Assembly: GCF_018128245.1 (NCBI RefSeq)
Contig: NZ_CP072378.1
Coordinates: forward strand, 372,001-436,000
DNA length: 64,000 nt
Reading direction: 5' to 3'
Source of the DNA: Leptotrichia sp. oral taxon 221
GTDB lineage: Bacteria > Fusobacteriota > Fusobacteriia > Fusobacteriales > Leptotrichiaceae
Position numbers and translations under genes: made by a program. Each line of letters begins with the position of its first letter. Positions within the stretch are counted from its first letter, which is position 1. Positions 1 to 64,000 of the stretch are shown piece after piece. The notes under the pieces were generated by a model. It made no database searches. It was not told where the DNA came from and was given only the letters and a program-made list of their open reading frames with translations.

Positions 1-487
1 GAATAGAGAACATGAAATTTTAATAATTGCAAAAAATACTGATGGAATTGTGTCGAGAATAATGTCTTTATTCAATAGAAGAGGATATTCTGTTTTAAAA
101 ATGACAGCAGGAGTTACAAATAAACCTGGTTATGCGAGATTGACAATGACAGTAGAAGGAGACGACAAAACATTAAATCAAATTCAAAAACAAGTTTATA
201 AAATTGTGGATGTTGTAAAAGTAAAAGTTTTCCCAGTTGAAAATGTTATCAGAAGAGAATTGATGTTAATAAAAGTGAAATCTGATCCAGAAACTAGAGC
301 ACAAATCGTTCAAGTTGCGGATATTTATAGAGGAAAAGTTTTAGATGTATCACCAACTTCATTAGTTATTGAACTTACAGGAGATGTGAAAAAATTGCGT
401 GGATTTGTGGAAATTATGCACAATTATGGAGTTTTGGAAATTGCGAAAACTGGGGTTGTAGCGATGAGTCGTGGAGAAAAATTGTAG
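1..487 (+). CDS. ilvN: Acetolactate synthase small (regulatory) subunit, start codon cut by window edge
   Basis: This is the regulatory subunit of acetolactate synthase, the first shared enzyme of valine, leucine and isoleucine synthesis. It carries feedback control through an N-terminal ACT domain. The frame is open to the window edge and begins NREHEILIIAKNTDGIVSRI, the usual start of the family, so the G at position 1 is probably the last base of ATG. An internal GTG at 50 would remove the first ACT strand and is unlikely to be the start. About 161 residues, normal for IlvN. The catalytic subunit ilvB is expected just upstream, outside the window. Confidence 0.93.
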   Translation, partial: NREHEILIIAKNTDGIVSRIMSLFNRRGYSVLKMTAGVTNKPGYARLTMTVEGDDKTLNQIQKQVYKIVDVVKVKVFPVENVIRRELMLIKVKSDPETRAQIVQVADIYRGKVLDVSPTSLVIELTGDVKKLRGFVEIMHNYGVLEIAKTGVVAMSRGEKL

Positions 488-611
488 AATTTTAGAAATT
501 TTGAAGTGAATTTTGGGATTTTAGGATTGAGTATCAATGAATATAAATATTGATTATTATTTTGTTAAAAATAGAGAAATATTGTAATAGCACAGAAAGA
601 AGGTACAGAAA

Positions 612-1361
612 ATGAGTGTGAGTCAGCATTGGGAAAAGGAAAAGTATGAAAAAAATGCACGGTTTGTTTCGGATTATGGAAAGGAACTGATTAAATGGCT
701 GAATCCGAAAAAGGATGAATATATTTTGGATTTAGGCTGTGGAGATGGTGTATTGACTAAGGAAATTTCAAAATATGGGTGCAAAGTTTTGGGACTAGAT
801 GGAAGTCAGAAATTTGTTGAAGCGACTAGAAAATTGGGAGTTGATGCGATACAAGGCGATGCACAGAATATGAATTTTGAAAATGAATTTGATGCAATTT
901 TTTCCAATGCGGCACTTCATTGGATGACAAATCCTGATAAAGTTTTGGAAGGTGTGGCAAAAGCACTCAAAAAAGGTGGACGATTTGTGGTCGAAATGGG
1001 TTGCAAAGGAAATGTGGAAAAAATAGAAAATGCAATGTTTGAAGTTGCAAGAAGACATAATTTTAAAGCTGTAAAATGCTGGTTTTTTCCGACAGAAAAA
1101 GAAGAAACAGAATTACTTAATAAATATGGCTTAAAAGTAAAAAGAATGATAAGTTTTTCTCGTCCAACTTTACTTCCAACAGGGATAAAAGGATGGCTAC
1201 AAACCTTTTCTGCACCTGCTTTTGTGAATATTCCGAAAGAAATGCACGAAAAATTGATTGATGAAATAGCTGAAAAAGTGGAAAAAGAGCTTGAAAAAAA
1301 TGAAAATGGACAAATTATAGCTGATTATGTAAGATTGAGATTTGAAGCTGTGAAGAAATAG
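612..1361 (+). CDS. Class I SAM-dependent methyltransferase
   Basis: A 249-residue Rossmann-fold methyltransferase. Motif I is ILDLGCGDGVLTKEI near residue 40, followed by the acidic strand-2 end (VLGLDGS) and a motif IV region FDAIFSNAALHWM. The overall pattern resembles trans-aconitate methyltransferase and UbiE-like proteins, but the substrate cannot be read from the sequence. AAGAAGG lies upstream of the ATG. It sits between ilvN and leuA with about 125 bases on either side, so it looks like an added gene and not a pathway member. Confidence 0.85.
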   Translation: MSVSQHWEKEKYEKNARFVSDYGKELIKWLNPKKDEYILDLGCGDGVLTKEISKYGCKVLGLDGSQKFVEATRKLGVDAIQGDAQNMNFENEFDAIFSNAALHWMTNPDKVLEGVAKALKKGGRFVVEMGCKGNVEKIENAMFEVARRHNFKAVKCWFFPTEKEETELLNKYGLKVKRMISFSRPTLLPTGIKGWLQTFSAPAFVNIPKEMHEKLIDEIAEKVEKELEKNENGQIIADYVRLRFEAVKK

Positions 1362-1491
1362 TAAATTTTTGTTTTTAAAGTGAACTTTTTTTAGAGTGAA
1401 TATTTTGAAAGAAATTTTTAAATTTGATAAATTGAGATATAGAAAATAAAAAAGCGAAACAAGAAAATTAATTTACAAGGAGAATAAGACA

Positions 1492-3003
1492 ATGAAAAAG
1501 CATATTAAAATATTCGATACAACACTACGAGATGGAGAACAAACACCAAGAGTTAATCTTAATGCTGAAGAAAAATTGAGAATTGCAAAACAATTGGAAA
1601 GTTTGGGAGTGGATATAATTGAAGCTGGGTTTGCTGTGGCATCGCCTGGAGATTTTGAAGCTGTAAAAATGATTGCTGAAAATGTAAAAAATTCAACAGT
1701 TTGTAGTTTGTCAAGAGCTGTGAAAAAAGATATTGAAGCAGCAGGGGAGGCTCTAAAAGGTGCGGCAAAACCTAGAATTCATACATTCATTGCGACTTCG
1801 CCTATTCACAGAGAGTTTAAGCTGAAAATGACAAAAGAGCAAATTGTAGAAAGAACAAGAGAAATGGTGGAACTTGCAAAATCATTTGTTGATGATGTTG
1901 AATTTTCTTCAGAAGATGCGACTAGAACAGAGAAAGAATTTTTGGTGGAGGTATATGAAACAGCTATAAAAGCTGGAGCTACTACATTAAATGTGCCTGA
2001 TACTGTGGGTTACAGAACTCCAAATGAAATGTTTGAATTGATAAGTTATTTGAAAAAAAATGTAAAAGGAATTGAAAATGTGGATATTTCTGTGCATTGT
2101 CACGATGACTTGGGACTTTCTGTAGCAAATTCAGTTGCGGCAATTCAAGCTGGAGCAACTCAAATTGAATGTACAATTAATGGACTTGGAGAAAGAGCCG
2201 GAAATACTTCACTTGAGGAAATTGCAATGATTTTGAAAACAAGAAAAGATTTATTTGAAGAATATTACACGAACATTGATTCAAAGCAAATTTATCCAAC
2301 AAGTAAATTAGTAAGCCTTTTGACAGGAGTTGCAACACAGCCTAATAAAGCAATTGTTGGAGCAAACGCATTTGCTCATGAATCAGGAATCCATCAGCAC
2401 GGAGTTTTAGCAAATCCTGAAACTTACGAAATTATGAGTCCAGAATCTGTAGGAAGAAATCCAGACAGCTTGGTACTTGGAAAACATTCAGGAAAACACG
2501 CTTTTATACAAAAGTTGGAATCTTTAGGATTTGACCATGTTGGAAGTGACAGAGTGGAAGAATTATTTGTACAATTTAAAAAATTGGCAGACAAGAAAAA
2601 ATATGTTTTAGATGAAGATATTATCGCATTAGTTGCTGGAGATGCGGCAAAAATCGAAGGAAGAATCAAATTAACTCACTTTGAAATTTCAAGACAGGAA
2701 GGTAAAAAACCAAAAGCTACAGTTACAATCGACTTGGATGGAGAAAAATTGGTTAAAGAAGCTCTTGGAGATGGACCAGTTGATGCGGCTTACAATGCAG
2801 TAAACTTAGCAGTGAATGACACTTTTGTCTTAGAAGAATATAAATTGGAAGCAATTACAGGGGATACAGATGCACAGGCACAGGTTGTCGTTATAATTGA
2901 GAAAAATGGAAACAGATTTATTGGTAGAGGACAAAGTACAGATGTTGTTGAGGCTAGTATTAAGGCTTATATTAATGGGATAAATAGACTTTATAATAAA
3001 TAG
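1492..3003 (+). CDS. leuA: 2-isopropylmalate synthase
   Basis: LeuA condenses acetyl-CoA with 2-ketoisovalerate, the committed step of leucine synthesis. The TIM-barrel shows TTLRDGEQTPR (residues 10-20), the metal ligands HCHDD (202-206) and the GERAGN loop (233-238). ANAFAHESGIHQHGV precedes the C-terminal LeuA dimer/allosteric domain, which contains GDGPVDAAYNAV. 503 residues, the long leucine-regulated form. AAGGAGA precedes the ATG. The last codons (INRLYNK-stop) occur again at 4035-4058, suggesting that something was inserted behind the gene. Confidence 0.96.
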   Translation: MKKHIKIFDTTLRDGEQTPRVNLNAEEKLRIAKQLESLGVDIIEAGFAVASPGDFEAVKMIAENVKNSTVCSLSRAVKKDIEAAGEALKGAAKPRIHTFIATSPIHREFKLKMTKEQIVERTREMVELAKSFVDDVEFSSEDATRTEKEFLVEVYETAIKAGATTLNVPDTVGYRTPNEMFELISYLKKNVKGIENVDISVHCHDDLGLSVANSVAAIQAGATQIECTINGLGERAGNTSLEEIAMILKTRKDLFEEYYTNIDSKQIYPTSKLVSLLTGVATQPNKAIVGANAFAHESGIHQHGVLANPETYEIMSPESVGRNPDSLVLGKHSGKHAFIQKLESLGFDHVGSDRVEELFVQFKKLADKKKYVLDEDIIALVAGDAAKIEGRIKLTHFEISRQEGKKPKATVTIDLDGEKLVKEALGDGPVDAAYNAVNLAVNDTFVLEEYKLEAITGDTDAQAQVVVIIEKNGNRFIGRGQSTDVVEASIKAYINGINRLYNK

Positions 3004-3028
3004 TTTTCTTTTGAAGAGGTGAGAAATT

Positions 3029-3424
3029 ATGCCTAAATTGGTTATAAATGATAAATCAGGTAAAAAAAATACTTCAATGAATTTTTTTCTGGATGATAAA
3101 GTTATAAAATTTAAAGAAAATAAAAAAGAAATTGAAAATGTAGATTATGGAGAACATACAATTAAAGTACGAACTTTGTATTTTAAAAGTTCTGAACAAA
3201 AAATAAATATTGAAAAAGAAGTTACAGAAATTGAAATAAAACAAAATTATAGAGTATATTTACTTTTTGTATGTTTAGTTATAATTTCATTACTTGGAGC
3301 TTTCTTGAAAATAAAACTAAAAATAGAAGCTAGTAAAGGTTTTTTATATATGATTTTATTTGTTATAGTGATGAATCTATATTTTGTTTTTGGAAATCCT
3401 TTAGTTTTGAAAGTAAAAGAGTAA
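3029..3424 (+). CDS. Hypothetical protein with two C-terminal membrane segments
   Basis: I do not recognise this 131-residue protein. The first 80 residues are charged and look like a small beta-rich domain (GEHTIKVRTLYF). Two hydrophobic helices follow (YLLFVCLVIISLLGAFL and GFLYMILFVIVMNLYFVF). GAAGAGGTG lies upstream of the ATG. It begins 25 bases after leuA inside the segment bounded by the repeated leuA end, so it was probably acquired with the truncated hydrolase that follows. Confidence 0.6.
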   Translation: MPKLVINDKSGKKNTSMNFFLDDKVIKFKENKKEIENVDYGEHTIKVRTLYFKSSEQKINIEKEVTEIEIKQNYRVYLLFVCLVIISLLGAFLKIKLKIEASKGFLYMILFVIVMNLYFVFGNPLVLKVKE

Positions 3425-3470
3425 ATAAAAAAATATTGATTTATATAGGGCAGTTTTAAATACAAACTAG

Positions 3471-4025
3471 CAATTTTCAGACGATGAATACTCAATTGAC
3501 CAATTTTTCAGACAAATGACTCTTGATATAGGAATGAAATCTGACAGAGGGTTTGATTTTGATAAAGAAGTTGTTGCGAAGGCTCTTGCTGCCACTATTG
3601 ATGAAGTATACAAGAGAATAAGTAAAAAATCTATACTTATTAGCCATTCTCAAGGAGGATCTCCAGGTTGGTTAGCACCTGTTTATACAAAAAATATAAA
3701 AGCAATAGTTGCAATTGAACCTGGTGGACCTGCAGCAGAAAATAGTATAGAATACAAAGAATTATTGGCACAAAAAATACCTATAGCATTTTATTTTGGT
3801 GATTACATTGAAAATGGAGATCCTAAAATTTTATCAACTCCAATTTGGCAGGAAAGATTGGAAAAATGTAAAAATTTTGTAAAAAATTACAATGATGAAG
3901 GCGGAAATTCAGTTTTATTTGAACTTCCAAAAGAAGGTATTTTTGGGAATGATCATTTTATATTTCAGAATTTAAATAATGATATTGTGGCTGATCATGT
4001 AGAAAAATGGATTAAAGGATTATAA
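3471..4025 (+). pseudogene. 5'-truncated alpha/beta hydrolase
   Basis: The readable frame starts right after a stop at 3468-3470 and runs QFSDDEYSIDQFFRQMTLDIG into a hydrolase C-terminal half. SHSQGG (near residue 50) is a nucleophile elbow, and NDHFIF near the end is a candidate catalytic histidine. An ATG at 3516 exists, but it has no ribosome binding site and coding similarity appears to extend upstream of it. The lid and N-terminal strands of a normal hydrolase are missing. I read this as a remnant; a short functional protein from 3516 is less likely. Confidence 0.6.
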
Positions 4026-4034
4026 AAAAATCGA

Positions 4035-4058
4035 ATAAACAGACTTTATAATAAGTAA
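4035..4058 (+). repeat. Second copy of the leuA 3' end
   Basis: These 24 bases read INRLYNK-stop and match the true end of leuA at 2980-3003 at 21 of 24 positions. All three differences are synonymous third positions, including TAG against TAA. This is the pattern expected of a diverged homologous leuA terminus, not of chance similarity. It bounds the 3004-4034 segment as an insertion or recombination product. Confidence 0.75.
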
Positions 4059-4080
4059 TTTTAAAAGGGAGGGGATTTTG

Positions 4081-5112
4081 ATGGAAATATCAAATAATTA
4101 CATTAATGAAATAAAGAAAATACTTAAAAATGCTAGACAAAAAGCATATACCGCTGTAAATTCGGCGATGGTGGAAGCATATTGGGAAATTGGAAGAAGA
4201 ATTGTAGAAGAAGAACAGAGTGGAAGAGAAAGAGCAGAATACGGGAAAGAAATTATCAAAAATTTATCAAAAGAATTGACAGAAGAATTTGGAAAAGGTT
4301 TTGGTGAAAGAAATATTCGGAATATTAGACAGTTTTATATACTATTTTCAGATTATGAAAAATGGAAATCACTGATTTCCAAATTAACTTGGACACACAT
4401 TCAAAAAGTTTTAAGAGTTTCTGATGAGAAGGCTAGAATATTTTATTTAACAGAAGCAGCAGAAAATATGTGGTCTGTAAGAACTTTGGATAGGAATATA
4501 TCTACACTTTACTATAATCGTATTGTTGCAAGTATTGATAAAAAAATTGTCGAAAATGAAATGAAAGAGAAGACAAAAAAACTACAAGCAGAAGAATTTA
4601 TAAAAAATCCAGTAGTTTTGGAGTTTCTAGATTTACCAACAAATATGTCTTATACAGAAAATGAATTAGAAAAAGCATTAACAGATGATATTCAAAAGTT
4701 TATGATGGAACTTGGAAAAGGTTTTGCATTTGTGGAAAGGCAACAGCATATTCGTACAGAAAATTCAGATTTTTATATTGATTTGGTATTTTATAACTAT
4801 ATTTTGAAATGTTTTGTTATAGTGGAATTAAAAACTGAAAAATTAACACATCAGGATATTGGACAACTTGATATGTATGTAAGAATGTATGATGACTTAA
4901 AAAAACAGGAAAATGATAATCCAACAATAGGACTTCTTCTTTGTACGGAAACAGACGGAACTATTATAAAGTATTCGGTTTTGAATGATAATAAAAACCT
5001 CTTTGCAAGTAAATATGTAAATTATTTGCCTAGTGAAGAGGAATTAATAAATGAAATAGAAAGGCAGAAGACATTGTTTGAAAGTAGAAATAATAATGAA
5101 GTGGAATATTAA
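4081..5112 (+). CDS. YhcG-type PDDEXK nuclease family protein (DUF1016)
   Basis: A 343-residue protein with the two-part layout of the YhcG/DUF1016 family. The N-terminal helical domain contains AYWEIGRRI, FGKGFGERNIRNIRQFY and TWTHIQKVLRV. The C-terminal PDDEXK nuclease domain contains the candidate acidic residues in NSDFYIDLVFYN and the ELK of FVIVELKTEKL. AGGGAGGGG gives good spacing to the ATG at 4081, so the TTG at 4078 is not needed. The family is often found with mobile or restriction genes. It sits directly after the duplicated leuA end, consistent with an accessory insertion. The biological substrate is not known to me. Confidence 0.85.
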   Translation: MEISNNYINEIKKILKNARQKAYTAVNSAMVEAYWEIGRRIVEEEQSGRERAEYGKEIIKNLSKELTEEFGKGFGERNIRNIRQFYILFSDYEKWKSLISKLTWTHIQKVLRVSDEKARIFYLTEAAENMWSVRTLDRNISTLYYNRIVASIDKKIVENEMKEKTKKLQAEEFIKNPVVLEFLDLPTNMSYTENELEKALTDDIQKFMMELGKGFAFVERQQHIRTENSDFYIDLVFYNYILKCFVIVELKTEKLTHQDIGQLDMYVRMYDDLKKQENDNPTIGLLLCTETDGTIIKYSVLNDNKNLFASKYVNYLPSEEELINEIERQKTLFESRNNNEVEY

Positions 5113-5148
5113 TTAGAAAATTGATTACGGAGAGAAGGAAATTTAAAA

Positions 5149-5712
5149 ATGAAAACAGTAATTTTCTCACACCCATGGAATGGAAGTTTTAATAAGGCAA
5201 TTTTAGATAAAGTAGTGGAAAAGTTGGAAGAAACAAAAGAAAAATATACGATTATAGATTTGAATAAAGATGGATTCAATCCTGTGATGACTGAAAAAGA
5301 TTTGGAGTTGTATTCACAAGGAAAAAGTGCTGATCCTTTAGTTTTGAAATATCAGGAAATTTTGAAAAATACAGATGAATTAATATTAATTTTTCCGATT
5401 TGGTGGATGTCATTACCTGCGATATTAAAAGGATTTTTGGATAAAGTTATGTTGAGAGGATTTGCTTATGAAAGTGGGAAATATGGAATAAAAGGACTTT
5501 TGCCAATAAAATCGGCTAAAATGATTACAACGGCTGAAGCACCAAAGTTTTTATTAAATATAATGGGGTTTGGAATGACGATGAGAAAGGCGAATCTTGG
5601 TGGAGTCGGAATAAAAAACACAAAATGGATTCATTATAGTTTAAGAGCAAAAGGAAAAGATGATGATAGAAAGAAATTTCTTGAAAAAGTTGGGGAATTT
5701 GTGAGTGAATAG
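5149..5712 (+). CDS. NAD(P)H:quinone oxidoreductase, flavodoxin-like fold
   Basis: A 187-residue FMN-type oxidoreductase of the KefF/MdaB/NQO-like group. It has the N-terminal SHPWNGSFNKAI phosphate loop and the FPIWWMSLPAILKGFLDKV flavin-contact motif near residue 85. The expected role is two-electron reduction of quinones or other electrophiles in the cytoplasm. GAGAAGGAA precedes the ATG. The metallophosphoesterase begins 39 bases downstream and may be co-transcribed. Confidence 0.85.
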   Translation: MKTVIFSHPWNGSFNKAILDKVVEKLEETKEKYTIIDLNKDGFNPVMTEKDLELYSQGKSADPLVLKYQEILKNTDELILIFPIWWMSLPAILKGFLDKVMLRGFAYESGKYGIKGLLPIKSAKMITTAEAPKFLLNIMGFGMTMRKANLGGVGIKNTKWIHYSLRAKGKDDDRKKFLEKVGEFVSE

Positions 5713-5751
5713 AAATTGAATCGACATTTATTTTATTTAAAAGGAGAAAAA

Positions 5752-6597
5752 ATGAAGGCAAAAAGTTGGATTATTAAATTTCTGTTGGTTTTTGCGGGAC
5801 TAATTGTGATATTTTTAATTTATGCTCATTATGAGTACAGGCATATTAAAATTAGGACAATTGAGGTAAAGTCAAAAGATATTCCAAAAGAATTTGATGG
5901 GAAAAGAGTGCTGTTTGTGGCGGATTTTCAGTATGATACGATGACACGGTTTAATAGAAAGCAGCAGAAAAAGGCAATTGAACTGATTAATGCACAAAAA
6001 AAGGATATGATTCTTTTAGGTGGAGATTATGCGACTTGGGAGAAAAATATTCCTAAGTTTTATGAAGATGCTAAAAATATTAAAATTCCTGAACTTGGAG
6101 TATATGCGATTTATGGAAATCATGAGTATCCAGGTGAAAAGGAAACTGCTGAAAATATGAAAAAAATTGGATTTAATCTGCTTACAAATGAAAATAGAAA
6201 AGTAACGATAAATAATGAGAAAATATACATCGCTGGAGTTACTGACTTGTGGCATGGAAATCCTGATGCGAAAAAAGCTCTTGAAGGTACGAAAAAAGAA
6301 GATTTTGTGTTATTTTTAACTCATAATCCTGAATATTTTGAGAAAATGTCAGAAGCTGAAAAGGAAAAAACTGATATGATTTTAGCAGGACACACCCACG
6401 CTGGACAGGTTACTTTTTTTGGAAAAATTATTGTGTCGGCAGTGAAGGATAAGAAAAAATATGGCTATGGAATGAAAGAGTATGGCGGACATAAAATTTA
6501 TATTACTTCTGGAGTTGGTGGTGCTTTTCTTGAGATGTTTATTCGATTTTTTGCACAGCCTGAGATTGTGATTTTTGAGTTGAAGAGAATTAATTAA
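5752..6597 (+). CDS. Membrane-anchored metallophosphoesterase (YkuE-like)
   Basis: A 281-residue calcineurin-like phosphoesterase. A single N-terminal membrane helix (IIKFLLVFAGLIVIFLIYA) is followed by the five metal motifs: VADFQ (a variant of the usual D-x-H), LLGGDY, YGNHE, LTHNP and AGHTHAGQ. YkuE-like enzymes act on phosphorylated lipids or cell-envelope substrates; the substrate here is unknown. The start at 5752 is preferred because AAGGAGA lies just upstream; an upstream TTG at 5716 lacks a site. The first metal motif has Q where H is usual, which deserves a check. Confidence 0.86.
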   Translation: MKAKSWIIKFLLVFAGLIVIFLIYAHYEYRHIKIRTIEVKSKDIPKEFDGKRVLFVADFQYDTMTRFNRKQQKKAIELINAQKKDMILLGGDYATWEKNIPKFYEDAKNIKIPELGVYAIYGNHEYPGEKETAENMKKIGFNLLTNENRKVTINNEKIYIAGVTDLWHGNPDAKKALEGTKKEDFVLFLTHNPEYFEKMSEAEKEKTDMILAGHTHAGQVTFFGKIIVSAVKDKKKYGYGMKEYGGHKIYITSGVGGAFLEMFIRFFAQPEIVIFELKRIN

Positions 6598-6616
6598 AAT
6601 TTGGAAGTGGTGTGAT

Positions 6617-7456
6617 ATGGAAGATAAAGAATTAAAGAAGTTAGCAAAAGAGATTTTTGAAAAAATTAAAAAAAAGTATTATGAAACAGCAAAAGAAATG
6701 ATTGTTGCAAATGCTTCAGTCAATACTTCAAAGGAAATAAAAATAACAGACAGTAAAATTGAAGGAATTCCATATATTCCAAAAGGAAGTAAAATTCCAA
6801 CAAATTCAGAAGGGAAACAGTTTATGTTTCTTGCACAGATAAATTGTGCTGACTTAAAAGGTCTAGAAGATTTTCCAAAAGAAGGAATTTTGCAATTTTG
6901 GGTTTTGGGAGATGACTTGATGGGATTAGATTTTGACAACAGTACAAATCGGAATGGTTTTGATATAATTTATTATGAGAAAATTGAAGATTACTATTTG
7001 GAAGATGAGTTTAAGAAAATATATAATCCTTACAAATATGACTCGGCATGGGATTTTTTGATAGCACATCATCCTTGCAAAATGGAATTTTCTTTGGGAA
7101 AACAAAAAGAGAATTTAGACTATGATTTTTTAGATATTTTATTTGAAAAAGTATGGGAAGAAGAAAATTTTAAATTTGATGAAAAAGATAAATTGTCTGA
7201 AGAAGTGGAAGAAATTTATGGATATGAATTTTATGAAGAAAATATTGGTACAAAATGTAATGGATTTCCATTTTTCACACAATCTGAACCAAGAAAAGGC
7301 GATGAAATGAATGAATACGATACTTTGTTATTTCAAATTAATAGTGGAAAAGAAATAATGATTGGAGATTGTGGAGTGATGAATTTCTTTATTAATCGTG
7401 AAAAATTAAAAAATAGGGACTTTTCAGATGTTTTCTACAATTGGGATTGTTATTGA
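6617..7456 (+). CDS. YwqG-like protein (DUF1963)
   Basis: A 279-residue cytoplasmic protein of the DUF1963/YwqG family, function unknown. Recognisable parts are KIEGIPYIPKGSKIP near residue 50, the QFMFLAQINCADL strand, the GILQFWVLGDD stretch, and the C-terminal LLFQINS...MIGDCGVMNFFI near residue 240. Members often occur in polymorphic-toxin and immunity neighbourhoods, but nothing here proves such a role. GGAAGTGGTG precedes the ATG. Confidence 0.75.
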   Translation: MEDKELKKLAKEIFEKIKKKYYETAKEMIVANASVNTSKEIKITDSKIEGIPYIPKGSKIPTNSEGKQFMFLAQINCADLKGLEDFPKEGILQFWVLGDDLMGLDFDNSTNRNGFDIIYYEKIEDYYLEDEFKKIYNPYKYDSAWDFLIAHHPCKMEFSLGKQKENLDYDFLDILFEKVWEEENFKFDEKDKLSEEVEEIYGYEFYEENIGTKCNGFPFFTQSEPRKGDEMNEYDTLLFQINSGKEIMIGDCGVMNFFINREKLKNRDFSDVFYNWDCY

Positions 7457-7461
7457 TTTTA

Positions 7462-7711
7462 TTGGGTAGACAGAAAATAGAAAGTTGGGAAAATGGATAT
7501 AAAAACAACTATACCCGGAGGTAAGAGTATTCGTGAGGTTTTTGAAGTTTTGAATCACAAAAAGGCAATTGACTATATGTTGACTGATTGTGATTGAAAA
7601 AAATGATAGAGCATTGTATATGAACTATTTAAGGGAACAAAATGCAGATATTATTTTAGATAAAGTGAAGGAATTGCAAGAATTTGAAAAGAAACGAATG
7701 GAACAATTTTA
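7462..7711 (+). pseudogene. Decayed small gene
   Basis: One frame reads TIPGGKSIREVFEVLNHKKA then AIDYMLTDCD and hits a stop at 7600. The next frame continues ALYMNYLREQNADIILDKVK and ends in FEKKRMEQF-stop at 7711. The two halves look like one amphipathic protein split by a frameshift. No good start codon or ribosome binding site is visible. I do not recognise the family. It fills the gap between the YwqG-like gene and leuC. Confidence 0.4.
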
Positions 7712-7773
7712 AATAGGTTAATAAATAAAAAAATATAAATAAAAAATTTGGAGAGAAAATCGGAGGAGAAAAA

Positions 7774-9192
7774 ATGTCAGAAATTAAAAATAAAGAGAAA
7801 AACCCAAAAACTTTGTTTGATAAAGTTTGGGAAAAACATGTGATTACAGGAGAACCTGGAGAAGCACAACTTTTGTATATTGATTTGCACTTGATTCATG
7901 AAGTTACTTCGCCACAAGCGTTTTCAGGATTGAGAATTGCAGGGAGAAAGGTTAGAAGACCTGACTTGACATTTGGAACAATGGATCACAATACGCCAAC
8001 AATTATGGCTGACAGAATGAATATTAAAGATAAAGTTTCAAAGGCACAGTTGGATGCATTGTCGGCAAACTGTAAAGAATTTGGAATTGAGTTGGTTGAT
8101 ATGTTTAATGAAAATAATGGAATTGTGCATATGGTTGGACCTGAACAAGGGTTGACACAGCCTGGAAAAACTGTAGTTTGTGGAGATAGCCATACTGCGA
8201 CTCATGGAGCTTTTGGAGCTTTGGCATTTGGAATTGGAACAAGTGAAGTGGAACATGTTTTGGCGACACAGACAATTTGGCAAAAGAAACCAAAAACAAT
8301 GGGAATTGAAATAACTGGTGAATTGCAAAAAGGTGTTTATGCGAAGGATATAATTTTACATATTATTAAAACTTACGGAATTGGGCTAGGAAATGGGTAT
8401 GCATTTGAATTTTTTGGAGATACAATTAGAAATATGTCAATGGAAGGAAGAATGACTATTTGTAACATGGCAATTGAAGGAGGAGGAAAATCAGGAATTA
8501 TCGCACCTGACGAAACTACTTTTGAATATGTAAGAGGAAGAAGATTTGCACCAAAAGGCGAAGAATTTGATAAAAAAGTGGCTGAATGGAAAGAATTGTA
8601 CACGGATTCTGTAGATGCATTTGACAAATACATAAAAGTTGATGTTTCAAACCTTGAACCACAAGTAACTTGGGGAACAAACCCTGAAATGGGAATTGGA
8701 ATAAGTGAAAGATTCCCTGAAATTAAAGATGTAAACTACGAAAGAGCGTACAACTACATGGGACTTACACCAGGAGGATCACCTTACGACATTCCATTAA
8801 AACATGTATTTATCGGATCTTGCACAAATGGAAGGTTAGCAGACTTAGAAATTGCAGCAAAAATTGTAAAAGGGAAGAAAGTTGCTCCAAACATTACAGC
8901 AGTAGTCGTTCCAGGATCACAACTTGTTAAAAAAGCAGCTGAAAAAAACGGAATCGCACAAATATTCAAAGACGCAGGATTTGAGTGGAGAGAAGCTGGA
9001 TGCTCAACTTGCTTAGGAATGAACCCAGACTTAATTCCAAGCGGAGAACATTGTGCGTCAACTTCAAACAGAAACTTTGAAGGAAGACAAGGAAAAGGAG
9101 CAAGAACTCACTTAGTAAGTCCAGCAATGGCAGCAGCAGCGGCAATTTATGGAAAATTTGTGGATGTTAGAGAATTGGATGAAGTGAAATAG
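7774..9192 (+). CDS. leuC: 3-isopropylmalate dehydratase large subunit
   Basis: LeuC and LeuD form the [4Fe-4S] isomerase that converts 2- to 3-isopropylmalate. The 472-residue protein shows [20 protein letters not shown] and the three cluster cysteines C350 (GSCTNG), C410 and C413 ([11 protein letters not shown]). Length is normal for the bacterial LeuC. CGGAGGAG precedes the ATG. leuD is not adjacent as usual but 870 bases downstream, after an inserted membrane-protein gene and a broken gene. Confidence 0.97.
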
Positions 9193-9221
9193 GAATTTTA
9201 GTATAAAGGAAACGATATATC

Positions 9222-9791
9222 ATGAAAGTAAAATTGATGAATTTTAGCAAGATATTAATTTTTATTATATTATGTTTAATATTGATTCTTTACAATTTTG
9301 ATATTTTTACCAGTACAATGCTAATTTTAATTTATTCAATTTTAAATTCAATTAATATTTTTGATAACAAAATGAAAATAGATTATGAAAAATTGGTATT
9401 TCAAAGTGCAACAGGATTATATCTTCAAAGAGATCTTCTTTTTTTGGATAATGAAAATTTTTTAATAGTTAAAATTTTATCAATATTTTTCATAATTTTA
9501 ATACTTTATATTATAAAAATGAATTTAAAAAATAAGAACCTAAAAAAATATTTTGATATTCTTTTATTAATTTCTGCTATAAAGTACATATATTTAAAAT
9601 TTTTTATGTTTAATTTTATTATTTATTCATTATTTTATATGTTTTCATTTATAGTAAAAGTATATTTTATTGATATTATAATAATAATATTTTTTTTAAG
9701 GAAAATATGCAATTTAAAAATAAAAAGTAATTATTATATTTATTTGTTTATTATTTTGTGTATAATTATTAGAATAAAAGTAATTTTTTAG
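9222..9791 (+). CDS. Hypothetical polytopic membrane protein
   Basis: An unrecognised 189-residue protein made largely of Ile, Leu, Phe and Tyr, with about five hydrophobic helices. Its DNA is clearly more AT-rich than the neighbouring leu genes, suggesting separate origin. AAAGGAAA precedes the ATG. It lies between leuC and leuD, which are normally adjacent. Confidence 0.5.
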   Translation: MKVKLMNFSKILIFIILCLILILYNFDIFTSTMLILIYSILNSINIFDNKMKIDYEKLVFQSATGLYLQRDLLFLDNENFLIVKILSIFFIILILYIIKMNLKNKNLKKYFDILLLISAIKYIYLKFFMFNFIIYSLFYMFSFIVKVYFIDIIIIIFFLRKICNLKIKSNYYIYLFIILCIIIRIKVIF

Positions 9792-9801
9792 GAGATATGC
9801 A

Positions 9802-10033
9802 ATGGGAAAAATAAAAAATAGTATAGAAAATATTAAAAATATCGTTTCCAATACAGAAAAGAAGTGATCACCATTTTTTTAAATCAAAAGGAATAGGTAC
9901 TTATGATTTTGTAGTTGAAACTTCTGCATTTAAAAAATGGGAAGAAAATAAATTGGCGGCATCATTTTTAAATTTTATTGTATATACTTCAGAAGAAAAA
10001 GTTTATAGTAAAACAAGATACCTTAGACCATAA
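9802..10033 (+). pseudogene. Frameshifted small gene
   Basis: An ATG at 9802 with TTAGGAGAT upstream opens MGKIKNSIENIKNIVSNTEK and stops at 9866-9868 after about 21 codons. The neighbouring frame then stays open with plausible coding sequence (HFFKSKGIGTYDFVVETSAF, ending in KTRYLRP) to TAA at 10031. A single-base shift would join them into a protein of about 77 residues. The family is unknown to me. Confidence 0.4.
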
Positions 10034-10066
10034 AAATCAAAATAAAAAAAACAAGGAGAATAAAAT

Positions 10067-10642
10067 ATGAAACCATTTACAAAATATGAAGGAACAATTG
10101 TTCCAATAATGAATAATAACATAGATACAGATCAATTAATTCCAAAACAATACTTGAAAAGTATTGAAAAAACAGGATTTGGAAAACATGTTTTCGATGA
10201 GTGGAGATATAACGAAGACGGGTCTGACAATATGGATTTTAATTTGAATAAGCCAGAATACAAAAATGGAACAATTTTGATTACTGGAGAAAATTTTGGT
10301 TGTGGATCGAGTAGAGAACACGCTGCTTGGGCATTGCAAGATTATGGAATTCATGTAATTGTGGCTGGAGGATATTCAGGAATTTTTTACATGAACTGGT
10401 TAAATAACGGACATTTGCCAATAACATTGCCAGAAGCAGATAGAATCGAATTATCAAAATTACCTGGAGATGCGAAAGTTACAGTTGATTTGGAAAACAA
10501 TAAATTGATTGCGAATGGAAAAGAATATGTTTTTGAGTTGGAAGAAAGCTGGAAACAAAGATTGCTTAAGGGGTTGGATTCGATTGGGTTGACTTTGCAG
10601 CATGAAAATGAGATTAGGAAGTATGAGGAAAGTCATAAATAG
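10067..10642 (+). CDS. leuD: 3-isopropylmalate dehydratase small subunit
   Basis: LeuD is the swivel-domain partner of LeuC. The 191-residue sequence shows NIDTDQLIPKQYL (residue 18 on), FGCGSSREHAAWAL (residue 77 on) and the GGYSGIFYMN loop, all typical. ACAAGGAGAA precedes the ATG. The following 263 bases hold no gene; a short open stretch at 10645-10704 might be a remnant. Confidence 0.96.
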   Translation: MKPFTKYEGTIVPIMNNNIDTDQLIPKQYLKSIEKTGFGKHVFDEWRYNEDGSDNMDFNLNKPEYKNGTILITGENFGCGSSREHAAWALQDYGIHVIVAGGYSGIFYMNWLNNGHLPITLPEADRIELSKLPGDAKVTVDLENNKLIANGKEYVFELEESWKQRLLKGLDSIGLTLQHENEIRKYEESHK

Positions 10643-10905
10643 TCGATAAAGATTGTGAGAATCTTAAATTTGATGGAGAAATAGAAGAATTTTTTATGGA
10701 TTAAAGAATAAAATGTGTTTGGGAACTGTAAAATAATAGAAAAATTTGGAAAAAGAAAATGTAATTTTTGTAAAAGTTGTTAAATTCAATATTTTGAGTT
10801 TTCAGGCACATTTTTTTGAAGAAACGAAAGTTTATGTAGTAAAAAGGAATTGAATAGAGGAAACGAGAAAAGAAAAAACTTTCTGAATAAAGCGAGGATT
10901 AGAAT

Positions 10906-11616
10906 ATGATAAAAAAAGAAGTTTTGATACCGAATATTGTTACTGCTGGAAATATATTTATGGGTTATTTGAGCATTTTAGAATCAATTAAGGGAAATTT
11001 TGTTACAAGTATTTGGTTTATAATTTTAGCAATGTTTTTTGATAGTATTGATGGTCAAGTTGCTAGAAAATTTAATGCTTTTACTGAATTTGGAAAGGAA
11101 TTTGATTCTTTTTGTGATGCATTTTCTTTTGGTTTGGCACCAGCATTGCTAATATATTTTCTCTTGGAAAAAGAAATGAACGGAAGCATATTCGTGGTTC
11201 TCATTTCATTCGTTTATGCTATTTGTGGAGTAATTAGATTAGCAAGATTCAATATTGATACAATTTCTTCTAGCGAAAAGTCTGATTTTGTTGGTATGCC
11301 AATACCAAATGCAGCAGGAATGATTTGTTCGTATATTTTAGTGTGTAATGCGATTGAAAAAAATTTAGAAATTAATTTTTTTAATCTAAAATTTTTCATT
11401 GCAATCATTGTAATTGCATCAATTTTAATGATAAGTACAATTCCATTTAAGGTACCAACAAAAATATTTGATTATCTTCCAAAAGAACGAAAATGGCTCA
11501 TTACTCTAATTTTAGTAATAATCTTAGCGTTAAAATATTTTCTTTTTATTTTCAGTTTTGGATATGTAATTGTTACACTTATTAATTTTTTTAGAAGAAA
11601 TAATGGGAAATATTAA
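10906..11616 (+). CDS. pssA: CDP-diacylglycerol-serine O-phosphatidyltransferase
   Basis: PssA makes phosphatidylserine from CDP-diacylglycerol and serine in the inner membrane, the first step to phosphatidylethanolamine. The CDP-alcohol phosphotransferase motif is clear at about residues 46-70: DSIDGQVARKF followed by GKEFDSFCDAFSFG. The rest of the 236 residues is a series of membrane helices. It lies between leuD and the OmpA-like gene with its own upstream gap, so it is probably transcribed separately from the leu genes. Confidence 0.92.
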   Translation: MIKKEVLIPNIVTAGNIFMGYLSILESIKGNFVTSIWFIILAMFFDSIDGQVARKFNAFTEFGKEFDSFCDAFSFGLAPALLIYFLLEKEMNGSIFVVLISFVYAICGVIRLARFNIDTISSSEKSDFVGMPIPNAAGMICSYILVCNAIEKNLEINFFNLKFFIAIIVIASILMISTIPFKVPTKIFDYLPKERKWLITLILVIILALKYFLFIFSFGYVIVTLINFFRRNNGKY

Positions 11617-11671
11617 GTTTTACAATATTTAGGAATATGATTACATTGTATAGCAAAAGTATTACAAAGGA
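11613..11671 (+). repeat. Degenerate third copy of the antitoxin promoter/operator
   Basis: Positions 11627-11671 match the 45 bases in front of both dinJ-like genes (12854-12898 and 16047-16091) with three mismatches, up to and including AAAGGA of the ribosome binding site. The -35 is TTAAGT instead of TTGATT, the -10 is TATGAT instead of TATAAT, and one arm of each palindrome is mutated. No antitoxin gene follows. This looks like the scar of a third, deleted cassette. Confidence 0.7.
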
Positions 11672-11792
11672 TTTAGAGAATGTCATATTCAGTCTGATTG
11701 GCTCTTAATTTATAAAATTGAAAAAAATATCTTGGTTTTGATATTTTGAGAATAGAGACACATTAGGATTTGTTTTAAATTGGAGGAATTTT

Positions 11793-12239
11793 ATGAAAAA
11801 AATTATTGTTTTTTGTATATTTACAATTGTGAGTATCTCTTTTTCAATGTTAGGAGGACCTTGTAGTACGACAGAGAAAAAATGTGTTTTAAGAGGTTTT
11901 AAAGTTGATGGAAAAATAATAAACGAGAATGAAATATCAGAACTCAAAGAAATTGTGAATGTATTAAATGAATTTGGAGAAAGTGGAACTGTAGATTTTA
12001 TAGGGCACACTGATTCAAATGGGACAAAAAAATATAATCAAAAATTATCGTTGATAAGGGCTAGAAATGTTGCTAGATTATTTAGAGAATTTGGTTTAAA
12101 AGATACTATTTCAATTGGAGAAATAAGTGGTAAAGGAGAAGAAAATCCAGTTGATTTAAATGAAACAGATCAAGGGAAATATAGTAATAGAAGAGTAGAG
12201 ATTTTATTTAATAATTTAAAATGGAAAAAATTTGAATAA
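11793..12239 (+). CDS. OmpA-like peptidoglycan-binding protein
   Basis: A 148-residue exported protein. An N-terminal signal segment (IIVFCIFTIVSISFSML) is followed by an OmpA C-terminal-like domain: VDFIGHTDSNGTKKYNQKLS, then RARNVARLF, GKGEENPVD and the closing NRRVEILF. This domain binds diaminopimelate or lanthionine peptidoglycan in the periplasm. There is no beta-barrel, so it is a stand-alone binding protein. GGAGG precedes the ATG. Cysteines near the predicted cleavage region do not form a standard lipobox. Confidence 0.8.
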   Translation: MKKIIVFCIFTIVSISFSMLGGPCSTTEKKCVLRGFKVDGKIINENEISELKEIVNVLNEFGESGTVDFIGHTDSNGTKKYNQKLSLIRARNVARLFREFGLKDTISIGEISGKGEENPVDLNETDQGKYSNRRVEILFNNLKWKKFE

Positions 12240-12274
12240 AAAATAAAAAATATAACAAGAAGGAGAATTTGAAT

Positions 12275-12823
12275 TTGAAAAATAAAATTTTAAAAGAGAT
12301 AAATGTTGAGGAAATAATGGAAAGTCTTAAAAAGGATTCTAAAAAGAACAGTTATTTAAAAGTTTTGTGGAATGGTAAAAATATTGAAGTAGATTTGAAT
12401 TTTGAGGATTTTGAAAAAGAAATTGATGAAATTAGGGAAAAGTTGGAGAATTTGAAAATATTGGTTGAAAATTCTAAAGAATGGGATAAAAAGATAAAAG
12501 ATGCGGCAGGAGAATATATTCTTGAAGATGCTCAGTATTGGTGGGAGCCGTCGGCAGATTATGAAGATGAAGATATGCCTGGTTTAATTGAAGATTTAGC
12601 TGAAATAGTTGGAAAAGAAGAAGCTGAAAAAATGGTAAATGATGAAGAATTGTCGCTAGAAGCATTTAAAAAATTGATTTATGTAAATTCTATAACATTA
12701 AATGAAGATGGCAATTTCAATGTTTCGTTGTTTGATATAGATGAATTAATATTTAGCGGACATATAATGTTTGTATACGGAAATATAAATGGAGAATTTT
12801 CAGGTGGAGATTTTGCAGGATAA
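12275..12823 (+). CDS. Hypothetical protein, possibly DUF2262-like
   Basis: An acidic 182-residue cytoplasmic protein. The N-terminal half is coiled-coil-like (EKEIDEIREKLENLKILVEN) and the second half has YWWEPSADYED and a closing IFSGHIMFVYGNINGEF, which recalls DUF2262-type proteins. That match is from memory and uncertain. No ATG is available; AAGGAG at 12260-12265 fits the second TTG (12275, nine bases away) better than the first (12269). Confidence 0.55.
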   Translation: MKNKILKEINVEEIMESLKKDSKKNSYLKVLWNGKNIEVDLNFEDFEKEIDEIREKLENLKILVENSKEWDKKIKDAAGEYILEDAQYWWEPSADYEDEDMPGLIEDLAEIVGKEEAEKMVNDEELSLEAFKKLIYVNSITLNEDGNFNVSLFDIDELIFSGHIMFVYGNINGEFSGGDFAG

Positions 12824-12839
12824 ATTTTTAATAAAAAAA

Positions 12840-12898
12840 TTGATTTTTATACCATTTAGTAATATAATTACATTGTATAACAAAAGTATTACAAAGGA
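12840..12898 (+). promoter_or_regulatory. Promoter and operator of the first dinJ-like gene
   Basis: TTGATT (12840-12845), 17 bases, TATAAT (12863-12868). Two imperfect palindromes overlap and follow the -10: GTAAT-ATA-ATTAC (12859-12871) and TTGT-ATA-ACAA (12873-12883). Antitoxins of this family usually bind such sites and repress themselves. The arrangement is identical in front of the second copy at 16033-16091. Confidence 0.7.
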
Positions 12899-12907
12899 GT
12901 GGTAAAA

Positions 12908-13171
12908 ATGGCTACAGTAACAGCTAGAGTTGATGAAAATGTGAAAAAGGAAGCGGAAACTTTGTTTAAGAAAATGGGGCTTAATATGAGTACAGCGATG
13001 AATTTATTTTTGAAGAAGTGTATTTTGGAGCAGGGTATTCCGTTTGAGTTGAAAGTTCCTAATAAAGAAACTTTAAAGGCAATGCAGGAAACTGAAGATA
13101 TTTTGAGTGGTAAAATTGAAAGAAAAGGGTATAATAGTGCTGAAGAATTATTTGAGGATTTAGGGGTTTAA
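12908..13171 (+). CDS. RelB/DinJ-family antitoxin (copy 1), no toxin gene
   Basis: An 87-residue antitoxin with the ribbon-helix-helix N-terminus ATVTARVDENVKKEAETLF and KMGLNMSTAMNLFLKKC, followed by the toxin-binding tail with PNKETLKAMQETEDILSGK. The ATG at 12908 is chosen because AAAGGAG is correctly spaced; a GTG at 12899 overlaps that site. A YafQ/RelE-type toxin gene normally overlaps the antitoxin stop. Here only 31 bases separate it from a KAP NTPase fragment, so it is an orphan or has a non-standard partner. Nearly identical to 16101-16379. Confidence 0.88.
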   Translation: MATVTARVDENVKKEAETLFKKMGLNMSTAMNLFLKKCILEQGIPFELKVPNKETLKAMQETEDILSGKIERKGYNSAEELFEDLGV

Positions 13172-13202
13172 AAATGAAAAATTAGAGGTTAAAAGAAGAA
13201 AT

Positions 13203-13556
13203 ATGTACAAAAAAAATTTGTTTTTAGTATTGATTATTTATATAAGTTCATATATTTTTAATTATATATATACAAATAAAATATTACATTTTTTAGATTG
13301 GTACTATTTAATAACTATTTTATTTATATGTTTATGGAATTATGTAGTAGATAAAAAATCTAAAAAGAATATGTTAATCCTATATGGGATTTCAACTTAA
13401 TTCACAAAATTTAAAAAATATAAGTGAAAAATATAATAGAAACTATTTATTTCATATGTCTTTTTGAAAAACTTATATCATGATGAATTTTATGATGAGG
13501 ATGGGAAATTGACTAAAAAGGTTAATGATGCTGCTGAGAAGGAAGTTGTTTATTGA
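13203..13556 (+). pseudogene. KAP NTPase pseudogene (copy 1) with two internal deletions
   Basis: The first 65 codons match the start of the intact NTPase at 16397 almost exactly. The sequence then jumps at about 13398 to the equivalent of 17300 (TTTAAAAAATATAAGTGAAA) and jumps again at about 13450 to the equivalent of 17675 (TTTTTGAAAAACTTATATCA). It ends in KLTKKVNDAAEKEVVY-stop, which differs from the intact copy. Short TTA-type microhomologies sit at both junctions. The P-loop and Walker B are gone. Confidence 0.85.
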
Positions 13557-13593
13557 AATAATAGAATAAAAATTAGAAAGGAAAATTTAAAAG

Positions 13594-14064
13594 ATGGCAG
13601 AAAAATCAAAAGAACAGTTGAAAGTAGAAGAATATTTCAAGCAAAATGGGATAGAATATGATAAAAATTTTATTTATGGTATTAAAAGAGAAAGAAATTT
13701 GAATTCATTTTTGATGATGGGGCTTATTGGATTGATTATGAAAGCAGGGATGAAGCCGTGTTATATACTTTTTAAGGAGAATGAAATATTGTTTTTCGAA
13801 GTTGGGATGCTTGGTGGAATTAAAGGGCTTTTAACAAGAATAGATGTTGATGATATAGAAAAAATTGATTTAAAAAAAGGAATCGTAAACTATAAATTGA
13901 CAATATCAGTAAGAATTGGGGATAAAATAAAAAAAGAAATAATAAATTTTGCCCAAATTAATGGAAAAGCATGGTGGATACAGAACAGAAATAATTTGAT
14001 TGAAAGTGGATACTTTGAAAAATTAGCTGAAAGAGTGGGCAAAAGAAGAATGTTGGAACAATAA
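13594..14064 (+). CDS. Hypothetical protein, PH-like fold possible
   Basis: A 156-residue protein I cannot assign. EEYFKQNGIEYDKNFIYG opens the sequence, a hydrophobic stretch (FLMMGLIGLIMKAG) follows, then CYILFKENEILFFEVG and VDDIEKIDLKKGIVNYKLTI, ending in WWIQNRNNLIESGYF. The strand pattern recalls small PH-like domains. It is a distant paralogue of the protein at 15546-15995, sharing the same order of motifs. AGAAAGGAAA precedes the ATG. Confidence 0.6.
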   Translation: MAEKSKEQLKVEEYFKQNGIEYDKNFIYGIKRERNLNSFLMMGLIGLIMKAGMKPCYILFKENEILFFEVGMLGGIKGLLTRIDVDDIEKIDLKKGIVNYKLTISVRIGDKIKKEIINFAQINGKAWWIQNRNNLIESGYFEKLAERVGKRRMLEQ

Positions 14065-14086
14065 ATAAAAAAAGAAAGGTGACTTT

Positions 14087-15124
14087 ATGAAAAAAATATT
14101 ACTTTTATTGCTAATTTTAGCAACTTTTGTAGTATCTTGCGGGAACGGAGGTAAAAATTCAAACGCAAATACAGAAGTTCAAAAGAGTGAAAAAAATAGT
14201 AAAGAAATTGATGACAGTTTTGGAGTTGAAATATATGGAGAAACTTTGGAAGAAGCACATAAAAATTTTAAGACAACTTTGATTGAGGGCCAGTCGGAAT
14301 TTGAACCAGACGGTAAATTGGCTGCACCGCCTAAAAATAGTGGAGTGGAATTAGTAAAATATCCAACAAAAATTGGGGAAATGGAAGGATATATCACTCC
14401 AAAAAATGATGGTAAAAAGTATCCAGTAATAATGTATTTAAATGGTGGATTTGGTGGAACAATGGAAATCTGGGGAAAAGAGGCTCCAAAAGATAATTAT
14501 CAAAGAGCAGATGCATTTAAAAGAGATGAATTTGTTCTATTTGTCCCAAGTGCACGTGCTGAAAATAACAATCCTGGTAAATTTGAGATGTTTTATGGAG
14601 AAATTGAAGATTTAGAAGAAGCTAGGAAGTATGTCGCTTCACTGCCTTATGTTGATCCAAATAGAATTTATCTTGTTGGGCATAGTACAGGTGGGACAAA
14701 AGCAGTCTTATTAAGTGAATATTCAAAAGGATTTAGAGCAGTTTTTGCAATGGGAGCGGCAACAGAACTTATGTCATTAGAAAAATATGATTACGCTGGA
14801 ATGAATCCTCCATTTGATAGAACAAACCCTAGAGAAATAGCGGTTCGCTCATCATTAAGATATATGCGTTCAATCACAAGTCCAACATTTCATTTTGAGG
14901 GAAAAGATGATAGTCAGCCAGTTTATAGAGTTATGCAAAAAGTTGCAGATAAATATCAGCTTCCATTTAAATCATATGAAATAACTGGTGGAAACCATTT
15001 TAATATTATTTATCCGTTGACAACAATGATTGCACAAAAAATACTAGCTGATACAGGGGCGAAAACGAATATTCAGTTTAGTGATGGGGATTTGGATGTG
15101 ATTTCAAAAGGGATTGTTAAATAG
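14087..15124 (+). CDS. Alpha/beta hydrolase lipoprotein
   Basis: A 345-residue lipoprotein. The signal peptide ends in FVVSC, with the lipidated cysteine at residue 18, so the enzyme is anchored on the periplasmic or outer surface. The hydrolase core has an oxyanion region (MYLNGGFGG), the nucleophile elbow GHSTGG with S200, and a terminal GGNHFNI that would hold the catalytic histidine. It resembles dienelactone-hydrolase or S9-peptidase-like esterases; the substrate is unknown. AAAGGTG precedes the ATG. Confidence 0.82.
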   Translation: MKKILLLLLILATFVVSCGNGGKNSNANTEVQKSEKNSKEIDDSFGVEIYGETLEEAHKNFKTTLIEGQSEFEPDGKLAAPPKNSGVELVKYPTKIGEMEGYITPKNDGKKYPVIMYLNGGFGGTMEIWGKEAPKDNYQRADAFKRDEFVLFVPSARAENNNPGKFEMFYGEIEDLEEARKYVASLPYVDPNRIYLVGHSTGGTKAVLLSEYSKGFRAVFAMGAATELMSLEKYDYAGMNPPFDRTNPREIAVRSSLRYMRSITSPTFHFEGKDDSQPVYRVMQKVADKYQLPFKSYEITGGNHFNIIYPLTTMIAQKILADTGAKTNIQFSDGDLDVISKGIVK

Positions 15125-15252
15125 CAGATAATTTGATTTCAGAAATTTGATTGAAAATGAAAAATTGGGAAATTGTGGATGTAAAAGTAGAAAATACGAG
15201 CTAGAAAATAAATTTCAAGTTTCAGATATAATCTGAAAAAAAGGAGATGTCT

Positions 15253-15510
15253 ATGTGGTCAAAAGGAATTGAGTATAGAAAGCGAGAAAAAGAAAAATTT
15301 TCTAAAATAAGTTCAAAAGATTTACCATTTGATGTGTTTGTAAAAAATGGAGAATTAGTCAGCTGGAGAAGAAGTGGCTGGTGTAAGAGAGCTTATCAGT
15401 TTTACAAAAAAAGCTGTAATCGGAATTTTAGAAGAAATAAAAATCTTGAAACTTCAGTTAAAGGGAATTATTACAGAAAGTGCTATGAGTTGCAGTATGC
15501 TTGGATTTAA
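15253..15510 (+). CDS. Small basic hypothetical protein
   Basis: An 85-residue lysine- and arginine-rich protein with scattered aromatic residues and three cysteines (SGWCKRAYQFYKKSCNRNF and KCYELQYAWI). AAGGAG at 15241-15246 touches an ATG at 15247 and is correctly spaced for the ATG at 15253, so the latter is chosen. I recognise no family. Confidence 0.5.
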   Translation: MWSKGIEYRKREKEKFSKISSKDLPFDVFVKNGELVSWRRSGWCKRAYQFYKKSCNRNFRRNKNLETSVKGNYYRKCYELQYAWI

Positions 15511-15545
15511 CAAAAAATTTTCAGATGACTAGGAGATAAAAAATT

Positions 15546-15995
15546 ATGCGAACTATCAAAGAATGGAATAAAATAATAGAAAATTATTTTAATGAAAATA
15601 ATATTGAGCATGACAGAAATTATTTGTGTTTTTTTCCTGAAAAAAAAATGCGTTTTGATAAAAAACTTATTTATGATGTTAACGAGGATTTAAGAGAAAG
15701 TATTATAGTTTTATTTAAGAAAGACAATATAGAAATATTTTCGTGTGATGTAACATTAAAAATATCTTCAGGAATACAACTTTCAAATATAGGTAAAATA
15801 AGGAAAATAGTTCCACGGGAAGAAGTAAAGGTTTTAAAATTAGTAAAAAAAATAATGAGATATAAATTATATTTTAAATTAGATAATGAAAGTAAAGCTT
15901 TTAGAATTGATATTTTTTATAGATTTAATAAGAATTGGTTAGTTGAAAATATAAATTATTTGATAGAAAATAGATTAATAGATTTTAAAAAATGA
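15546..15995 (+). CDS. Hypothetical protein, paralogue of 13594-14064
   Basis: A 149-residue protein with the same motif order as the one at 13594: NYFNENNIEHDRNY, then SIIVLFKKDNIEIFSCDV, then REEVKVLKLVKKIMRYKLYF and a terminal NWLVENINYLIENRLI. Identity between the two is low. It sits just upstream of the second antitoxin-KAP cassette, whereas its paralogue sits just downstream of the first. TAGGAGAT precedes the ATG. Confidence 0.6.
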   Translation: MRTIKEWNKIIENYFNENNIEHDRNYLCFFPEKKMRFDKKLIYDVNEDLRESIIVLFKKDNIEIFSCDVTLKISSGIQLSNIGKIRKIVPREEVKVLKLVKKIMRYKLYFKLDNESKAFRIDIFYRFNKNWLVENINYLIENRLIDFKK

Positions 15996-16032
15996 AAAAA
16001 GTAAATTTTTTTTGAAAAAGTTAATTAAAATA

Positions 16033-16091
16033 TTGATTTTTGCACTATTTAGTAATATAATTACATTGTATAACAAAAGTATTACAAAGGA
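16033..16091 (+). promoter_or_regulatory. Promoter and operator of the second dinJ-like gene
   Basis: TTGATT (16033-16038), 17 bases, TATAAT (16056-16061), with the same pair of ATA-centred palindromes as copy 1. The 45 bases from 16047 to 16091 are identical to 12854-12898, so the two antitoxin genes are expected to be under shared control. Confidence 0.7.
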
Positions 16092-16100
16092 GTGGTAAAA

Positions 16101-16379
16101 ATGGCTACAGTAACAGCAAGAGTTGATGAAAATGTGAAAAAGGAAGCAGAAACTCTGTTTAAGAAAATGGGGATTAATATGAGTACAGCTATGAATTTAT
16201 TTTTGAAGAAGTGTATTTTGGAGCAGGGGATTCCGTTTGAGTTGAAAGTTCCTAATAAAGAAACTTTAAAGGCAATGCAGGAAACTGATGATATTTTGAG
16301 TGGTAAAATTGAAAGAAAAGGGTATAATAGTGCTGAAGAATTATTTGAGGATTCAGGGTTTAGAGAAATTAAAGACTAG
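16101..16379 (+). CDS. RelB/DinJ-family antitoxin (copy 2), followed by a KAP NTPase
   Basis: A 92-residue antitoxin, about 95% identical to copy 1 over the shared part, with a slightly longer tail (DSGFREIKD). It has the ribbon-helix-helix start and the same AAAGGAG site. The next gene, 17 bases downstream, is a large membrane NTPase and not a RelE-fold toxin. This link is kept in both copies, so the NTPase may be the functional partner; that is inference. Confidence 0.88.
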   Translation: MATVTARVDENVKKEAETLFKKMGINMSTAMNLFLKKCILEQGIPFELKVPNKETLKAMQETDDILSGKIERKGYNSAEELFEDSGFREIKD

Positions 16380-16396
16380 AATTTAAAGGGAAAAAT

Positions 16397-18967
16397 ATGT
16401 ACAAAAAAAATTTGTTTTTAGTATTGATTATTTATATAAGCTCATATATTTTTAATTATACATATACAAATAAAACATTACATTTTTTTGATTGGTACTA
16501 CTTAATAACTATGTTATTTATATTTTTATGGAATTATGTAGTAGATAAAAAATCTAAAAAGAATATATTAATACTATATGGGATTTCAACTTTATTATTT
16601 TTTCTTATTAAAATTTTAAATAATATACAAGTATTTATATCAGATATAAATAGTTTTATGAAAAGAATAAATAATTGGAATACATACTTAATTGTTGGGA
16701 TTATAGGAATTTATTTTTTGATTTTAATTGTAATTAAAATATATAAAAAAACTGAAAATATTGAAAAGAGCGATGAAAAACTTTATAAAAATAGAGAAAA
16801 AGATAAAGAATTTGTTTTAAATTTTTTAACGAATAATGATAATAAAAATATTTACACATTGGGAATTGATTCGGAATATGGAACAGGAAAAACTTTTATT
16901 GTAGAAAAAGCTATTGAAGAATTAGATTATAAAAAATTTGAAATAATAAAAATTAGATGTATGTTACTTGAAAAAGAAGAAATTTATTCATATATTCTAA
17001 AAAAAATTAGGAAAATATTGAGTAAAAATTCTATATTTACAGTTAGTTTTGAAAAATTAAGTAACACTTTTTTGAAAACTATAGATAATAAATTTTTTGG
17101 AGGTATAAGTGAATTATTATCACAAAATATTGTAATTGATGAAATAGAGTATTTTAAAGAAGTTATAGAAAAACTAAATAAGACAATAATTTTAGTCTTT
17201 GATGATATTGATAGAGTAAATGATACAGAAAAAATTGAAAGAATATTATCGTTTATAAGTGATTTTTCAATTAAAAATATAAAAATATTAGTATTATTTA
17301 ATTCTCAAAATTTAAAAAATATAAATGAAAAATATAATAGAAACTATTTAGAAAAATATATTCCTGTAACTAGAAAAATAACAAATATACCATTTATAGA
17401 ATTATTAAAAAAAGAAATAACATCAAATAATTTGAATGAAGAAGATTTCAAATTTTTATATATAATTGAAAAGAAAGATATATATATATATCCAAAAGAA
17501 TATCAAAAAATGAGGGATGTATTTCAATTTAATTATGATTTTGAAATTTTAGTAAAAGGGGAAATAGAAATAGGCTCTTTAGAATTTTCTCCGAGAATGA
17601 TAAAAAATTTTATAGAAGAAGTGTCCAATTTTTTAAAGTTAAATTCTGAATGGAAAATTGAAAAGAGGTTACTTATTGCATATGTTTTTTTGAAAAATTT
17701 GTATTATGATGAATTTTATGAAAAAATAGAAAATACTTCAAAGAGCTTTGTAGAAATATTTCCAATAAAATTAAATTTTGAAAATAAGGATATAAATTTG
17801 ACATTAGAGGATTTGGATTTGTTAGAAAATATTGTTAAAAATAAATCAAATATCCTATCTAATGAGAATAAATATTATGGTAATTATAAAGATATAAATG
17901 ATAAAAGAATTTTTTTTGATGACAATTTTTTTGGAAATAGTCATATAAATTATTATTTAAATAAAATAGGAGAAAAAAGTAATAATCTTCTTATTGAAGA
18001 AAAATTAGATATAATAGAACAATTTTTGAAAAATAATGAAAATTATTCTGTTGAAACAGAAAATTTATTAATATATACATTATTTAATTATCCTTTGTAC
18101 TTAGATAATAAAGATTATAAAGTCAAAGAAAGAATAGATAAAATTGAAAAGGCAATAAAAAAATTGACATATTTAGGAAATAAAGAATATTTATCTGCTA
18201 AGGAAAAATTTTATCGAAAATTCAAGGAAAGTTTAAAGAAAGAACATATTGAAGAAATAAGAAATGATTTTGATAAAATATTTAATGAGTTTTATCATGA
18301 TAGTAATGGAAATACACTTTTTTATTTAGGAATCCCTCCAGGTATTAGTGCAATGGAAGCAGTTATTATTTTAGGAACAATAGAAGAACAGGAAAGGTTT
18401 CTAGATATGATTTTGTACGATGATAAAGATAAAATATCAAATGTTTACATAGAAGCATTTTTAAAAAGTGATATAAAGAAATCAGAATTATCTGATAAAA
18501 TTATTGAATATTTTTTGAAGGATAAAATAAAAATAAGTAAAGATACTTTATATAAGATAATAGAAAATATGGAAAGATTTTTATTTCATTTCCATATTTA
18601 TAATAATAGAAATCCTTTAAAAAAATTCTATAAAGAATATCTAGAAAATTTAAAAATACAGTTAGAAATATCCAAAAATAATAATTCTGAGATTTTCAAA
18701 GAATTAAATTTTATTGAAAAAGTTTATAATAAATATTTTGATTTTATTGACAAATTATTGGAAATGTTAAATGATAATAAATTAAATATTGTAAATAGAG
18801 GAATAGAAACAAATATATCGACTAAAACAATAAAGCCAATAGAAAAAATAAAAAATGAAGATGATGAAAAATTGAAAAATGAAAAATTAGAAGAAATTTT
18901 TAATATGGGAATAATCAATTTACAAAGTATAAGAGAAGCATATAAAGAAGTTAATGAAAAAGATTGA
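16397..18967 (+). CDS. Membrane KAP-family P-loop NTPase
   Basis: An 856-residue protein. Four hydrophobic helices lie within residues 5-115. A P-loop follows at about 157-166 (DSEYGTGKTF) and a Walker B at about 264-272 (ILVFDDIDR), typical of KAP NTPases, where the membrane helices are inserted near the ATPase core. The C-terminal 500 residues are helical and lysine-rich with no domain I can name. KAP proteins include PifA, a phage exclusion protein, so a defence role is possible. GGGAAAA is a weak site before the ATG. DNA is very AT-rich. Confidence 0.85.
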   Translation: MYKKNLFLVLIIYISSYIFNYTYTNKTLHFFDWYYLITMLFIFLWNYVVDKKSKKNILILYGISTLLFFLIKILNNIQVFISDINSFMKRINNWNTYLIVGIIGIYFLILIVIKIYKKTENIEKSDEKLYKNREKDKEFVLNFLTNNDNKNIYTLGIDSEYGTGKTFIVEKAIEELDYKKFEIIKIRCMLLEKEEIYSYILKKIRKILSKNSIFTVSFEKLSNTFLKTIDNKFFGGISELLSQNIVIDEIEYFKEVIEKLNKTIILVFDDIDRVNDTEKIERILSFISDFSIKNIKILVLFNSQNLKNINEKYNRNYLEKYIPVTRKITNIPFIELLKKEITSNNLNEEDFKFLYIIEKKDIYIYPKEYQKMRDVFQFNYDFEILVKGEIEIGSLEFSPRMIKNFIEEVSNFLKLNSEWKIEKRLLIAYVFLKNLYYDEFYEKIENTSKSFVEIFPIKLNFENKDINLTLEDLDLLENIVKNKSNILSNENKYYGNYKDINDKRIFFDDNFFGNSHINYYLNKIGEKSNNLLIEEKLDIIEQFLKNNENYSVETENLLIYTLFNYPLYLDNKDYKVKERIDKIEKAIKKLTYLGNKEYLSAKEKFYRKFKESLKKEHIEEIRNDFDKIFNEFYHDSNGNTLFYLGIPPGISAMEAVIILGTIEEQERFLDMILYDDKDKISNVYIEAFLKSDIKKSELSDKIIEYFLKDKIKISKDTLYKIIENMERFLFHFHIYNNRNPLKKFYKEYLENLKIQLEISKNNNSEIFKELNFIEKVYNKYFDFIDKLLEMLNDNKLNIVNRGIETNISTKTIKPIEKIKNEDDEKLKNEKLEEIFNMGIINLQSIREAYKEVNEKD

Positions 18968-19024
18968 TAAAAATTAAAAAAAGTAATAAAAATTTTAAAT
19001 ATAAAAAGAAAGGAAGTAAAAAAA

Positions 19025-20083
19025 ATGAACTACAAAATTGCATTATTAAAAGGGGACGGAATTGGTCCAGAAATCGTTGATGAAGCGGTAAAAGTTTTGA
19101 ATAAAATTGGAGAGAAATTTGGGCATAAATTTGAGTATACGCAAGGATATTTGGGAGGAGAATCTATTGATAAATATGGGATTCCTTATTCTGAAGAAAC
19201 TGCGAAAATTTGTAAAGAAAGTGACTCGATTTTGTTGGGATCAGTTGGAGGGCCTAAATGGGATAATGTTGAACCTGATAAAAGACCTGAAAAAGGGCTT
19301 CTTGCGATAAGAAAAGACTTGGGAGTTTACACAAATTTAAGACCAGCGGTTTTGTTTAAACAATTGAAAAGTGCTAGTCCATTGAAGGATGAAATAATTG
19401 GAGAAGGGCTAGATGTAATGATAGTTAGAGAGCTTACAGGAGGAATTTATTTTGGACCTAGAGAATATTCTGATGAAAAAGCTGTTGACACATTGCCATA
19501 TACAAAAGGGGAAATTGAAAGAATTGCAAAAAAAGCATTTGAAATTGCAAAATTAAGAGGGAAAAAAATTACAAGTGTGGATAAACATAATGTTTTAGAT
19601 ACTTCAAAATTGTGGAGAAAAACAGTAAATGAACTTGCAAAAGATTATCCAGAAGTGGAAGTTTCACACATGTATGTGGATAATGCTGCAATGCAATTAA
19701 TTGCAAATCCAAGACAATTTGATGTAATTTTAACAGACAATATGTTTGGAGATATTTTATCAGATGAAGCTTCAATGCTTACAGGATCTTTAGGAATGTT
19801 GCCATCAGCAAGTTTAGGAGACGGAAAAGTTGGACTTTATGAGCCAAGCCACGGTTCAGCACCAGACATTGCAGGACAAAATATAGCAAATCCAATTGCA
19901 ACAATTTTATCAGCAGCAATGATGTTAAGATACGCATTTAACTTGACAAAAGAAGCAGATGCAATTGAAAAAGCAATCGAAGAAGTGTTGGAAGATGGAT
20001 TCAGAACAGTAGATATTTATACTGATGGAATGAAAAAAGTTGGAACGGCTGAAATGGGAACTGAAATTGCTAATAGAATATAA
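19025..20083 (+). CDS. leuB: 3-isopropylmalate dehydrogenase
   Basis: LeuB oxidises and decarboxylates 3-isopropylmalate with NAD, giving 2-ketoisocaproate. The 352-residue sequence has [13 protein letters not shown] at the start, LRKDL-type substrate loop [15 protein letters not shown] (residue 95 on), [11 protein letters not shown], the catalytic [10 protein letters not shown] and the metal site [13 protein letters not shown], followed by the [14 protein letters not shown] cofactor loop. AAAGGAAG precedes the ATG. It is separated from leuD by 8.4 kb of accessory genes. Confidence 0.97.
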
Positions 20084-20176
20084 TTTACTTTTTTAAATTT
20101 TCTCAAAATTAATTTTATGTAAATAATCGAAAAATAATTTTTATAAACAATAACAAAAAAGAAAGGATGGTTTTTT

Positions 20177-20962
20177 ATGGAAGAAATTTTACATTACGAA
20201 AACATAACTTTCAGACGAGAAGGAAGAGAAATTTTAAAAGGTGTTGACTGGCACATAAATAAAGGAGAAAACTGGGCTTTGTTAGGATTAAATGGTTCTG
20301 GGAAATCTACCCTTTTGGGAATGATTCCAGCCTACACTTTTCCAACTTCAGGAGAAGTGCGAGTTTTTGGGCATAAATTTGGAAATTATGCTTGGACAAA
20401 AATTCGAGATAGAGTTGGTTTTGTGAGTTCTACTTTGAATAATTTTTTGAGTACATTAAATTCGCAAAAATTAAAAGATATTGTAATTTCTGGGAAATTT
20501 AATTCGATTGGAATTTATCAAGAAGTGACGGATGAAGATAGGAAAAAAGCTGAAAAAATAATTGAAGATTTTGGGATAACTTACATTAAGGATAAATATT
20601 TTGCAACATTGTCACAAGGTGAGCAAAGACGGACATTACTTGCACGGGCATTTATGAATGAGCCAGATTTATTGATTTTAGACGAACCTTGTTCAGGATT
20701 GGATGTAAAATCTCGAGAATATTTATTGTCTGTTTTGGAAAAAAATTCTAAAAATGAAAATGCGATTCCATTTATTTATGTGACACATCAAATCGAGGAA
20801 GTGATTCCAGCGATAACTCATGTGACACTTTTAAAGGATGGTAAAGTTTTTGCAAAAGGTAGAAAAAAAGACATTTTGACAGATGAAGTTTTATCGGAAA
20901 TGTTTGAGATGCCAGTAAAAGTTGTTTGGGAAAATGATAGACCTTGGTTGATTGTGAAGTAA
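20177..20962 (+). CDS. ABC transporter ATP-binding protein (YlmA-like), no permease nearby
   Basis: A 261-residue ABC ATPase with Walker A GLNGSGKSTLL (residue 37 on), a variant signature LSQGEQRRTLLARAF, Walker B LLILDEPCSGLD and a switch histidine in YVTHQIEEV. The domain resembles YlmA or molybdate/iron-type single ATPases. No membrane or binding protein is adjacent, so its partner is elsewhere or it acts alone. AAAGGATGG precedes the ATG. Confidence 0.85.
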   Translation: MEEILHYENITFRREGREILKGVDWHINKGENWALLGLNGSGKSTLLGMIPAYTFPTSGEVRVFGHKFGNYAWTKIRDRVGFVSSTLNNFLSTLNSQKLKDIVISGKFNSIGIYQEVTDEDRKKAEKIIEDFGITYIKDKYFATLSQGEQRRTLLARAFMNEPDLLILDEPCSGLDVKSREYLLSVLEKNSKNENAIPFIYVTHQIEEVIPAITHVTLLKDGKVFAKGRKKDILTDEVLSEMFEMPVKVVWENDRPWLIVK

Positions 20963-20998
20963 ATTCAGTAATCACTTAGAAGGAGTTGATTTATTTAG

Positions 20999-22069
20999 AT
21001 GGATAAAAGCAGAAAATTTATGGCAGTAATTTTAGCATTACTCGCAGCTATTTTTTATGCAATCAATACACCATTTTCTAAAATACTTTTGAATAAGATT
21101 TCGCCTACATTTATGGCATCTTTTCTATATCTAGGAGCAGGAATTGGTGTAGGTATTATGTACTTATTTCATAGAAAAGATGAGGAAAAGCATGAAAAAT
21201 TAACTAAGTCAGATCTTCCATATACTATTGGAATGATTGTTCTTGATATTGCGGCACCTATATTCCTAATGATTGGTATAAATATTGGTTCAGCTTCAAA
21301 TGCTTCATTGCTTGGTAATTTTGAAATTGTAGCAACAACCCTTATTGCTCTTCTAGTATTTAAGGAAAAAGTAACATCAAAGTTATGGATTGCTATTGGT
21401 TTTATTACAATATCAAGTATAGTTCTTTCATTTGAAGGAGCTGAAAGTTTCAAATTTTCTTTAGGTTCATTATTTGTAATATTAGCAACTTGTTGTTGGG
21501 GACTTGAAAATAATTGTACTAGAAAACTTTCAGATAAAAGTACTTATGAAATTGTTACTTTAAAAGGATTTTTTTCTGGTGGTGGTTCGTTTATAGTTGC
21601 TCTCATTTTAGGAGAAAGTATTCCTGAAATTAGATATATATCAATTGCTTTGTTACTTGGATTTGTAGCATATGGACTCAGTATTTTTATGTATATCAGA
21701 GCACAAAGAGATTTAGGTGCTGCAAAAACTAGTGCATATTATGCTGTAGCTCCATTTGTAGGTACTTTCTTAGCGTTTGTAGTAAATGGAGAAAAACTTA
21801 CTTTGCTGTACTTTGTTGGACTTATTTTTATGTTAATTGGAAGTGCATTTGTTGTATATGATACAATGGTTAAATATCATAGTCATAGCCATTCACACAT
21901 AATAGTTCATACACATGATGGGACAATACATACGCATGTTATTACTCATGAGCATGGTCATAGTCATTTTATATCAGAAGAAAGACACGAGCATAATCAT
22001 GAAGACTACATGAATAGTGAAGAACATAAATTGTTACATAAAAAGGATAAAAAAATTAAAAATATATAA
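20999..22069 (+). CDS. EamA/DMT-family transporter with a histidine-rich tail
   Basis: A 356-residue membrane protein with ten hydrophobic helices in two EamA repeats (AIFYAINTPFSKILL at the start of the first, CCWGLENNCTRKL at the start of the second). After the last helix, residues about 290-345 carry around twenty histidines in runs such as YHSHSHSHIIVHTHDGTIHT. Such tails bind Ni, Co or Zn in other carriers, so a metal-linked transport or sensing role is likely; direction is unknown. AAGGAGTTG precedes the ATG. It lies just before ilvC but ilvC has its own promoter. Confidence 0.85.
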   Translation: MDKSRKFMAVILALLAAIFYAINTPFSKILLNKISPTFMASFLYLGAGIGVGIMYLFHRKDEEKHEKLTKSDLPYTIGMIVLDIAAPIFLMIGINIGSASNASLLGNFEIVATTLIALLVFKEKVTSKLWIAIGFITISSIVLSFEGAESFKFSLGSLFVILATCCWGLENNCTRKLSDKSTYEIVTLKGFFSGGGSFIVALILGESIPEIRYISIALLLGFVAYGLSIFMYIRAQRDLGAAKTSAYYAVAPFVGTFLAFVVNGEKLTLLYFVGLIFMLIGSAFVVYDTMVKYHSHSHSHIIVHTHDGTIHTHVITHEHGHSHFISEERHEHNHEDYMNSEEHKLLHKKDKKIKNI

Positions 22070-22097
22070 AATATATTAATACCTAAAAAAAAAATAT

Positions 22098-23168
<1,071 letters not shown>

Positions 23169-23186
23169 TTGATATAAAAATAAATA

Positions 23187-23212
23187 GGCTGGGATCCTCC
23201 CAGTCTTTTTTA
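23187..23212 (+). terminator. Rho-independent terminator after ilvC
   Basis: CTGGGA-TCC-TCCCAG (23189-23203) followed by TCTTTTTT. Confidence 0.88.
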
Positions 23213-23241
23213 CTAAAAAATATAGAAAGAGTTGGTGACGG

Positions 23242-24198
23242 ATGATATTTTTAACATCACTTACGAGCATATTTGGAATAGTTTTTATTATAGGATTAGG
23301 ATATGTTCTAAGAAAGAAAAATTGGTTTCATGACAGTTTTAGTGCGAATATTTCAAAATTGATAACAAATGTAGCATTACCTGCTTCAATATTTTATTCA
23401 GTTTTAAAATATTTAAAGTTAGAAGAATTATTAAAATTATCAGATAGATTAATATATACTTTTGCTTCAGTAATTATCGGTTATGTTGTTGCAATTTTAT
23501 TGATAAAAGTTTTTAAAATTAGAAGTGGTAGACGAGGGGTATTTATAAATGCCGTAGTTAATGCTAATACAATTTTTATAGGAATGCCGTTAAACGTAGC
23601 TTTATTTGGTGAAGCAAGTATGCCATATTATTTGATGTACTACATTACTAATACGGTATCGATTTGGACATTGGGAGCATTTTTTGTTGCAAACGATCCT
23701 ATTTATGATAGTGAAAATTTAGGGAAAAAAGGATTTGACTGGAGAAAATTGTTATCTCCACCATTAGTAGGATTTGTAATAGCATTAATATTTTTAGGAT
23801 TTAGAATACCAGTTCCTGAATTTATTTCTTCGACATTGAATTATATTGGAAGTATTGTTACACCATTGTCATTGATGTATATAGGAATAGTTTTGGCAGA
23901 TGCTGGACTTCATAGTATTCATTTTGATAGAGATACAATATTAGCTTTAGTTTGTAGATTTGTTTTGTCAGCAGCTGTGATGATGGCATTAATAATGTTA
24001 AATGCTGCTGTTTCAAATGATTTTACAGCTTTAGATAGAAAAACATACATGATACAAGCTACTGCACCAGTATTTGCAGTATTGCCAATTTTAGTTCACG
24101 AAGCTAAAGGAGATGTAAAATACGCTACAAATGTGGTAACAACAAGTACAATTTTATTCGTAATTGTTATACCGACAATTTTATCATTTGTAAAATAA
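23242..24198 (+). CDS. AEC-family transporter (auxin efflux carrier type), copy 1
   Basis: A 318-residue inner-membrane carrier with about ten helices. GLGYVLRKKNWF near residue 18, NVALPASIFYSVLKYL and NANTIFIGMPLNVALFG mark the AEC/MleP fold, which moves organic acids or amino acids. The substrate is unknown; placement after ilvC may be coincidental since a terminator lies between. A second member is at 36945-37892. The ATG at 23242 follows GAGTTGGTG. Confidence 0.87.
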   Translation: MIFLTSLTSIFGIVFIIGLGYVLRKKNWFHDSFSANISKLITNVALPASIFYSVLKYLKLEELLKLSDRLIYTFASVIIGYVVAILLIKVFKIRSGRRGVFINAVVNANTIFIGMPLNVALFGEASMPYYLMYYITNTVSIWTLGAFFVANDPIYDSENLGKKGFDWRKLLSPPLVGFVIALIFLGFRIPVPEFISSTLNYIGSIVTPLSLMYIGIVLADAGLHSIHFDRDTILALVCRFVLSAAVMMALIMLNAAVSNDFTALDRKTYMIQATAPVFAVLPILVHEAKGDVKYATNVVTTSTILFVIVIPTILSFVK

Positions 24199-24203
24199 TT
24201 TTT

Positions 24204-24231
24204 AGGGAGCTAAATGGCTCTCCTTTTTTTA
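24204..24231 (+). terminator. Rho-independent terminator after the AEC gene
   Basis: GGGAGC-TAAATG-GCTCTCC (one bulged base) followed by seven T. Confidence 0.8.
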
Positions 24232-24377
24232 TGAATCATTTTAAATTTTTTTGTAAAATTGAAAATAATTATATACTTTTTTTGAAAAATATAGTATAAT
24301 TAATTATACAAGTAATATATTTGAATTTTAAAAAGTTTGGTAATTATTGTATAATTTAAGCTTTGGAGGGAAAAACT

Positions 24378-24722
24378 ATGTTTGATAAATTATTAAAAGA
24401 AGGAAAAGAATTAACTGATAAAGCAGTAGACAAAGTGAAAGACGTTGCAGACGGAGATGTTGTAAAAAACGTAACAGAAGGTGCAAAAGATTTGGCAGAT
24501 AAAGCAACAGATGCGGCAAAACATTTAGGAGATAACAAAATTGTGAAAAATATTGCTGAAGGTGCAAAAGACCTAGCGGATAAAGCAACAGATGCAGCAA
24601 AACATTTAGAAGATAATAAAATCGTAAAAAATGTTACTGAAGGAGCCAAAGACTTGGCAGACAAAGCAACAGAAGGTGCAAAAGATTTAGCAGATAAAGC
24701 TGGTAAAATTTTTAAAAAATAA
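24378..24722 (+). CDS. Small LEA-like protein with 27-residue repeats
   Basis: A 114-residue lysine- and alanine-rich protein. After a short head (MFDKLLKEGKELTDKAVDKV), a unit of 27 residues recurs about three times at 81-base spacing, each starting VKNxxEGAKDLADKAT and ending KHLxDNKI in the first two. The repeats would form an amphipathic helix, as in late-embryogenesis-abundant or apolipoprotein-like proteins, or a membrane-surface helix. No signal peptide. GGAGGG fits the ATG at 24378. Flanked by terminators on both sides, so it is transcribed alone. Function not known. Confidence 0.75.
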   Translation: MFDKLLKEGKELTDKAVDKVKDVADGDVVKNVTEGAKDLADKATDAAKHLGDNKIVKNIAEGAKDLADKATDAAKHLEDNKIVKNVTEGAKDLADKATEGAKDLADKAGKIFKK

Positions 24723-24769
24723 AAGGGTATAAAATTTTGTGTAAACTCAAAAAATAATATTATTATGGT

Positions 24770-24800
24770 ACAGGGTGGTATTTTATCATCCTGTTTTTTA
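24770..24800 (+). terminator. Rho-independent terminator after the repeat protein
   Basis: ACAGGGTGGTA-TTT-TATCATCCTGT with two G-U pairs, followed by a T-rich run. Confidence 0.85.
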
Positions 24801-24827
24801 TTTTATTAAAATATCAGTAAAAAAAAG

Positions 24828-24856
24828 TTTACTTTTTTAAAAAACTTTTATATAAT
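24828..24856 (+). promoter_or_regulatory. Promoter of the autotransporter gene
   Basis: TTTACT (24828-24833), 17 bases, TATAAT (24851-24856). This implies a leader of about 115 bases before the ATG at 24978. Confidence 0.6.
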
Positions 24857-24977
24857 TAAAGAAAGGTCAGTATAAAGGTAAAGTTAGTATTTTATCTTTA
24901 AAAATTAAAAAAATTGAACTGTAATGAAAGAATGTAGAATTTTAACAAATTTTTTTGATTTTTAGAAAGGAAGAAAG

Positions 24978-27900
24978 ATGACAAACAATTTAAAGGAATT
25001 TAGTAAAGAATTAAAATCGTTTGCTAAAAGAGTAAAAGATTTTAAATATACAGATTCAGCACTTATCACATTTTTATTAACTGGTGCAATAGGAAGAAGT
25101 GCGTCAGTTAATCACTTTTCAGAAGGAAATGATATTGAAATTCAGCCAATAGCGAGAAATACTTCAATTAAAACAACTTGGGGAGGTTGGCAATATGGAA
25201 TAAATGGATTTTACAATAATTGGCAAGGACATTACAAGGGGCATGGAGATAAAGTAAAAGATGTTAAATATATTAGGAGTACAGATCCTTTATATAAAAA
25301 AACAGTGACAGATCATAGCAATAATGATAACAACAACAGTATTAATAACAACGATAACAGTAATGCTGGAGCAGTTCATGCAAATAATGGTGAAATAATA
25401 ACAATGAACAAAACTTCCCTCTCTTCAACGCCAGATGTTTCCATAATAGGTGGAATAGATTCTCAAACTAATAAATATACAAAATTCGGACTTCTCGCTG
25501 AAAATGGTGGTGTCATTAATGCACAAAAAAACTGGATAAAAGTGACAGATAGTCCAATGAATACGGTTTCAATCAATAATGCAAAAATTGATTTAGAAGG
25601 TAGCAAAGTAGAATATAAAGGAAAGGGGTACGCACTATATACTGATAGTACAAGTAGTTCTACAAATGCAATTAATATGAAAGATGCGACATTGGTTTTA
25701 GACGGAAAAGCCATTGGATACGTTTTTGATCAAGCTAGACCAAATGTTGTAAATTTTAACAATACTAATATTGATGTGCTTTCTGATGATGTAGTGATTG
25801 CAGATTTACGAAATTCTGTAACACCTATTGTTATAGATATAGAAAATAAGGCTGGTAATGATAGCTTGAAAAGTCAGTTGCTTAGGGGAAATAATGTAAA
25901 TATTACAAGTTCAAATGGAAAAACAAATTATAAATATGCTTTGGTGGATGATGCTACAATTCAAATAAAATCAGCAGTTGATAAGGCAAATTTAATAAGT
26001 GATTCAGATAGCGAGGTATTTACAAAAAGATCATTGTACCAAAATTCAAGATTGCATGTGGAGGCATTTGGTTCAGTAAAAGCTGAATTAAATACGGCTC
26101 AAATGAATGCGATAGACGATAGATTTTTAGCACCAGTGGGACTTGCAATTGCTGGAAGTTCAAAATCAGTTGATAATAGTACAACAGAAATTGGTAATAA
26201 AGGTAAAGTTTTTGTTGACAGAACAGATGCTGGACAAGGTGGAATAGGATTTTTAGCTGATTATGGTTGGCTTAATAATTATAATGCTGGTAAATTAGAA
26301 GTAGAGTATAGTAGTGTGCCAGGTGTAACAGTAACACCTAATGATGGAGCAGTTGGAATGTATGGAACAAATAATTCAAATATGGTAAGTTCTGGTCCAA
26401 TACGTGTTGGTGGTAAAAACTCATTTGGAATTTTGGGACTTTCGTATAAAATAGACTCTTCTACAGGTTTAGCTATAGATCCATCTAATGAACCTTATTT
26501 TAATAGTGCTTTACATCGAGAAAATTTTGGGAAAATAGATATTATGAATTTACCATGGGGAGAAATTTCAATGTATGGTGATGGAGCAGTTGGAATATTT
26601 ACAAAAAATAACAGTATCGATCCGACAATAAAATCTATTCCATCTACATCTAAAGCCTGGCTTGTCGGTGTAAATGAAGGGACTATTACAATATATGGAA
26701 ATAATCATGCAATTGGAATGGGATCTAATTTTGGTGCTGTTACAAATTATGAAGGTGAAGATCCTAATACCCATGTCGTTCAATCTGGAATAATTAATGT
26801 ACTTGGTACACAATCATTTGGAATGTATGGAACAAATAATACTGATTTGAAAAATTTTGCGATAATAAATGTTGCTCCAACTTCTCCTGGAAATGAATCG
26901 ATAGGAATGTATGGAGATGATCCAGAAACAAAAGTATATATGTTGGAATTTGAGAATGGAAGTAGAATAGTAAGAGACAGTATAATAAATATTGGACAAT
27001 CTTCATATGGTATTTTTGCTAGAAACATAGAAATGAATGGTGGTACGATAAATGTAGGAAATGACGGAGTAGGAATTTACTCTCAAGGACCAGATGTCGA
27101 TCTTACTGGAGGAAAAATTATTGTAGCAAATAACAATGCAGTAGGAATATACATTGACGATGCTACTGTAGCTCCAAAACCTACGATTGTTAAAGGAAAT
27201 TTAGATATGAAAGTTGGGACGGATTCAGTTGGATATTTGATAACAGCTTCAAATACTAAGACGGATATAAAAACAAAAGCACCGAATGATATTCATATAG
27301 GAGAAAATTCAGTTTACATCTATTCAAAAGCACCACAAAGTTTAGGTGGAAAAATTGAAACAGAATCAAAACTTGTGACAGATGGAAGCAACAGCTATGG
27401 AATCTATTCATCTCAAGATTTTGTAAATCGTGGAGATATTAATTTGAAATCAGGAGCTGGAAATATTGGAATTTATTCATCTCAAGGAATTGGACAAAAT
27501 TATGGAACAATTGAAGTTGGTCCAAGTAATGTGGCAACTGGAAAATATGGAGTTGGAATGGCAACAGGAAGTGGAACAGTAGAAAATTATGGAAATATCA
27601 ATGTTACAGAAAATAACAGTGTTGGAATGTATGCTTCAGGTTCTAGTGCAAAAGCAATAAACAGAGGAACTATTAATTTGAAAGGCGATGATACAGTTGG
27701 AATGTACATTGACAATCATGCTACTGGAGAAAATTATGGAACAATTCAGACAACGCCAACTGCAAGTGGAACTGGAACTGGAATAAAAGGTGTAGTCGTC
27801 AAAAATGGAGGAATTATTAAAAATTATGGAATAATAAAAATTGTTGGAAGTGGTAATACTGGGGTGTATACTGACGTAGCCAGTGCATACCAAATTCAAG

Positions 27901-29558
27901 GAGGAAGCAGTAATACTTCAACAAACGCATCTTCACTTGGAACGGCAGTTAGTATGACAGTAGCAGAAAAATCAGTAGTAAAAACACCAGCGCATCCAAG
28001 TCCAGTATCAATACCGATACCGGCTGTACAAGTTGAACCATTAATAGATGATGGAAATGTAATTTTGCCACAAGTACCAGGAAGAAATTTACCAGGTGAT
28101 AATCATAATTATGTAATAAATGATTCAAGTGTAGAAATGTATGTGGATACTTCAGGAATAAATCATACAAATCCTATACAAGGTTTGAGTAATTTATCAG
28201 GAATTACAGACATAAATTTAATAATGGGAACAGAAGTTACTAATTCTTTAAATGCAAAAGCGATCCAAATAGGAGATAATATTTTACAACCATACAACAA
28301 TACTTTAGGAAGCGATATACCAACTGGAGCTAAGGTAAATGCAGATTCAGCAAGTTTGACTTGGAAAGCATATTTAGTAGAATCAGGAAATGTGACAGCA
28401 CCGATAAAAACTGTATATATGATAAAAATTCCTTATACTAATTTTGCAAATGAAAATGATACCGATAATAGAAATTTCTTAGATGGACTTGAACAAAGAT
28501 ATGGTGTTGAAGATGTCAATTCTAGAGAAAAACAAATTTTTAATAGATTAAATGATATAAGAAAAGATGAAACACACATATTTAAACAAGCTGTAAATGA
28601 AATGAAAGGTTACGAATATTCGAATACTCAGCAACGAATTAATGCGACTGGAAATGAATTAGACAAGGAAATTGGATATTTACAGAAAGATTGGGAAAAT
28701 TCATTTGACAAAAATGACAAGATTAATCTATTTGGAATGAGAGATCAGTATAAAACAGATACAGCTGGAGTTGTGGACTATGACAGTGATGCCTATGGAG
28801 TAGCTTATGTTCACGAAGGCAAAACATCCAAAACTGGAAATGATTCTGGATGGTATGCTGGAGCAGTTACAAATCAATTTAAGTTTAAAGATTTAGGAAA
28901 ATCGACTGAACAAGATACAATGATTAAAGCTGGAATATTTAAAACAATATGGCCAAAAAATGATCAAAATAGTTCATTAAAATGGATAATTTCAGGAGAT
29001 GTATTTGGTGGAATAAATAGTATGCACCGTAAATTCTGGGTTGTAGATGATACATTTGAGTCTAAAGCTAATTATTACACCTATGGAGCAGCTTTAAAAA
29101 ATGAATTAGGCTATGATATAAGATTGTCTGAAAAAATTCATTTGCGACCTTATGGAGCTTTAAAAATGGAATATGGACGATTTACAGACATAAAAGAAGA
29201 TAATGGTCAAATAAACTTGGAAGTTAAAGGAAATGATTATTTCTCAGTTAAGCCTGAAATTGGAGCGGAGTTTAAATATATTCAACCATTGTCAGTAAAT
29301 ACCAATTTATCAGTCGGGCTTTCGGCAGCATATGAAAATGAACTTGGAAAACTTAATAGATTAAATCAGGCTAGAGTTCGTTATACTACAGCAGATTGGT
29401 ATAATTTGAGAAATGAAAAGGAAGATAGAAAAGGAAATGGAAAATTTGACTTAAATTTTGGAATTGATAGTGTAAGATTTGGATTAACAGCGAATTTAGG
29501 ATATGATACTAAAGGTAAAAATATTAGAGGCGGACTAGGATTTAAGATGAGTTATTAA
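24978..29558 (+). CDS. Type Va autotransporter, fusobacterial N-terminal type
   Basis: A 1526-residue outer-membrane autotransporter. The lysine-rich start (MTNNLKEFSKELKSFAKRVK, then a hydrophobic ALITFLLTGAIG) is the N-terminal domain typical of Leptotrichia and Fusobacterium autotransporters. An asparagine-rich linker follows near residue 115. The passenger, about 120-1200, is built of short beta-helix-like repeats with GxGIYS, SVGMYASG and NYGTI motifs. After a Pro/Val linker near 1020 and a helix near 1180-1230, the beta-barrel spans about 1260-1526 and ends in GGLGFKMSY with the expected terminal aromatic residue. No protease motif seen, so an adhesin-type role is most likely. TAGAAAGGAAG precedes the ATG. 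Confidence 0.92.
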   Translation: MTNNLKEFSKELKSFAKRVKDFKYTDSALITFLLTGAIGRSASVNHFSEGNDIEIQPIARNTSIKTTWGGWQYGINGFYNNWQGHYKGHGDKVKDVKYIRSTDPLYKKTVTDHSNNDNNNSINNNDNSNAGAVHANNGEIITMNKTSLSSTPDVSIIGGIDSQTNKYTKFGLLAENGGVINAQKNWIKVTDSPMNTVSINNAKIDLEGSKVEYKGKGYALYTDSTSSSTNAINMKDATLVLDGKAIGYVFDQARPNVVNFNNTNIDVLSDDVVIADLRNSVTPIVIDIENKAGNDSLKSQLLRGNNVNITSSNGKTNYKYALVDDATIQIKSAVDKANLISDSDSEVFTKRSLYQNSRLHVEAFGSVKAELNTAQMNAIDDRFLAPVGLAIAGSSKSVDNSTTEIGNKGKVFVDRTDAGQGGIGFLADYGWLNNYNAGKLEVEYSSVPGVTVTPNDGAVGMYGTNNSNMVSSGPIRVGGKNSFGILGLSYKIDSSTGLAIDPSNEPYFNSALHRENFGKIDIMNLPWGEISMYGDGAVGIFTKNNSIDPTIKSIPSTSKAWLVGVNEGTITIYGNNHAIGMGSNFGAVTNYEGEDPNTHVVQSGIINVLGTQSFGMYGTNNTDLKNFAIINVAPTSPGNESIGMYGDDPETKVYMLEFENGSRIVRDSIINIGQSSYGIFARNIEMNGGTINVGNDGVGIYSQGPDVDLTGGKIIVANNNAVGIYIDDATVAPKPTIVKGNLDMKVGTDSVGYLITASNTKTDIKTKAPNDIHIGENSVYIYSKAPQSLGGKIETESKLVTDGSNSYGIYSSQDFVNRGDINLKSGAGNIGIYSSQGIGQNYGTIEVGPSNVATGKYGVGMATGSGTVENYGNINVTENNSVGMYASGSSAKAINRGTINLKGDDTVGMYIDNHATGENYGTIQTTPTASGTGTGIKGVVVKNGGIIKNYGIIKIVGSGNTGVYTDVASAYQIQGGSSNTSTNASSLGTAVSMTVAEKSVVKTPAHPSPVSIPIPAVQVEPLIDDGNVILPQVPGRNLPGDNHNYVINDSSVEMYVDTSGINHTNPIQGLSNLSGITDINLIMGTEVTNSLNAKAIQIGDNILQPYNNTLGSDIPTGAKVNADSASLTWKAYLVESGNVTAPIKTVYMIKIPYTNFANENDTDNRNFLDGLEQRYGVEDVNSREKQIFNRLNDIRKDETHIFKQAVNEMKGYEYSNTQQRINATGNELDKEIGYLQKDWENSFDKNDKINLFGMRDQYKTDTAGVVDYDSDAYGVAYVHEGKTSKTGNDSGWYAGAVTNQFKFKDLGKSTEQDTMIKAGIFKTIWPKNDQNSSLKWIISGDVFGGINSMHRKFWVVDDTFESKANYYTYGAALKNELGYDIRLSEKIHLRPYGALKMEYGRFTDIKEDNGQINLEVKGNDYFSVKPEIGAEFKYIQPLSVNTNLSVGLSAAYENELGKLNRLNQARVRYTTADWYNLRNEKEDRKGNGKFDLNFGIDSVRFGLTANLGYDTKGKNIRGGLGFKMSY

Positions 29559-29577
29559 AAATTTAGATAATTATTTA

Positions 29578-29630
29578 AAAAGAGACTGTTTCATAAAGTT
29601 GATTTTATGAAGTACAGTCTCTTTCAATTT
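29578..29630 (+). terminator. Rho-independent terminator after the autotransporter gene
   Basis: AGAGACTGT (29581-29589) pairs with ACAGTCTCT (29614-29622), and inner TTCATAAA pairs with TTTATGAA; a T-rich tail follows. Confidence 0.88.
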
Positions 29631-29728
29631 TATACTCAAAACTATTTAAATTATGTAAATTTAAGAGTTTAGTAAAATAGTCATGTTCTTTGAGTTTAGT
29701 TTTAAAGCAGTTTTACTATAAAATATAC
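29631..29728. repeat. Dispersed intergenic repeat, copy A
   Basis: Similar over about 95 bases to 40949-41047. The best shared part is TTTTAAAGYAGTTTTACTA near the right end. Both copies follow a terminator. In the other copy the left part folds (TTACTCGAA with TTTCGAGTAA); here the stem is decayed. This and the promoter region account for the 378-base gap between the autotransporter gene and mtnN. Confidence 0.5.
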
Positions 29729-29762
29729 AGTAATGAAATTAATTTTAAGAAAATTATCAAAT

Positions 29763-29817
29763 GTTGTATTTAATATTGCAATTTATGGTTTACTAAAAAC
29801 GAAATATTTATTATAAT
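29763..29817 (+). promoter_or_regulatory. mtnN promoter with upstream palindrome
   Basis: TTTACT (29788-29793), 18 bases, TATAAT (29812-29817). The 20 bases at 29763-29782 form an imperfect palindrome (TTGTATTTAATATTGCAA) that is repeated with better symmetry at 30673-30692, on the other side of mtnN. A regulator binding site is possible. Confidence 0.5.
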
Positions 29818-29936
29818 ATACACAATGAAAAAGTTTCAAAAATAAAATTAGATTAGACTAAAAAAATTGAAATAATAATTTTAAAGAAAAGTTTATGACA
29901 TAGAAAAAACGAATAGGAAAAACGAGAGGAGAAGAA

Positions 29937-30614
29937 ATGATAGGAATAATCGGTGCTGTAGATCAGGAAGCGATTGAGATAAAAAAAGAAATGACAGATG
30001 TTACTCAAGAAGAAATTGGAGGGATATCATTTTATAAAGGAAAACTTTGCGAAAAAGATATTGTTTTTGTGCAATCTGGGATTGGGAAGGTGAATGCGGC
30101 TTTGACTGCGACACTTTTGATTAATATATTTGATGTAGAAAAGGTTATTTTTTCTGGGGTTGCTGGGTCGCTTAATAAGGAATTGAATGTTGGAGATATT
30201 GTTATTGGAACAGATGTTGTTCAGCATGATGTTGATGCGACTGAGTTTGGATACAAATTAGGGCAAATTCCTCAAATGAAAGAGTGGGCATTTGAAGGAG
30301 ATAAAGAGTTAATTGAAAAGGTAAAATCGCTTAGGGAGAGCAAGGAAAGATTGTTTTTTGGAAGAATTTTGACAGGTGATCAGTTTGTGAGTAAAAAAGA
30401 TGTGAAAATTTCGTTGGGAAGTGATTTTTCAGCACTTTGTGTGGATATGGAAAGTGGAGCTGTGGCACAAGTTTGTACAAGATTAGGAAAAGGATTTTTA
30501 ATAATTAGATCGATTTCTGATTCAATAACAGATGAGTCAGGAATGGAATACAACAAATTTGTAGAATTAGCTGCAAAAAATTCAAAAAAATTAGTGAAGG
30601 AAATTTTAAGATAA
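29937..30614 (+). CDS. mtnN: 5'-methylthioadenosine/S-adenosylhomocysteine nucleosidase
   Basis: MtnN hydrolyses the N-glycosidic bond of methylthioadenosine and S-adenosylhomocysteine, recycling by-products of SAM use and feeding autoinducer-2 formation. The 225-residue sequence has IGIIGAVDQEAI at the start, FVQSGIGKVNAALTATLLI, SGVAGSLN, the substrate-contact VDMESGAVAQVC and RSISDSITDES with the catalytic aspartate. Length is normal. GAGAGGAGAAG precedes the ATG. Confidence 0.95.
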   Translation: MIGIIGAVDQEAIEIKKEMTDVTQEEIGGISFYKGKLCEKDIVFVQSGIGKVNAALTATLLINIFDVEKVIFSGVAGSLNKELNVGDIVIGTDVVQHDVDATEFGYKLGQIPQMKEWAFEGDKELIEKVKSLRESKERLFFGRILTGDQFVSKKDVKISLGSDFSALCVDMESGAVAQVCTRLGKGFLIIRSISDSITDESGMEYNKFVELAAKNSKKLVKEILR

Positions 30615-30672
30615 ATTTTATGATGATGTAAAAAATATTGTGATAAAATTAGATTTTAGGAAATAAAAAAAT

Positions 30673-30692
30673 ATTGCATTTAATATTGCAAT
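30673..30692. promoter_or_regulatory. ATTGCA palindrome
   Basis: ATTGCA-TTTAATAT-TGCAAT, upstream of the SPOR-domain gene, matching the site at 29763-29782 upstream of mtnN. Candidate operator. Confidence 0.4.
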
Positions 30693-30810
30693 TTAGAACA
30701 ATAAAAAGGAAGGAGAGAGAATTTTTATAATTTATAATAATTCTTAAGAAATAAGTTGATTTATTTTTAGAGAAGATAAAAAGTATAAATTTATAAAAAT
30801 TTAAAAAGAG

Positions 30811-31656
30811 ATGAGTTTTCGTATTAATCCATTTAAAATATTGAGAATAGTTGGAATAATAGGAGTAATAACATATGCGGGTGTTGAATATTCTAATTAT
30901 AAAAGTAGAGTTGTGAAAGAGACTTCAGAAATAACAAAAGATATAAAAATTAGAAGAAAAGATTTTTATATGACACAAGATTATAAAAATAATTTGACAG
31001 TTCCTCAACAGACTGTTGATCAAACGAATAAGGATGTTGCACAGGTCATAACTTCTAAAGATTCAGATACTAAAAAAGTTGATTTAGTAAATAATGGGCA
31101 GAAAAAGGATGATTCGACTGAACAAGTAAAAAATAATTCCGAACAAGCTAATGAGGAAGCAAAAAAACAAGAGGAAGCTAAAAAGAACGAAGAGGCAAAA
31201 AAACAAGAAGAAGCTAGAAAGAAAGAGCAACAAGAATTAGAGACTAAAAGGGAAAAACAAGAGGCACAAAGAAAGGCTGAAGCCGCCGCTACAAAAGCTG
31301 CTGCCGAAAAGAAAGCACAACAACAAGCTGAAGCTGCAAAAATTGCTGCTGCTAAAAAAGCTCAACAAGAAGCCGCTGCCAAAGCAAAAGCCGAAGCCGC
31401 TAAGAAAGCTGCCGCTGCTAAAAAAGGACCAAAAAAATATTTACAAGTAGCATCACTAGCCTCTGAATCAACTGCAAAAGCTACTGTAAGAAAATTAGGA
31501 GGAAACTTCAGATACCAAAAATCTTCGGTTAATGGACGTACTGTTTATGTTGTAATGTCAGCTATGACAGATAATCCAAGTACATTAAGTGCGATGGAAA
31601 GACAAGTAAAAAGTAGAATTGGAGCAGGTTATATAGTTAGAACGATTGGAAAATAG
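30811..31656 (+). CDS. SPOR-domain cell-envelope protein with TolA-like linker
   Basis: A 281-residue inner-membrane-anchored protein. One N-terminal helix (LRIVGIIGVITYAGVEY) is followed by a long Lys/Glu/Gln/Ala-rich helical linker (residues about 110-210, runs such as KAQQEAAAKAKAEAAKKAAA), then a C-terminal SPOR-like domain with YLQVASLASESTAKATVRKL and RQVKSRIGAGYIVRTIG. SPOR domains bind denuded glycan strands at division septa. AAAGAG is a weak site before the ATG. Confidence 0.82.
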   Translation: MSFRINPFKILRIVGIIGVITYAGVEYSNYKSRVVKETSEITKDIKIRRKDFYMTQDYKNNLTVPQQTVDQTNKDVAQVITSKDSDTKKVDLVNNGQKKDDSTEQVKNNSEQANEEAKKQEEAKKNEEAKKQEEARKKEQQELETKREKQEAQRKAEAAATKAAAEKKAQQQAEAAKIAAAKKAQQEAAAKAKAEAAKKAAAAKKGPKKYLQVASLASESTAKATVRKLGGNFRYQKSSVNGRTVYVVMSAMTDNPSTLSAMERQVKSRIGAGYIVRTIGK

Positions 31657-31683
31657 AGTAAAAATAAAAGAGGAGAAAAATAT

Positions 31684-32682
31684 ATGATAAAAAATTATAA
31701 AAGGAATTTTAGGGGGAATGTAACTTTAGCAGAGATTGCTGAAAAGATAAAAGAGGTGAAAAGTATAGTTTTGACAGCTCATATTAGTCCTGATGGAGAT
31801 GCATTGGGATCTATTTTGGCATTTTATTTTATGATAAAAGCATTTTCTAAAAAGGAAAATTTAGAAAAAAAGGTAAGTATTGTGATTGCTGATGAATTGC
31901 CAAAGTATATGAAGCATTTTGAAGAGAGAGAATTGATTAAAAATTATGATGAGTTTAAGGTTGAAGGGATGTCAGACTTATTTATTAGCTTGGATTGTGC
32001 GAATCAAGAAAGATATGGAAAATCAGTTGAGATAAAGAAATTATGTAAAGAATCAATAAATATTGACCATCATGTAAGTAATACGGAACACGCTGATTTT
32101 AATTATGTTGAGGATATTTGCTCGATGGGAGAATTGGTTCATCAATTTATAGAAATTTTTGGAATAGAATTATCAAAAAAAATGGCAGAATTTATGTATC
32201 TTGGAATAATAAATGATACAGGAAATTTTAGACATGATAATGTAACGGAGCATACTTTTGAAGTTTGTGCTGATTTAATGAGAGCTGGAGCGAATAATCA
32301 TAAAATTGCAAATATTATTTTTGCGATGAGTGTTGAAAAAATGAATTTATTTGGCGATGTTTATAAAAATAGTGTTATAGATTTTGAAAAAGGATTTATT
32401 TACTATTATTTATCACAGAAACAAATAAAAGAATTTAATCTTAAAAAAGGCGAAACTGATGGAGTTGCCGAAATAATGTTAAAAATTGATGGTATGGAGT
32501 TGTCATTGTTTGCAAGAGAAGAAGTGGATGGGACAATAAAAGGAAGTTTGAGATGTAATGATAAATACAATGTAAACGAGATTGCATCAATATTTAATGG
32601 TGGTGGACATGTGAAAGCAGCTGGATTTAAAACAGACTTGCCATTTGAAGAAATATTGAAAAAAATCTCAGAAAAATTGTAG
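31684..32682 (+). CDS. nrnA: DHH-family phosphoesterase, NrnA-like
   Basis: A 332-residue bifunctional oligoribonuclease/pAp phosphatase-type enzyme that finishes RNA decay and recycles 3',5'-pAp; some relatives cleave cyclic-di-AMP products. DHH motifs: AHISPDGDALGS (residue 37 on), SLDCANQERYG, NIDHHVSN and LGIINDTGNFR. The DHHA1 domain ends in GGGHVKAAGF. It starts 27 bases after the SPOR gene with AGAGGAGAA upstream, so they probably share a transcript. Confidence 0.88.
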   Translation: MIKNYKRNFRGNVTLAEIAEKIKEVKSIVLTAHISPDGDALGSILAFYFMIKAFSKKENLEKKVSIVIADELPKYMKHFEERELIKNYDEFKVEGMSDLFISLDCANQERYGKSVEIKKLCKESINIDHHVSNTEHADFNYVEDICSMGELVHQFIEIFGIELSKKMAEFMYLGIINDTGNFRHDNVTEHTFEVCADLMRAGANNHKIANIIFAMSVEKMNLFGDVYKNSVIDFEKGFIYYYLSQKQIKEFNLKKGETDGVAEIMLKIDGMELSLFAREEVDGTIKGSLRCNDKYNVNEIASIFNGGGHVKAAGFKTDLPFEEILKKISEKL

Positions 32683-32727
32683 ATAAATTCTTTTGTTGAG
32701 AAATGTCATACAAAGGAGGAGGGAAAA

Positions 32728-32949
32728 ATGTTTAATATGTTTAATTATTTACAATTAAAAGGTTTTAGCAATGAGAAATTGTCAGAACATTTTGAGAAAA
32801 TATTTGATACGAACACAGAAATAAATAACATACTTATGGGAAATTCAGGAGCTGTATTGAAAGGAATAAAAATTTCTTATTTGGATGAAGAAGAGAAGAA
32901 TATACATTTTGAGGTTAATATAGAATTAAGTAAAAGGAATGTGATTTAG
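32728..32949 (+). CDS. Small hypothetical protein
   Basis: An unrecognised 73-residue acidic protein (SEHFEKIFDTNTEINNIL, ending in SKRNVI). AAGGAGGAGG in front of the ATG is one of the strongest sites in the window, which supports translation. It lies three bases from the next gene and is likely co-transcribed with nrnA. Confidence 0.6.
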   Translation: MFNMFNYLQLKGFSNEKLSEHFEKIFDTNTEINNILMGNSGAVLKGIKISYLDEEEKNIHFEVNIELSKRNVI

Positions 32950-32952
32950 ATT

Positions 32953-33276
32953 ATGACAAAAAAAGAAAATCTTAGAAAAAATAAATTACAAAAAATATTT
33001 TTGGCGATGTTTTTTATACTAATGGTTAGTTGCTCATCGGTTGGAACTAGAACGGTTCCTAATTCAAAAGTTGTAAGCCGAAGCGATGTTGTAAAAGCTG
33101 GAATGACAGAAGTGAGCAATAAATTTGGAAGAGATATTGATGAAAAAAATGTAGGAATTTACAAAAAAGGTTTTAGAAACTGGAAAGTTATTTTGTATGA
33201 TGTAGATTGCTATTATCAAGTGTTTGTAACAGAAGATGGAAAAGTAGTTTCAAGCGAAAAATTAGATTACAAATAA
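32953..33276 (+). CDS. Small putative lipoprotein
   Basis: A 107-residue exported protein. The signal peptide FLAMFFILMVSCSS has a lipobox-like VSC with cysteine at about residue 26. The mature part contains VGIYKKGFRNWKVILYDVDC and QVFVTEDGKVV, a short beta-rich domain similar in outline to small PepSY-like or SmpA-like lipoproteins, not assignable with confidence. A bidirectional terminator follows. Confidence 0.65.
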   Translation: MTKKENLRKNKLQKIFLAMFFILMVSCSSVGTRTVPNSKVVSRSDVVKAGMTEVSNKFGRDIDEKNVGIYKKGFRNWKVILYDVDCYYQVFVTEDGKVVSSEKLDYK

Positions 33277-33279
33277 AAA

Positions 33280-33301
33280 TGAGGGGAACTCAAACCCCTC
33301 A
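33280..33301. terminator. Bidirectional terminator between convergent genes
   Basis: TGAGGGG-AACTCAAA-CCCCTCA. A-rich and T-rich runs flank it on both sides, so it can serve the lipoprotein gene (+) and the TetR gene (-). Confidence 0.8.
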
Positions 33302-33329
33302 AAAATTTTATTATTATTTTTGAATAATT

Positions 33330-34445
33330 TTAGCTATCTTTTTTTAAAGCTGAATTTTCATCAGTTTCAAAATTGTAGTTTTCATCGGTATGTTCAGAGT
33401 TTTCAGTAGAATTTTTACTAGGATCTTCTAAAGAATCATCTGAAATTTTTAAATCTTGTTTTGAGTCAAGTTCATCTTCTAATTGATCGTCGTCATCTGT
33501 AAAAATTGGTTTATACTCACTAGCAATATCTTCTATCGTTTCGATTGAATGATTATCATTTTCGACTTTTTCATTTGTTTCATTTGAAAAATTTTCTGAA
33601 GAGATTTCTTTTTGAGAATTATCATTTTCAGTAGAATGTACAATGTTAGAAACCTTGACTTTATCTAAGTCTGAATAATACGAAACACTACTTCCAAATT
33701 CATGATTTAAGAAACCATGATTTTGCGAAGAATCATTTTTTGAAGATAACTGAAATTTAGCAGATTCATTTTCATTTTGTTCTGATAATTCAGATGATTC
33801 AGAATCTTTTGAAGAAGAATTATTTGAGATGTCTTCAGTAGAAGTTTCTTCAATTTTTTCTTGCGTTTTTGAAAAAATATTATCAAAAAATTCAAGAAAA
33901 TCTTTTGTAGCAAGATTATTTTTTTCTAGTTTTAACCGAAGCATCGTACCTTCAAGTAATGAAATTAATAATCTCGAATAAGTTTCAGTATCAATATGTT
34001 CGTACTGATTCGAAGAATATTTTAAAGTTGTAAGAAAAAATGAAATTCGTAATTCAAGTTTTTTGTAAGATTTATTAAGTTCTTTTCTTGCGTCCTCGTT
34101 GATATCAGAAAGTTCTAAAACAAAATTTCCTAAAGGACTCCCACCGTGAAAACGATTTTGCTCGATAGTTTCAAAATATTTTTCAAAAAATTCTTTCAAT
34201 TTTTCGATAGATAAATCGTTAACGACTTTATTGAAAAATCCAATTAAATTATTTGTATGAAATTTTATAACATCGATTAAGAGTTCATTTTTTGAAGAAA
34301 AATTTTTAAAAAAAGTATCGTTTGTAATATTACAACTTTCAAAAATATCCGTTAGGTTAGTGTTGTTGTAACCCTTGTAATAAAAGAGTTTTGAACTCTC
34401 ATTGATTATAAAACTTTTTTGTTTTATATTTATATTTTCATTCAT
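33330..34445 (-). CDS. TetR/AcrR-family regulator with long acidic C-terminal tail
   Basis: A 371-residue protein. Residues about 8-60 are a TetR helix-turn-helix domain (SSKLFYYKGYNNTNLTDIFE, then TNDTFFKNFSSKNELL). Residues 60-195 match the ligand-binding half, including GSPLGNFVLELSD and RLLISLLEGTMLRLKLE. The last 175 or so residues are Ser/Glu/Asp/Asn-rich and probably disordered (SSSKDSESSELSEQNENESA). TetR proteins are usually about 200 residues, so the tail is exceptional. It reads away from mnmA and has a perfect 20-base palindrome just upstream of its start. Confidence 0.78.
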   Translation of the reverse strand: MNENINIKQKSFIINESSKLFYYKGYNNTNLTDIFESCNITNDTFFKNFSSKNELLIDVIKFHTNNLIGFFNKVVNDLSIEKLKEFFEKYFETIEQNRFHGGSPLGNFVLELSDINEDARKELNKSYKKLELRISFFLTTLKYSSNQYEHIDTETYSRLLISLLEGTMLRLKLEKNNLATKDFLEFFDNIFSKTQEKIEETSTEDISNNSSSKDSESSELSEQNENESAKFQLSSKNDSSQNHGFLNHEFGSSVSYYSDLDKVKVSNIVHSTENDNSQKEISSENFSNETNEKVENDNHSIETIEDIASEYKPIFTDDDDQLEDELDSKQDLKISDDSLEDPSKNSTENSEHTDENYNFETDENSALKKDS

Positions 34446-34463
34446 TTATATACCTCGTATTTT

Positions 34464-34483
34464 TTAATAATATATATTATTAA
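34464..34483. promoter_or_regulatory. Perfect 20-base palindrome, candidate TetR operator
   Basis: TTAATAATATATATTATTAA equals its own reverse complement. It lies 18 bases upstream of the TetR start codon, where an autoregulatory operator is expected. AT-rich palindromes can arise by chance in this genome, so confidence is moderate. The rest of the 286-base divergent gap before mnmA shows nothing else definite. Confidence 0.5.
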
Positions 34484-34713
34484 TTTTATAATTAAAATAA
34501 AATATTGTCAATAAGAAATAAGAAAAAAGGTATTAAATTTTTATAGAAATTATTCAGAATTTAGTAGAATAATTTAAGAAAATATGAAAATGTTTTTTTA
34601 AATTATTTTACTAAAAATATTTTGTGGGAAATGTGGAAAACTGCAAATGAAAAGGTAAAATAAAAAGAATTCTTACAACTTTACCGTAAGTTATTCAAAA
34701 TAATTATTTTTGA

Positions 34714-35832
<1,119 letters not shown>

Positions 35833-35910
35833 AAATCAAATTTTGCGTAATTCATTAAATTAAAAATGATTGGAAGATTAATAAGAGAAAGGTTTTAATG
35901 TATATAAAAT

Positions 35911-36828
35911 ATGGAAAATAATAATTTTAAATTTGAAGATGAAGAAAAATCAAGTTCTAAAAATAAAATAATTTTGGGAATTTTTGTAGTAGTGGTTTTA
36001 ATTTTAGCAGTTTTATTATTTCTTCATAAAAGTCCTAAAATGAATGATGCATTTAACAGTGAAGATGCAATAAATCGGATTAATCCAGTAAAAGATCCTA
36101 AGATAACATATTTTAATTATGGTGGGGAAGAAAAGCCGAATATGGCGAAATTTGGAATGGTTCGTAGAGGTGGAACCCGACCACATCAAGGTGTGGATAT
36201 TTTTGCTAAGCCTGGGACAGATGTTTTTGCAGTTTTAGATGGTAAAATTGTGGATTTGTATGCTGATAAAAATGGATATGGATTGAATTTATATTTGGAA
36301 GTGAATCCTAATGATCTTGAAAAATTAAAAAGGAGTGATTATAAGCCAAAAGAATCATTTGGAGAAAAACTTTTTGGAACAAATTATAATTTTATGGCAA
36401 AGCCGAAGTATATAAGATATGCTCACATGAGTAAGGTCTTTGTGAAATTGGGAGATACGGTGAAAGCTGGTCAAGTTATTGGAAAAACAGGTGTGACTGG
36501 AAATGCTAATAAAGCGAGAGATCCACATTTGCATTTTGAAGTAGCTTTTGAGATGAGAGGAAAAGGGCTTATGAATAGAGTTTGTCCTTTAATGTATTTT
36601 AAGATTAAAACTGAAGATGAAATGACAAAACAAGATATTCAAGTTCAGAGAGAGGCAAGTAAAGTGGAATGGACTGAAAATAAAGGATACGAAATTGGTT
36701 ATAGAACTCAAAGTGTGTTTGCAGCAGAAGATGAAAAATTAAGACTAGAAGAAGAGGCTAAAAAGAAAAAATTAAAAGAGGCAACTAAAATTCCAGAAAA
36801 AACTTCAAAAAAAGTTGTGAAGAAATAG
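35911..36828 (+). CDS. Membrane-anchored M23 family peptidase
   Basis: A 305-residue LytM-type peptidoglycan endopeptidase or its regulator. One N-terminal helix (IILGIFVVVVLILAVLLFL) places the rest in the periplasm. The M23 zinc motif is complete: H92-x3-D96 in RPHQGVDIFA, then YAHMS and PHLHFEVAF. The lysine-rich C-terminus (EEEAKKKKLKEATKIPEKTS) is an extension. The start lacks a close ribosome binding site; AGAAAGG is about 18 bases upstream. Confidence 0.87.
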   Translation: MENNNFKFEDEEKSSSKNKIILGIFVVVVLILAVLLFLHKSPKMNDAFNSEDAINRINPVKDPKITYFNYGGEEKPNMAKFGMVRRGGTRPHQGVDIFAKPGTDVFAVLDGKIVDLYADKNGYGLNLYLEVNPNDLEKLKRSDYKPKESFGEKLFGTNYNFMAKPKYIRYAHMSKVFVKLGDTVKAGQVIGKTGVTGNANKARDPHLHFEVAFEMRGKGLMNRVCPLMYFKIKTEDEMTKQDIQVQREASKVEWTENKGYEIGYRTQSVFAAEDEKLRLEEEAKKKKLKEATKIPEKTSKKVVKK

Positions 36829-36871
36829 TTATATTTTTTAAAATATTTGATATAAAAAATCATTTAAAAAA

Positions 36872-36900
36872 TTTAAAATTCAAGGAAAATATGATATACT
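36872..36900 (+). promoter_or_regulatory. Promoter of the second AEC gene
   Basis: Extended -10 TGATATACT (TATACT at 36895-36900) with only a weak -35 about 17 bases upstream. Confidence 0.45.
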
Positions 36901-36944
36901 AAGAATATAATTTATTTTTGTTAACGAATGAAAGGGGATGATGG

Positions 36945-37892
36945 GTGAAAGACTTTATTTTTAGTTTAAATGCTACAATGCCTGTGTTTTTACTAATGGC
37001 ATTAGGATTTATTTTTAATAAAATAGGAGCAATTGATGAAAATTTTGCAAATAAATTAAACAATTTTGTATTTAAAATTTCATTGCCAATTTTACTTTTT
37101 AGAGATTTATCAGTTTCAAATTTTATCGAAGTTTGGGATGGGAAATTTGTATTATTTTGTTTTTTAGCAACATTTTTTTCGATAATTATAATGATGATTT
37201 CTTCAAAATTATTGAAGGATAAAGATATTAGAGGTGAATTTATTCAAGGTGGATTTAGGAGTAGTGCAGCATTGTTAGGTTCGGTGTACATTCAAAATAT
37301 TTATGGAAAATCAGGAGCTGTTTCTCTAATGATAATCGGAGCCGTTCCACTTTATAATATAACTTCAGTAATTGTCTTAATGCTAATGAAACCAGGCAAT
37401 AATCAAAAATTAGATAAAACACGGATTGTAAAAACCTTAAAAGGAATAATGAAAAATCCAATAATTTTAGGAATTTTAGTTGGAATATTGTGGTCGCTAT
37501 TTAGAATTCCGCAACCATTTATTATGAAAAAAACAATTGCGAGCATGGCTGGACTAGCGAGTCCTCTAGGATTGCTTGCATTGGGAGCATCATTTAATTT
37601 AAAAGAAGTATTTTTACAAATAAAACCAACATTAGCAGCCTCAACTTTTAAATTAGCAATTTTTGTGGCGATATTTCTTCCTGTGGCAATAATCTTAGGT
37701 TTTAGAACTGATAAATTAATAGCAGCTTTAGTAATGCTAGGAGGAGCTTCTACAGTAACAAGTTATACGATGGCAAAAAGTGAAGGTCATCATGGTGCTG
37801 TATCAGCTGGTGTTGTGATGTTTACTACGATTATGAGCGTATTTACACTAACTGGGTGGATTTATTTACTAAAAATATTTAATCTAATTTAA
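36945..37892 (+). CDS. AEC-family transporter, copy 2
   Basis: A 315-residue inner-membrane carrier of the same family as 23242-24198 but only distantly similar. Start NATMPVFLLMALGFIFNKIG, core NFVFKISLPILLFRDLSV and FRSSAALLGSVYIQNIYG. The start codon is GTG at 36945 with AAAGGGGATGATGG upstream. Substrate unknown, likely an organic or amino acid. Confidence 0.85.
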   Translation: MKDFIFSLNATMPVFLLMALGFIFNKIGAIDENFANKLNNFVFKISLPILLFRDLSVSNFIEVWDGKFVLFCFLATFFSIIIMMISSKLLKDKDIRGEFIQGGFRSSAALLGSVYIQNIYGKSGAVSLMIIGAVPLYNITSVIVLMLMKPGNNQKLDKTRIVKTLKGIMKNPIILGILVGILWSLFRIPQPFIMKKTIASMAGLASPLGLLALGASFNLKEVFLQIKPTLAASTFKLAIFVAIFLPVAIILGFRTDKLIAALVMLGGASTVTSYTMAKSEGHHGAVSAGVVMFTTIMSVFTLTGWIYLLKIFNLI

Positions 37893-37916
37893 TTTTAAAA
37901 AATAAATAGTATATTG

Positions 37917-37945
37917 TTGATTTTTTTCTATATATTTGCTAAGAT
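37917..37945 (+). promoter_or_regulatory. Promoter of kdsA
   Basis: TTGATT (37917-37922), 17 bases, TAAGAT (37940-37945), about 39 bases before the ATG. Confidence 0.55.
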
Positions 37946-37983
37946 AATAGAAACAGAAAAATTTTTTTGGAAAGGAAAAAATT

Positions 37984-38820
37984 ATGCTAATTGATAATGT
38001 AAAAAAGGTTAAAATTACTGATAAAATTACTGTTGGTAATGATAAAATGTTTTTGATAGCAGGACCTTGTGTTATTGAATCAGAAGATTTAGTAATAGAA
38101 GTAGCTGGAAAAATGAAAGAAATAACTGATAAATTAGGAATACAATATATTTTCAAAGCATCTTTTGATAAGGCTAACAGGTCATCAATCTCTTCGTTTA
38201 GAGGGCCTGGGCTTGAAAAAGGTTTGGAAATTTTATCTAGAGTTAAAGAAAAATACGATTTAGCTTTGGCAACGGATATTCACGAACCTTGGCAATGTAA
38301 AGAAGCAGCTAAAGTTATAGATTTATTACAAATACCAGCTTTTTTGTGTAGACAAACTGATTTATTAGTTGCTGCAGGAGAAACTGGAAAAGCAATAAAT
38401 GTGAAAAAAGGACAATTTTTAGCGCCGTGGGATATGAAAAATGTTGTGAAAAAATTCCAAGAAATTGGAAATGAAAACATTATGCTTTGTGAAAGAGGAG
38501 CGACATTTGGATACAATAATTTAGTTGTAGATATGAGAGGATTGCTAGAAATGCGTAAATTTGGATATCCAGTAGTTTTTGATGCAACTCACTCTGTACA
38601 AATACCAGGAGGACAAGGTGAGACATCAGGTGGAAACAGTGCTTATGTGTATCCGTTAGCGAGGGCAGCATTGTCAGTAGGAGTAGACGGAGTATTTGCT
38701 GAAGTTCATCCAAATCCACAAGAAGCATTATCAGATGGACCAAATATGTTAAAATTAGACGAAATCGAAAATGTATTAACAAAATTGTTGGAATATGATA
38801 AATTGACAAAAGAATTATAA
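37984..38820 (+). CDS. kdsA: 3-deoxy-8-phosphooctulonate synthase
   Basis: KdsA joins phosphoenolpyruvate and arabinose 5-phosphate to make KDO 8-phosphate for lipopolysaccharide, consistent with an outer membrane. The 278-residue sequence has IAGPCVIES (residue 24 on), FKASFDKANRSSISSFRGPG, ATDIHEPWQ, CERGATFGYNNLVVDMRG, FDATHSVQIPGG and GVFAEVHPNP. Length normal. GGAAAGG precedes the ATG. Confidence 0.96.
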   Translation: MLIDNVKKVKITDKITVGNDKMFLIAGPCVIESEDLVIEVAGKMKEITDKLGIQYIFKASFDKANRSSISSFRGPGLEKGLEILSRVKEKYDLALATDIHEPWQCKEAAKVIDLLQIPAFLCRQTDLLVAAGETGKAINVKKGQFLAPWDMKNVVKKFQEIGNENIMLCERGATFGYNNLVVDMRGLLEMRKFGYPVVFDATHSVQIPGGQGETSGGNSAYVYPLARAALSVGVDGVFAEVHPNPQEALSDGPNMLKLDEIENVLTKLLEYDKLTKEL

Positions 38821-38848
38821 AAAGAAAAAAATTTTAGGAGGATAAATT

Positions 38849-39940
38849 ATGAGTTCAAAATTATTATTAACACCGGGACCAACTAATATCCCAGAAAGAT
38901 ATTTAGAAATTTTAGGAAAGGATATAATACACCACAGAACACCAGCATTTAGAAAAGTTTTGAGAGAAACTAACGAAAATTTGAAAAAAGTTTTCAAAAC
39001 AAAAAATGACGTTTCAGTAGTGACTTCTTCAGGAACAGGTGTTATGGAAGCAGCTGTAGTTAACTTCTTTTCAAAAGGGGATAAAGTTATTGTTGTAAAC
39101 ACTGGATATTTTGGAGATAGATTTAGAAAAATTGCTGAAATTTATGGATTAGAAGTAATTAATTTGGAATATGAATTTGGAGAAAGCTATAAATTAGAAG
39201 ATGTAAAAAAAGCATTGGCTGAAAATAGTGATGTAAAAGGGATTTTAGCTACTCATAGTGAAACTTCAGTTGGAATCTTGAATAACATTAAAGCATTAGG
39301 AGATTTGACTAAAAATACAGATGTTTTATTAGTTGTTGATACAATAAGTGGACTTGTTGTAAATGAGTTTGATTTTGATAATTGGGGAGTAGACGTTGCG
39401 ATTGCAGGAAGCCAAAAAGCATTCTTAATACCACCAGGATTGGCATTTGTAGCTGTAAGTGATAAAGCTAAAAAAGCTATGGAAAGATCAGATTTACCGA
39501 AATATTATTTCAGCATTCAACAATATGAAAAATATTTTGAAGAAATGAATGGAGAAACACCTTACACTCCAGCAATTTCATTAATTTTAGCTTTACATAA
39601 ATCAGTAGAAGATGTTGTTAATAAAGGAATTGACAATATTATTAAAGAAAAATATGAATTGAGAAAATTCATTGAAGAAAAAGCTAAAAACTTAGGGTTT
39701 GAATTACTTGTAAAAGAAGAAGAAAATAGAACAAATACTTTAGTATCTATTTACAGAGAAGGAGTTGTTATTAAAACAATAATTTCAGCTTTAGAAGAAA
39801 GAGGTTACACTGTAACAGGTGGAAAAGGAAAATATGCTACAAGTCTTATGAGAGTTGGAATTTTAGGTGAAATTTCGAAAGAACAATTGGAAGAATTCTT
39901 CGTTGTATTTGAGGAGGAATTGAAAAAACAATTAGGATAG
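38849..39940 (+). CDS. Class V aminotransferase (alanine-glyoxylate/serine-pyruvate type)
   Basis: A 363-residue PLP enzyme. LLTPGPTNIPERYLEIL and HHRTPAFRKVL open the sequence, SSGTGVMEAAVVN binds the cofactor phosphate, VVDTISGL carries the PLP-ring aspartate, and the Schiff-base lysine is in IAGSQKAFLIPPG. Family members act on alanine, serine or phosphoserine; the exact substrate is not determined by these motifs. TAGGAGGAT precedes the ATG. It lies 29 bases after kdsA and is probably in the same transcript. Confidence 0.9.
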   Translation: MSSKLLLTPGPTNIPERYLEILGKDIIHHRTPAFRKVLRETNENLKKVFKTKNDVSVVTSSGTGVMEAAVVNFFSKGDKVIVVNTGYFGDRFRKIAEIYGLEVINLEYEFGESYKLEDVKKALAENSDVKGILATHSETSVGILNNIKALGDLTKNTDVLLVVDTISGLVVNEFDFDNWGVDVAIAGSQKAFLIPPGLAFVAVSDKAKKAMERSDLPKYYFSIQQYEKYFEEMNGETPYTPAISLILALHKSVEDVVNKGIDNIIKEKYELRKFIEEKAKNLGFELLVKEEENRTNTLVSIYREGVVIKTIISALEERGYTVTGGKGKYATSLMRVGILGEISKEQLEEFFVVFEEELKKQLG

Positions 39941-39956
39941 GAGAAAAAATAATTAA

Positions 39957-40874
39957 ATGAAACCGTATTTATTTAAAGTAGGAGGGTTTGAGCTAAGAAT
40001 ATACAGTTTAATGTATATTCTAGCTTTTCTTATTGGGATTTTTATTTGTCTTGCTGATGATGTTGCAGAAAAAAGAGGAGTTAGAAGTAGAAAAATAGTT
40101 GAAGATTTTGCTTTTACAGCTATTGTTTCAGGATTAATTGGAGCGAGATTATATTATGTAATTCTTAGATTTTCAGATTATGCAAGTAATCCGATTTCAA
40201 TTTTTAAAGTTTGGGAAGGTGGACTTGCAATTCATGGTGGAATTATAGGAGCCTTTATAGGAGCTTGTATTTATGCTAAAAAAAGTAAATTAAATTTATG
40301 GGTATTGACAGATATGGGAGTTGGAGCTTTGATGTTTGGTCAGTTTCTTGGTAGATTTGGAAATTTGGCAAATGGGGAAGTTCATGGAGTGCCAACTTTT
40401 ACACCATTAAGCGTAATTTTTTCAGGGAAATTTAGTCAATGGTGGAATGCATATCAATCAATGAGTTTAGAAGCACAAGCAAAATTCAAACCATTGGTAC
40501 CGTGGGGATTGGTTTTCCCGTTAGATACTCCAGCTGGTGTGGAATTTCCAAATTATCCTTTACATCCGGCGATGTTATATGAAGGATTTTTAAATTTAAT
40601 AGGATTTATCATACTTTGGTTCTATTTTAGAAAAAAAGAGAAAAATCCAGGTGTTTTGACGATGATATATTTGATAATGTATGCAATAATTAGAACATTT
40701 GTAAGTACATTTAGAGCTGAAGATTTGCATATTTTTGGAATTAGAGCCCCTTATTTAATAAGCATAATAATGGTAATTATTGGAATAATAGGAATTAAAT
40801 ATTTCAACAAACAACCAGAATATGTGTATGTTTCAGAAGATGAAAAAAAAGATGATGAAGACGAAGATGAATAA
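39957..40874 (+). CDS. lgt: Prolipoprotein diacylglyceryl transferase
   Basis: Lgt transfers diacylglycerol to the lipobox cysteine of prolipoproteins in the inner membrane. The 305-residue protein has seven helices, the signature VWEGGLAIHGGIIGAFIGA, and the conserved GRFGNLANGEVHG. It ends with a very acidic tail (KKDDEDEDE). TAGGAGAAA lies upstream of the ATG. The gene serves the lipoproteins seen elsewhere in the window, such as 14087 and 32953. Confidence 0.95.
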   Translation: MKPYLFKVGGFELRIYSLMYILAFLIGIFICLADDVAEKRGVRSRKIVEDFAFTAIVSGLIGARLYYVILRFSDYASNPISIFKVWEGGLAIHGGIIGAFIGACIYAKKSKLNLWVLTDMGVGALMFGQFLGRFGNLANGEVHGVPTFTPLSVIFSGKFSQWWNAYQSMSLEAQAKFKPLVPWGLVFPLDTPAGVEFPNYPLHPAMLYEGFLNLIGFIILWFYFRKKEKNPGVLTMIYLIMYAIIRTFVSTFRAEDLHIFGIRAPYLISIIMVIIGIIGIKYFNKQPEYVYVSEDEKKDDEDEDE

Positions 40875-40880
40875 AAATAA

Positions 40881-40938
40881 AAAAGTTCGATATTGCTGAA
40901 ATAAATTTATATTTTTCAGTTTTATCGAACTTTTAATT
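40881..40938 (+). terminator. Terminator after lgt
   Basis: AAAGTTCGATA pairs with TATCGAACTTT (40923-40933) around a 30-base loop that holds a second short stem (CTGAAA with TTTCAG); a T-rich tail follows. Confidence 0.75.
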
Positions 40939-40948
40939 TATAATTTTT

Positions 40949-41047
40949 ATTACTCGAATTTATTTAAAATCAAATACATAACTTTATATTTCGAGTAAAC
41001 AAGTATAACTTTTAAGTTTGATTTTAAAGTAGTTTTACTACATATTC
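40949..41047. repeat. Dispersed intergenic repeat, copy B
   Basis: Companion of 29631-29728. The left part forms a stem, TTACTCGAA with TTTCGAGTAA, around a 30-base AT-rich loop; the right part carries TTTTAAAGTAGTTTTACTA. Lies between two converging genes. Confidence 0.5.
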
Positions 41048-41084
41048 TAGAATGAGAAATTTATCTTTTCATAATTTTGAAAAA

Positions 41085-42179
41085 TTATTTTTTCTCACCA
41101 GTCATTAATTCATCAATTAAATCTTTTACATGTACAATCTCTTTCAATTTGTATCCGTTAGCTCCCGAAAAGAAAAGTCCAGTTTGAAGTTTACCCATTT
41201 GAGCATCTCCAAGACTATCAGCGATACAGTATCCGACAGCTCTAGCACCTTTTCCACGTCCACATGGGAATACACAATTACTAATACATTGAATTTTATT
41301 ATTATTTGGTTCCAAATTTTCAATTAAGTTAGTTTTAACAGCTCTTCCTGGATAACCAACTGGCGAACTAACAATTACAATGTCCTCTTCTTTAGCATTT
41401 ATTAAAGTTTTCTTGAAATTTTCACTAGCGTCACATTCATGAGTTCCAATAAATCTAGTTCCCATTTGAACAGCATCAGCACCTAATTCCATAATTTTTT
41501 GAATATCATCATGGTCCCAAATTCCACCAGCTGCGATAATTGGAAAATCTCCCCATTTATCTCTTTCTTCTTTAACTGCAGGTAAAATAGCTTCTAATTG
41601 GTGTTCAGGAGCAAATAATTCGTCATATTTAGCACCTTGGTGACCTCCACTTTTTGGACCTTCTACAATTACTGCACCAGGCATTTTTCCAGCAGCTTTC
41701 CATTTTTTACAAATGATTTTTAAAGCTCTAGCCGATGAAACAATAGGTACAATTGCTACATCAGGATAATCTTTCGTAAGAACAGGAAGTTCTAAAGGCA
41801 ATCCTGCACCAGTAACAATAATATTAGCACCTGCTTCCAATGCATCTTTTACAACTCTTTCATAATCATTAATCGCTCTCAAAATATTACAAGCCAACGG
41901 TTTGTCACCACAAATTTTTCTAGCATTTTTAAAAATTTCAAAAAGTGCTTCACGATTATACGCATTTTCTGTCCCAAACGGTCTTCCGTTAATTTCTTTT
42001 TTTACAAATCTCATATTTTGGTAGTATCCAGTACAAATTGCACTAATTGTACCTAATCCACCATTTTTTGATACATTTCCAGCTAATTGGTCCCAGCTAA
42101 TTCCAACACCCATTCCACCTTGTATAATAGGTTTTTCAATAAAATGTTTTCCAATTTTAATTCCTTTAAGTTCTTTCAT
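41085..42179 (-). CDS. NAD(P)H-dependent flavin oxidoreductase (nitronate monooxygenase/FabK-like)
   Basis: A 364-residue FMN TIM-barrel enzyme. IIQGGMGVGISWDQLAGNVS (residue 18 on) and GGLGTISAI are the family start, GPKSGGHQGAK and the PIIAAGGIWDHDDI and GADAVQMGTRFIGTHEC loops bind FMN. A cysteine-rich stretch (CISNCVFPCGRGKGARAVGYC) near the end is notable. Members oxidise nitronates or reduce enoyl-ACP; this sequence looks nearer the nitronate group. TAGGAGGAAA precedes the ATG. Confidence 0.87.
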   Translation of the reverse strand: MKELKGIKIGKHFIEKPIIQGGMGVGISWDQLAGNVSKNGGLGTISAICTGYYQNMRFVKKEINGRPFGTENAYNREALFEIFKNARKICGDKPLACNILRAINDYERVVKDALEAGANIIVTGAGLPLELPVLTKDYPDVAIVPIVSSARALKIICKKWKAAGKMPGAVIVEGPKSGGHQGAKYDELFAPEHQLEAILPAVKEERDKWGDFPIIAAGGIWDHDDIQKIMELGADAVQMGTRFIGTHECDASENFKKTLINAKEEDIVIVSSPVGYPGRAVKTNLIENLEPNNNKIQCISNCVFPCGRGKGARAVGYCIADSLGDAQMGKLQTGLFFSGANGYKLKEIVHVKDLIDELMTGEKK

Positions 42180-42208
42180 TTTTTCCTCCTAAATATTATA
42201 TTTTTAAA

Positions 42209-42679
42209 TTATAAAAATAATATAAATGGAGGAGCTCGACTAATTTTAGTATTAAGATTAATCGAAGTGTAATTCAATGAAAGATTCGAGAAAAAATAAG
42301 AAAATTTAGACTTAGAAAGAATTTTTTTAAAATTCTCAATAAATTTATTTCTTATTTCATTCGTCATAAATGATATAAACGAATTTGAACATAATTTCTC
42401 AAATTTTTTAATTAGATTATTGATATCAATTGATTCAAAAATTGATAAATCTAACTTTGCTTCAGAAATATGTTTATCTAAAAGTTTCAAAAAAGTATCA
42501 TTTTTATTAAGAATAATATTTTTATTTTTATTATAAATAAAAGAAATATTTTGGAGATTTACAAATTTTTTATTGAAAAAATCATTAAAATTATATTTAT
42601 TTAAAATCTGATTGATTATATTAAAAAACAATTTATTTATGATTTTCGGTGGATGTATGAAATTAAATTTTTCAAACAT
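42209..42679 (-). CDS. Hypothetical protein
   Basis: A 156-residue Asn/Phe/Ile/Lys-rich protein I do not recognise (start MFEKFNFIHPPKIINKLFFN). AAAGGAGAT with correct spacing precedes the ATG, which supports translation. It ends 29 bases before the flavin oxidoreductase on the same strand, suggesting one transcript. No signal peptide or membrane segment. Confidence 0.55.
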   Translation of the reverse strand: MFEKFNFIHPPKIINKLFFNIINQILNKYNFNDFFNKKFVNLQNISFIYNKNKNIILNKNDTFLKLLDKHISEAKLDLSIFESIDINNLIKKFEKLCSNSFISFMTNEIRNKFIENFKKILSKSKFSYFFSNLSLNYTSINLNTKISRAPPFILFL

Positions 42680-42770
42680 AATTATCTCCTTTCTTTTATT
42701 TTTATTGATGAGTACATATTTCCTCTTATTATATTCTATATAAAAAAAAAAGTCAAATAAGTAAAATATT

Positions 42771-43221
42771 TTGACAGAGTAAAAAATATAGAGGCAGCCA
42801 AAATAACATAATAAAATATTTTTAGCTGTCTTTTTTTAATCATTCTGCTTTGTGATATTTCCTTCAGAACTTCCCTTATCAAACTTTCTCCTCTCCTTGC
42901 CGTAGTTTGCAAAGAAAATGTAGCATCTTCATTTGATCTTTTCTTCTCTGGCTTACATTTTCTTTTTCCTTATTAAGTTTTGGCATTTCAAAATAATTGA
43001 CAAGATTATACACGGTAGCTTTTGAAATACCGTAAGTCTTTGCAACAAATGAAGCCGCAGTATGCTGATATTCAAAAAGTATAGTAAAAATCTGATATTC
43101 TAATCATAGAGGAAACCACCTTTCAATAGGATTGGGTGATTATATTGTAACTGGTTTCCTCTTTTTTGTTAATTAAAAATTTTATTAAATTTATTTGCCC
43201 CTATATTTTTTACTCTGTCAA
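42771..43221 (-). mobile_element. Non-autonomous, internally deleted ISLre2-like element with intact ends
   Basis: Terminal inverted repeats of 26 bases bound a 451-base unit: 42771-42796 (TTGACAGAGTAAAAAATATA, then GAGGCA) and 43196-43221 in reverse complement, with one mismatch. The inside is two fused pieces of a transposase read on the minus strand, including FEYQHTAASFVAKTYGISKA and TVYNLVNYFEMPKLN, and the C-terminal tail. A 10-bp stem (GAGGAAACCA, 43109-43118, with TGGTTTCCTC, 43152-43161) followed by a T run lies near the right end and would stop transcripts. The same transposase pieces occur at 47019-47672. No clear target duplication is visible. It also fills the 640-base gap before the aldolase gene. 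Confidence 0.8.
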
Positions 43222-43235
43222 ATTGATATTTATTC

Positions 43236-43264
43236 TTGACTTTTTTTTAAAAGTGATATTATAA
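43236..43264 (+). promoter_or_regulatory. Promoter of the aldolase gene
   Basis: TTGACT (43236-43241), 17 bases, TTATAA (43259-43264). It begins 15 bases outside the right end of the mobile element. Confidence 0.6.
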
Positions 43265-43319
43265 AGATAGAGATAAAAGTTTTGTAAATCAAATTATTTT
43301 AATTTGGGAGGAATTTGCG

Positions 43320-44204
43320 ATGAAAGAAAGATTAGAAAGAATGAGAAATGGTAAAGGATTTATTGCCGCATTGGATCAAAGTGGTGGAAGTACTCCAAAA
43401 GCACTGAAATTGTATGGAATTGACGAAAGCGAGTATTCTAATGATACAGAAATGTTTGACTTAATTCATAAAATGAGAACAAGAATCATAAAAAGTCCTG
43501 CTTTTAGTGATAAAGAAATTGTAGGTGCTATTTTATTTGAGCAAACTATGGATAGAAAAATTGACGATAAATATACAGCTGACTTTTTATGGGAGGAAAA
43601 AGGAGTATTGCCTTTCTTAAAAGTTGATAAAGGACTTGAAGAATTGGAAGATGGAGTTCAATTAATGAAGCCAATTCCAGGATTAGATGAACTTTTGAGC
43701 CGAGCTAATGAAAGACATATTTTTGGAACAAAAATGCGTTCTGTTATAAAAAAGGCATCACAAACAGGAATTGCAAAAGTTACAGATCAGCAATTTGAAG
43801 TTGCAGATAAAATTATTGCAGCCGGACTTGTTCCAATTATTGAGCCAGAAGTAGATATTCATAATGTTGATAAGGCAGAATGTGAAACAATTTTGAAAAA
43901 TGAAATCAAAAAACATCTTGATAAATTACCTGAAACTTCAAATGTAATGTTGAAAGTAACTTTGCCTACAGTTGAAAACTTTTACGAAGATTTGACAGAA
44001 CATCCAAGAGTTGTTAGAGTTGTTGCATTATCAGGAGGTTACCCAAGAGAAAAAGCAAACGAGATTCTTGCTAAAAATAAAGGAGTTATTGCAAGTTTCT
44101 CAAGAGCATTAACTGAAGGATTGTCGGCACAACAAAGTGATGATGAATTTGATAAAGATTTGGCAAAAGCTATTAAAGAAATTTATGAAGCTTCTGTAAA
44201 ATAA
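43320..44204 (+). CDS. Class I fructose-bisphosphate aldolase
   Basis: A 294-residue bacterial class I aldolase that cleaves fructose 1,6-bisphosphate through a lysine Schiff base, without metal. It starts [20 protein letters not shown] and has [22 protein letters not shown] with the likely Schiff-base lysine, and [15 protein letters not shown], which binds phosphate. GGGAGGAAT precedes the ATG. It stands alone between a promoter and a terminator. Confidence 0.93.
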
Positions 44205-44309
44205 TTTTATATAAAATTAAAGATGTGACAAAGTAACTATTATTTTATAAAAAAACAGAATCTTTCACTATAAATTATAAATGAAAGATATTAAGCTGTC
44301 AAATAAAAA

Positions 44310-44346
44310 AACTAGCTCGTTTCAAAAGGATGAGCCAGTTTTTTTA
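44310..44346 (+). terminator. Terminator after the aldolase gene
   Basis: AACTAGCTC and GAGCCAGTT pair around TTCAAAAGGA with one mismatch, followed by seven T. Confidence 0.75.
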
Positions 44347-44444
44347 TTACAAAGATAAAAATTGATACAAAAAAATAATCTCATATTTCATTTAATACTA
44401 TTTAGCAAGGAAAAAAACTTTCATTAATTTTATGAATAATTTTT

Positions 44445-44981
44445 TTATATTTCAATCAAAATTTTCCTCATTTCTTCAAATTCTCCCCAATTTTTTTTAT
44501 TAACAAATTCCTTCCATTTTTCAAAATCATTTTTTCTCATATATTCTCTCAGAGTTGAAGCATTTATTTTTATGTCCTCTCTAGAAATTACAATAAAATT
44601 TACAGATTTTTTTATTCTTTCACTAAACCAGCTCTTACATTTAGATTCCTCACCATATACGATACAGTCAACTTTTCCAAAAATTTTTCCCGCTTCACAA
44701 AATAAATAATCCCCCCATTTTGTAACATTTCCAGCACCCAAGTCAGCGAGTGGAGAAATTATCAATTTATTTTCCACGATTTCATTCCCATAAATTTTTT
44801 TTATCAATTTTTCTCTTAGTTCATAGGAAAAAGGATTTTCAATTGTTCCAGATTTATCACTAGAACCGATAAATACCAAAACTTTGTCACATATCTCAAG
44901 AGCTTTATTTATAATGTATTCATGTCCTTTATGAAATGTCTGGAATCTTCCCAGAACCAAGCCTGTCTTATATTTTTTCAT
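44445..44981 (-). CDS. Nicotinamide-nucleotide adenylyltransferase-like protein
   Basis: A 178-residue nucleotidyltransferase. GRFQTFHKGHEYIINKAL holds the HxGH site and SREDIKINASTLREYM matches the closing ISxTxxR-like motif of NMN/nicotinate-mononucleotide adenylyltransferases (NadM type). Expected reaction: NMN or NaMN plus ATP to the dinucleotide. It is the last gene of the run nadE-pncB-this gene, which would complete nicotinate salvage to NAD. Confidence 0.82.
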   Translation of the reverse strand: MKKYKTGLVLGRFQTFHKGHEYIINKALEICDKVLVFIGSSDKSGTIENPFSYELREKLIKKIYGNEIVENKLIISPLADLGAGNVTKWGDYLFCEAGKIFGKVDCIVYGEESKCKSWFSERIKKSVNFIVISREDIKINASTLREYMRKNDFEKWKEFVNKKNWGEFEEMRKILIEI

Positions 44982-45020
44982 TAAAATTTCTCCATTTTTT
45001 TATAAATTAAATATAAAATT

Positions 45021-46217
45021 TCAATATTCTTTTTCCCGCTCCAGCCTAAATTTTACTGATGCCTTCAAATATTTTAAATATTTTTCATCATCACACATGA
45101 CTTTTCCTTCCACATCACTCAATTTAGCAACTGGTCTGCCATTTACATACTGAAGTTTTATTACAATATTCAGTGGCTTTTCTTTCGTATCATTAGTTAC
45201 AAATGTTCCGATTCCAAAAGAAATTTTTACTTTATCTTTAAATGTCTGATAAATTTTTTCTGCTTCATCAAAATTTAGTGAATCGCTGAACAAAAGTGTC
45301 TTTGTCTTTGTATCTATTCCATATTTTTGATAGTGATTCAATATTTTTTCAGCCCAGATATATGGATCACCTGAATCATGCCGCACTCCTGTGTAGTTAT
45401 TTACCATGCTTCTGTCAAAATCTCTTAAAAATAAGTCTGTCGTTATTGTGTCGGTAAGTGCTGTTCCGTTATCTCCCTTGTATTCGTCATACCAGTCTTT
45501 TAATGCGTAATGATTTGTGTAAGATAGCGGTATTGAGTCGATTCCCTGATACATTTGGACATACTCGTGTGCATAAGTTCCGATTGGCACTAAATTGTAT
45601 TTCATTGCCAAAAATACATTGGAAGTTCCTGCCATATTTTGAGTTTCGCTGGATAATTTTTTCACTACTTCTTCCTGCCATTCTCTTGAAAGCCGTCTTC
45701 TGCAGCCAAATTCGGCAAATTTAAAGTTATATTTTTTATTTTTAAAATCCAAAATCTTTTTTTCTAATTTTTCTTTTGCAGAAACAAGCAATTCATCATA
45801 ATTAAACTTCATTCTAAAATACACTTCGTTAATAATTTCAAGCAAGTAAATCTCAAACTGCATTGCACTAAAAAGTGGTCCAGAGACAATAACTCTAAGT
45901 TCTCCATTTTCAAGCACCGTAGTCACATAATCCTTAATCGGATGCCAAAGTCTTAAAAACTCGACATAGTCTGGCTTTATGAATCTTATCGAACGCAAGT
46001 AGTTTAATTCTTCATTTTTAAACCGTAAACTGCACAAATAGTCAATTTGATCGTTTATTTCCGTAACCATTTCTTTTGTAAAAAAAATATTTGGAGTACG
46101 ACATTTAAAGTGATATTCTCCGACTAAATCAGTATGTTTGTGAAAAATTACCTGATTCATATTAAATTTGTAAAGATCTGTATCAAGCAGCGATGTTATA
46201 ATTGGCTTTAGTTTCAT
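45021..46217 (-). CDS. pncB: Nicotinate phosphoribosyltransferase
   Basis: PncB joins nicotinate to PRPP with ATP support to make nicotinate mononucleotide. The 398-residue protein begins SLLDTDLYKFNMNQVIF, typical of the family, and has EFGCRRRLSREWQ, GTSNVFLAMKY, GTYAHEYVQMYQG (conserved histidine region), RHDSGDPYIWAEKIL and KISFGIGTFVTND. It starts one base after the nadE stop region on the same strand, so the genes are tightly linked. Confidence 0.95.
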   Translation of the reverse strand: MKLKPIITSLLDTDLYKFNMNQVIFHKHTDLVGEYHFKCRTPNIFFTKEMVTEINDQIDYLCSLRFKNEELNYLRSIRFIKPDYVEFLRLWHPIKDYVTTVLENGELRVIVSGPLFSAMQFEIYLLEIINEVYFRMKFNYDELLVSAKEKLEKKILDFKNKKYNFKFAEFGCRRRLSREWQEEVVKKLSSETQNMAGTSNVFLAMKYNLVPIGTYAHEYVQMYQGIDSIPLSYTNHYALKDWYDEYKGDNGTALTDTITTDLFLRDFDRSMVNNYTGVRHDSGDPYIWAEKILNHYQKYGIDTKTKTLLFSDSLNFDEAEKIYQTFKDKVKISFGIGTFVTNDTKEKPLNIVIKLQYVNGRPVAKLSDVEGKVMCDDEKYLKYLKASVKFRLEREKEY

Positions 46218-46218
46218 T

Positions 46219-46956
46219 TTATTTTTCTCCTTTTTTATACGATGGCATAGGTAAAATTTTGTGTAAATTTATTTTGTGTAAATAGTCTATTTTTTCTTTT
46301 ATTCTTAAATCCAAAATATTTCCCGTTCTAATATATTCATCCAAAACTTCGTAGCTAAATCCCAATTTTTCCTCATCAGATTTCCCGCTCATTCCATCTT
46401 CAGGCACTTTTTTCAAAAACATTTCAGGAAGTCCAAGTTCAACACCAAGTTTGCGCACTTCGGTTTTTGTAAAATCAGAAATTGGAGAAAAATCCCCCGC
46501 AGCATCTCCAAATTTTGTCGAATACCCCACAAAATCTTCTGACAAATTACAAGTATTAGCCACTCTCCCGCCAATAATGGCAGAAATCCCATAAAGCACA
46601 GCCATCCGTATTCTAGCAGGCTGATTAGTCTTATAGGTGTCAAACTCATCTGGATTTACTCCCATTTGCTGCGAAATTAATTTCTTTAAGTCATTCACAG
46701 GCTTTTCCACATTCACTTCATAATGCTTTATTTTCAAAAACTCAACCAGTTTTTTGGAATAATCAATATCATGCTGCACACCTTTTGGCATAAGAACTCC
46801 TATCACATTTTCCCGTCCCAGAGCTGCCACACAAAGTGCTGTCACAACTGAAGAATCTGTTCCTCCTGAAATTCCTACAACTGCCTTACAGTTTTTTCCA
46901 TTTTCTTCAAAATATTTTTTTATCCATTCGATAACTTTCTTTTTTTCATTTTTCAT
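46219..46956 (-). CDS. nadE: NAD synthetase (ammonia-dependent)
   Basis: NadE amidates nicotinate adenine dinucleotide to NAD. The 245-residue short form has the PP-loop VGISGGTDSSVV (residue 27 on), NTCNLSEDFVGYSTKFGDAAGDFSP split across the substrate loop, and KVPEDGMSGKSDEEKLGF. There is no glutaminase domain, so free ammonia is used. GAGGTGATTTT precedes the ATG. First gene of the NAD salvage operon. Confidence 0.95.
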   Translation of the reverse strand: MKNEKKKVIEWIKKYFEENGKNCKAVVGISGGTDSSVVTALCVAALGRENVIGVLMPKGVQHDIDYSKKLVEFLKIKHYEVNVEKPVNDLKKLISQQMGVNPDEFDTYKTNQPARIRMAVLYGISAIIGGRVANTCNLSEDFVGYSTKFGDAAGDFSPISDFTKTEVRKLGVELGLPEMFLKKVPEDGMSGKSDEEKLGFSYEVLDEYIRTGNILDLRIKEKIDYLHKINLHKILPMPSYKKGEK

Positions 46957-46975
46957 AAAATCACCTCTTTACTTT

Positions 46976-47004
46976 ATTATACCTGGAAATTTTGTGAATA
47001 ACAA
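46976..47004 (-). promoter_or_regulatory. Promoter of the nadE-pncB operon
   Basis: On the minus strand: TTGTTA (47004-46999), 17 bases, TATAAT (46981-46976). It ends 15 bases outside the IS remnant end at 47019, so the operon kept its own promoter. Confidence 0.65.
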
Positions 47005-47018
47005 GTTTTTCAAGAAAA

Positions 47019-47672
47019 TTGACAGAGTAAAAAATATAGGGGCAGCCAAAATAACATAATAAAATATTTTTAGCTGTCTTTTTTAAATCATTCTGCTTTG
47101 TGATATTTCCTTCAGAACTTCCCTTATCAAGCTTTCTCCTCCTCTTAAATATGGAATATTTGTCCTTTTTCCTGCTTCGATAATAATATCTGCCAAACAA
47201 TTTGTTTCTATTACTTTTTCCATTGTATCCGCTCTTGACCCATTAAAATACAGTTTGTGAGCCTTGTCCCTATCCTTGCCGTAGTTTGCAAAGAAAGTGC
47301 AGCATCTTCATTTGATCTTTTCTTCTCTGACTTACATTTTCTTTTTCCTTAAAAGTTTTCAAGTTCTGTAAAATTATCTTTCTCAAGCCATATGCTTGTC
47401 AATGAGCTTGTTCCTGTTCTTGCAGAGCTTCTCAATTCCACGATGTATAGCAACCATCCTCATATATGTATTTCTGCTTCTTCTACATTTCATATGATCT
47501 TCATCAATTTCCATATATACTAGTGAATCATCATCCTTTTCAAAACTTTCAATATTAAGTTTTGGCATTTCAAAAGAATTGACAAGATTATACACGGTAG
47601 CTTTTTAAATACCGTAAGTCTTTACAACAAATGAAGCCGCAGTATGCTGATATTCAAAAAGTATAGTAAAAA
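47019..47672 (-). mobile_element. ISLre2-like element remnant, 3' part
   Basis: The left boundary is the same terminal repeat as at 42771 (TTGACAGAGTAAAAAATATA, then GGGGCAGCC). Read on the minus strand it encodes fragments of an ISLre2-type transposase: FEYQHTAASFVVKTYGI, a stop, KATVYNLVNSFEMPKLNIES, LVYMEIDEDHMKCRRSRNTY, and the closing KVIETNCLADIIIEAGKRT. The frame is broken by stops and the middle is deleted. The element has no second end; it runs straight into the IS256-like piece. Confidence 0.75.
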
Positions 47673-48462
47673 TCAGCTTTCTTATCTTTGTATCATATTT
47701 AAAGTATGTTGTCAACTCATTCCAGTTACTTCTCCAGGAATTAATTACTGCCATATACTTTTTACCCCATTTTTCTTCTAATTCATCCAGTTTAAACTCT
47801 GCCTGTTCCAGTGTTGGTGCATTATACATTTCTTTTAAGTCTGATGTAAATTCCCTTGCATCTTTGTAAGAAATATATCTTATGCTATTTCTAATTTGTT
47901 GAACCACACATTTTTGAATTTCTGTCTTTGGAAACACTGAAGATATTGCTTCGCTGAACCCTTTTAAATTGTCAACAGACATAATTAGTATATCCTGAAC
48001 CCCTCTGTTTTTCAATTCATTTAAAACATTTAGCCAGTACTTGCTTGATTCATTTTCTCCTATCCAAAATCCTAAAACCTCCTTTCTTCCTTATCTATTC
48101 CTATAGCTAAATATACCGCCTTTTTAACAACAACTCCATCTTTTCTTACACTGTAATGGATAGCGTCCATAAAAACTATTGGATATACATCCTCAAGCTG
48201 TCTAGACTGCCATTCCCTAAGAGAATGTTTAGCATATCCCAGTTCATGCTCAATTTCAGCTTCAAGCATAGTTTGAATAGTACCCAAAAGAAAATCCTTA
48301 AGCATATCCTTAATATCATTAGTATCTTTAATATTGTAATCCTCAATCAATGTTTTAAAAATTTCGTTGTCAATTTTCTTTTTAGCCATAACAAAAACCT
48401 CCAAATATTATATAGTTATTTTACCATATATTATTTAGAGGTTTACACAAAAATTTTTACAC
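47672..48462 (-). mobile_element. IS256-family remnant fused to the ISLre2 piece
   Basis: The transposase starts at 48389 (MAKKKIDNEIFKTLIEDYNI). It jumps from ELGYAKHSL straight to REWQSRQLEDVYPIVFMDAI, so the DNA-binding half and first catalytic region of a normal IS256 transposase are deleted in frame. A shift near 48070 follows, then LNELKNRGVQDILIMSVDNL and VFPKTEIQKCVVQQIRNSI to NSWRSNWNELTTYF and RKLIF, where the ISLre2 sequence takes over. The outer end at 48441-48462 is palindromic (GTTTACACAAAAATTTTTAC). Not functional. Confidence 0.78.
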
Positions 48463-48494
48463 ACCCAAATTAATAAATTAATAGTTGACTCAAT

Positions 48495-49355
48495 GTTTCA
48501 ATCCTTGTTTTAATGGATTCACTATTCTTACTTCCTAAAGAATTCAAGGATGTTCATATGGGGTATCAAGTCTCAATCCTTGTTTTAATGGATTCACTTC
48601 TTTAACATATTACTCCACAAATAGAAATTGTAGAAGAAGAAAAATGTCTCAATCCTTGTTTTAATGGATTCACTTCTTTAACCTGTAATTCAATCAGCTG
48701 TACAAACAATATTAGACAACGTCTCAATCCTTGTTTTAATGGATTCACTTCTTTAACCCTATCGAAAAGACAAAGGCAGTGCAAGATATGATGGTTGTCT
48801 CAATCCTTGTTTTAATGGATTCACTTCTTTAACATTGGTACATCTTTAATAATATCGAAAAATTAACTCCAGGTCTCAATCCTTGTTTTAATGGATTCAC
48901 TTCTTTAACACTTTCACCACTAGGCTTATCAGAGAATTTTCTACAAGAGTCTCAATCCTTGTTTTAATGGATTCACTTCTTTAACCTATCGAAATATTTT
49001 ACCATCTGTCACTTCGACGTGTACGTCTCAATCCTTGTTTTAATGGATTCACTTCTTTAACATCCAAGGAGGATGAATAAAATGGGATACAATACGGTCT
49101 CAATCCTTGTTTTAATGGATTCACTTCTTTAACCGCTCGTGAAAATGTAGAGGTTTTAAATAAAAGCGTCAGTCTCAATCCTTGTTTTAATGGATTCACT
49201 TCTTTAACCAATACTTTTAGAAATTTGGGTGCTGGGAACGCCAGGTCTCAATCCTTGTTTTAATGGATTCACTTCTTTAACGAAAAAGAAATTGAACTTT
49301 ATATTGATTTTGTTAAAAGTCTCAATCCTTGTTTTAATGGATTCACTTCTTTAAC
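48495..49355 (-). CRISPR. CRISPR array, 12 repeats of 37 bases, 11 spacers, no cas genes in window
   Basis: Repeats start at 48495, 48570, 48646, 48721, 48797, 48873, 48949, 49025, 49097, 49172, 49245 and 49319. On the + strand each begins GTCTCAATCCTTGTTTTAAT and ends GGATTCACTTCTTTAAC. Spacers are 35-39 bases, mostly 38-39. The repeat at 48495 differs at its third base and over its last ten bases, as expected for the leader-distal end, so transcription should run on the minus strand from the 49.4-kb side. In that direction the repeat ends ATTGAGAC, like the 8-base handle of type I and III repeats. The subtype cannot be set without cas genes. Apart from the terminal repeat, all copies look identical. 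Confidence 0.97.
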
Positions 49356-49723
49356 ACGTACTTTCAAGAAAATCCTTTATTTATAGGTGCTACAGAGATT
49401 TTTTCAGACATTAAAATCGTATTTTTTTGATTAATTTTTATCATTTTATGCTGTTTTTTTAGCATTTTCCGTAACTCCTAATCCTCATTTTTATTGACTT
49501 TGAGTAGATTTTCTTTATTTTTGATAGTGGTAGGAATTTTTACCACGAACTTATTTTACCATACTTTTTTATTTTTTCAAAATTTTTTTTGATTTTGATA
49601 ATCACAATATTTTTTTAAAAAAATTTGAAATTTGTAACAATTGTAACATCTTTAGAACTGTTATTGTGATATAATAATTTGAAAAACTAAATAATTATTT
49701 TTATAGAAAGGAAAATTTAAATA
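49356..49723. promoter_or_regulatory. CRISPR leader side and promoter of the DUF1858 operon
   Basis: A 368-base AT-rich gap. The part next to the array is the probable leader (minus direction). Near the other end an extended -10, TGATATAAT (TATAAT at 49670-49675), faces the gene at 49724; no good -35 is present. Just upstream, TTGTAACAATTGTAACA (49632 on) is a GTAAC direct repeat around a CAATTG centre and could bind an activator. AAAGGAAAA precedes the ATG at 49724. I see no cobalamin riboswitch. Confidence 0.5.
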
Positions 49724-50959
49724 ATGGAAAATAAATTTTTTAAAATGACAGATACGCTGTTTGATATTATGGATAGATATCCAGAAGCGTTAGATTTCTT
49801 TATTTCTAACGGTTTTGAGCAATTGAAGAATAAACAAATGTTGAATATAATGGGAAAAACGATTAAGCTAGAGATGGCATTGAAGGCAAAAAAAATAAAT
49901 CCAGATTTATTTGAGGAAAAATTAGTGACATTTTTGCAAAAGGATAGTGATATTGATATTTCGCTTGAGGAAGTGAAAGCGGATGGAACTGGAGATATTA
50001 CAATTGAGGGAGTTTTGCCTTGTCCAATAAGAATACCTTTGCTTGAAGGGATAAAAGAGTGGGTTGAAGATAGCAACAAGAAAAATGATTACAAAATTAC
50101 TTATGAATTGAAATCGGCAAATTTAGGATTGGATGATGTTGTGGAAAAAGTAAAAACTGGAGATCCTGACAAAGTGCCAGATGTGTTACTATCAGCTGGA
50201 TACGAGTTATTTTTTGATGAGGAATTGATGGGTCAATACATGAAAAAAGGTATATTTGAAACGTATTTTGATGAAATTAATAAAGATTTTTGTAATGAAA
50301 AGATTGATTTGAGAGATCCTCAAAAAAAATATGCGATTATGGGAGTTGTTCCAGCAGTATTTTTGATAAATAAAGCGGTTTTAGGAGATAGAAAAGTTCC
50401 AGAAACGTGGGATGATATTTTGAGTGAAGAGTTGGAAAACTCAGTTGCGTTACCAATGAATGATTTGGATTTATTTAATGCGTTAATAGCAACTATCTAC
50501 AAAGATTACGGTATGGATGGGATTTATAAATTAGCAAGATCATACAAGAAAAATTTACATCCAGCTCAAATGGTAAAAGCTAAAGGTAGAACGCCAGAAG
50601 CTCCAGCAGTCAGTATTATTCCATATTTCTTTACACAAATGTTAAATGGAGCAAAAGATTTAGAAGCAGTTTGGCCAAAAGATGGAGCATTACTAAGTCC
50701 GATATTTATGATTACGAAAAAAGATAAAATGGATAAAATAAAACCATTTATGGATTTCTTTGTATCAGAAAAAATTGGAGAATTATTTTCAGCAAGTGGG
50801 AAATTTCCTTCAACGAATCCAAAAACAGATAATCATTTAACGCCAGAACAAGGATTTAAGTGGATTGGATGGGATTATATTCACAGTCATGATATTGGGA
50901 AAATAATTAGAGAAGGAGAAGATGAATTTAATAAGGCTGTGGAAAAATATATAAGATAG
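49724..50959 (+). CDS. DUF1858 plus solute-binding-like protein without signal peptide
   Basis: A 411-residue protein. Residues 1-65 look like a DUF1858 domain (TLFDIMDRYPEALDFFISNG). Residues about 85-400 resemble an ABC solute-binding protein of the iron/thiamine type: ELKSANLGLDDVVEKVKTGD, PDVLLSAGYELFFDEE, GVVPAVFLINKAVLG, VPETWDDILSEELENSVALP and AVWPKDGALLSPIFMI. There is no signal peptide or lipobox, so the binding fold should be cytoplasmic, which is unusual. First gene of a three-gene unit with a GTPase and an ABC ATPase. Ligand unknown. Confidence 0.75.
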   Translation: MENKFFKMTDTLFDIMDRYPEALDFFISNGFEQLKNKQMLNIMGKTIKLEMALKAKKINPDLFEEKLVTFLQKDSDIDISLEEVKADGTGDITIEGVLPCPIRIPLLEGIKEWVEDSNKKNDYKITYELKSANLGLDDVVEKVKTGDPDKVPDVLLSAGYELFFDEELMGQYMKKGIFETYFDEINKDFCNEKIDLRDPQKKYAIMGVVPAVFLINKAVLGDRKVPETWDDILSEELENSVALPMNDLDLFNALIATIYKDYGMDGIYKLARSYKKNLHPAQMVKAKGRTPEAPAVSIIPYFFTQMLNGAKDLEAVWPKDGALLSPIFMITKKDKMDKIKPFMDFFVSEKIGELFSASGKFPSTNPKTDNHLTPEQGFKWIGWDYIHSHDIGKIIREGEDEFNKAVEKYIR

Positions 50960-51011
50960 AAATTTTATTAAAAATTAAAATGATGAAAATGAAAAAATTA
51001 AGGAGAGAAAA

Positions 51012-51713
51012 ATGAATTTAGTTATATTTTCAGGACCGCCATCTTCAGGAAAAACAAGTGTTATCTTGAAAACGGTCGATGCATTAAAAAAACAAGGAAT
51101 GTCAGTTGGTGTAGTAAAATTTGATTGCTTGTACACAGATGATGACAAATTGTATGAAAAAGCAGGGATTCCAGTGAAAAAAGGGATTTCAGGAGCTTTG
51201 TGTCCAGATCATTTTTTCGTATCGAATATCGAGGAAGTTGTGCAATGGGGAAGAAGTTTGGGATTATCGGTTTTAATTACAGAATCAGCGGGATTGTGTA
51301 ATCGTTGTTCGCCATATATTAAAGATATAAAAGGAGTTTGTGTAATTGATAATTTATCAGGAATTAATACGCCTAAAAAAATTGGTCCAATGTTAAAATC
51401 AGCTGATATTGTCATCATCACAAAAGGGGACATCGTTTCTCAAGCAGAAAGAGAAGTATTTGCGTCGAGAGTTAATTCAGTAAATCCGACAGCTGTAACA
51501 ATGCATGTGAATGGTTTGACAGGACAAGGAGCTTATGAATTGAGCACATTGTTGTATGAAAAAGAAAAAGAAATTGAAACAGTTCAAGGGAAAAAACTTA
51601 GATTTCCAATGCCTTCAGCACTTTGTTCGTATTGCTTAGGTGAAACAAGAATTGGTGAAAAATACCAAATGGGAAATGTTAGAAAAATGAATTTAGGTGG
51701 TGCGAATGAATAG
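51012..51713 (+). CDS. HypB/CobW-like P-loop GTPase
   Basis: A 233-residue G3E-type P-loop protein. Walker A is SGPPSSGKTSVILKTVDAL (residue 7 on), followed by VVKFDCLYTDDDKLY, a switch-like VLITESAGLCNRCSPYI, and IVIITKGDIVSQAE, close to the NKxD guanine motif. Two CxxC pairs (CNRC and CSYC) could bind metal or a cluster. HypB and relatives load nickel or other metals into enzymes. GGAGAGAAA precedes the ATG. Its stop overlaps the start of the next gene. Confidence 0.78.
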   Translation: MNLVIFSGPPSSGKTSVILKTVDALKKQGMSVGVVKFDCLYTDDDKLYEKAGIPVKKGISGALCPDHFFVSNIEEVVQWGRSLGLSVLITESAGLCNRCSPYIKDIKGVCVIDNLSGINTPKKIGPMLKSADIVIITKGDIVSQAEREVFASRVNSVNPTAVTMHVNGLTGQGAYELSTLLYEKEKEIETVQGKKLRFPMPSALCSYCLGETRIGEKYQMGNVRKMNLGGANE

Positions 51714-52716
51714 AAATTTAGTGGATAAACTTTCGATGAAAGAATTAATAGAAAAATATCCGTTTGCTGAAAATTTTTTCGTTGAAAATAATATAATTAT
51801 TGAAGGATATGAAAACGAAACTTTTAGTAAGTTTTTGAAAATGTTTACAGAAGAGCAAAAAGAAGACATGGCACTTGATGTGGAAAATATTGAGATTTCG
51901 TTAATTGAATATGTTGAGCAAATGAAATTGTTTTTGGGAATGGAAGAAGAAACAGGTGTTGAAACGCTTACAATTTTGGCTGGACAAGACAAAACAGGAA
52001 ATCCAGAAGGATTTGGAAGATTAGATATTCATAAATCAGAAATAATTTCAATCGTAGGACCAACAGGTTCAGGAAAATCAAGATTATTAGCTGACATCGA
52101 ATGGACGGCACAAAAAGATACGCCAACCCAAAGAGAAATTTTAATAAATAACGAATCTCCTGACAAAAAATGGAGATTTTCATCAAATAATAAATTAGTT
52201 GCTCAATTATCGCAAAATATGAATTTTGTTATGGATTTGTCGGTTAAAGAATTTTTGGAATTACATGCTAAAAGCCGTATGGTTGAAGATGTGGAAGCTG
52301 TAACAGAAAAAATAATTTTAGAAGCAAATAAATTAGCAGGAGAAAAGTTTAACCTAGATACAGCAATTACAGCCTTAAGTGGAGGACAATCAAGAGCATT
52401 AATGATCGCTGATACAGCAATTTTAAGTTCATCTCCAATCGTTTTAATTGATGAAATTGAAAACGCTGGAATTGATAGAAAAAAAGCATTAGAATTATTG
52501 GTTTCTGCAGATAAAATAGTCTTAATGGCGACTCACGATCCAACATTAGCTCTAATTGCAAACAAAAGAGTAATCATAAAAAATGGTGGAATTGCTAAAA
52601 TAATCGAAACAACGCTAGAAGAAAAAGAAATTTTAAAAGAATTAGATAAAATGGACGAAAAAATTCAAAAAATGAGAGCAAATTTAAGAAATGGAGAAAT
52701 ACTTTCTAGTTTGTAG
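51706..52716 (+). CDS. DUF1858-like domain fused to an ABC ATPase
   Basis: A 336-residue protein. Residues 1-75 (MKELIEKYPFAENFFVENNI) parallel the N-terminus of the first gene's product. The ATPase has Walker A SIVGPTGSGKSRLLADIEW, signature ALSGGQSRALMIADTA, Walker B PIVLIDEIENAGID and a switch histidine in LMATHDPTLALIANKR. The ATG at 51706 overlaps the GTPase stop by eight bases, with AGGTGG upstream, so translation is coupled. An upstream GTG at 51697 is less likely. No permease gene is present. A terminator follows. Confidence 0.8.
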   Translation: MNRNLVDKLSMKELIEKYPFAENFFVENNIIIEGYENETFSKFLKMFTEEQKEDMALDVENIEISLIEYVEQMKLFLGMEEETGVETLTILAGQDKTGNPEGFGRLDIHKSEIISIVGPTGSGKSRLLADIEWTAQKDTPTQREILINNESPDKKWRFSSNNKLVAQLSQNMNFVMDLSVKEFLELHAKSRMVEDVEAVTEKIILEANKLAGEKFNLDTAITALSGGQSRALMIADTAILSSSPIVLIDEIENAGIDRKKALELLVSADKIVLMATHDPTLALIANKRVIIKNGGIAKIIETTLEEKEILKELDKMDEKIQKMRANLRNGEILSSL

Positions 52717-52730
52717 AGAGTTGATTTGTT

Positions 52731-52770
52731 AAAAAATAGAGTAAACTTGTGAGTTTTACTCTATTTTTAT
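52731..52770 (+). terminator. Terminator closing the three-gene unit
   Basis: AAAAATAGAGTAAA and TTTACTCTATTTTT pair around an eight- to ten-base loop. Confidence 0.85.
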
Positions 52771-52883
52771 AGTAAAATTATGGAAAATTTTTAGTAATTA
52801 TGTCACTAGAAAAAAGAAGTGTTAAAAATTTTGAAATAAAAATTAAGTTTGAGAGTAGAGCTTGAACTTTTCAAGAAAAAAAA

Positions 52884-52912
52884 TTGACAAGATAATAAAA
52901 ATGTAATAAGAT
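52884..52912 (+). promoter_or_regulatory. Promoter of cobJ-cobU
   Basis: TTGACA (52884-52889), 17 bases, TAAGAT (52907-52912). Only about 25 bases of leader precede cobJ, too short for a cobalamin riboswitch. Confidence 0.7.
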
Positions 52913-52942
52913 TAAACAAAATAAAATTTCAGGAGGAACCCG

Positions 52943-53686
52943 ATGAATAAAACAGGAAAAATTTACGTAGTAGGTATAGGACCAGGAAAAAAAGCAGATA
53001 TGACATTTAGAGCATACGAAGCAATGGAAAAAAGTGATATTATAATTGGTTATAAAACATATATGGATTTAATAAAAGAATATTACCCAGGAAAAGAAAT
53101 GAAAAATTCTCAAATGACAAAAGAAGTTGATAGATGTATTAACGTTTTGAAATTGGCTAAAGAGGGGAAAAATGTGGCGTTGATAAGTAGTGGAGATGCA
53201 GGAGTTTATGGTATGGCTGGAATCATGTTGGAAATTGCTGATGGAGAAGTAGAAGTGGAAATCATACCAGGAGTAACAGCAACAAATGCAGCAGCAGCAA
53301 TAGTTGGAGCACCAGTAATGCACGACTATGTGACAATTAGCTTGAGTAATTTATTAACTGACTGGGAATTGATTAAAAAAAGATTGGAATTAGCAGCACA
53401 AGGAGACTTCGTTGTGAGTATCTATAATCCAAAAAGTCGTGGAAGAGTGACTCAAATTGAAGAAGCAAGAGAAATTATGTTAAAATATAAACCAAAAACA
53501 ACACCAGTTGCAATCGTTAGAAATGCAGGAAGAGAAGACGAAGAACACGTTGTAACGACTTTAGATGAAATGCTAAATCATGAAATTAATATGCTTACAA
53601 TCGTAATAATTGGAAATGCAAATACATTCATTAAAGATGGAAAAATGATAACTCCGAGAGGTTACAGTAATAAATACGAATATTAA
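52943..53686 (+). CDS. cobJ: Precorrin-3B/cobalt-precorrin-3 C17-methyltransferase
   Basis: This enzyme methylates C17 of the corrin precursor and contracts the ring (CbiH in the anaerobic route). The 247-residue tetrapyrrole methylase has KIYVVGIGPGKKADMTFRAY at the start, SSGDAGVYGMAG (residue 89 on), EIIPGVTATNAAAAIVGAP and SIYNPKSRGR, then VAIVRNAGREDE. An anaerobic host suggests the cobalt-early version. AGGAGGAACC precedes the ATG. Other ring-building genes are not in the window. Confidence 0.93.
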   Translation: MNKTGKIYVVGIGPGKKADMTFRAYEAMEKSDIIIGYKTYMDLIKEYYPGKEMKNSQMTKEVDRCINVLKLAKEGKNVALISSGDAGVYGMAGIMLEIADGEVEVEIIPGVTATNAAAAIVGAPVMHDYVTISLSNLLTDWELIKKRLELAAQGDFVVSIYNPKSRGRVTQIEEAREIMLKYKPKTTPVAIVRNAGREDEEHVVTTLDEMLNHEINMLTIVIIGNANTFIKDGKMITPRGYSNKYEY

Positions 53687-53728
53687 AAATATTTTTGTTC
53701 TTTTTTCGAGTAAAGAAAGGGGGAAATA

Positions 53729-54292
53729 ATGGCATTAATTTATGTTACGGGTGGAGCAAAGAGTGGAAAAAGCAAGTTTGCAGAAGATTTGTTGTTATCT
53801 ATGAATAATGGTAATCAGAAAAATATATATCTTGCAACTTCCATTGTTTATGATGAGGAAATGCAGACAAAAGTTGATTTACACAAGGCTAGACGACAAA
53901 ATAAGTGGATTATAGTAGAAAGTTATAAAAATATTTCGGAAAGTTTGAAAGATTTTTCAGTAGAAAATAATAATATGCTTGTAGATTGTTTGACGAATAT
54001 GGTAAGCAATATTATTTTTGAAAATATGGAAATTGATTGGGATAATCCTAAAAAAAATCAATTGGAGCAATGCGATAAAGCCGTAGAAAAAGAAGTTCTA
54101 GAATTATTGAAAACTGCAAAAAATTTTGAAAATGTAGTAGTTGTATCAAATGAGCTAGGAATGGGAATAGTCCCTGCATACCCACTTGGACGATATTTTC
54201 GTGAAATTGCTGGCAAAATGAATCAAATGGTTGCTGAAAAGGCAGATGAAGTGTATTTTGTAGTTTCAGGGATATCAATAAAAATAAAGTAG
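53729..54292 (+). CDS. cobU: Adenosylcobinamide kinase / phosphate guanylyltransferase
   Basis: CobU phosphorylates adenosylcobinamide and then adds GMP, preparing for the lower ligand. The 187-residue protein starts LIYVTGGAKSGKSKFAEDLL, the P-loop of the family, and has KARRQNKWIIVE with the guanylylated-histidine region DLHKARR, NMLVDCLTNMVSN, and SNELGMGIVPAYPLGRYFRE. AAAGGGGGAAAT precedes the ATG. It follows cobJ by 42 bases. Confidence 0.93.
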   Translation: MALIYVTGGAKSGKSKFAEDLLLSMNNGNQKNIYLATSIVYDEEMQTKVDLHKARRQNKWIIVESYKNISESLKDFSVENNNMLVDCLTNMVSNIIFENMEIDWDNPKKNQLEQCDKAVEKEVLELLKTAKNFENVVVVSNELGMGIVPAYPLGRYFREIAGKMNQMVAEKADEVYFVVSGISIKIK

Positions 54293-54384
54293 TAGAAGTA
54301 ATTATTTTGATTTTTAAAAAGATAAGTAATATAGTAACACTAAAAATCCATCGAAAAGTTTTGTTAGAATGGGAAAATAACGAA

Positions 54385-54420
54385 AAAGGGACTCTATTTA
54401 ATTGAATAGAGCCTTTTTTT
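54385..54420 (+). terminator. Terminator after cobU
   Basis: AAGGGACTCTATT and AATAGAGCCTT pair with a small bulge, followed by seven T. It separates cobJ-cobU from the subtilase-like gene. Confidence 0.8.
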
Positions 54421-54463
54421 ATGATATAATTGTTCATTAAAAAAATTATATATTGGAGAAAAA

Positions 54464-56632
54464 ATGAAAGAAACATTAATATTGTTAACATTATTTTTAA
54501 GTTTAAACAGTTTGAGTGCAAGTCTAAAAATGACAAAGGAAAAAACAGATAGTTTAGAAAAAGATGCAAAGTATATAAAATATAAAAAAGAGAAACACGA
54601 AAAGATGGATGAAAGTAGCTACATTCAATTTTCTGATCTTGGCTATGGAGTACAGGATTTGAAAGCTATAACAGGACTTTCAAATATAAATGTTTATGCA
54701 AGTAATAAACCTACAAAAGAAATAGATGATGCTCATACTTCAAAAATGATAAAAAGCTTTAAAAATGCAGTGGGAGAAGATTGGTTTTTTAGAAATAAGG
54801 ATAGATACTATATAATGTCATCATTTACTAATCCTAGATGGTGGAGTGGAATAATAGTAAATTCAAAATTTGGAGTTTATGGTGGGAGAAGTTATTTAAG
54901 TGGCGATGGAATTTATTTTGGAAATGTGATAAATGAAGTATTACTTGGAAGAAATGGTTCTAGACGAGTGTTTACTGATAATACTGATAATAGAAATCTT
55001 TTTATTACAGCTCTTGATAATTCAGAGGATGAAGGTGATTATAAATTTCATAATACGAGTGGTACTAAAATAGGAGATATTGTAGTACCTACAACAGAAA
55101 CGATGATATTTCCAAGTTTTGGAAGTGAGGCACAAAAATTAATAAGAAGTGACAAGATATTTGTAGGTGAGTATATCTGTAGAGATGATGGAGGATTTGA
55201 ATGGGAATTTGAAGTTCCTAAGAGGATAGCTAAAAATGATAAAAGAGAAAGTAATTATAACGAAGATTCGTATACTTGTAATTTTGCAGCTTCAAAAGGA
55301 GAAATGGCAAATTTTGCATTGTATAATAGAGCGGCAGCTGTAATTAGTAATGGTGAAATAAAAGCAGTAAATAAATATTCTCACGGAAGTTCGTATGCAA
55401 CTCCAAAAGTAGGAGGTTATGCGTCACTCATTCAAGAAAAATTTCCAAATATGAATTATATGCAAATAAAACAAGTTCTCTTAACAACAGCATATAGACC
55501 TAAAGATGAACTTAGTAACATAGCTGGATGGGGAGCCGTAGATATTGAAAAAGCCTTAAAAGGTCCATCAAGTTTCAATGCAGGATTAATTGAAGAAGAA
55601 AAATTTTTTACAGGAAGATATGATAAAATTTTTGACAAAAAAGGAAATGTCTATTTTTATGCAGATGTAAAGGACAATGATAAGTGGGAATGGTCAAATG
55701 ATATTGGTGGAGGATTGACAAGCGTTCCATCAAATGATAAGACATACAATTTTCTTGTGAACTATGACAAGTATAAAATAACAACTGAAGGAAAAGAAAA
55801 GGGTGTAATAGAAAATATGAATATAAAAGCTGTACTTCCTAGCGAATACAATTATTATGAAAAATTAAGTAAATATAATACAGGACTTAGAAAAGCTGGT
55901 ACAGGTACGCTTATAACAACAGGAAATCTAAATTATAAAGGTCCAACTCAAGTTTTGGAAGGTACACTTGAAATTGATGGAGATGCTATAACTTCACCTA
56001 TATGGGTATTTGAAAATGCAACTCTTGTACTAGATGGAAAAAATCAGACATTAAAAGAAGTAAATGCAGATGGAGGACTTATAAAAGTATATGGAAAAGT
56101 TCATATAAATGAACTTGCTATGACAGGAATATCTGATATAAAACTTTATGGAAAAGATTCAGAATTAACAGTTGATAAATTTATTTCAACTAAGGAAAAG
56201 GCAGAAAAATTAGGTGATATCCAAGATGTGGAACTAAAAAAAGTTTCAGAAGTCAATGAAAAATGGGGAGCAAACGATGTAATAATCAATGAATATAAAG
56301 TTGTAGATCTTCCAAGAGAATTTTATTTGAGCAATTTTGGAAGTGAATTGAAAAAATTTGATACTAATGATTCTTATGAAAAAATGTATGAAAAATTAAA
56401 AAAGAGATACACAATTTTTAGGGATTCAGATGAATCAATAAAAATCGAAGTTCCAGGATACAAAAATGGTGTTTTTGCAATAGAAAAAGATGCAGATTAT
56501 TCTGGTTTTGATCCAAGAGAATACTCAGATAATATGATAGGAGTAATTTCCTCACAGGACGATTTAAAATCAATAGATTCTGATTTTAATTTTGTTCCTC
56601 TTGATAAAGCCTTAAAAGATGCAAAAAAATAA
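54464..56632 (+). CDS. Secreted subtilase-like (S8) protein lacking recognisable Asp and His motifs and a barrel
   Basis: A 722-residue exported protein (signal peptide ETLILLTLFLSLNSLSAS). SHGSSYATPKVGGYASLIQE is the S8 serine motif with S310, followed by QIKQVLLTTAYR and GWGAVDIEKAL, as in fusobacterial subtilisin-like autotransporters. The expected D-T/S-G and HGTH motifs are not found in residues 50-250, so it may be a pseudo-protease. Residues about 470-520 hold an autotransporter beta-strand repeat (AGTGTLITTGNLNYKGPTQV). There is no C-terminal beta-barrel. After the stop, the same frame stays open for 29 codons. GGAG precedes the ATG. It splits the cobalamin cluster. Confidence 0.78.
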   Translation: MKETLILLTLFLSLNSLSASLKMTKEKTDSLEKDAKYIKYKKEKHEKMDESSYIQFSDLGYGVQDLKAITGLSNINVYASNKPTKEIDDAHTSKMIKSFKNAVGEDWFFRNKDRYYIMSSFTNPRWWSGIIVNSKFGVYGGRSYLSGDGIYFGNVINEVLLGRNGSRRVFTDNTDNRNLFITALDNSEDEGDYKFHNTSGTKIGDIVVPTTETMIFPSFGSEAQKLIRSDKIFVGEYICRDDGGFEWEFEVPKRIAKNDKRESNYNEDSYTCNFAASKGEMANFALYNRAAAVISNGEIKAVNKYSHGSSYATPKVGGYASLIQEKFPNMNYMQIKQVLLTTAYRPKDELSNIAGWGAVDIEKALKGPSSFNAGLIEEEKFFTGRYDKIFDKKGNVYFYADVKDNDKWEWSNDIGGGLTSVPSNDKTYNFLVNYDKYKITTEGKEKGVIENMNIKAVLPSEYNYYEKLSKYNTGLRKAGTGTLITTGNLNYKGPTQVLEGTLEIDGDAITSPIWVFENATLVLDGKNQTLKEVNADGGLIKVYGKVHINELAMTGISDIKLYGKDSELTVDKFISTKEKAEKLGDIQDVELKKVSEVNEKWGANDVIINEYKVVDLPREFYLSNFGSELKKFDTNDSYEKMYEKLKKRYTIFRDSDESIKIEVPGYKNGVFAIEKDADYSGFDPREYSDNMIGVISSQDDLKSIDSDFNFVPLDKALKDAKK

Positions 56633-56677
56633 AGGAGAAAGAAATTCAAAAACTTATTTGCTTATAGTATTTTTATC

Positions 56678-56717
56678 GGTTATAATTATTTTAAGGAAAA
56701 TAATTATAACCTTTTTA
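56678..56717 (+). terminator. Perfect 15-bp stem terminator after the subtilase-like gene
   Basis: GGTTATAATTATTTT, loop AAGG, AAAATAATTATAACC, then TTTTT. It ends six bases before the first possible cobQ ATG, so cobQ must have a promoter within or just past it, or depend on read-through. Confidence 0.85.
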
Positions 56718-56743
56718 GATAAATGAAAATAGGAGTAAGATTT

Positions 56744-58273
56744 ATGGATAGAAAACACAGAAATATAATGATATTAGGAACAGGGTCAAATGTAGGAAAA
56801 AGTATAATTAATACAGGGTTATGCAGAATTTTTTATCAAGATGGATTTAGCGTATCTCCTTTCAAATCACAAAATATGGCTCTAAATTCGTTTATTACGA
56901 AAGATGGAAAAGAAATGGGTAGAGCACAAGTGGTACAGGCTGAAGCAGCTAACATTGAGCCAGAAGCATTTATGAATCCAATTTTGTTAAAACCTACAAC
57001 AGATAGAAAATCTCAAGTTATTGTGAATGGGAAAATATTTAAAAATATGGATGCAAGAGAATATTTTGCGTATAAGCATAACTTGAAAGGCGAAATTATG
57101 AAGGCTTATGAGCATATTAGAAAAAATTTTGATATTTGTGTACTGGAAGGAGCAGGAAGTCCTGCAGAAATTAATTTGAAGGAAGATGATATTGTAAATA
57201 CAGGAATGGCTGAAATGGCTGATGCACCTGTTATTTTGGTTGCAGATATCGACCGAGGAGGAGTTTTTGCAGCAATTTATGGAACGATTATGTTGCTTGA
57301 AGAAAGTGAAAGAAAGCGTATAAAAGGTGTGATTATTAACAAGTTTAGAGGGGATAAAAGTCTTTTGACTCCAGGAATCGAAATGATAGAAAATCTTACG
57401 AACGTGCCAGTTTTAGGAGTAATTCCGTATGTAAAACTAGGAATTGAAGAGGAAGATAGCCTTGGAATTGATAAATATAAGCAAAAAAAAGATGCGAAAA
57501 TAAAAATTTCGGTAATTAGGTTGAAGAGAGTTTCTAATTTTACAGATATTGACGCTTTGGCTCATTATGAAGATGTTTCGATAAAATATGTGGAAAAAGC
57601 AAGTGAATTAGGTGACGAAGATATGATAATTATTCCTGGATCTAAAAATACGGTTGAAGATATGAAAGATTTAATTGAAAAAGATATTAGCCGACAAATT
57701 GTGAGATTAGCTAGAACAGGAACCTTTGTTTTTGGAATTTGTGGTGGTTTTCAAATGCTTGGACAAAAAATTTCAGACCCTCACGAAATGGAGTCAAATC
57801 TAAAAGAAATCAGCGGATTAGGACTTTTAGAAATTGAAACGGTCATGGAAAAAGGAAAAGTTACGACTCAATACGAAAATACAATAAAAAATGCTAGTGG
57901 AATTTTAGAGGGAATTAGTGAAATAAAAGTGAAGGGATACGAGATTCATCAAGGTTACAGTTATCCAATAGAAGAAAAAAGTTCTGAAAATAAAGAAATG
58001 TCAGAGGATAGCATAAAATGTATTTTTGGTGATGAAAAAATAAAAGGAATTGTGAAAAATAATATAATTGGAACATATTTGCATGGAATTTTTGATAATT
58101 CAGAATTTACGAATTATTTGTTGAATGCAATTAGACGGAAAAAAGGTGTCGATGAATTAAGCGAAAATTTTAGTTTTGCAGAGTATAAAAATAATGAATA
58201 TGATAAATTAGCAAAGATTTTGCGAGAAAATTTAGATATGAAAAAAATATATGAAATAATGGACGGTGAGTAA
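56744..58273 (+). CDS. cobQ: Cobyric acid synthase
   Basis: CobQ (CbiP) amidates four side chains of the corrin ring using glutamine and ATP. The 509-residue protein has the N-terminal synthetase domain with LGTGSNVGKSIINTGLCRIF, FKSQNMALNSFIT and ADIDRGGVFAAIYGT, and a C-terminal class I glutaminase with the nucleophile FGICGGFQML and the histidine of TYLHGIFDN. AGGAG at 56731 fits the ATG at 56744, so the ATG at 56723 is not used here. It overlaps nothing and leads directly into cbiB two bases later. Confidence 0.93.
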   Translation: MDRKHRNIMILGTGSNVGKSIINTGLCRIFYQDGFSVSPFKSQNMALNSFITKDGKEMGRAQVVQAEAANIEPEAFMNPILLKPTTDRKSQVIVNGKIFKNMDAREYFAYKHNLKGEIMKAYEHIRKNFDICVLEGAGSPAEINLKEDDIVNTGMAEMADAPVILVADIDRGGVFAAIYGTIMLLEESERKRIKGVIINKFRGDKSLLTPGIEMIENLTNVPVLGVIPYVKLGIEEEDSLGIDKYKQKKDAKIKISVIRLKRVSNFTDIDALAHYEDVSIKYVEKASELGDEDMIIIPGSKNTVEDMKDLIEKDISRQIVRLARTGTFVFGICGGFQMLGQKISDPHEMESNLKEISGLGLLEIETVMEKGKVTTQYENTIKNASGILEGISEIKVKGYEIHQGYSYPIEEKSSENKEMSEDSIKCIFGDEKIKGIVKNNIIGTYLHGIFDNSEFTNYLLNAIRRKKGVDELSENFSFAEYKNNEYDKLAKILRENLDMKKIYEIMDGE

Positions 58274-58275
58274 TT

Positions 58276-59316
58276 ATGAGCTTATTATCAAAAATTTTTA
58301 TTGCATATATTTTAGACTTAATTTTTGGTGATCCGATAAATGTAACACATCCAGTACAGATTATTGGGAAATTGATAGATTTTTTAGAAAAAAAATTATA
58401 TACCAAAAAGGAAGAAGAAACGGAAGAATTTGATGTTGAAGAGAAAAAAATAGGAAAAGATAAAAATAATAAGACTTCAAAAAATCTTTCTCAAGAAATA
58501 AAAAAACGCAATTTTTGGAATGGAATGTTAATGAATATTTGCGTGATTTTTATTACGTTTGTATCAATGTTAATTTTAGAAAAATTAAGTCAAAAAAATA
58601 TAATTTTTACATTTTTTGAAATTTACTTAATGTATACGATTTTTTCTATAAATTCTTTAGCAAGAGAAGGAAAAAAGGTTTATAAAATTTTGCAAAAAGG
58701 AAATTTAGAAATTGCTAGAAAAGAGCTATCTTACTTGGTTTCTCGTGATACTGAGAAAATGGATAAAATAATGATAATTCGAAGCACGATGGAAACAATT
58801 TCAGAAAATACAGTCGACGGAATAATTGCTCCAATGTTTTACATGTTTATTGGGGGCCTACCACTTGCAATGACCTACAAAGCAATAAATACAATGGATT
58901 CAATGGTGGGATACAAAAATGAAAAATATATGGATTTTGGGAAGTTTTCAGCAAAAATTGATGATATTGCTAATTTTATTCCCGCTAGAATAACAGGAAT
59001 TTTAATAATTATTTCAAGTTTCCTTCTAGGATTTGATTACAAAAATGCAAAAAAAATATTTTTCAGAGATAGAAAAAATCATAGCAGCCCAAATTCTGCA
59101 CATTCAGAAGCAAGTGTAGCTGGGGCCTTAGGAGTCCAATTTGGTGGAAAAGTTTCTTATTTTGGAAAAGAAGTCGAAAAACCAACAATTGGTGATAAAA
59201 AAAAGGAATTTAGAACAGAAGACATTAGAAAAAATATTAGAATAATGTACGTCACAAGTTTTGTTGGATTAGTAATTTTTTCATTAATAAGATTTATTAT
59301 TTTTAAAATTTTATAG
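58276..59316 (+). CDS. cbiB: Adenosylcobinamide-phosphate synthase
   Basis: CbiB attaches aminopropanol or its phosphate to adenosylcobyric acid in the inner membrane. The 346-residue protein has IAYILDLIFGDPINVTHPVQ at the start, LVSRDTEKMDKIMIIRSTME, SENTVDGIIAPMFY, NTMDSMVGYKNEKY, DDIANFIPARIT and HSSPNSAHSEASVAGALGVQ, all classic CbiB motifs. A lysine-rich insert (residues about 40-75) between the first motif and the next helix is longer than I expect. Confidence 0.94.
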   Translation: MSLLSKIFIAYILDLIFGDPINVTHPVQIIGKLIDFLEKKLYTKKEEETEEFDVEEKKIGKDKNNKTSKNLSQEIKKRNFWNGMLMNICVIFITFVSMLILEKLSQKNIIFTFFEIYLMYTIFSINSLAREGKKVYKILQKGNLEIARKELSYLVSRDTEKMDKIMIIRSTMETISENTVDGIIAPMFYMFIGGLPLAMTYKAINTMDSMVGYKNEKYMDFGKFSAKIDDIANFIPARITGILIIISSFLLGFDYKNAKKIFFRDRKNHSSPNSAHSEASVAGALGVQFGGKVSYFGKEVEKPTIGDKKKEFRTEDIRKNIRIMYVTSFVGLVIFSLIRFIIFKIL

Positions 59317-59407
59317 AATTAAAAAAATTAATTTAAGATTGTGGAACAAAAAATATAAAAAATTGACAGAAATTATTCTCTCAAAAAGAAAGGAGATACT
59401 TAAATTT

Positions 59408-60325
59408 ATGAATATCGACATAATCAGAATAATTGCTTTAACCTTCATAGTAATGTTGCACACTCTAAATCGTCAATATGGACTTGATATTTGGATGGCA
59501 GGATATTCAGTTATCTCAATTGGAGTAACCCTTTTTATCATGATAAGTGGTTATTTATTACTCGATAAAGTCGAAACTACAAAAGATTTTTTCAAAAAAA
59601 GGTTGATGGGAATAATCCCTCTATTTATCACATTTAATATAATATATGTTTTTATGTATAAATTTTCATTAATAAAAAATAATGGAAAGAGTCTTTCAGC
59701 CCCACATTTTTGGTACATTTACATGATTTTAGGATTGTACCTTTTAACGCCGTGGTTGAGAAAAGTACTAAAATATGCAGAAAAGGAAACTTTTTTTGTA
59801 ATAATCATATGGTTTTTATGTAATATTTTAAATCCATATTTAAGATTTTTTCATTTAAAAGGAATTCCGTTTTCCAATTTTCCAATCGTAGGATTTTTTG
59901 GATATTACTTAATCGGATACTACTTCAAGAAATACAAAGAAAAAATTTCTAAAATACCGATATTTTACACTTTAGGAATATATTTTTTCGGATTTTTAAT
60001 AAGTTTTTTTTCAACAAAATATATTTTAAACACAACAGGAAAACAAATATCCAATTTTTTTGATAAGAATTCCCTAGGAACTTTTTTCATGACAATATCA
60101 TTTTTTGGATTTTGGCTAAAATTTAGGTTTAAAGAACGAAAAAAAAGTATAAAAAGTATTTCAGACGCAACATATTTTGCATATTTAGTCCATTTAATTG
60201 TTTTAGATTATGTAATAAGAATAAGCGATGAAATGATTTTTAAGTCTATCGCAACAATTGTTATAAGTCTTTTAGCAGGAATAATTTACAACAATATTAA
60301 AATTCTATTTCATAAAAAATATTAA
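59408..60325 (+). CDS. Membrane acyltransferase (acyltransferase_3 family)
   Basis: A 305-residue polytopic protein. NIDIIRIIALTFIVMLHTLN at the start is the usual RxxAxxxVxxxH motif with the catalytic histidine, and FWYIYMILGLYLLTPWLRK is the second conserved region. Members O-acetylate sugars or lipids of the envelope. The ATG at 59408 follows AAAGGAGA; an upstream TTG at 59339 lacks a site. It sits between cbiB and cobD without an obvious link to cobalamin. Confidence 0.82.
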   Translation: MNIDIIRIIALTFIVMLHTLNRQYGLDIWMAGYSVISIGVTLFIMISGYLLLDKVETTKDFFKKRLMGIIPLFITFNIIYVFMYKFSLIKNNGKSLSAPHFWYIYMILGLYLLTPWLRKVLKYAEKETFFVIIIWFLCNILNPYLRFFHLKGIPFSNFPIVGFFGYYLIGYYFKKYKEKISKIPIFYTLGIYFFGFLISFFSTKYILNTTGKQISNFFDKNSLGTFFMTISFFGFWLKFRFKERKKSIKSISDATYFAYLVHLIVLDYVIRISDEMIFKSIATIVISLLAGIIYNNIKILFHKKY

Positions 60326-60359
60326 AAAACTTGTAAAAAATAAAGAAAGGAGATGTGAG

Positions 60360-61505
60360 ATGAATAAAGAAAAAACAGATTTTCACGGAGGAAACATATA
60401 CAAAATTTTTAGAGAAAAAAATATGGATAAAATCTTAGATTACAGCTCAAACATAAATCCTTACGGATTACCAGAAAATTTAAAAAAAGAAATTTTTGAA
60501 AAATTATTTGTTTTGGAAAGATACCCAGACCCAGATTATATCGAACTTAGAGAAAAAATAGCAGAAAAAAATAATTTGAATATAGAAAATATAATTGTTG
60601 GAAATGGAGCTACAGAAATAATTTTTCTTTTTATGAAAATATTATCTCCAAAAAAAGTTTTAATAGTATCTCCAACTTTCGGAGAGTACGAAAGAGCGAT
60701 AAAAGCCTCAACATTAGCTAATGATAGCCTTGAAATAAATTATTTTGAATTAAAAGAAACAGAAAATTTTGTTTTAAATGTCAAGAATCTTGAAACAGAA
60801 TTAGAAAATAACTATGATTTATTAATTTTATGTAATCCAAACAATCCAACGGGACAATTTTTAAAATTAAAAAAATTAGAAGAGATTTTAAAAATTTGTG
60901 AACAAAAAAATACAAAATTATTCGTAGACGAAGCCTTCGTAGAATTTGTAGAAGATTGGGAAAATGAAAGCATAATAAATTCCAAAGAAAATAAAGAAAA
61001 TTTATTTGTAATTCGAGCTTTCACAAAATTTTTCGCAATTCCAGGCTTAAGATTAGGCTATGGAATTTGTTTCAATAACAATTTGTTAAAAAAAATGCTA
61101 GAAAAAAAAGAACCATGGAGCGTAAACAATATAGCAGATTTAGCTGGAAAAACTGTTTTAGATGATGAAAATTATATTCAAAAAACAAAAGAATGGATAA
61201 AAGATCAAAAAAAATACATGTATGAAAATTTAAATAAAATCGAAGGTTTAAGAGCCTATAAAACAGAAGTAAACTTTATTCTTTTAAAAATTGAAGATAA
61301 TTTGTTAGAAAAAGGTTTAGATGTAAAAAATCTAAGAAAAAAAATGTTAGAAAAAGGCATTTTAATTCGTGATGCATCAAATTTTATTTATTTGAATAAA
61401 CATTATTTTAGATTGGCAATAAAAGACAAACTAAACAATGAAAAAGTAATAGAAACTTTAACGTCCATTTTAAAAAAATATAAAAAAAAAAAAAAAAGTA
61501 GTTGA
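60360..61505 (+). CDS. cobD: L-threonine-O-3-phosphate decarboxylase-like aminotransferase fold enzyme
   Basis: CobD makes aminopropanol phosphate from threonine phosphate, the linker that CbiB uses. The 381-residue PLP enzyme starts FHGGNIYKI, the marker that separates CobD from HisC, then DYSSNINPYGLPENL, RYPDPDYIELREKIA, GNGATEIIF, LCNPNNPTGQFL, VDEAFVEF and the Schiff-base region IRAFTKFFAIPGLRLGYG. AAAGGAGATG precedes the ATG. Its last codons encode a poly-lysine tail whose A-tract lies at the UP-element position of the rRNA promoter. Confidence 0.92.
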   Translation: MNKEKTDFHGGNIYKIFREKNMDKILDYSSNINPYGLPENLKKEIFEKLFVLERYPDPDYIELREKIAEKNNLNIENIIVGNGATEIIFLFMKILSPKKVLIVSPTFGEYERAIKASTLANDSLEINYFELKETENFVLNVKNLETELENNYDLLILCNPNNPTGQFLKLKKLEEILKICEQKNTKLFVDEAFVEFVEDWENESIINSKENKENLFVIRAFTKFFAIPGLRLGYGICFNNNLLKKMLEKKEPWSVNNIADLAGKTVLDDENYIQKTKEWIKDQKKYMYENLNKIEGLRAYKTEVNFILLKIEDNLLEKGLDVKNLRKKMLEKGILIRDASNFIYLNKHYFRLAIKDKLNNEKVIETLTSILKKYKKKKKSS

Positions 61506-61530
61506 CAATCTTTTTTGTTTTTGATATAAT
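61482..61530 (+). promoter_or_regulatory. rRNA operon promoter with UP-element A-tract
   Basis: TTGACA (61502-61507), 17 bases, TATAAT (61525-61530), with TGA in front making an extended -10. A run of 16 A (61482-61497) lies at about -55 to -40. The A run is inside cobD and the -35 overlaps its TGA stop (61503-61505). The start point should be near 61537. Downstream leader hairpins include GATAC-GTATC and GGACTTTT-AAAAGTTCC (61614-61636). Confidence 0.9.
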
Positions 61531-61671
61531 ACCTCTTGTCGATACGAAAATGTATCATGTACAATAAACAAATAAATAGAAGAAGCATATACCATAAAAG
61601 ATGTGATAAATAAGGACTTTTAATAATAAAAAGTTCCTGTCAATAAGACTTTAAAAGGTGAAAATAAATAT

Positions 61672-63184
<1,513 letters not shown>

Positions 63185-63302
63185 TAAGGAGTATATAAAT
63201 ACTAAATCTGTTTGGATTATGTTTCTTCTAGCATAAGGACAATGGGAAATGAATAGTAGGTAAAAAGATTACAATGAAAACAGGAAACTGTTAGAGTTAG
63301 AA
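63185..63302 (+). other. 16S-23S spacer without tRNA genes
   Basis: About 118 bases. I find no cloverleaf, anticodon arm or GTTCRANYC segment, so the usual Ile or Ala tRNA genes are absent in this operon. The spacer is AT-rich and probably pairs with the leader for RNase III cutting. Confidence 0.75.

Positions 63303-64000
<698 letters not shown>

Follow-up and report, generated by a model that had tools for sequence, protein, structure and literature searches.

A conserved three-gene cytosolic unit with metal-type parts in the HcpR nitrosative-stress context of anaerobic bacteria

The window analysed here is a stretch of 64,000 nucleotides from Leptotrichia sp. oral taxon 221 (contig NZ_CP072378.1, positions 372,001 to 436,000). 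It holds three neighbouring genes, referred to below as the trio, together with candidate regulatory elements on both sides:

49633-49648, no strand assigned: imperfect HcpR-type palindrome TGTAACAATTGTAACA, 9/10 positions of GTAACN4GTTAC, starting about 90 bases 5' of gene 1
49670-49675, plus strand: TATAAT, candidate -10 element 3' of the palindrome, from direct reading of the sequence
49724-50959, plus strand: gene 1, 411 aa; DUF1858 (residues 9-63) and FbpA-like solute-binding domain (about residues 91-405)
51012-51713, plus strand: gene 2, 233 aa; UreG/HypB-family G3E GTPase
51706-52716, plus strand: gene 3, 336 aa from its ATG; DUF1858-like N-terminus and soluble ABC ATPase
about 52733-52768, plus strand: terminator-like hairpin followed by a T-run, 3' of gene 3, seen by eye

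The initial annotation described three adjacent genes, the last two overlapping by eight bases, and this arrangement holds: the open reading frames (49724-52716) are all on the plus strand and genes 2 and 3 share positions 51706-51713. The closing terminator it described is borne out in part, as the hairpin and T-run are visible by eye but are unlisted by a terminator scan of the window. A consensus scan scored no promoter at the TATAAT element. Within the window no permease gene adjoins the trio, and cobalamin genes lie downstream of it.

The trio is widespread in anaerobes. Its GTPase is present in 55 of 98 Fusobacteriota genomes, and all three genes stand in the same order in 45 of 46 Fusobacteriota loci, including the window; the sole exception, L037, ends at a contig edge. 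A scan of about 85,000 species genomes turned up 436 relatives of the GTPase. The 80 highest-ranking ones were retained; these come from several phyla and are at least 79% identical to the window's GTPase, high identities being selected by the ranking itself. The best 80 of the 436 belong mainly to Tissierellia, Peptostreptococcus and other Firmicutes, with four Leptotrichia-group members, two Halanaerobium, a spirochaete, a Bacteroidales, an Aminicenantes contig, an Acidobacteria contig and others. GTPase identity to the window's protein is 79-88% in the non-Fusobacterial records of this set, and 71-80% in Fusobacteriota outside the family. Where window-type loci have at least 5 kb on both sides, all three genes are found in 65 of 65 on the unfiltered ORF list, and on the overlap-filtered list 79 of the best 80 loci still show protein 1 and 75 the ABC protein, some loci representing one genome twice (e.g. 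L128/L160, L064/L178, L070/L180, L034/L054 and L032/L126). Because this fixed order recurs in other genera and phyla, the trio is more than a chance arrangement, and the co-occurrence beyond the genus that the initial annotation had left to be checked is confirmed. We found no paper describing the trio in the open-access literature, nor any joint functional assignment of its three families there, which agrees with the earlier statement that no system of this composition was known.

Protein 1 matches the Pfam families SBP_bac_6 (3.6e-78) and DUF1858 (7.2e-16). Its predicted structure has a two-lobed FbpA-like fold, with ferric-binding proteins as the top fold matches, and the N-terminus of the model consists of the DUF1858 helices, with nothing resembling a signal peptide. 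A crude signal-peptide test that counts apolar residues points the same way: in 131 window-type relatives, 14-residue windows that begin within residues 1-45 contain 12 at most, and the peak is 8-9 in 116 of the 131. A solute-binding fold lacking a signal peptide, as originally read from the sequence, is therefore upheld. Ferric-binding proteins hold ferric iron by a pair of Tyr residues and a His. In the alignment of protein 1, Cys100 is kept in 71 of 72 sequences and Tyr301 in 68 of 72.

Protein 2 belongs by sequence and profile to the G3E GTPases (Pfam cobW/HypB/UreG, 1.5e-11) and has its nucleotide motifs intact; the P-loop GPPSSGKT, CPDH (64-67), ESAGLCNRC (91-99), TKGD and CSYC (205-208) can all be read in it. 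The closest solved full-domain GTPases are UreG and HypB, and CPDH aligns with the CPH motif of UreG, which has a role in nickel handling. The protein nevertheless falls below the equivalog cut-offs for both hypB (44 vs 121 bits) and ureG (27 vs 204 bits). Its CPDH motif and its CxxC pairs, C96/C99 and C205/C208, are invariant among 36 diverse GTPases, so the HypB-like GTPase with two CxxC pairs of the initial annotation is recovered, and these residues may form a metal site.

Protein 3 matches ABC_tran (1.1e-15) and has no membrane domain. The ABC ATPase motifs reported in it earlier, Walker A, LSGGQ, Walker B and the H-loop, are fully or almost fully conserved across 56 aligned rows. Pfam missed DUF1858 in this protein. 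The N-terminal domain said to be common to proteins 1 and 3 was recovered by an hhalign profile-profile comparison based on the 49 of 56 rows that were long enough (96%, E 2e-9; control segment 0.4%), and some relatives have an ABC protein without it (L044-L051). The absence of a permease likewise extends beyond the window, as a search of the locus neighbourhoods placed a FecC-type permease within 6 kb of only 2 of 65 window-type loci. In a phylogenetic tree of the ABC proteins, the window-type clade is a single branch (100/99), deeper forks being less sure and the divergent rows carrying a long-branch warning. Leptotrichia and Peptostreptococcus form one clade (95/93) apart from other Fusobacteriota, a placement that would fit horizontal transfer; the group statistic computed with the tree leaves ungrouped rows out of account and has no bearing on this.

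The conserved context of the trio is the HcpR nitrosative-stress regulon, a regulatory link that is a new result and goes beyond the initial annotation. Rodionov and colleagues describe GTAACN4GTTAC as the HcpR2 site (PMC1274295), and in Porphyromonas HcpR is described as sensing NO in a haem-dependent manner (PMC12750200). Among 98 window-type upstream regions, 57 contain a perfect copy of this site before the trio, against 0.01 expected from dinucleotide shuffles, and another 13 reach a best score of 9/10 (0.38 expected); the sites lie a median of 82 bases from the start codon. Across 2.23 Mb of loci we counted 96 perfect sites where 2.2 were expected, 58 of them before the trio, 29 before hcp and 9 elsewhere, and there were none in 566 kb from divergent relatives. 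FNR and HcpR1 motifs are not enriched upstream of the trio, and the CRP motif shows a mild excess at 9/10 (8 vs 0.9 expected) and none at 10. Across whole genomes, perfect sites number 2 to 6 in 14 of the 15 examined, and a reversed control pattern is about equally frequent; it is therefore the position of a site, not its genome-wide number, that counts. We also inspected 31 site regions (L197-L227), comprising 28 away from known trio, hcp or small-gene sites and three hcp controls. The site is intragenic in 13 of them; by eye, five sites lie before cupins, two before CxxC DUF1858 proteins, one between a globin and a receptor-like gene, one overlapping the start of a flavodiiron protein, three at the hcp controls, and six before unrelated or unrecognised genes.

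The window genome carries an intact HcpR (225 aa, L246) alongside the trio and has no perfect GTAACN4GTTAC site anywhere. Its candidate site, GTAACAATTGTAAC, scores 9/10, and HcpR would have to bind this imperfect form. Of the 12 Leptotrichiaceae genomes searched, 8 have a relaxed palindrome, TGTAAYN4RTTACA, no more than about 300 bases upstream of the trio, and each of these 8 contains just one to seven such palindromes; the window site does not match this pattern. By eye, the presumed recognition helix of the window's HcpR differs from that of other Fusobacteriota, which makes a shifted HcpR specificity in Leptotrichia plausible.

Counted by genome, the trio tracks the regulator rather than Hcp, although by genus it is associated with both. 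Orthologs of the Crp/Fnr gene adjoining the trio in L054 were called HcpR at 119 bits or more, which retains 65 of the 70 genomes with any match at 1e-8, and thus 65 of 98 Fusobacteriota; the gene adjoins hcp in G026 and the trio in G074. By genome, HcpR occurs in 50 of 55 Fusobacteriota with the trio and 15 of 43 without (p 5e-9), and Hcp, called on any match including partial ones (e.g. G091), in 38 of 55 and 28 of 43 (p 0.83); by genus the values are 18/20 vs 1/9 for HcpR (p 9e-5) and 18/20 vs 2/9 for Hcp (p 7e-4), all from Fisher tests on presence sets transcribed by hand, which treat genomes without kinship correction. None of the 65 HcpR genomes lacks both hcp and the trio, and in 16 of them the trio is present and hcp absent. 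Hcp is missing from 17 of the 55 trio genomes (15 of 46 when only genomes of 90% completeness or more are counted), including 10 of 13 genomes of genus g5, and it was not found in the window genome. A further search found Hcp in 17 of 20 trio genomes, a result of little weight given how widespread Hcp is among anaerobes.

Several genes recur beside the trio. In 32 of the 68 loci whose flanks are long enough, an hcp gene on the same strand begins no more than 1.5 kb past the ABC gene. This adjacency suggested Hcp as an obligate partner, a role that can be rejected given the 17 trio genomes without Hcp and the lack of a genome-level association. In many loci a small zinc-ribbon gene (about 80 aa, with an MHE or MHD start) lies directly 3' of the ABC gene. 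It is present in 28 of 98 Fusobacteriota genomes, 27 of which have the trio, the remaining one being 62% complete, and it is absent from the window genome and from all 13 genomes of g5. Its product matches HypA weakly (6e-4), in the ribbon part only, and scores below the HypA profile cut-offs (20.2 vs 28.9 and 19.2 vs 88.1 bits). Three Peptostreptococcus genomes, which account for 5 of 65 loci because two were seen twice, have a flavodiiron-type protein (Pfam ODP and flavodoxin) after the trio. A few Firmicutes loci have genes resembling those for FDH or the molybdenum cofactor upstream, as judged by eye.

Taken together, these data give good support, at the level of the clade, to a nitrosative-stress role of the window-type trio, and make such a role likely for the trio of the window itself. 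Three kinds of part support the handling of metal: a UreG/HypB-type GTPase with invariant CPDH and CxxC motifs, an FbpA-like fold with a nearly invariant Cys, and, in many relatives, a HypA-like neighbour. The two combine in our favoured reading, an HcpR-controlled cytosolic metal-handling machine for NO stress, whose chances we put at about even. The initial annotation had proposed a cytosolic machine for capture and insertion of a metal or corrinoid; its cytosolic location and metal-type parts stand, but the corrinoid link, drawn from the cobalamin genes downstream, finds no support, as by eye such genes are not recurrent neighbours of window-type loci.

Other readings draw on parts of the same evidence. 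The trio and the small zinc-ribbon protein could form a maturation system that assembles or loads the iron cluster of Hcp. The downstream position of hcp, the HcpR sites common to both, the small gene adjoining hcp in G048 (and by coordinates also in G050) and the genus-level association would all suit such a role, which we nonetheless judge unlikely, since the association vanishes at the level of genomes, the trio occurs without Hcp in the window genome and most of g5, and 28 genomes have Hcp without the trio. Somewhat less unlikely, in our view, is the delivery of nickel (or cobalt) to a dedicated enzyme, in the manner of HypA, HypB and UreG; the trio would then owe its place in the NO regulon to that enzyme being NO-sensitive or helping to detoxify NO. 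The kinship of the GTPase, the CPDH motif aligned with CPH, the start and weak HypA match of the small protein and the FecBCD-type importers beside relatives speak for this, whereas no nickel enzyme was noticed by eye beside the trio and the predicted fold of protein 1 is closest to ferric-binding proteins.

Capture of a corrinoid or other tetrapyrrole appears very improbable. The cobalamin genes of the window, the cobU/cobS/cobT-like genes seen by eye in L051, and the FecBCD, methyltransferase and NifHDK-like genes of relatives would speak for it. Against this, the 45 neighbour clusters that recur most often around 80 loci include no cobalamin family as judged by eye, the next two downstream ORFs in Leptotrichia hongkongensis (L058) are not cob genes, and no cobalamin riboswitch was found in the window or in the eight loci searched (six divergent, two Fusobacteriota). 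Protein 1 might instead have no metal ligand and serve as a cytosolic sensor of a phosphorylated metabolite, such as PLP or a sugar phosphate, that gates the ATPase, as its sequence neighbours (P5PA, phosphonate- and polyamine-binding proteins) and fold neighbours (AfuA and P5PA) might suggest. We consider this improbable in view of the invariant CPDH and CxxC pairs of the GTPase, the nearly invariant Cys100 and the metal-chelate importers beside divergent relatives.

Within the metal-handling reading, repair of iron centres is the job we favour. NO would break iron centres and HcpR would turn the operon on. The cleft of protein 1 would then take up an iron (or other metal) complex, probably via Cys100, and the CPDH/CxxC sites of the GTPase would accept the metal, in many species with the HypA-like zinc-ribbon protein. 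The ABC ATPase may dock on protein 1 through paired DUF1858 domains and power opening or transfer, so that metal could return to damaged or new metalloproteins. The nature of the metal, with iron favoured, the docking, the target proteins and the direction of transfer are all inferred. A further step, more tentative and on balance doubtful, would make the trio a new kind of cytosolic machine, in which a ferric-binding-type receptor for NO-released iron or dinitrosyl-iron works with two NTPases that rebuild metal centres, and would have evolved out of the cytosolic portion of a system for metal-chelate uptake and cofactor assembly.

The divergent relatives bear on this origin. Their GTPases are 40-64% identical to the window's, and in 26 long-flank loci FecB is near 16, FecC near 13, a SAM methyltransferase near 12, DUF364 near 2 and NifHDK-like genes near 1. 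In L172 the trio lies inside a FecBCD and NifHDK-like cluster, and other divergent trios lie beside FecBCD. Relatives of either type occur in 18 of 296 genomes of the phylum of G098, most of which look like Chlorobia by gene content, and in 20 of 391 genomes of the class of G102, four of the 20 having two or three copies. Genes resembling modABC and ModE, as well as Oxidored_molyb genes, were seen near some divergent loci. ABC ATPases and, elsewhere, proteins of hydrogenase maturation have been described next to NifHEN-like genes, with the suggestion that metal transport is coupled to cofactor assembly (PMC3464626), and DUF364 has been placed with metal transport (PMC2954201). The simplest history would be that the cytosolic part of such an uptake and assembly system was recruited into the HcpR regulon, its binding protein bearing DUF1858.

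The place of the trio in this regulon gives it a testable role in the survival of host or environmental NO by anaerobes, in some species without Hcp. Should it prove to repair metal centres or to reload them, it would stand beside the RIC-type repair proteins as a counterpart driven by NTP, and the unexplained NifHDK-like/FecBCD clusters could be approached through its relatives.

The trio resembles several known systems without coinciding with any of them. With the HcpR regulon (hcp, frdX) it has in common the palindrome and, in several genomes, the regulator next door, and it is unnamed among the targets in those parts of the regulon literature covered here. From FecBCD/NifHDK-like clusters, window-type loci differ in being rarely so placed (FecC-type near 2 of 65) and in mostly having HcpR sites. 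Protein 2 has the P-loop, ExxG, KxD, the metal-type CP(x)H position and the overall alignment of UreG and HypB, but carries extra CxxC pairs, and its gene is accompanied by those of a binding protein and an ABC ATPase rather than by genes for urease or hydrogenase. Unlike FbpA, FutA and HitA, which have the SBP_bac_6 fold, protein 1 has no signal peptide and no permease and bears an N-terminal DUF1858; its Cys100 lies in the region that we take to correspond to that of His9 in FbpA. In contrast to a binding-protein-dependent ABC importer, the trio shows neither a signal peptide on its binding protein nor a permease in its operon. Its DUF1858 domains are presumably akin to the N-terminal domain of ScdA. 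With RIC/YtfE the trio would have in common the proposed job of iron-centre repair, yet Pfam finds no diiron hemerythrin domain in its proteins, and the work would be driven by NTP.

In the window, a CRISPR array lies directly on the 5' side of the trio, transposase-like ORFs adjoin that array, and a subtilase-like ORF stands among the cobalamin genes (the ORFs were recognised by eye):

47605-48404, transposase-like ORFs
48495-49355, CRISPR array of 12 CRISPR-DR7 repeats of 37 bases each
54464-56632, subtilase/autotransporter-like ORF of 722 aa, flanked by cobalamin genes

Several Leptotrichia loci (L018-L027) carry, by eye, terminator-like hairpins between the upstream palindrome and the first gene, which may perhaps act as attenuators.

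Divergent trios, whose GTPases are 40-64% identical to that of the window, occur in other surroundings. In most of the Chlorobia-like loci (L143-L158) the divergent trio clusters with a TonB receptor, FecBCD and a SAM methyltransferase, and some have TonB, modABC-like genes, a TOBE/LysR-HTH regulator or an Oxidored_molyb protein close by. Tissierella praeacuta has a second, divergent trio (L172:9612-18053), which shares one cluster with a FecBCD importer and with NifH-, NifD- and NifK-like genes. This locus would serve well as a model for the unexplained nitrogenase-like clusters.

Some trios (L173, L171, L088) adjoin a transporter with an 'LKGPTGMG'-type binding protein, which in L171 matches the Pfam families VitK2_biosynth, Phosphonate-bd and NMT1.

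Among the regions examined around genomic HcpR sites and hcp controls, inspection by eye placed a small cupin gene directly behind the site in five (L197, L200, L203, L206 and L220) and DUF1858 genes with CxxC motifs behind it in L202 and L219. Both sets of genes are candidate additional members of the nitric oxide regulon; a nitric oxide-induced cupin gene adjoining hcp is among the entries listed in PMC5701242.
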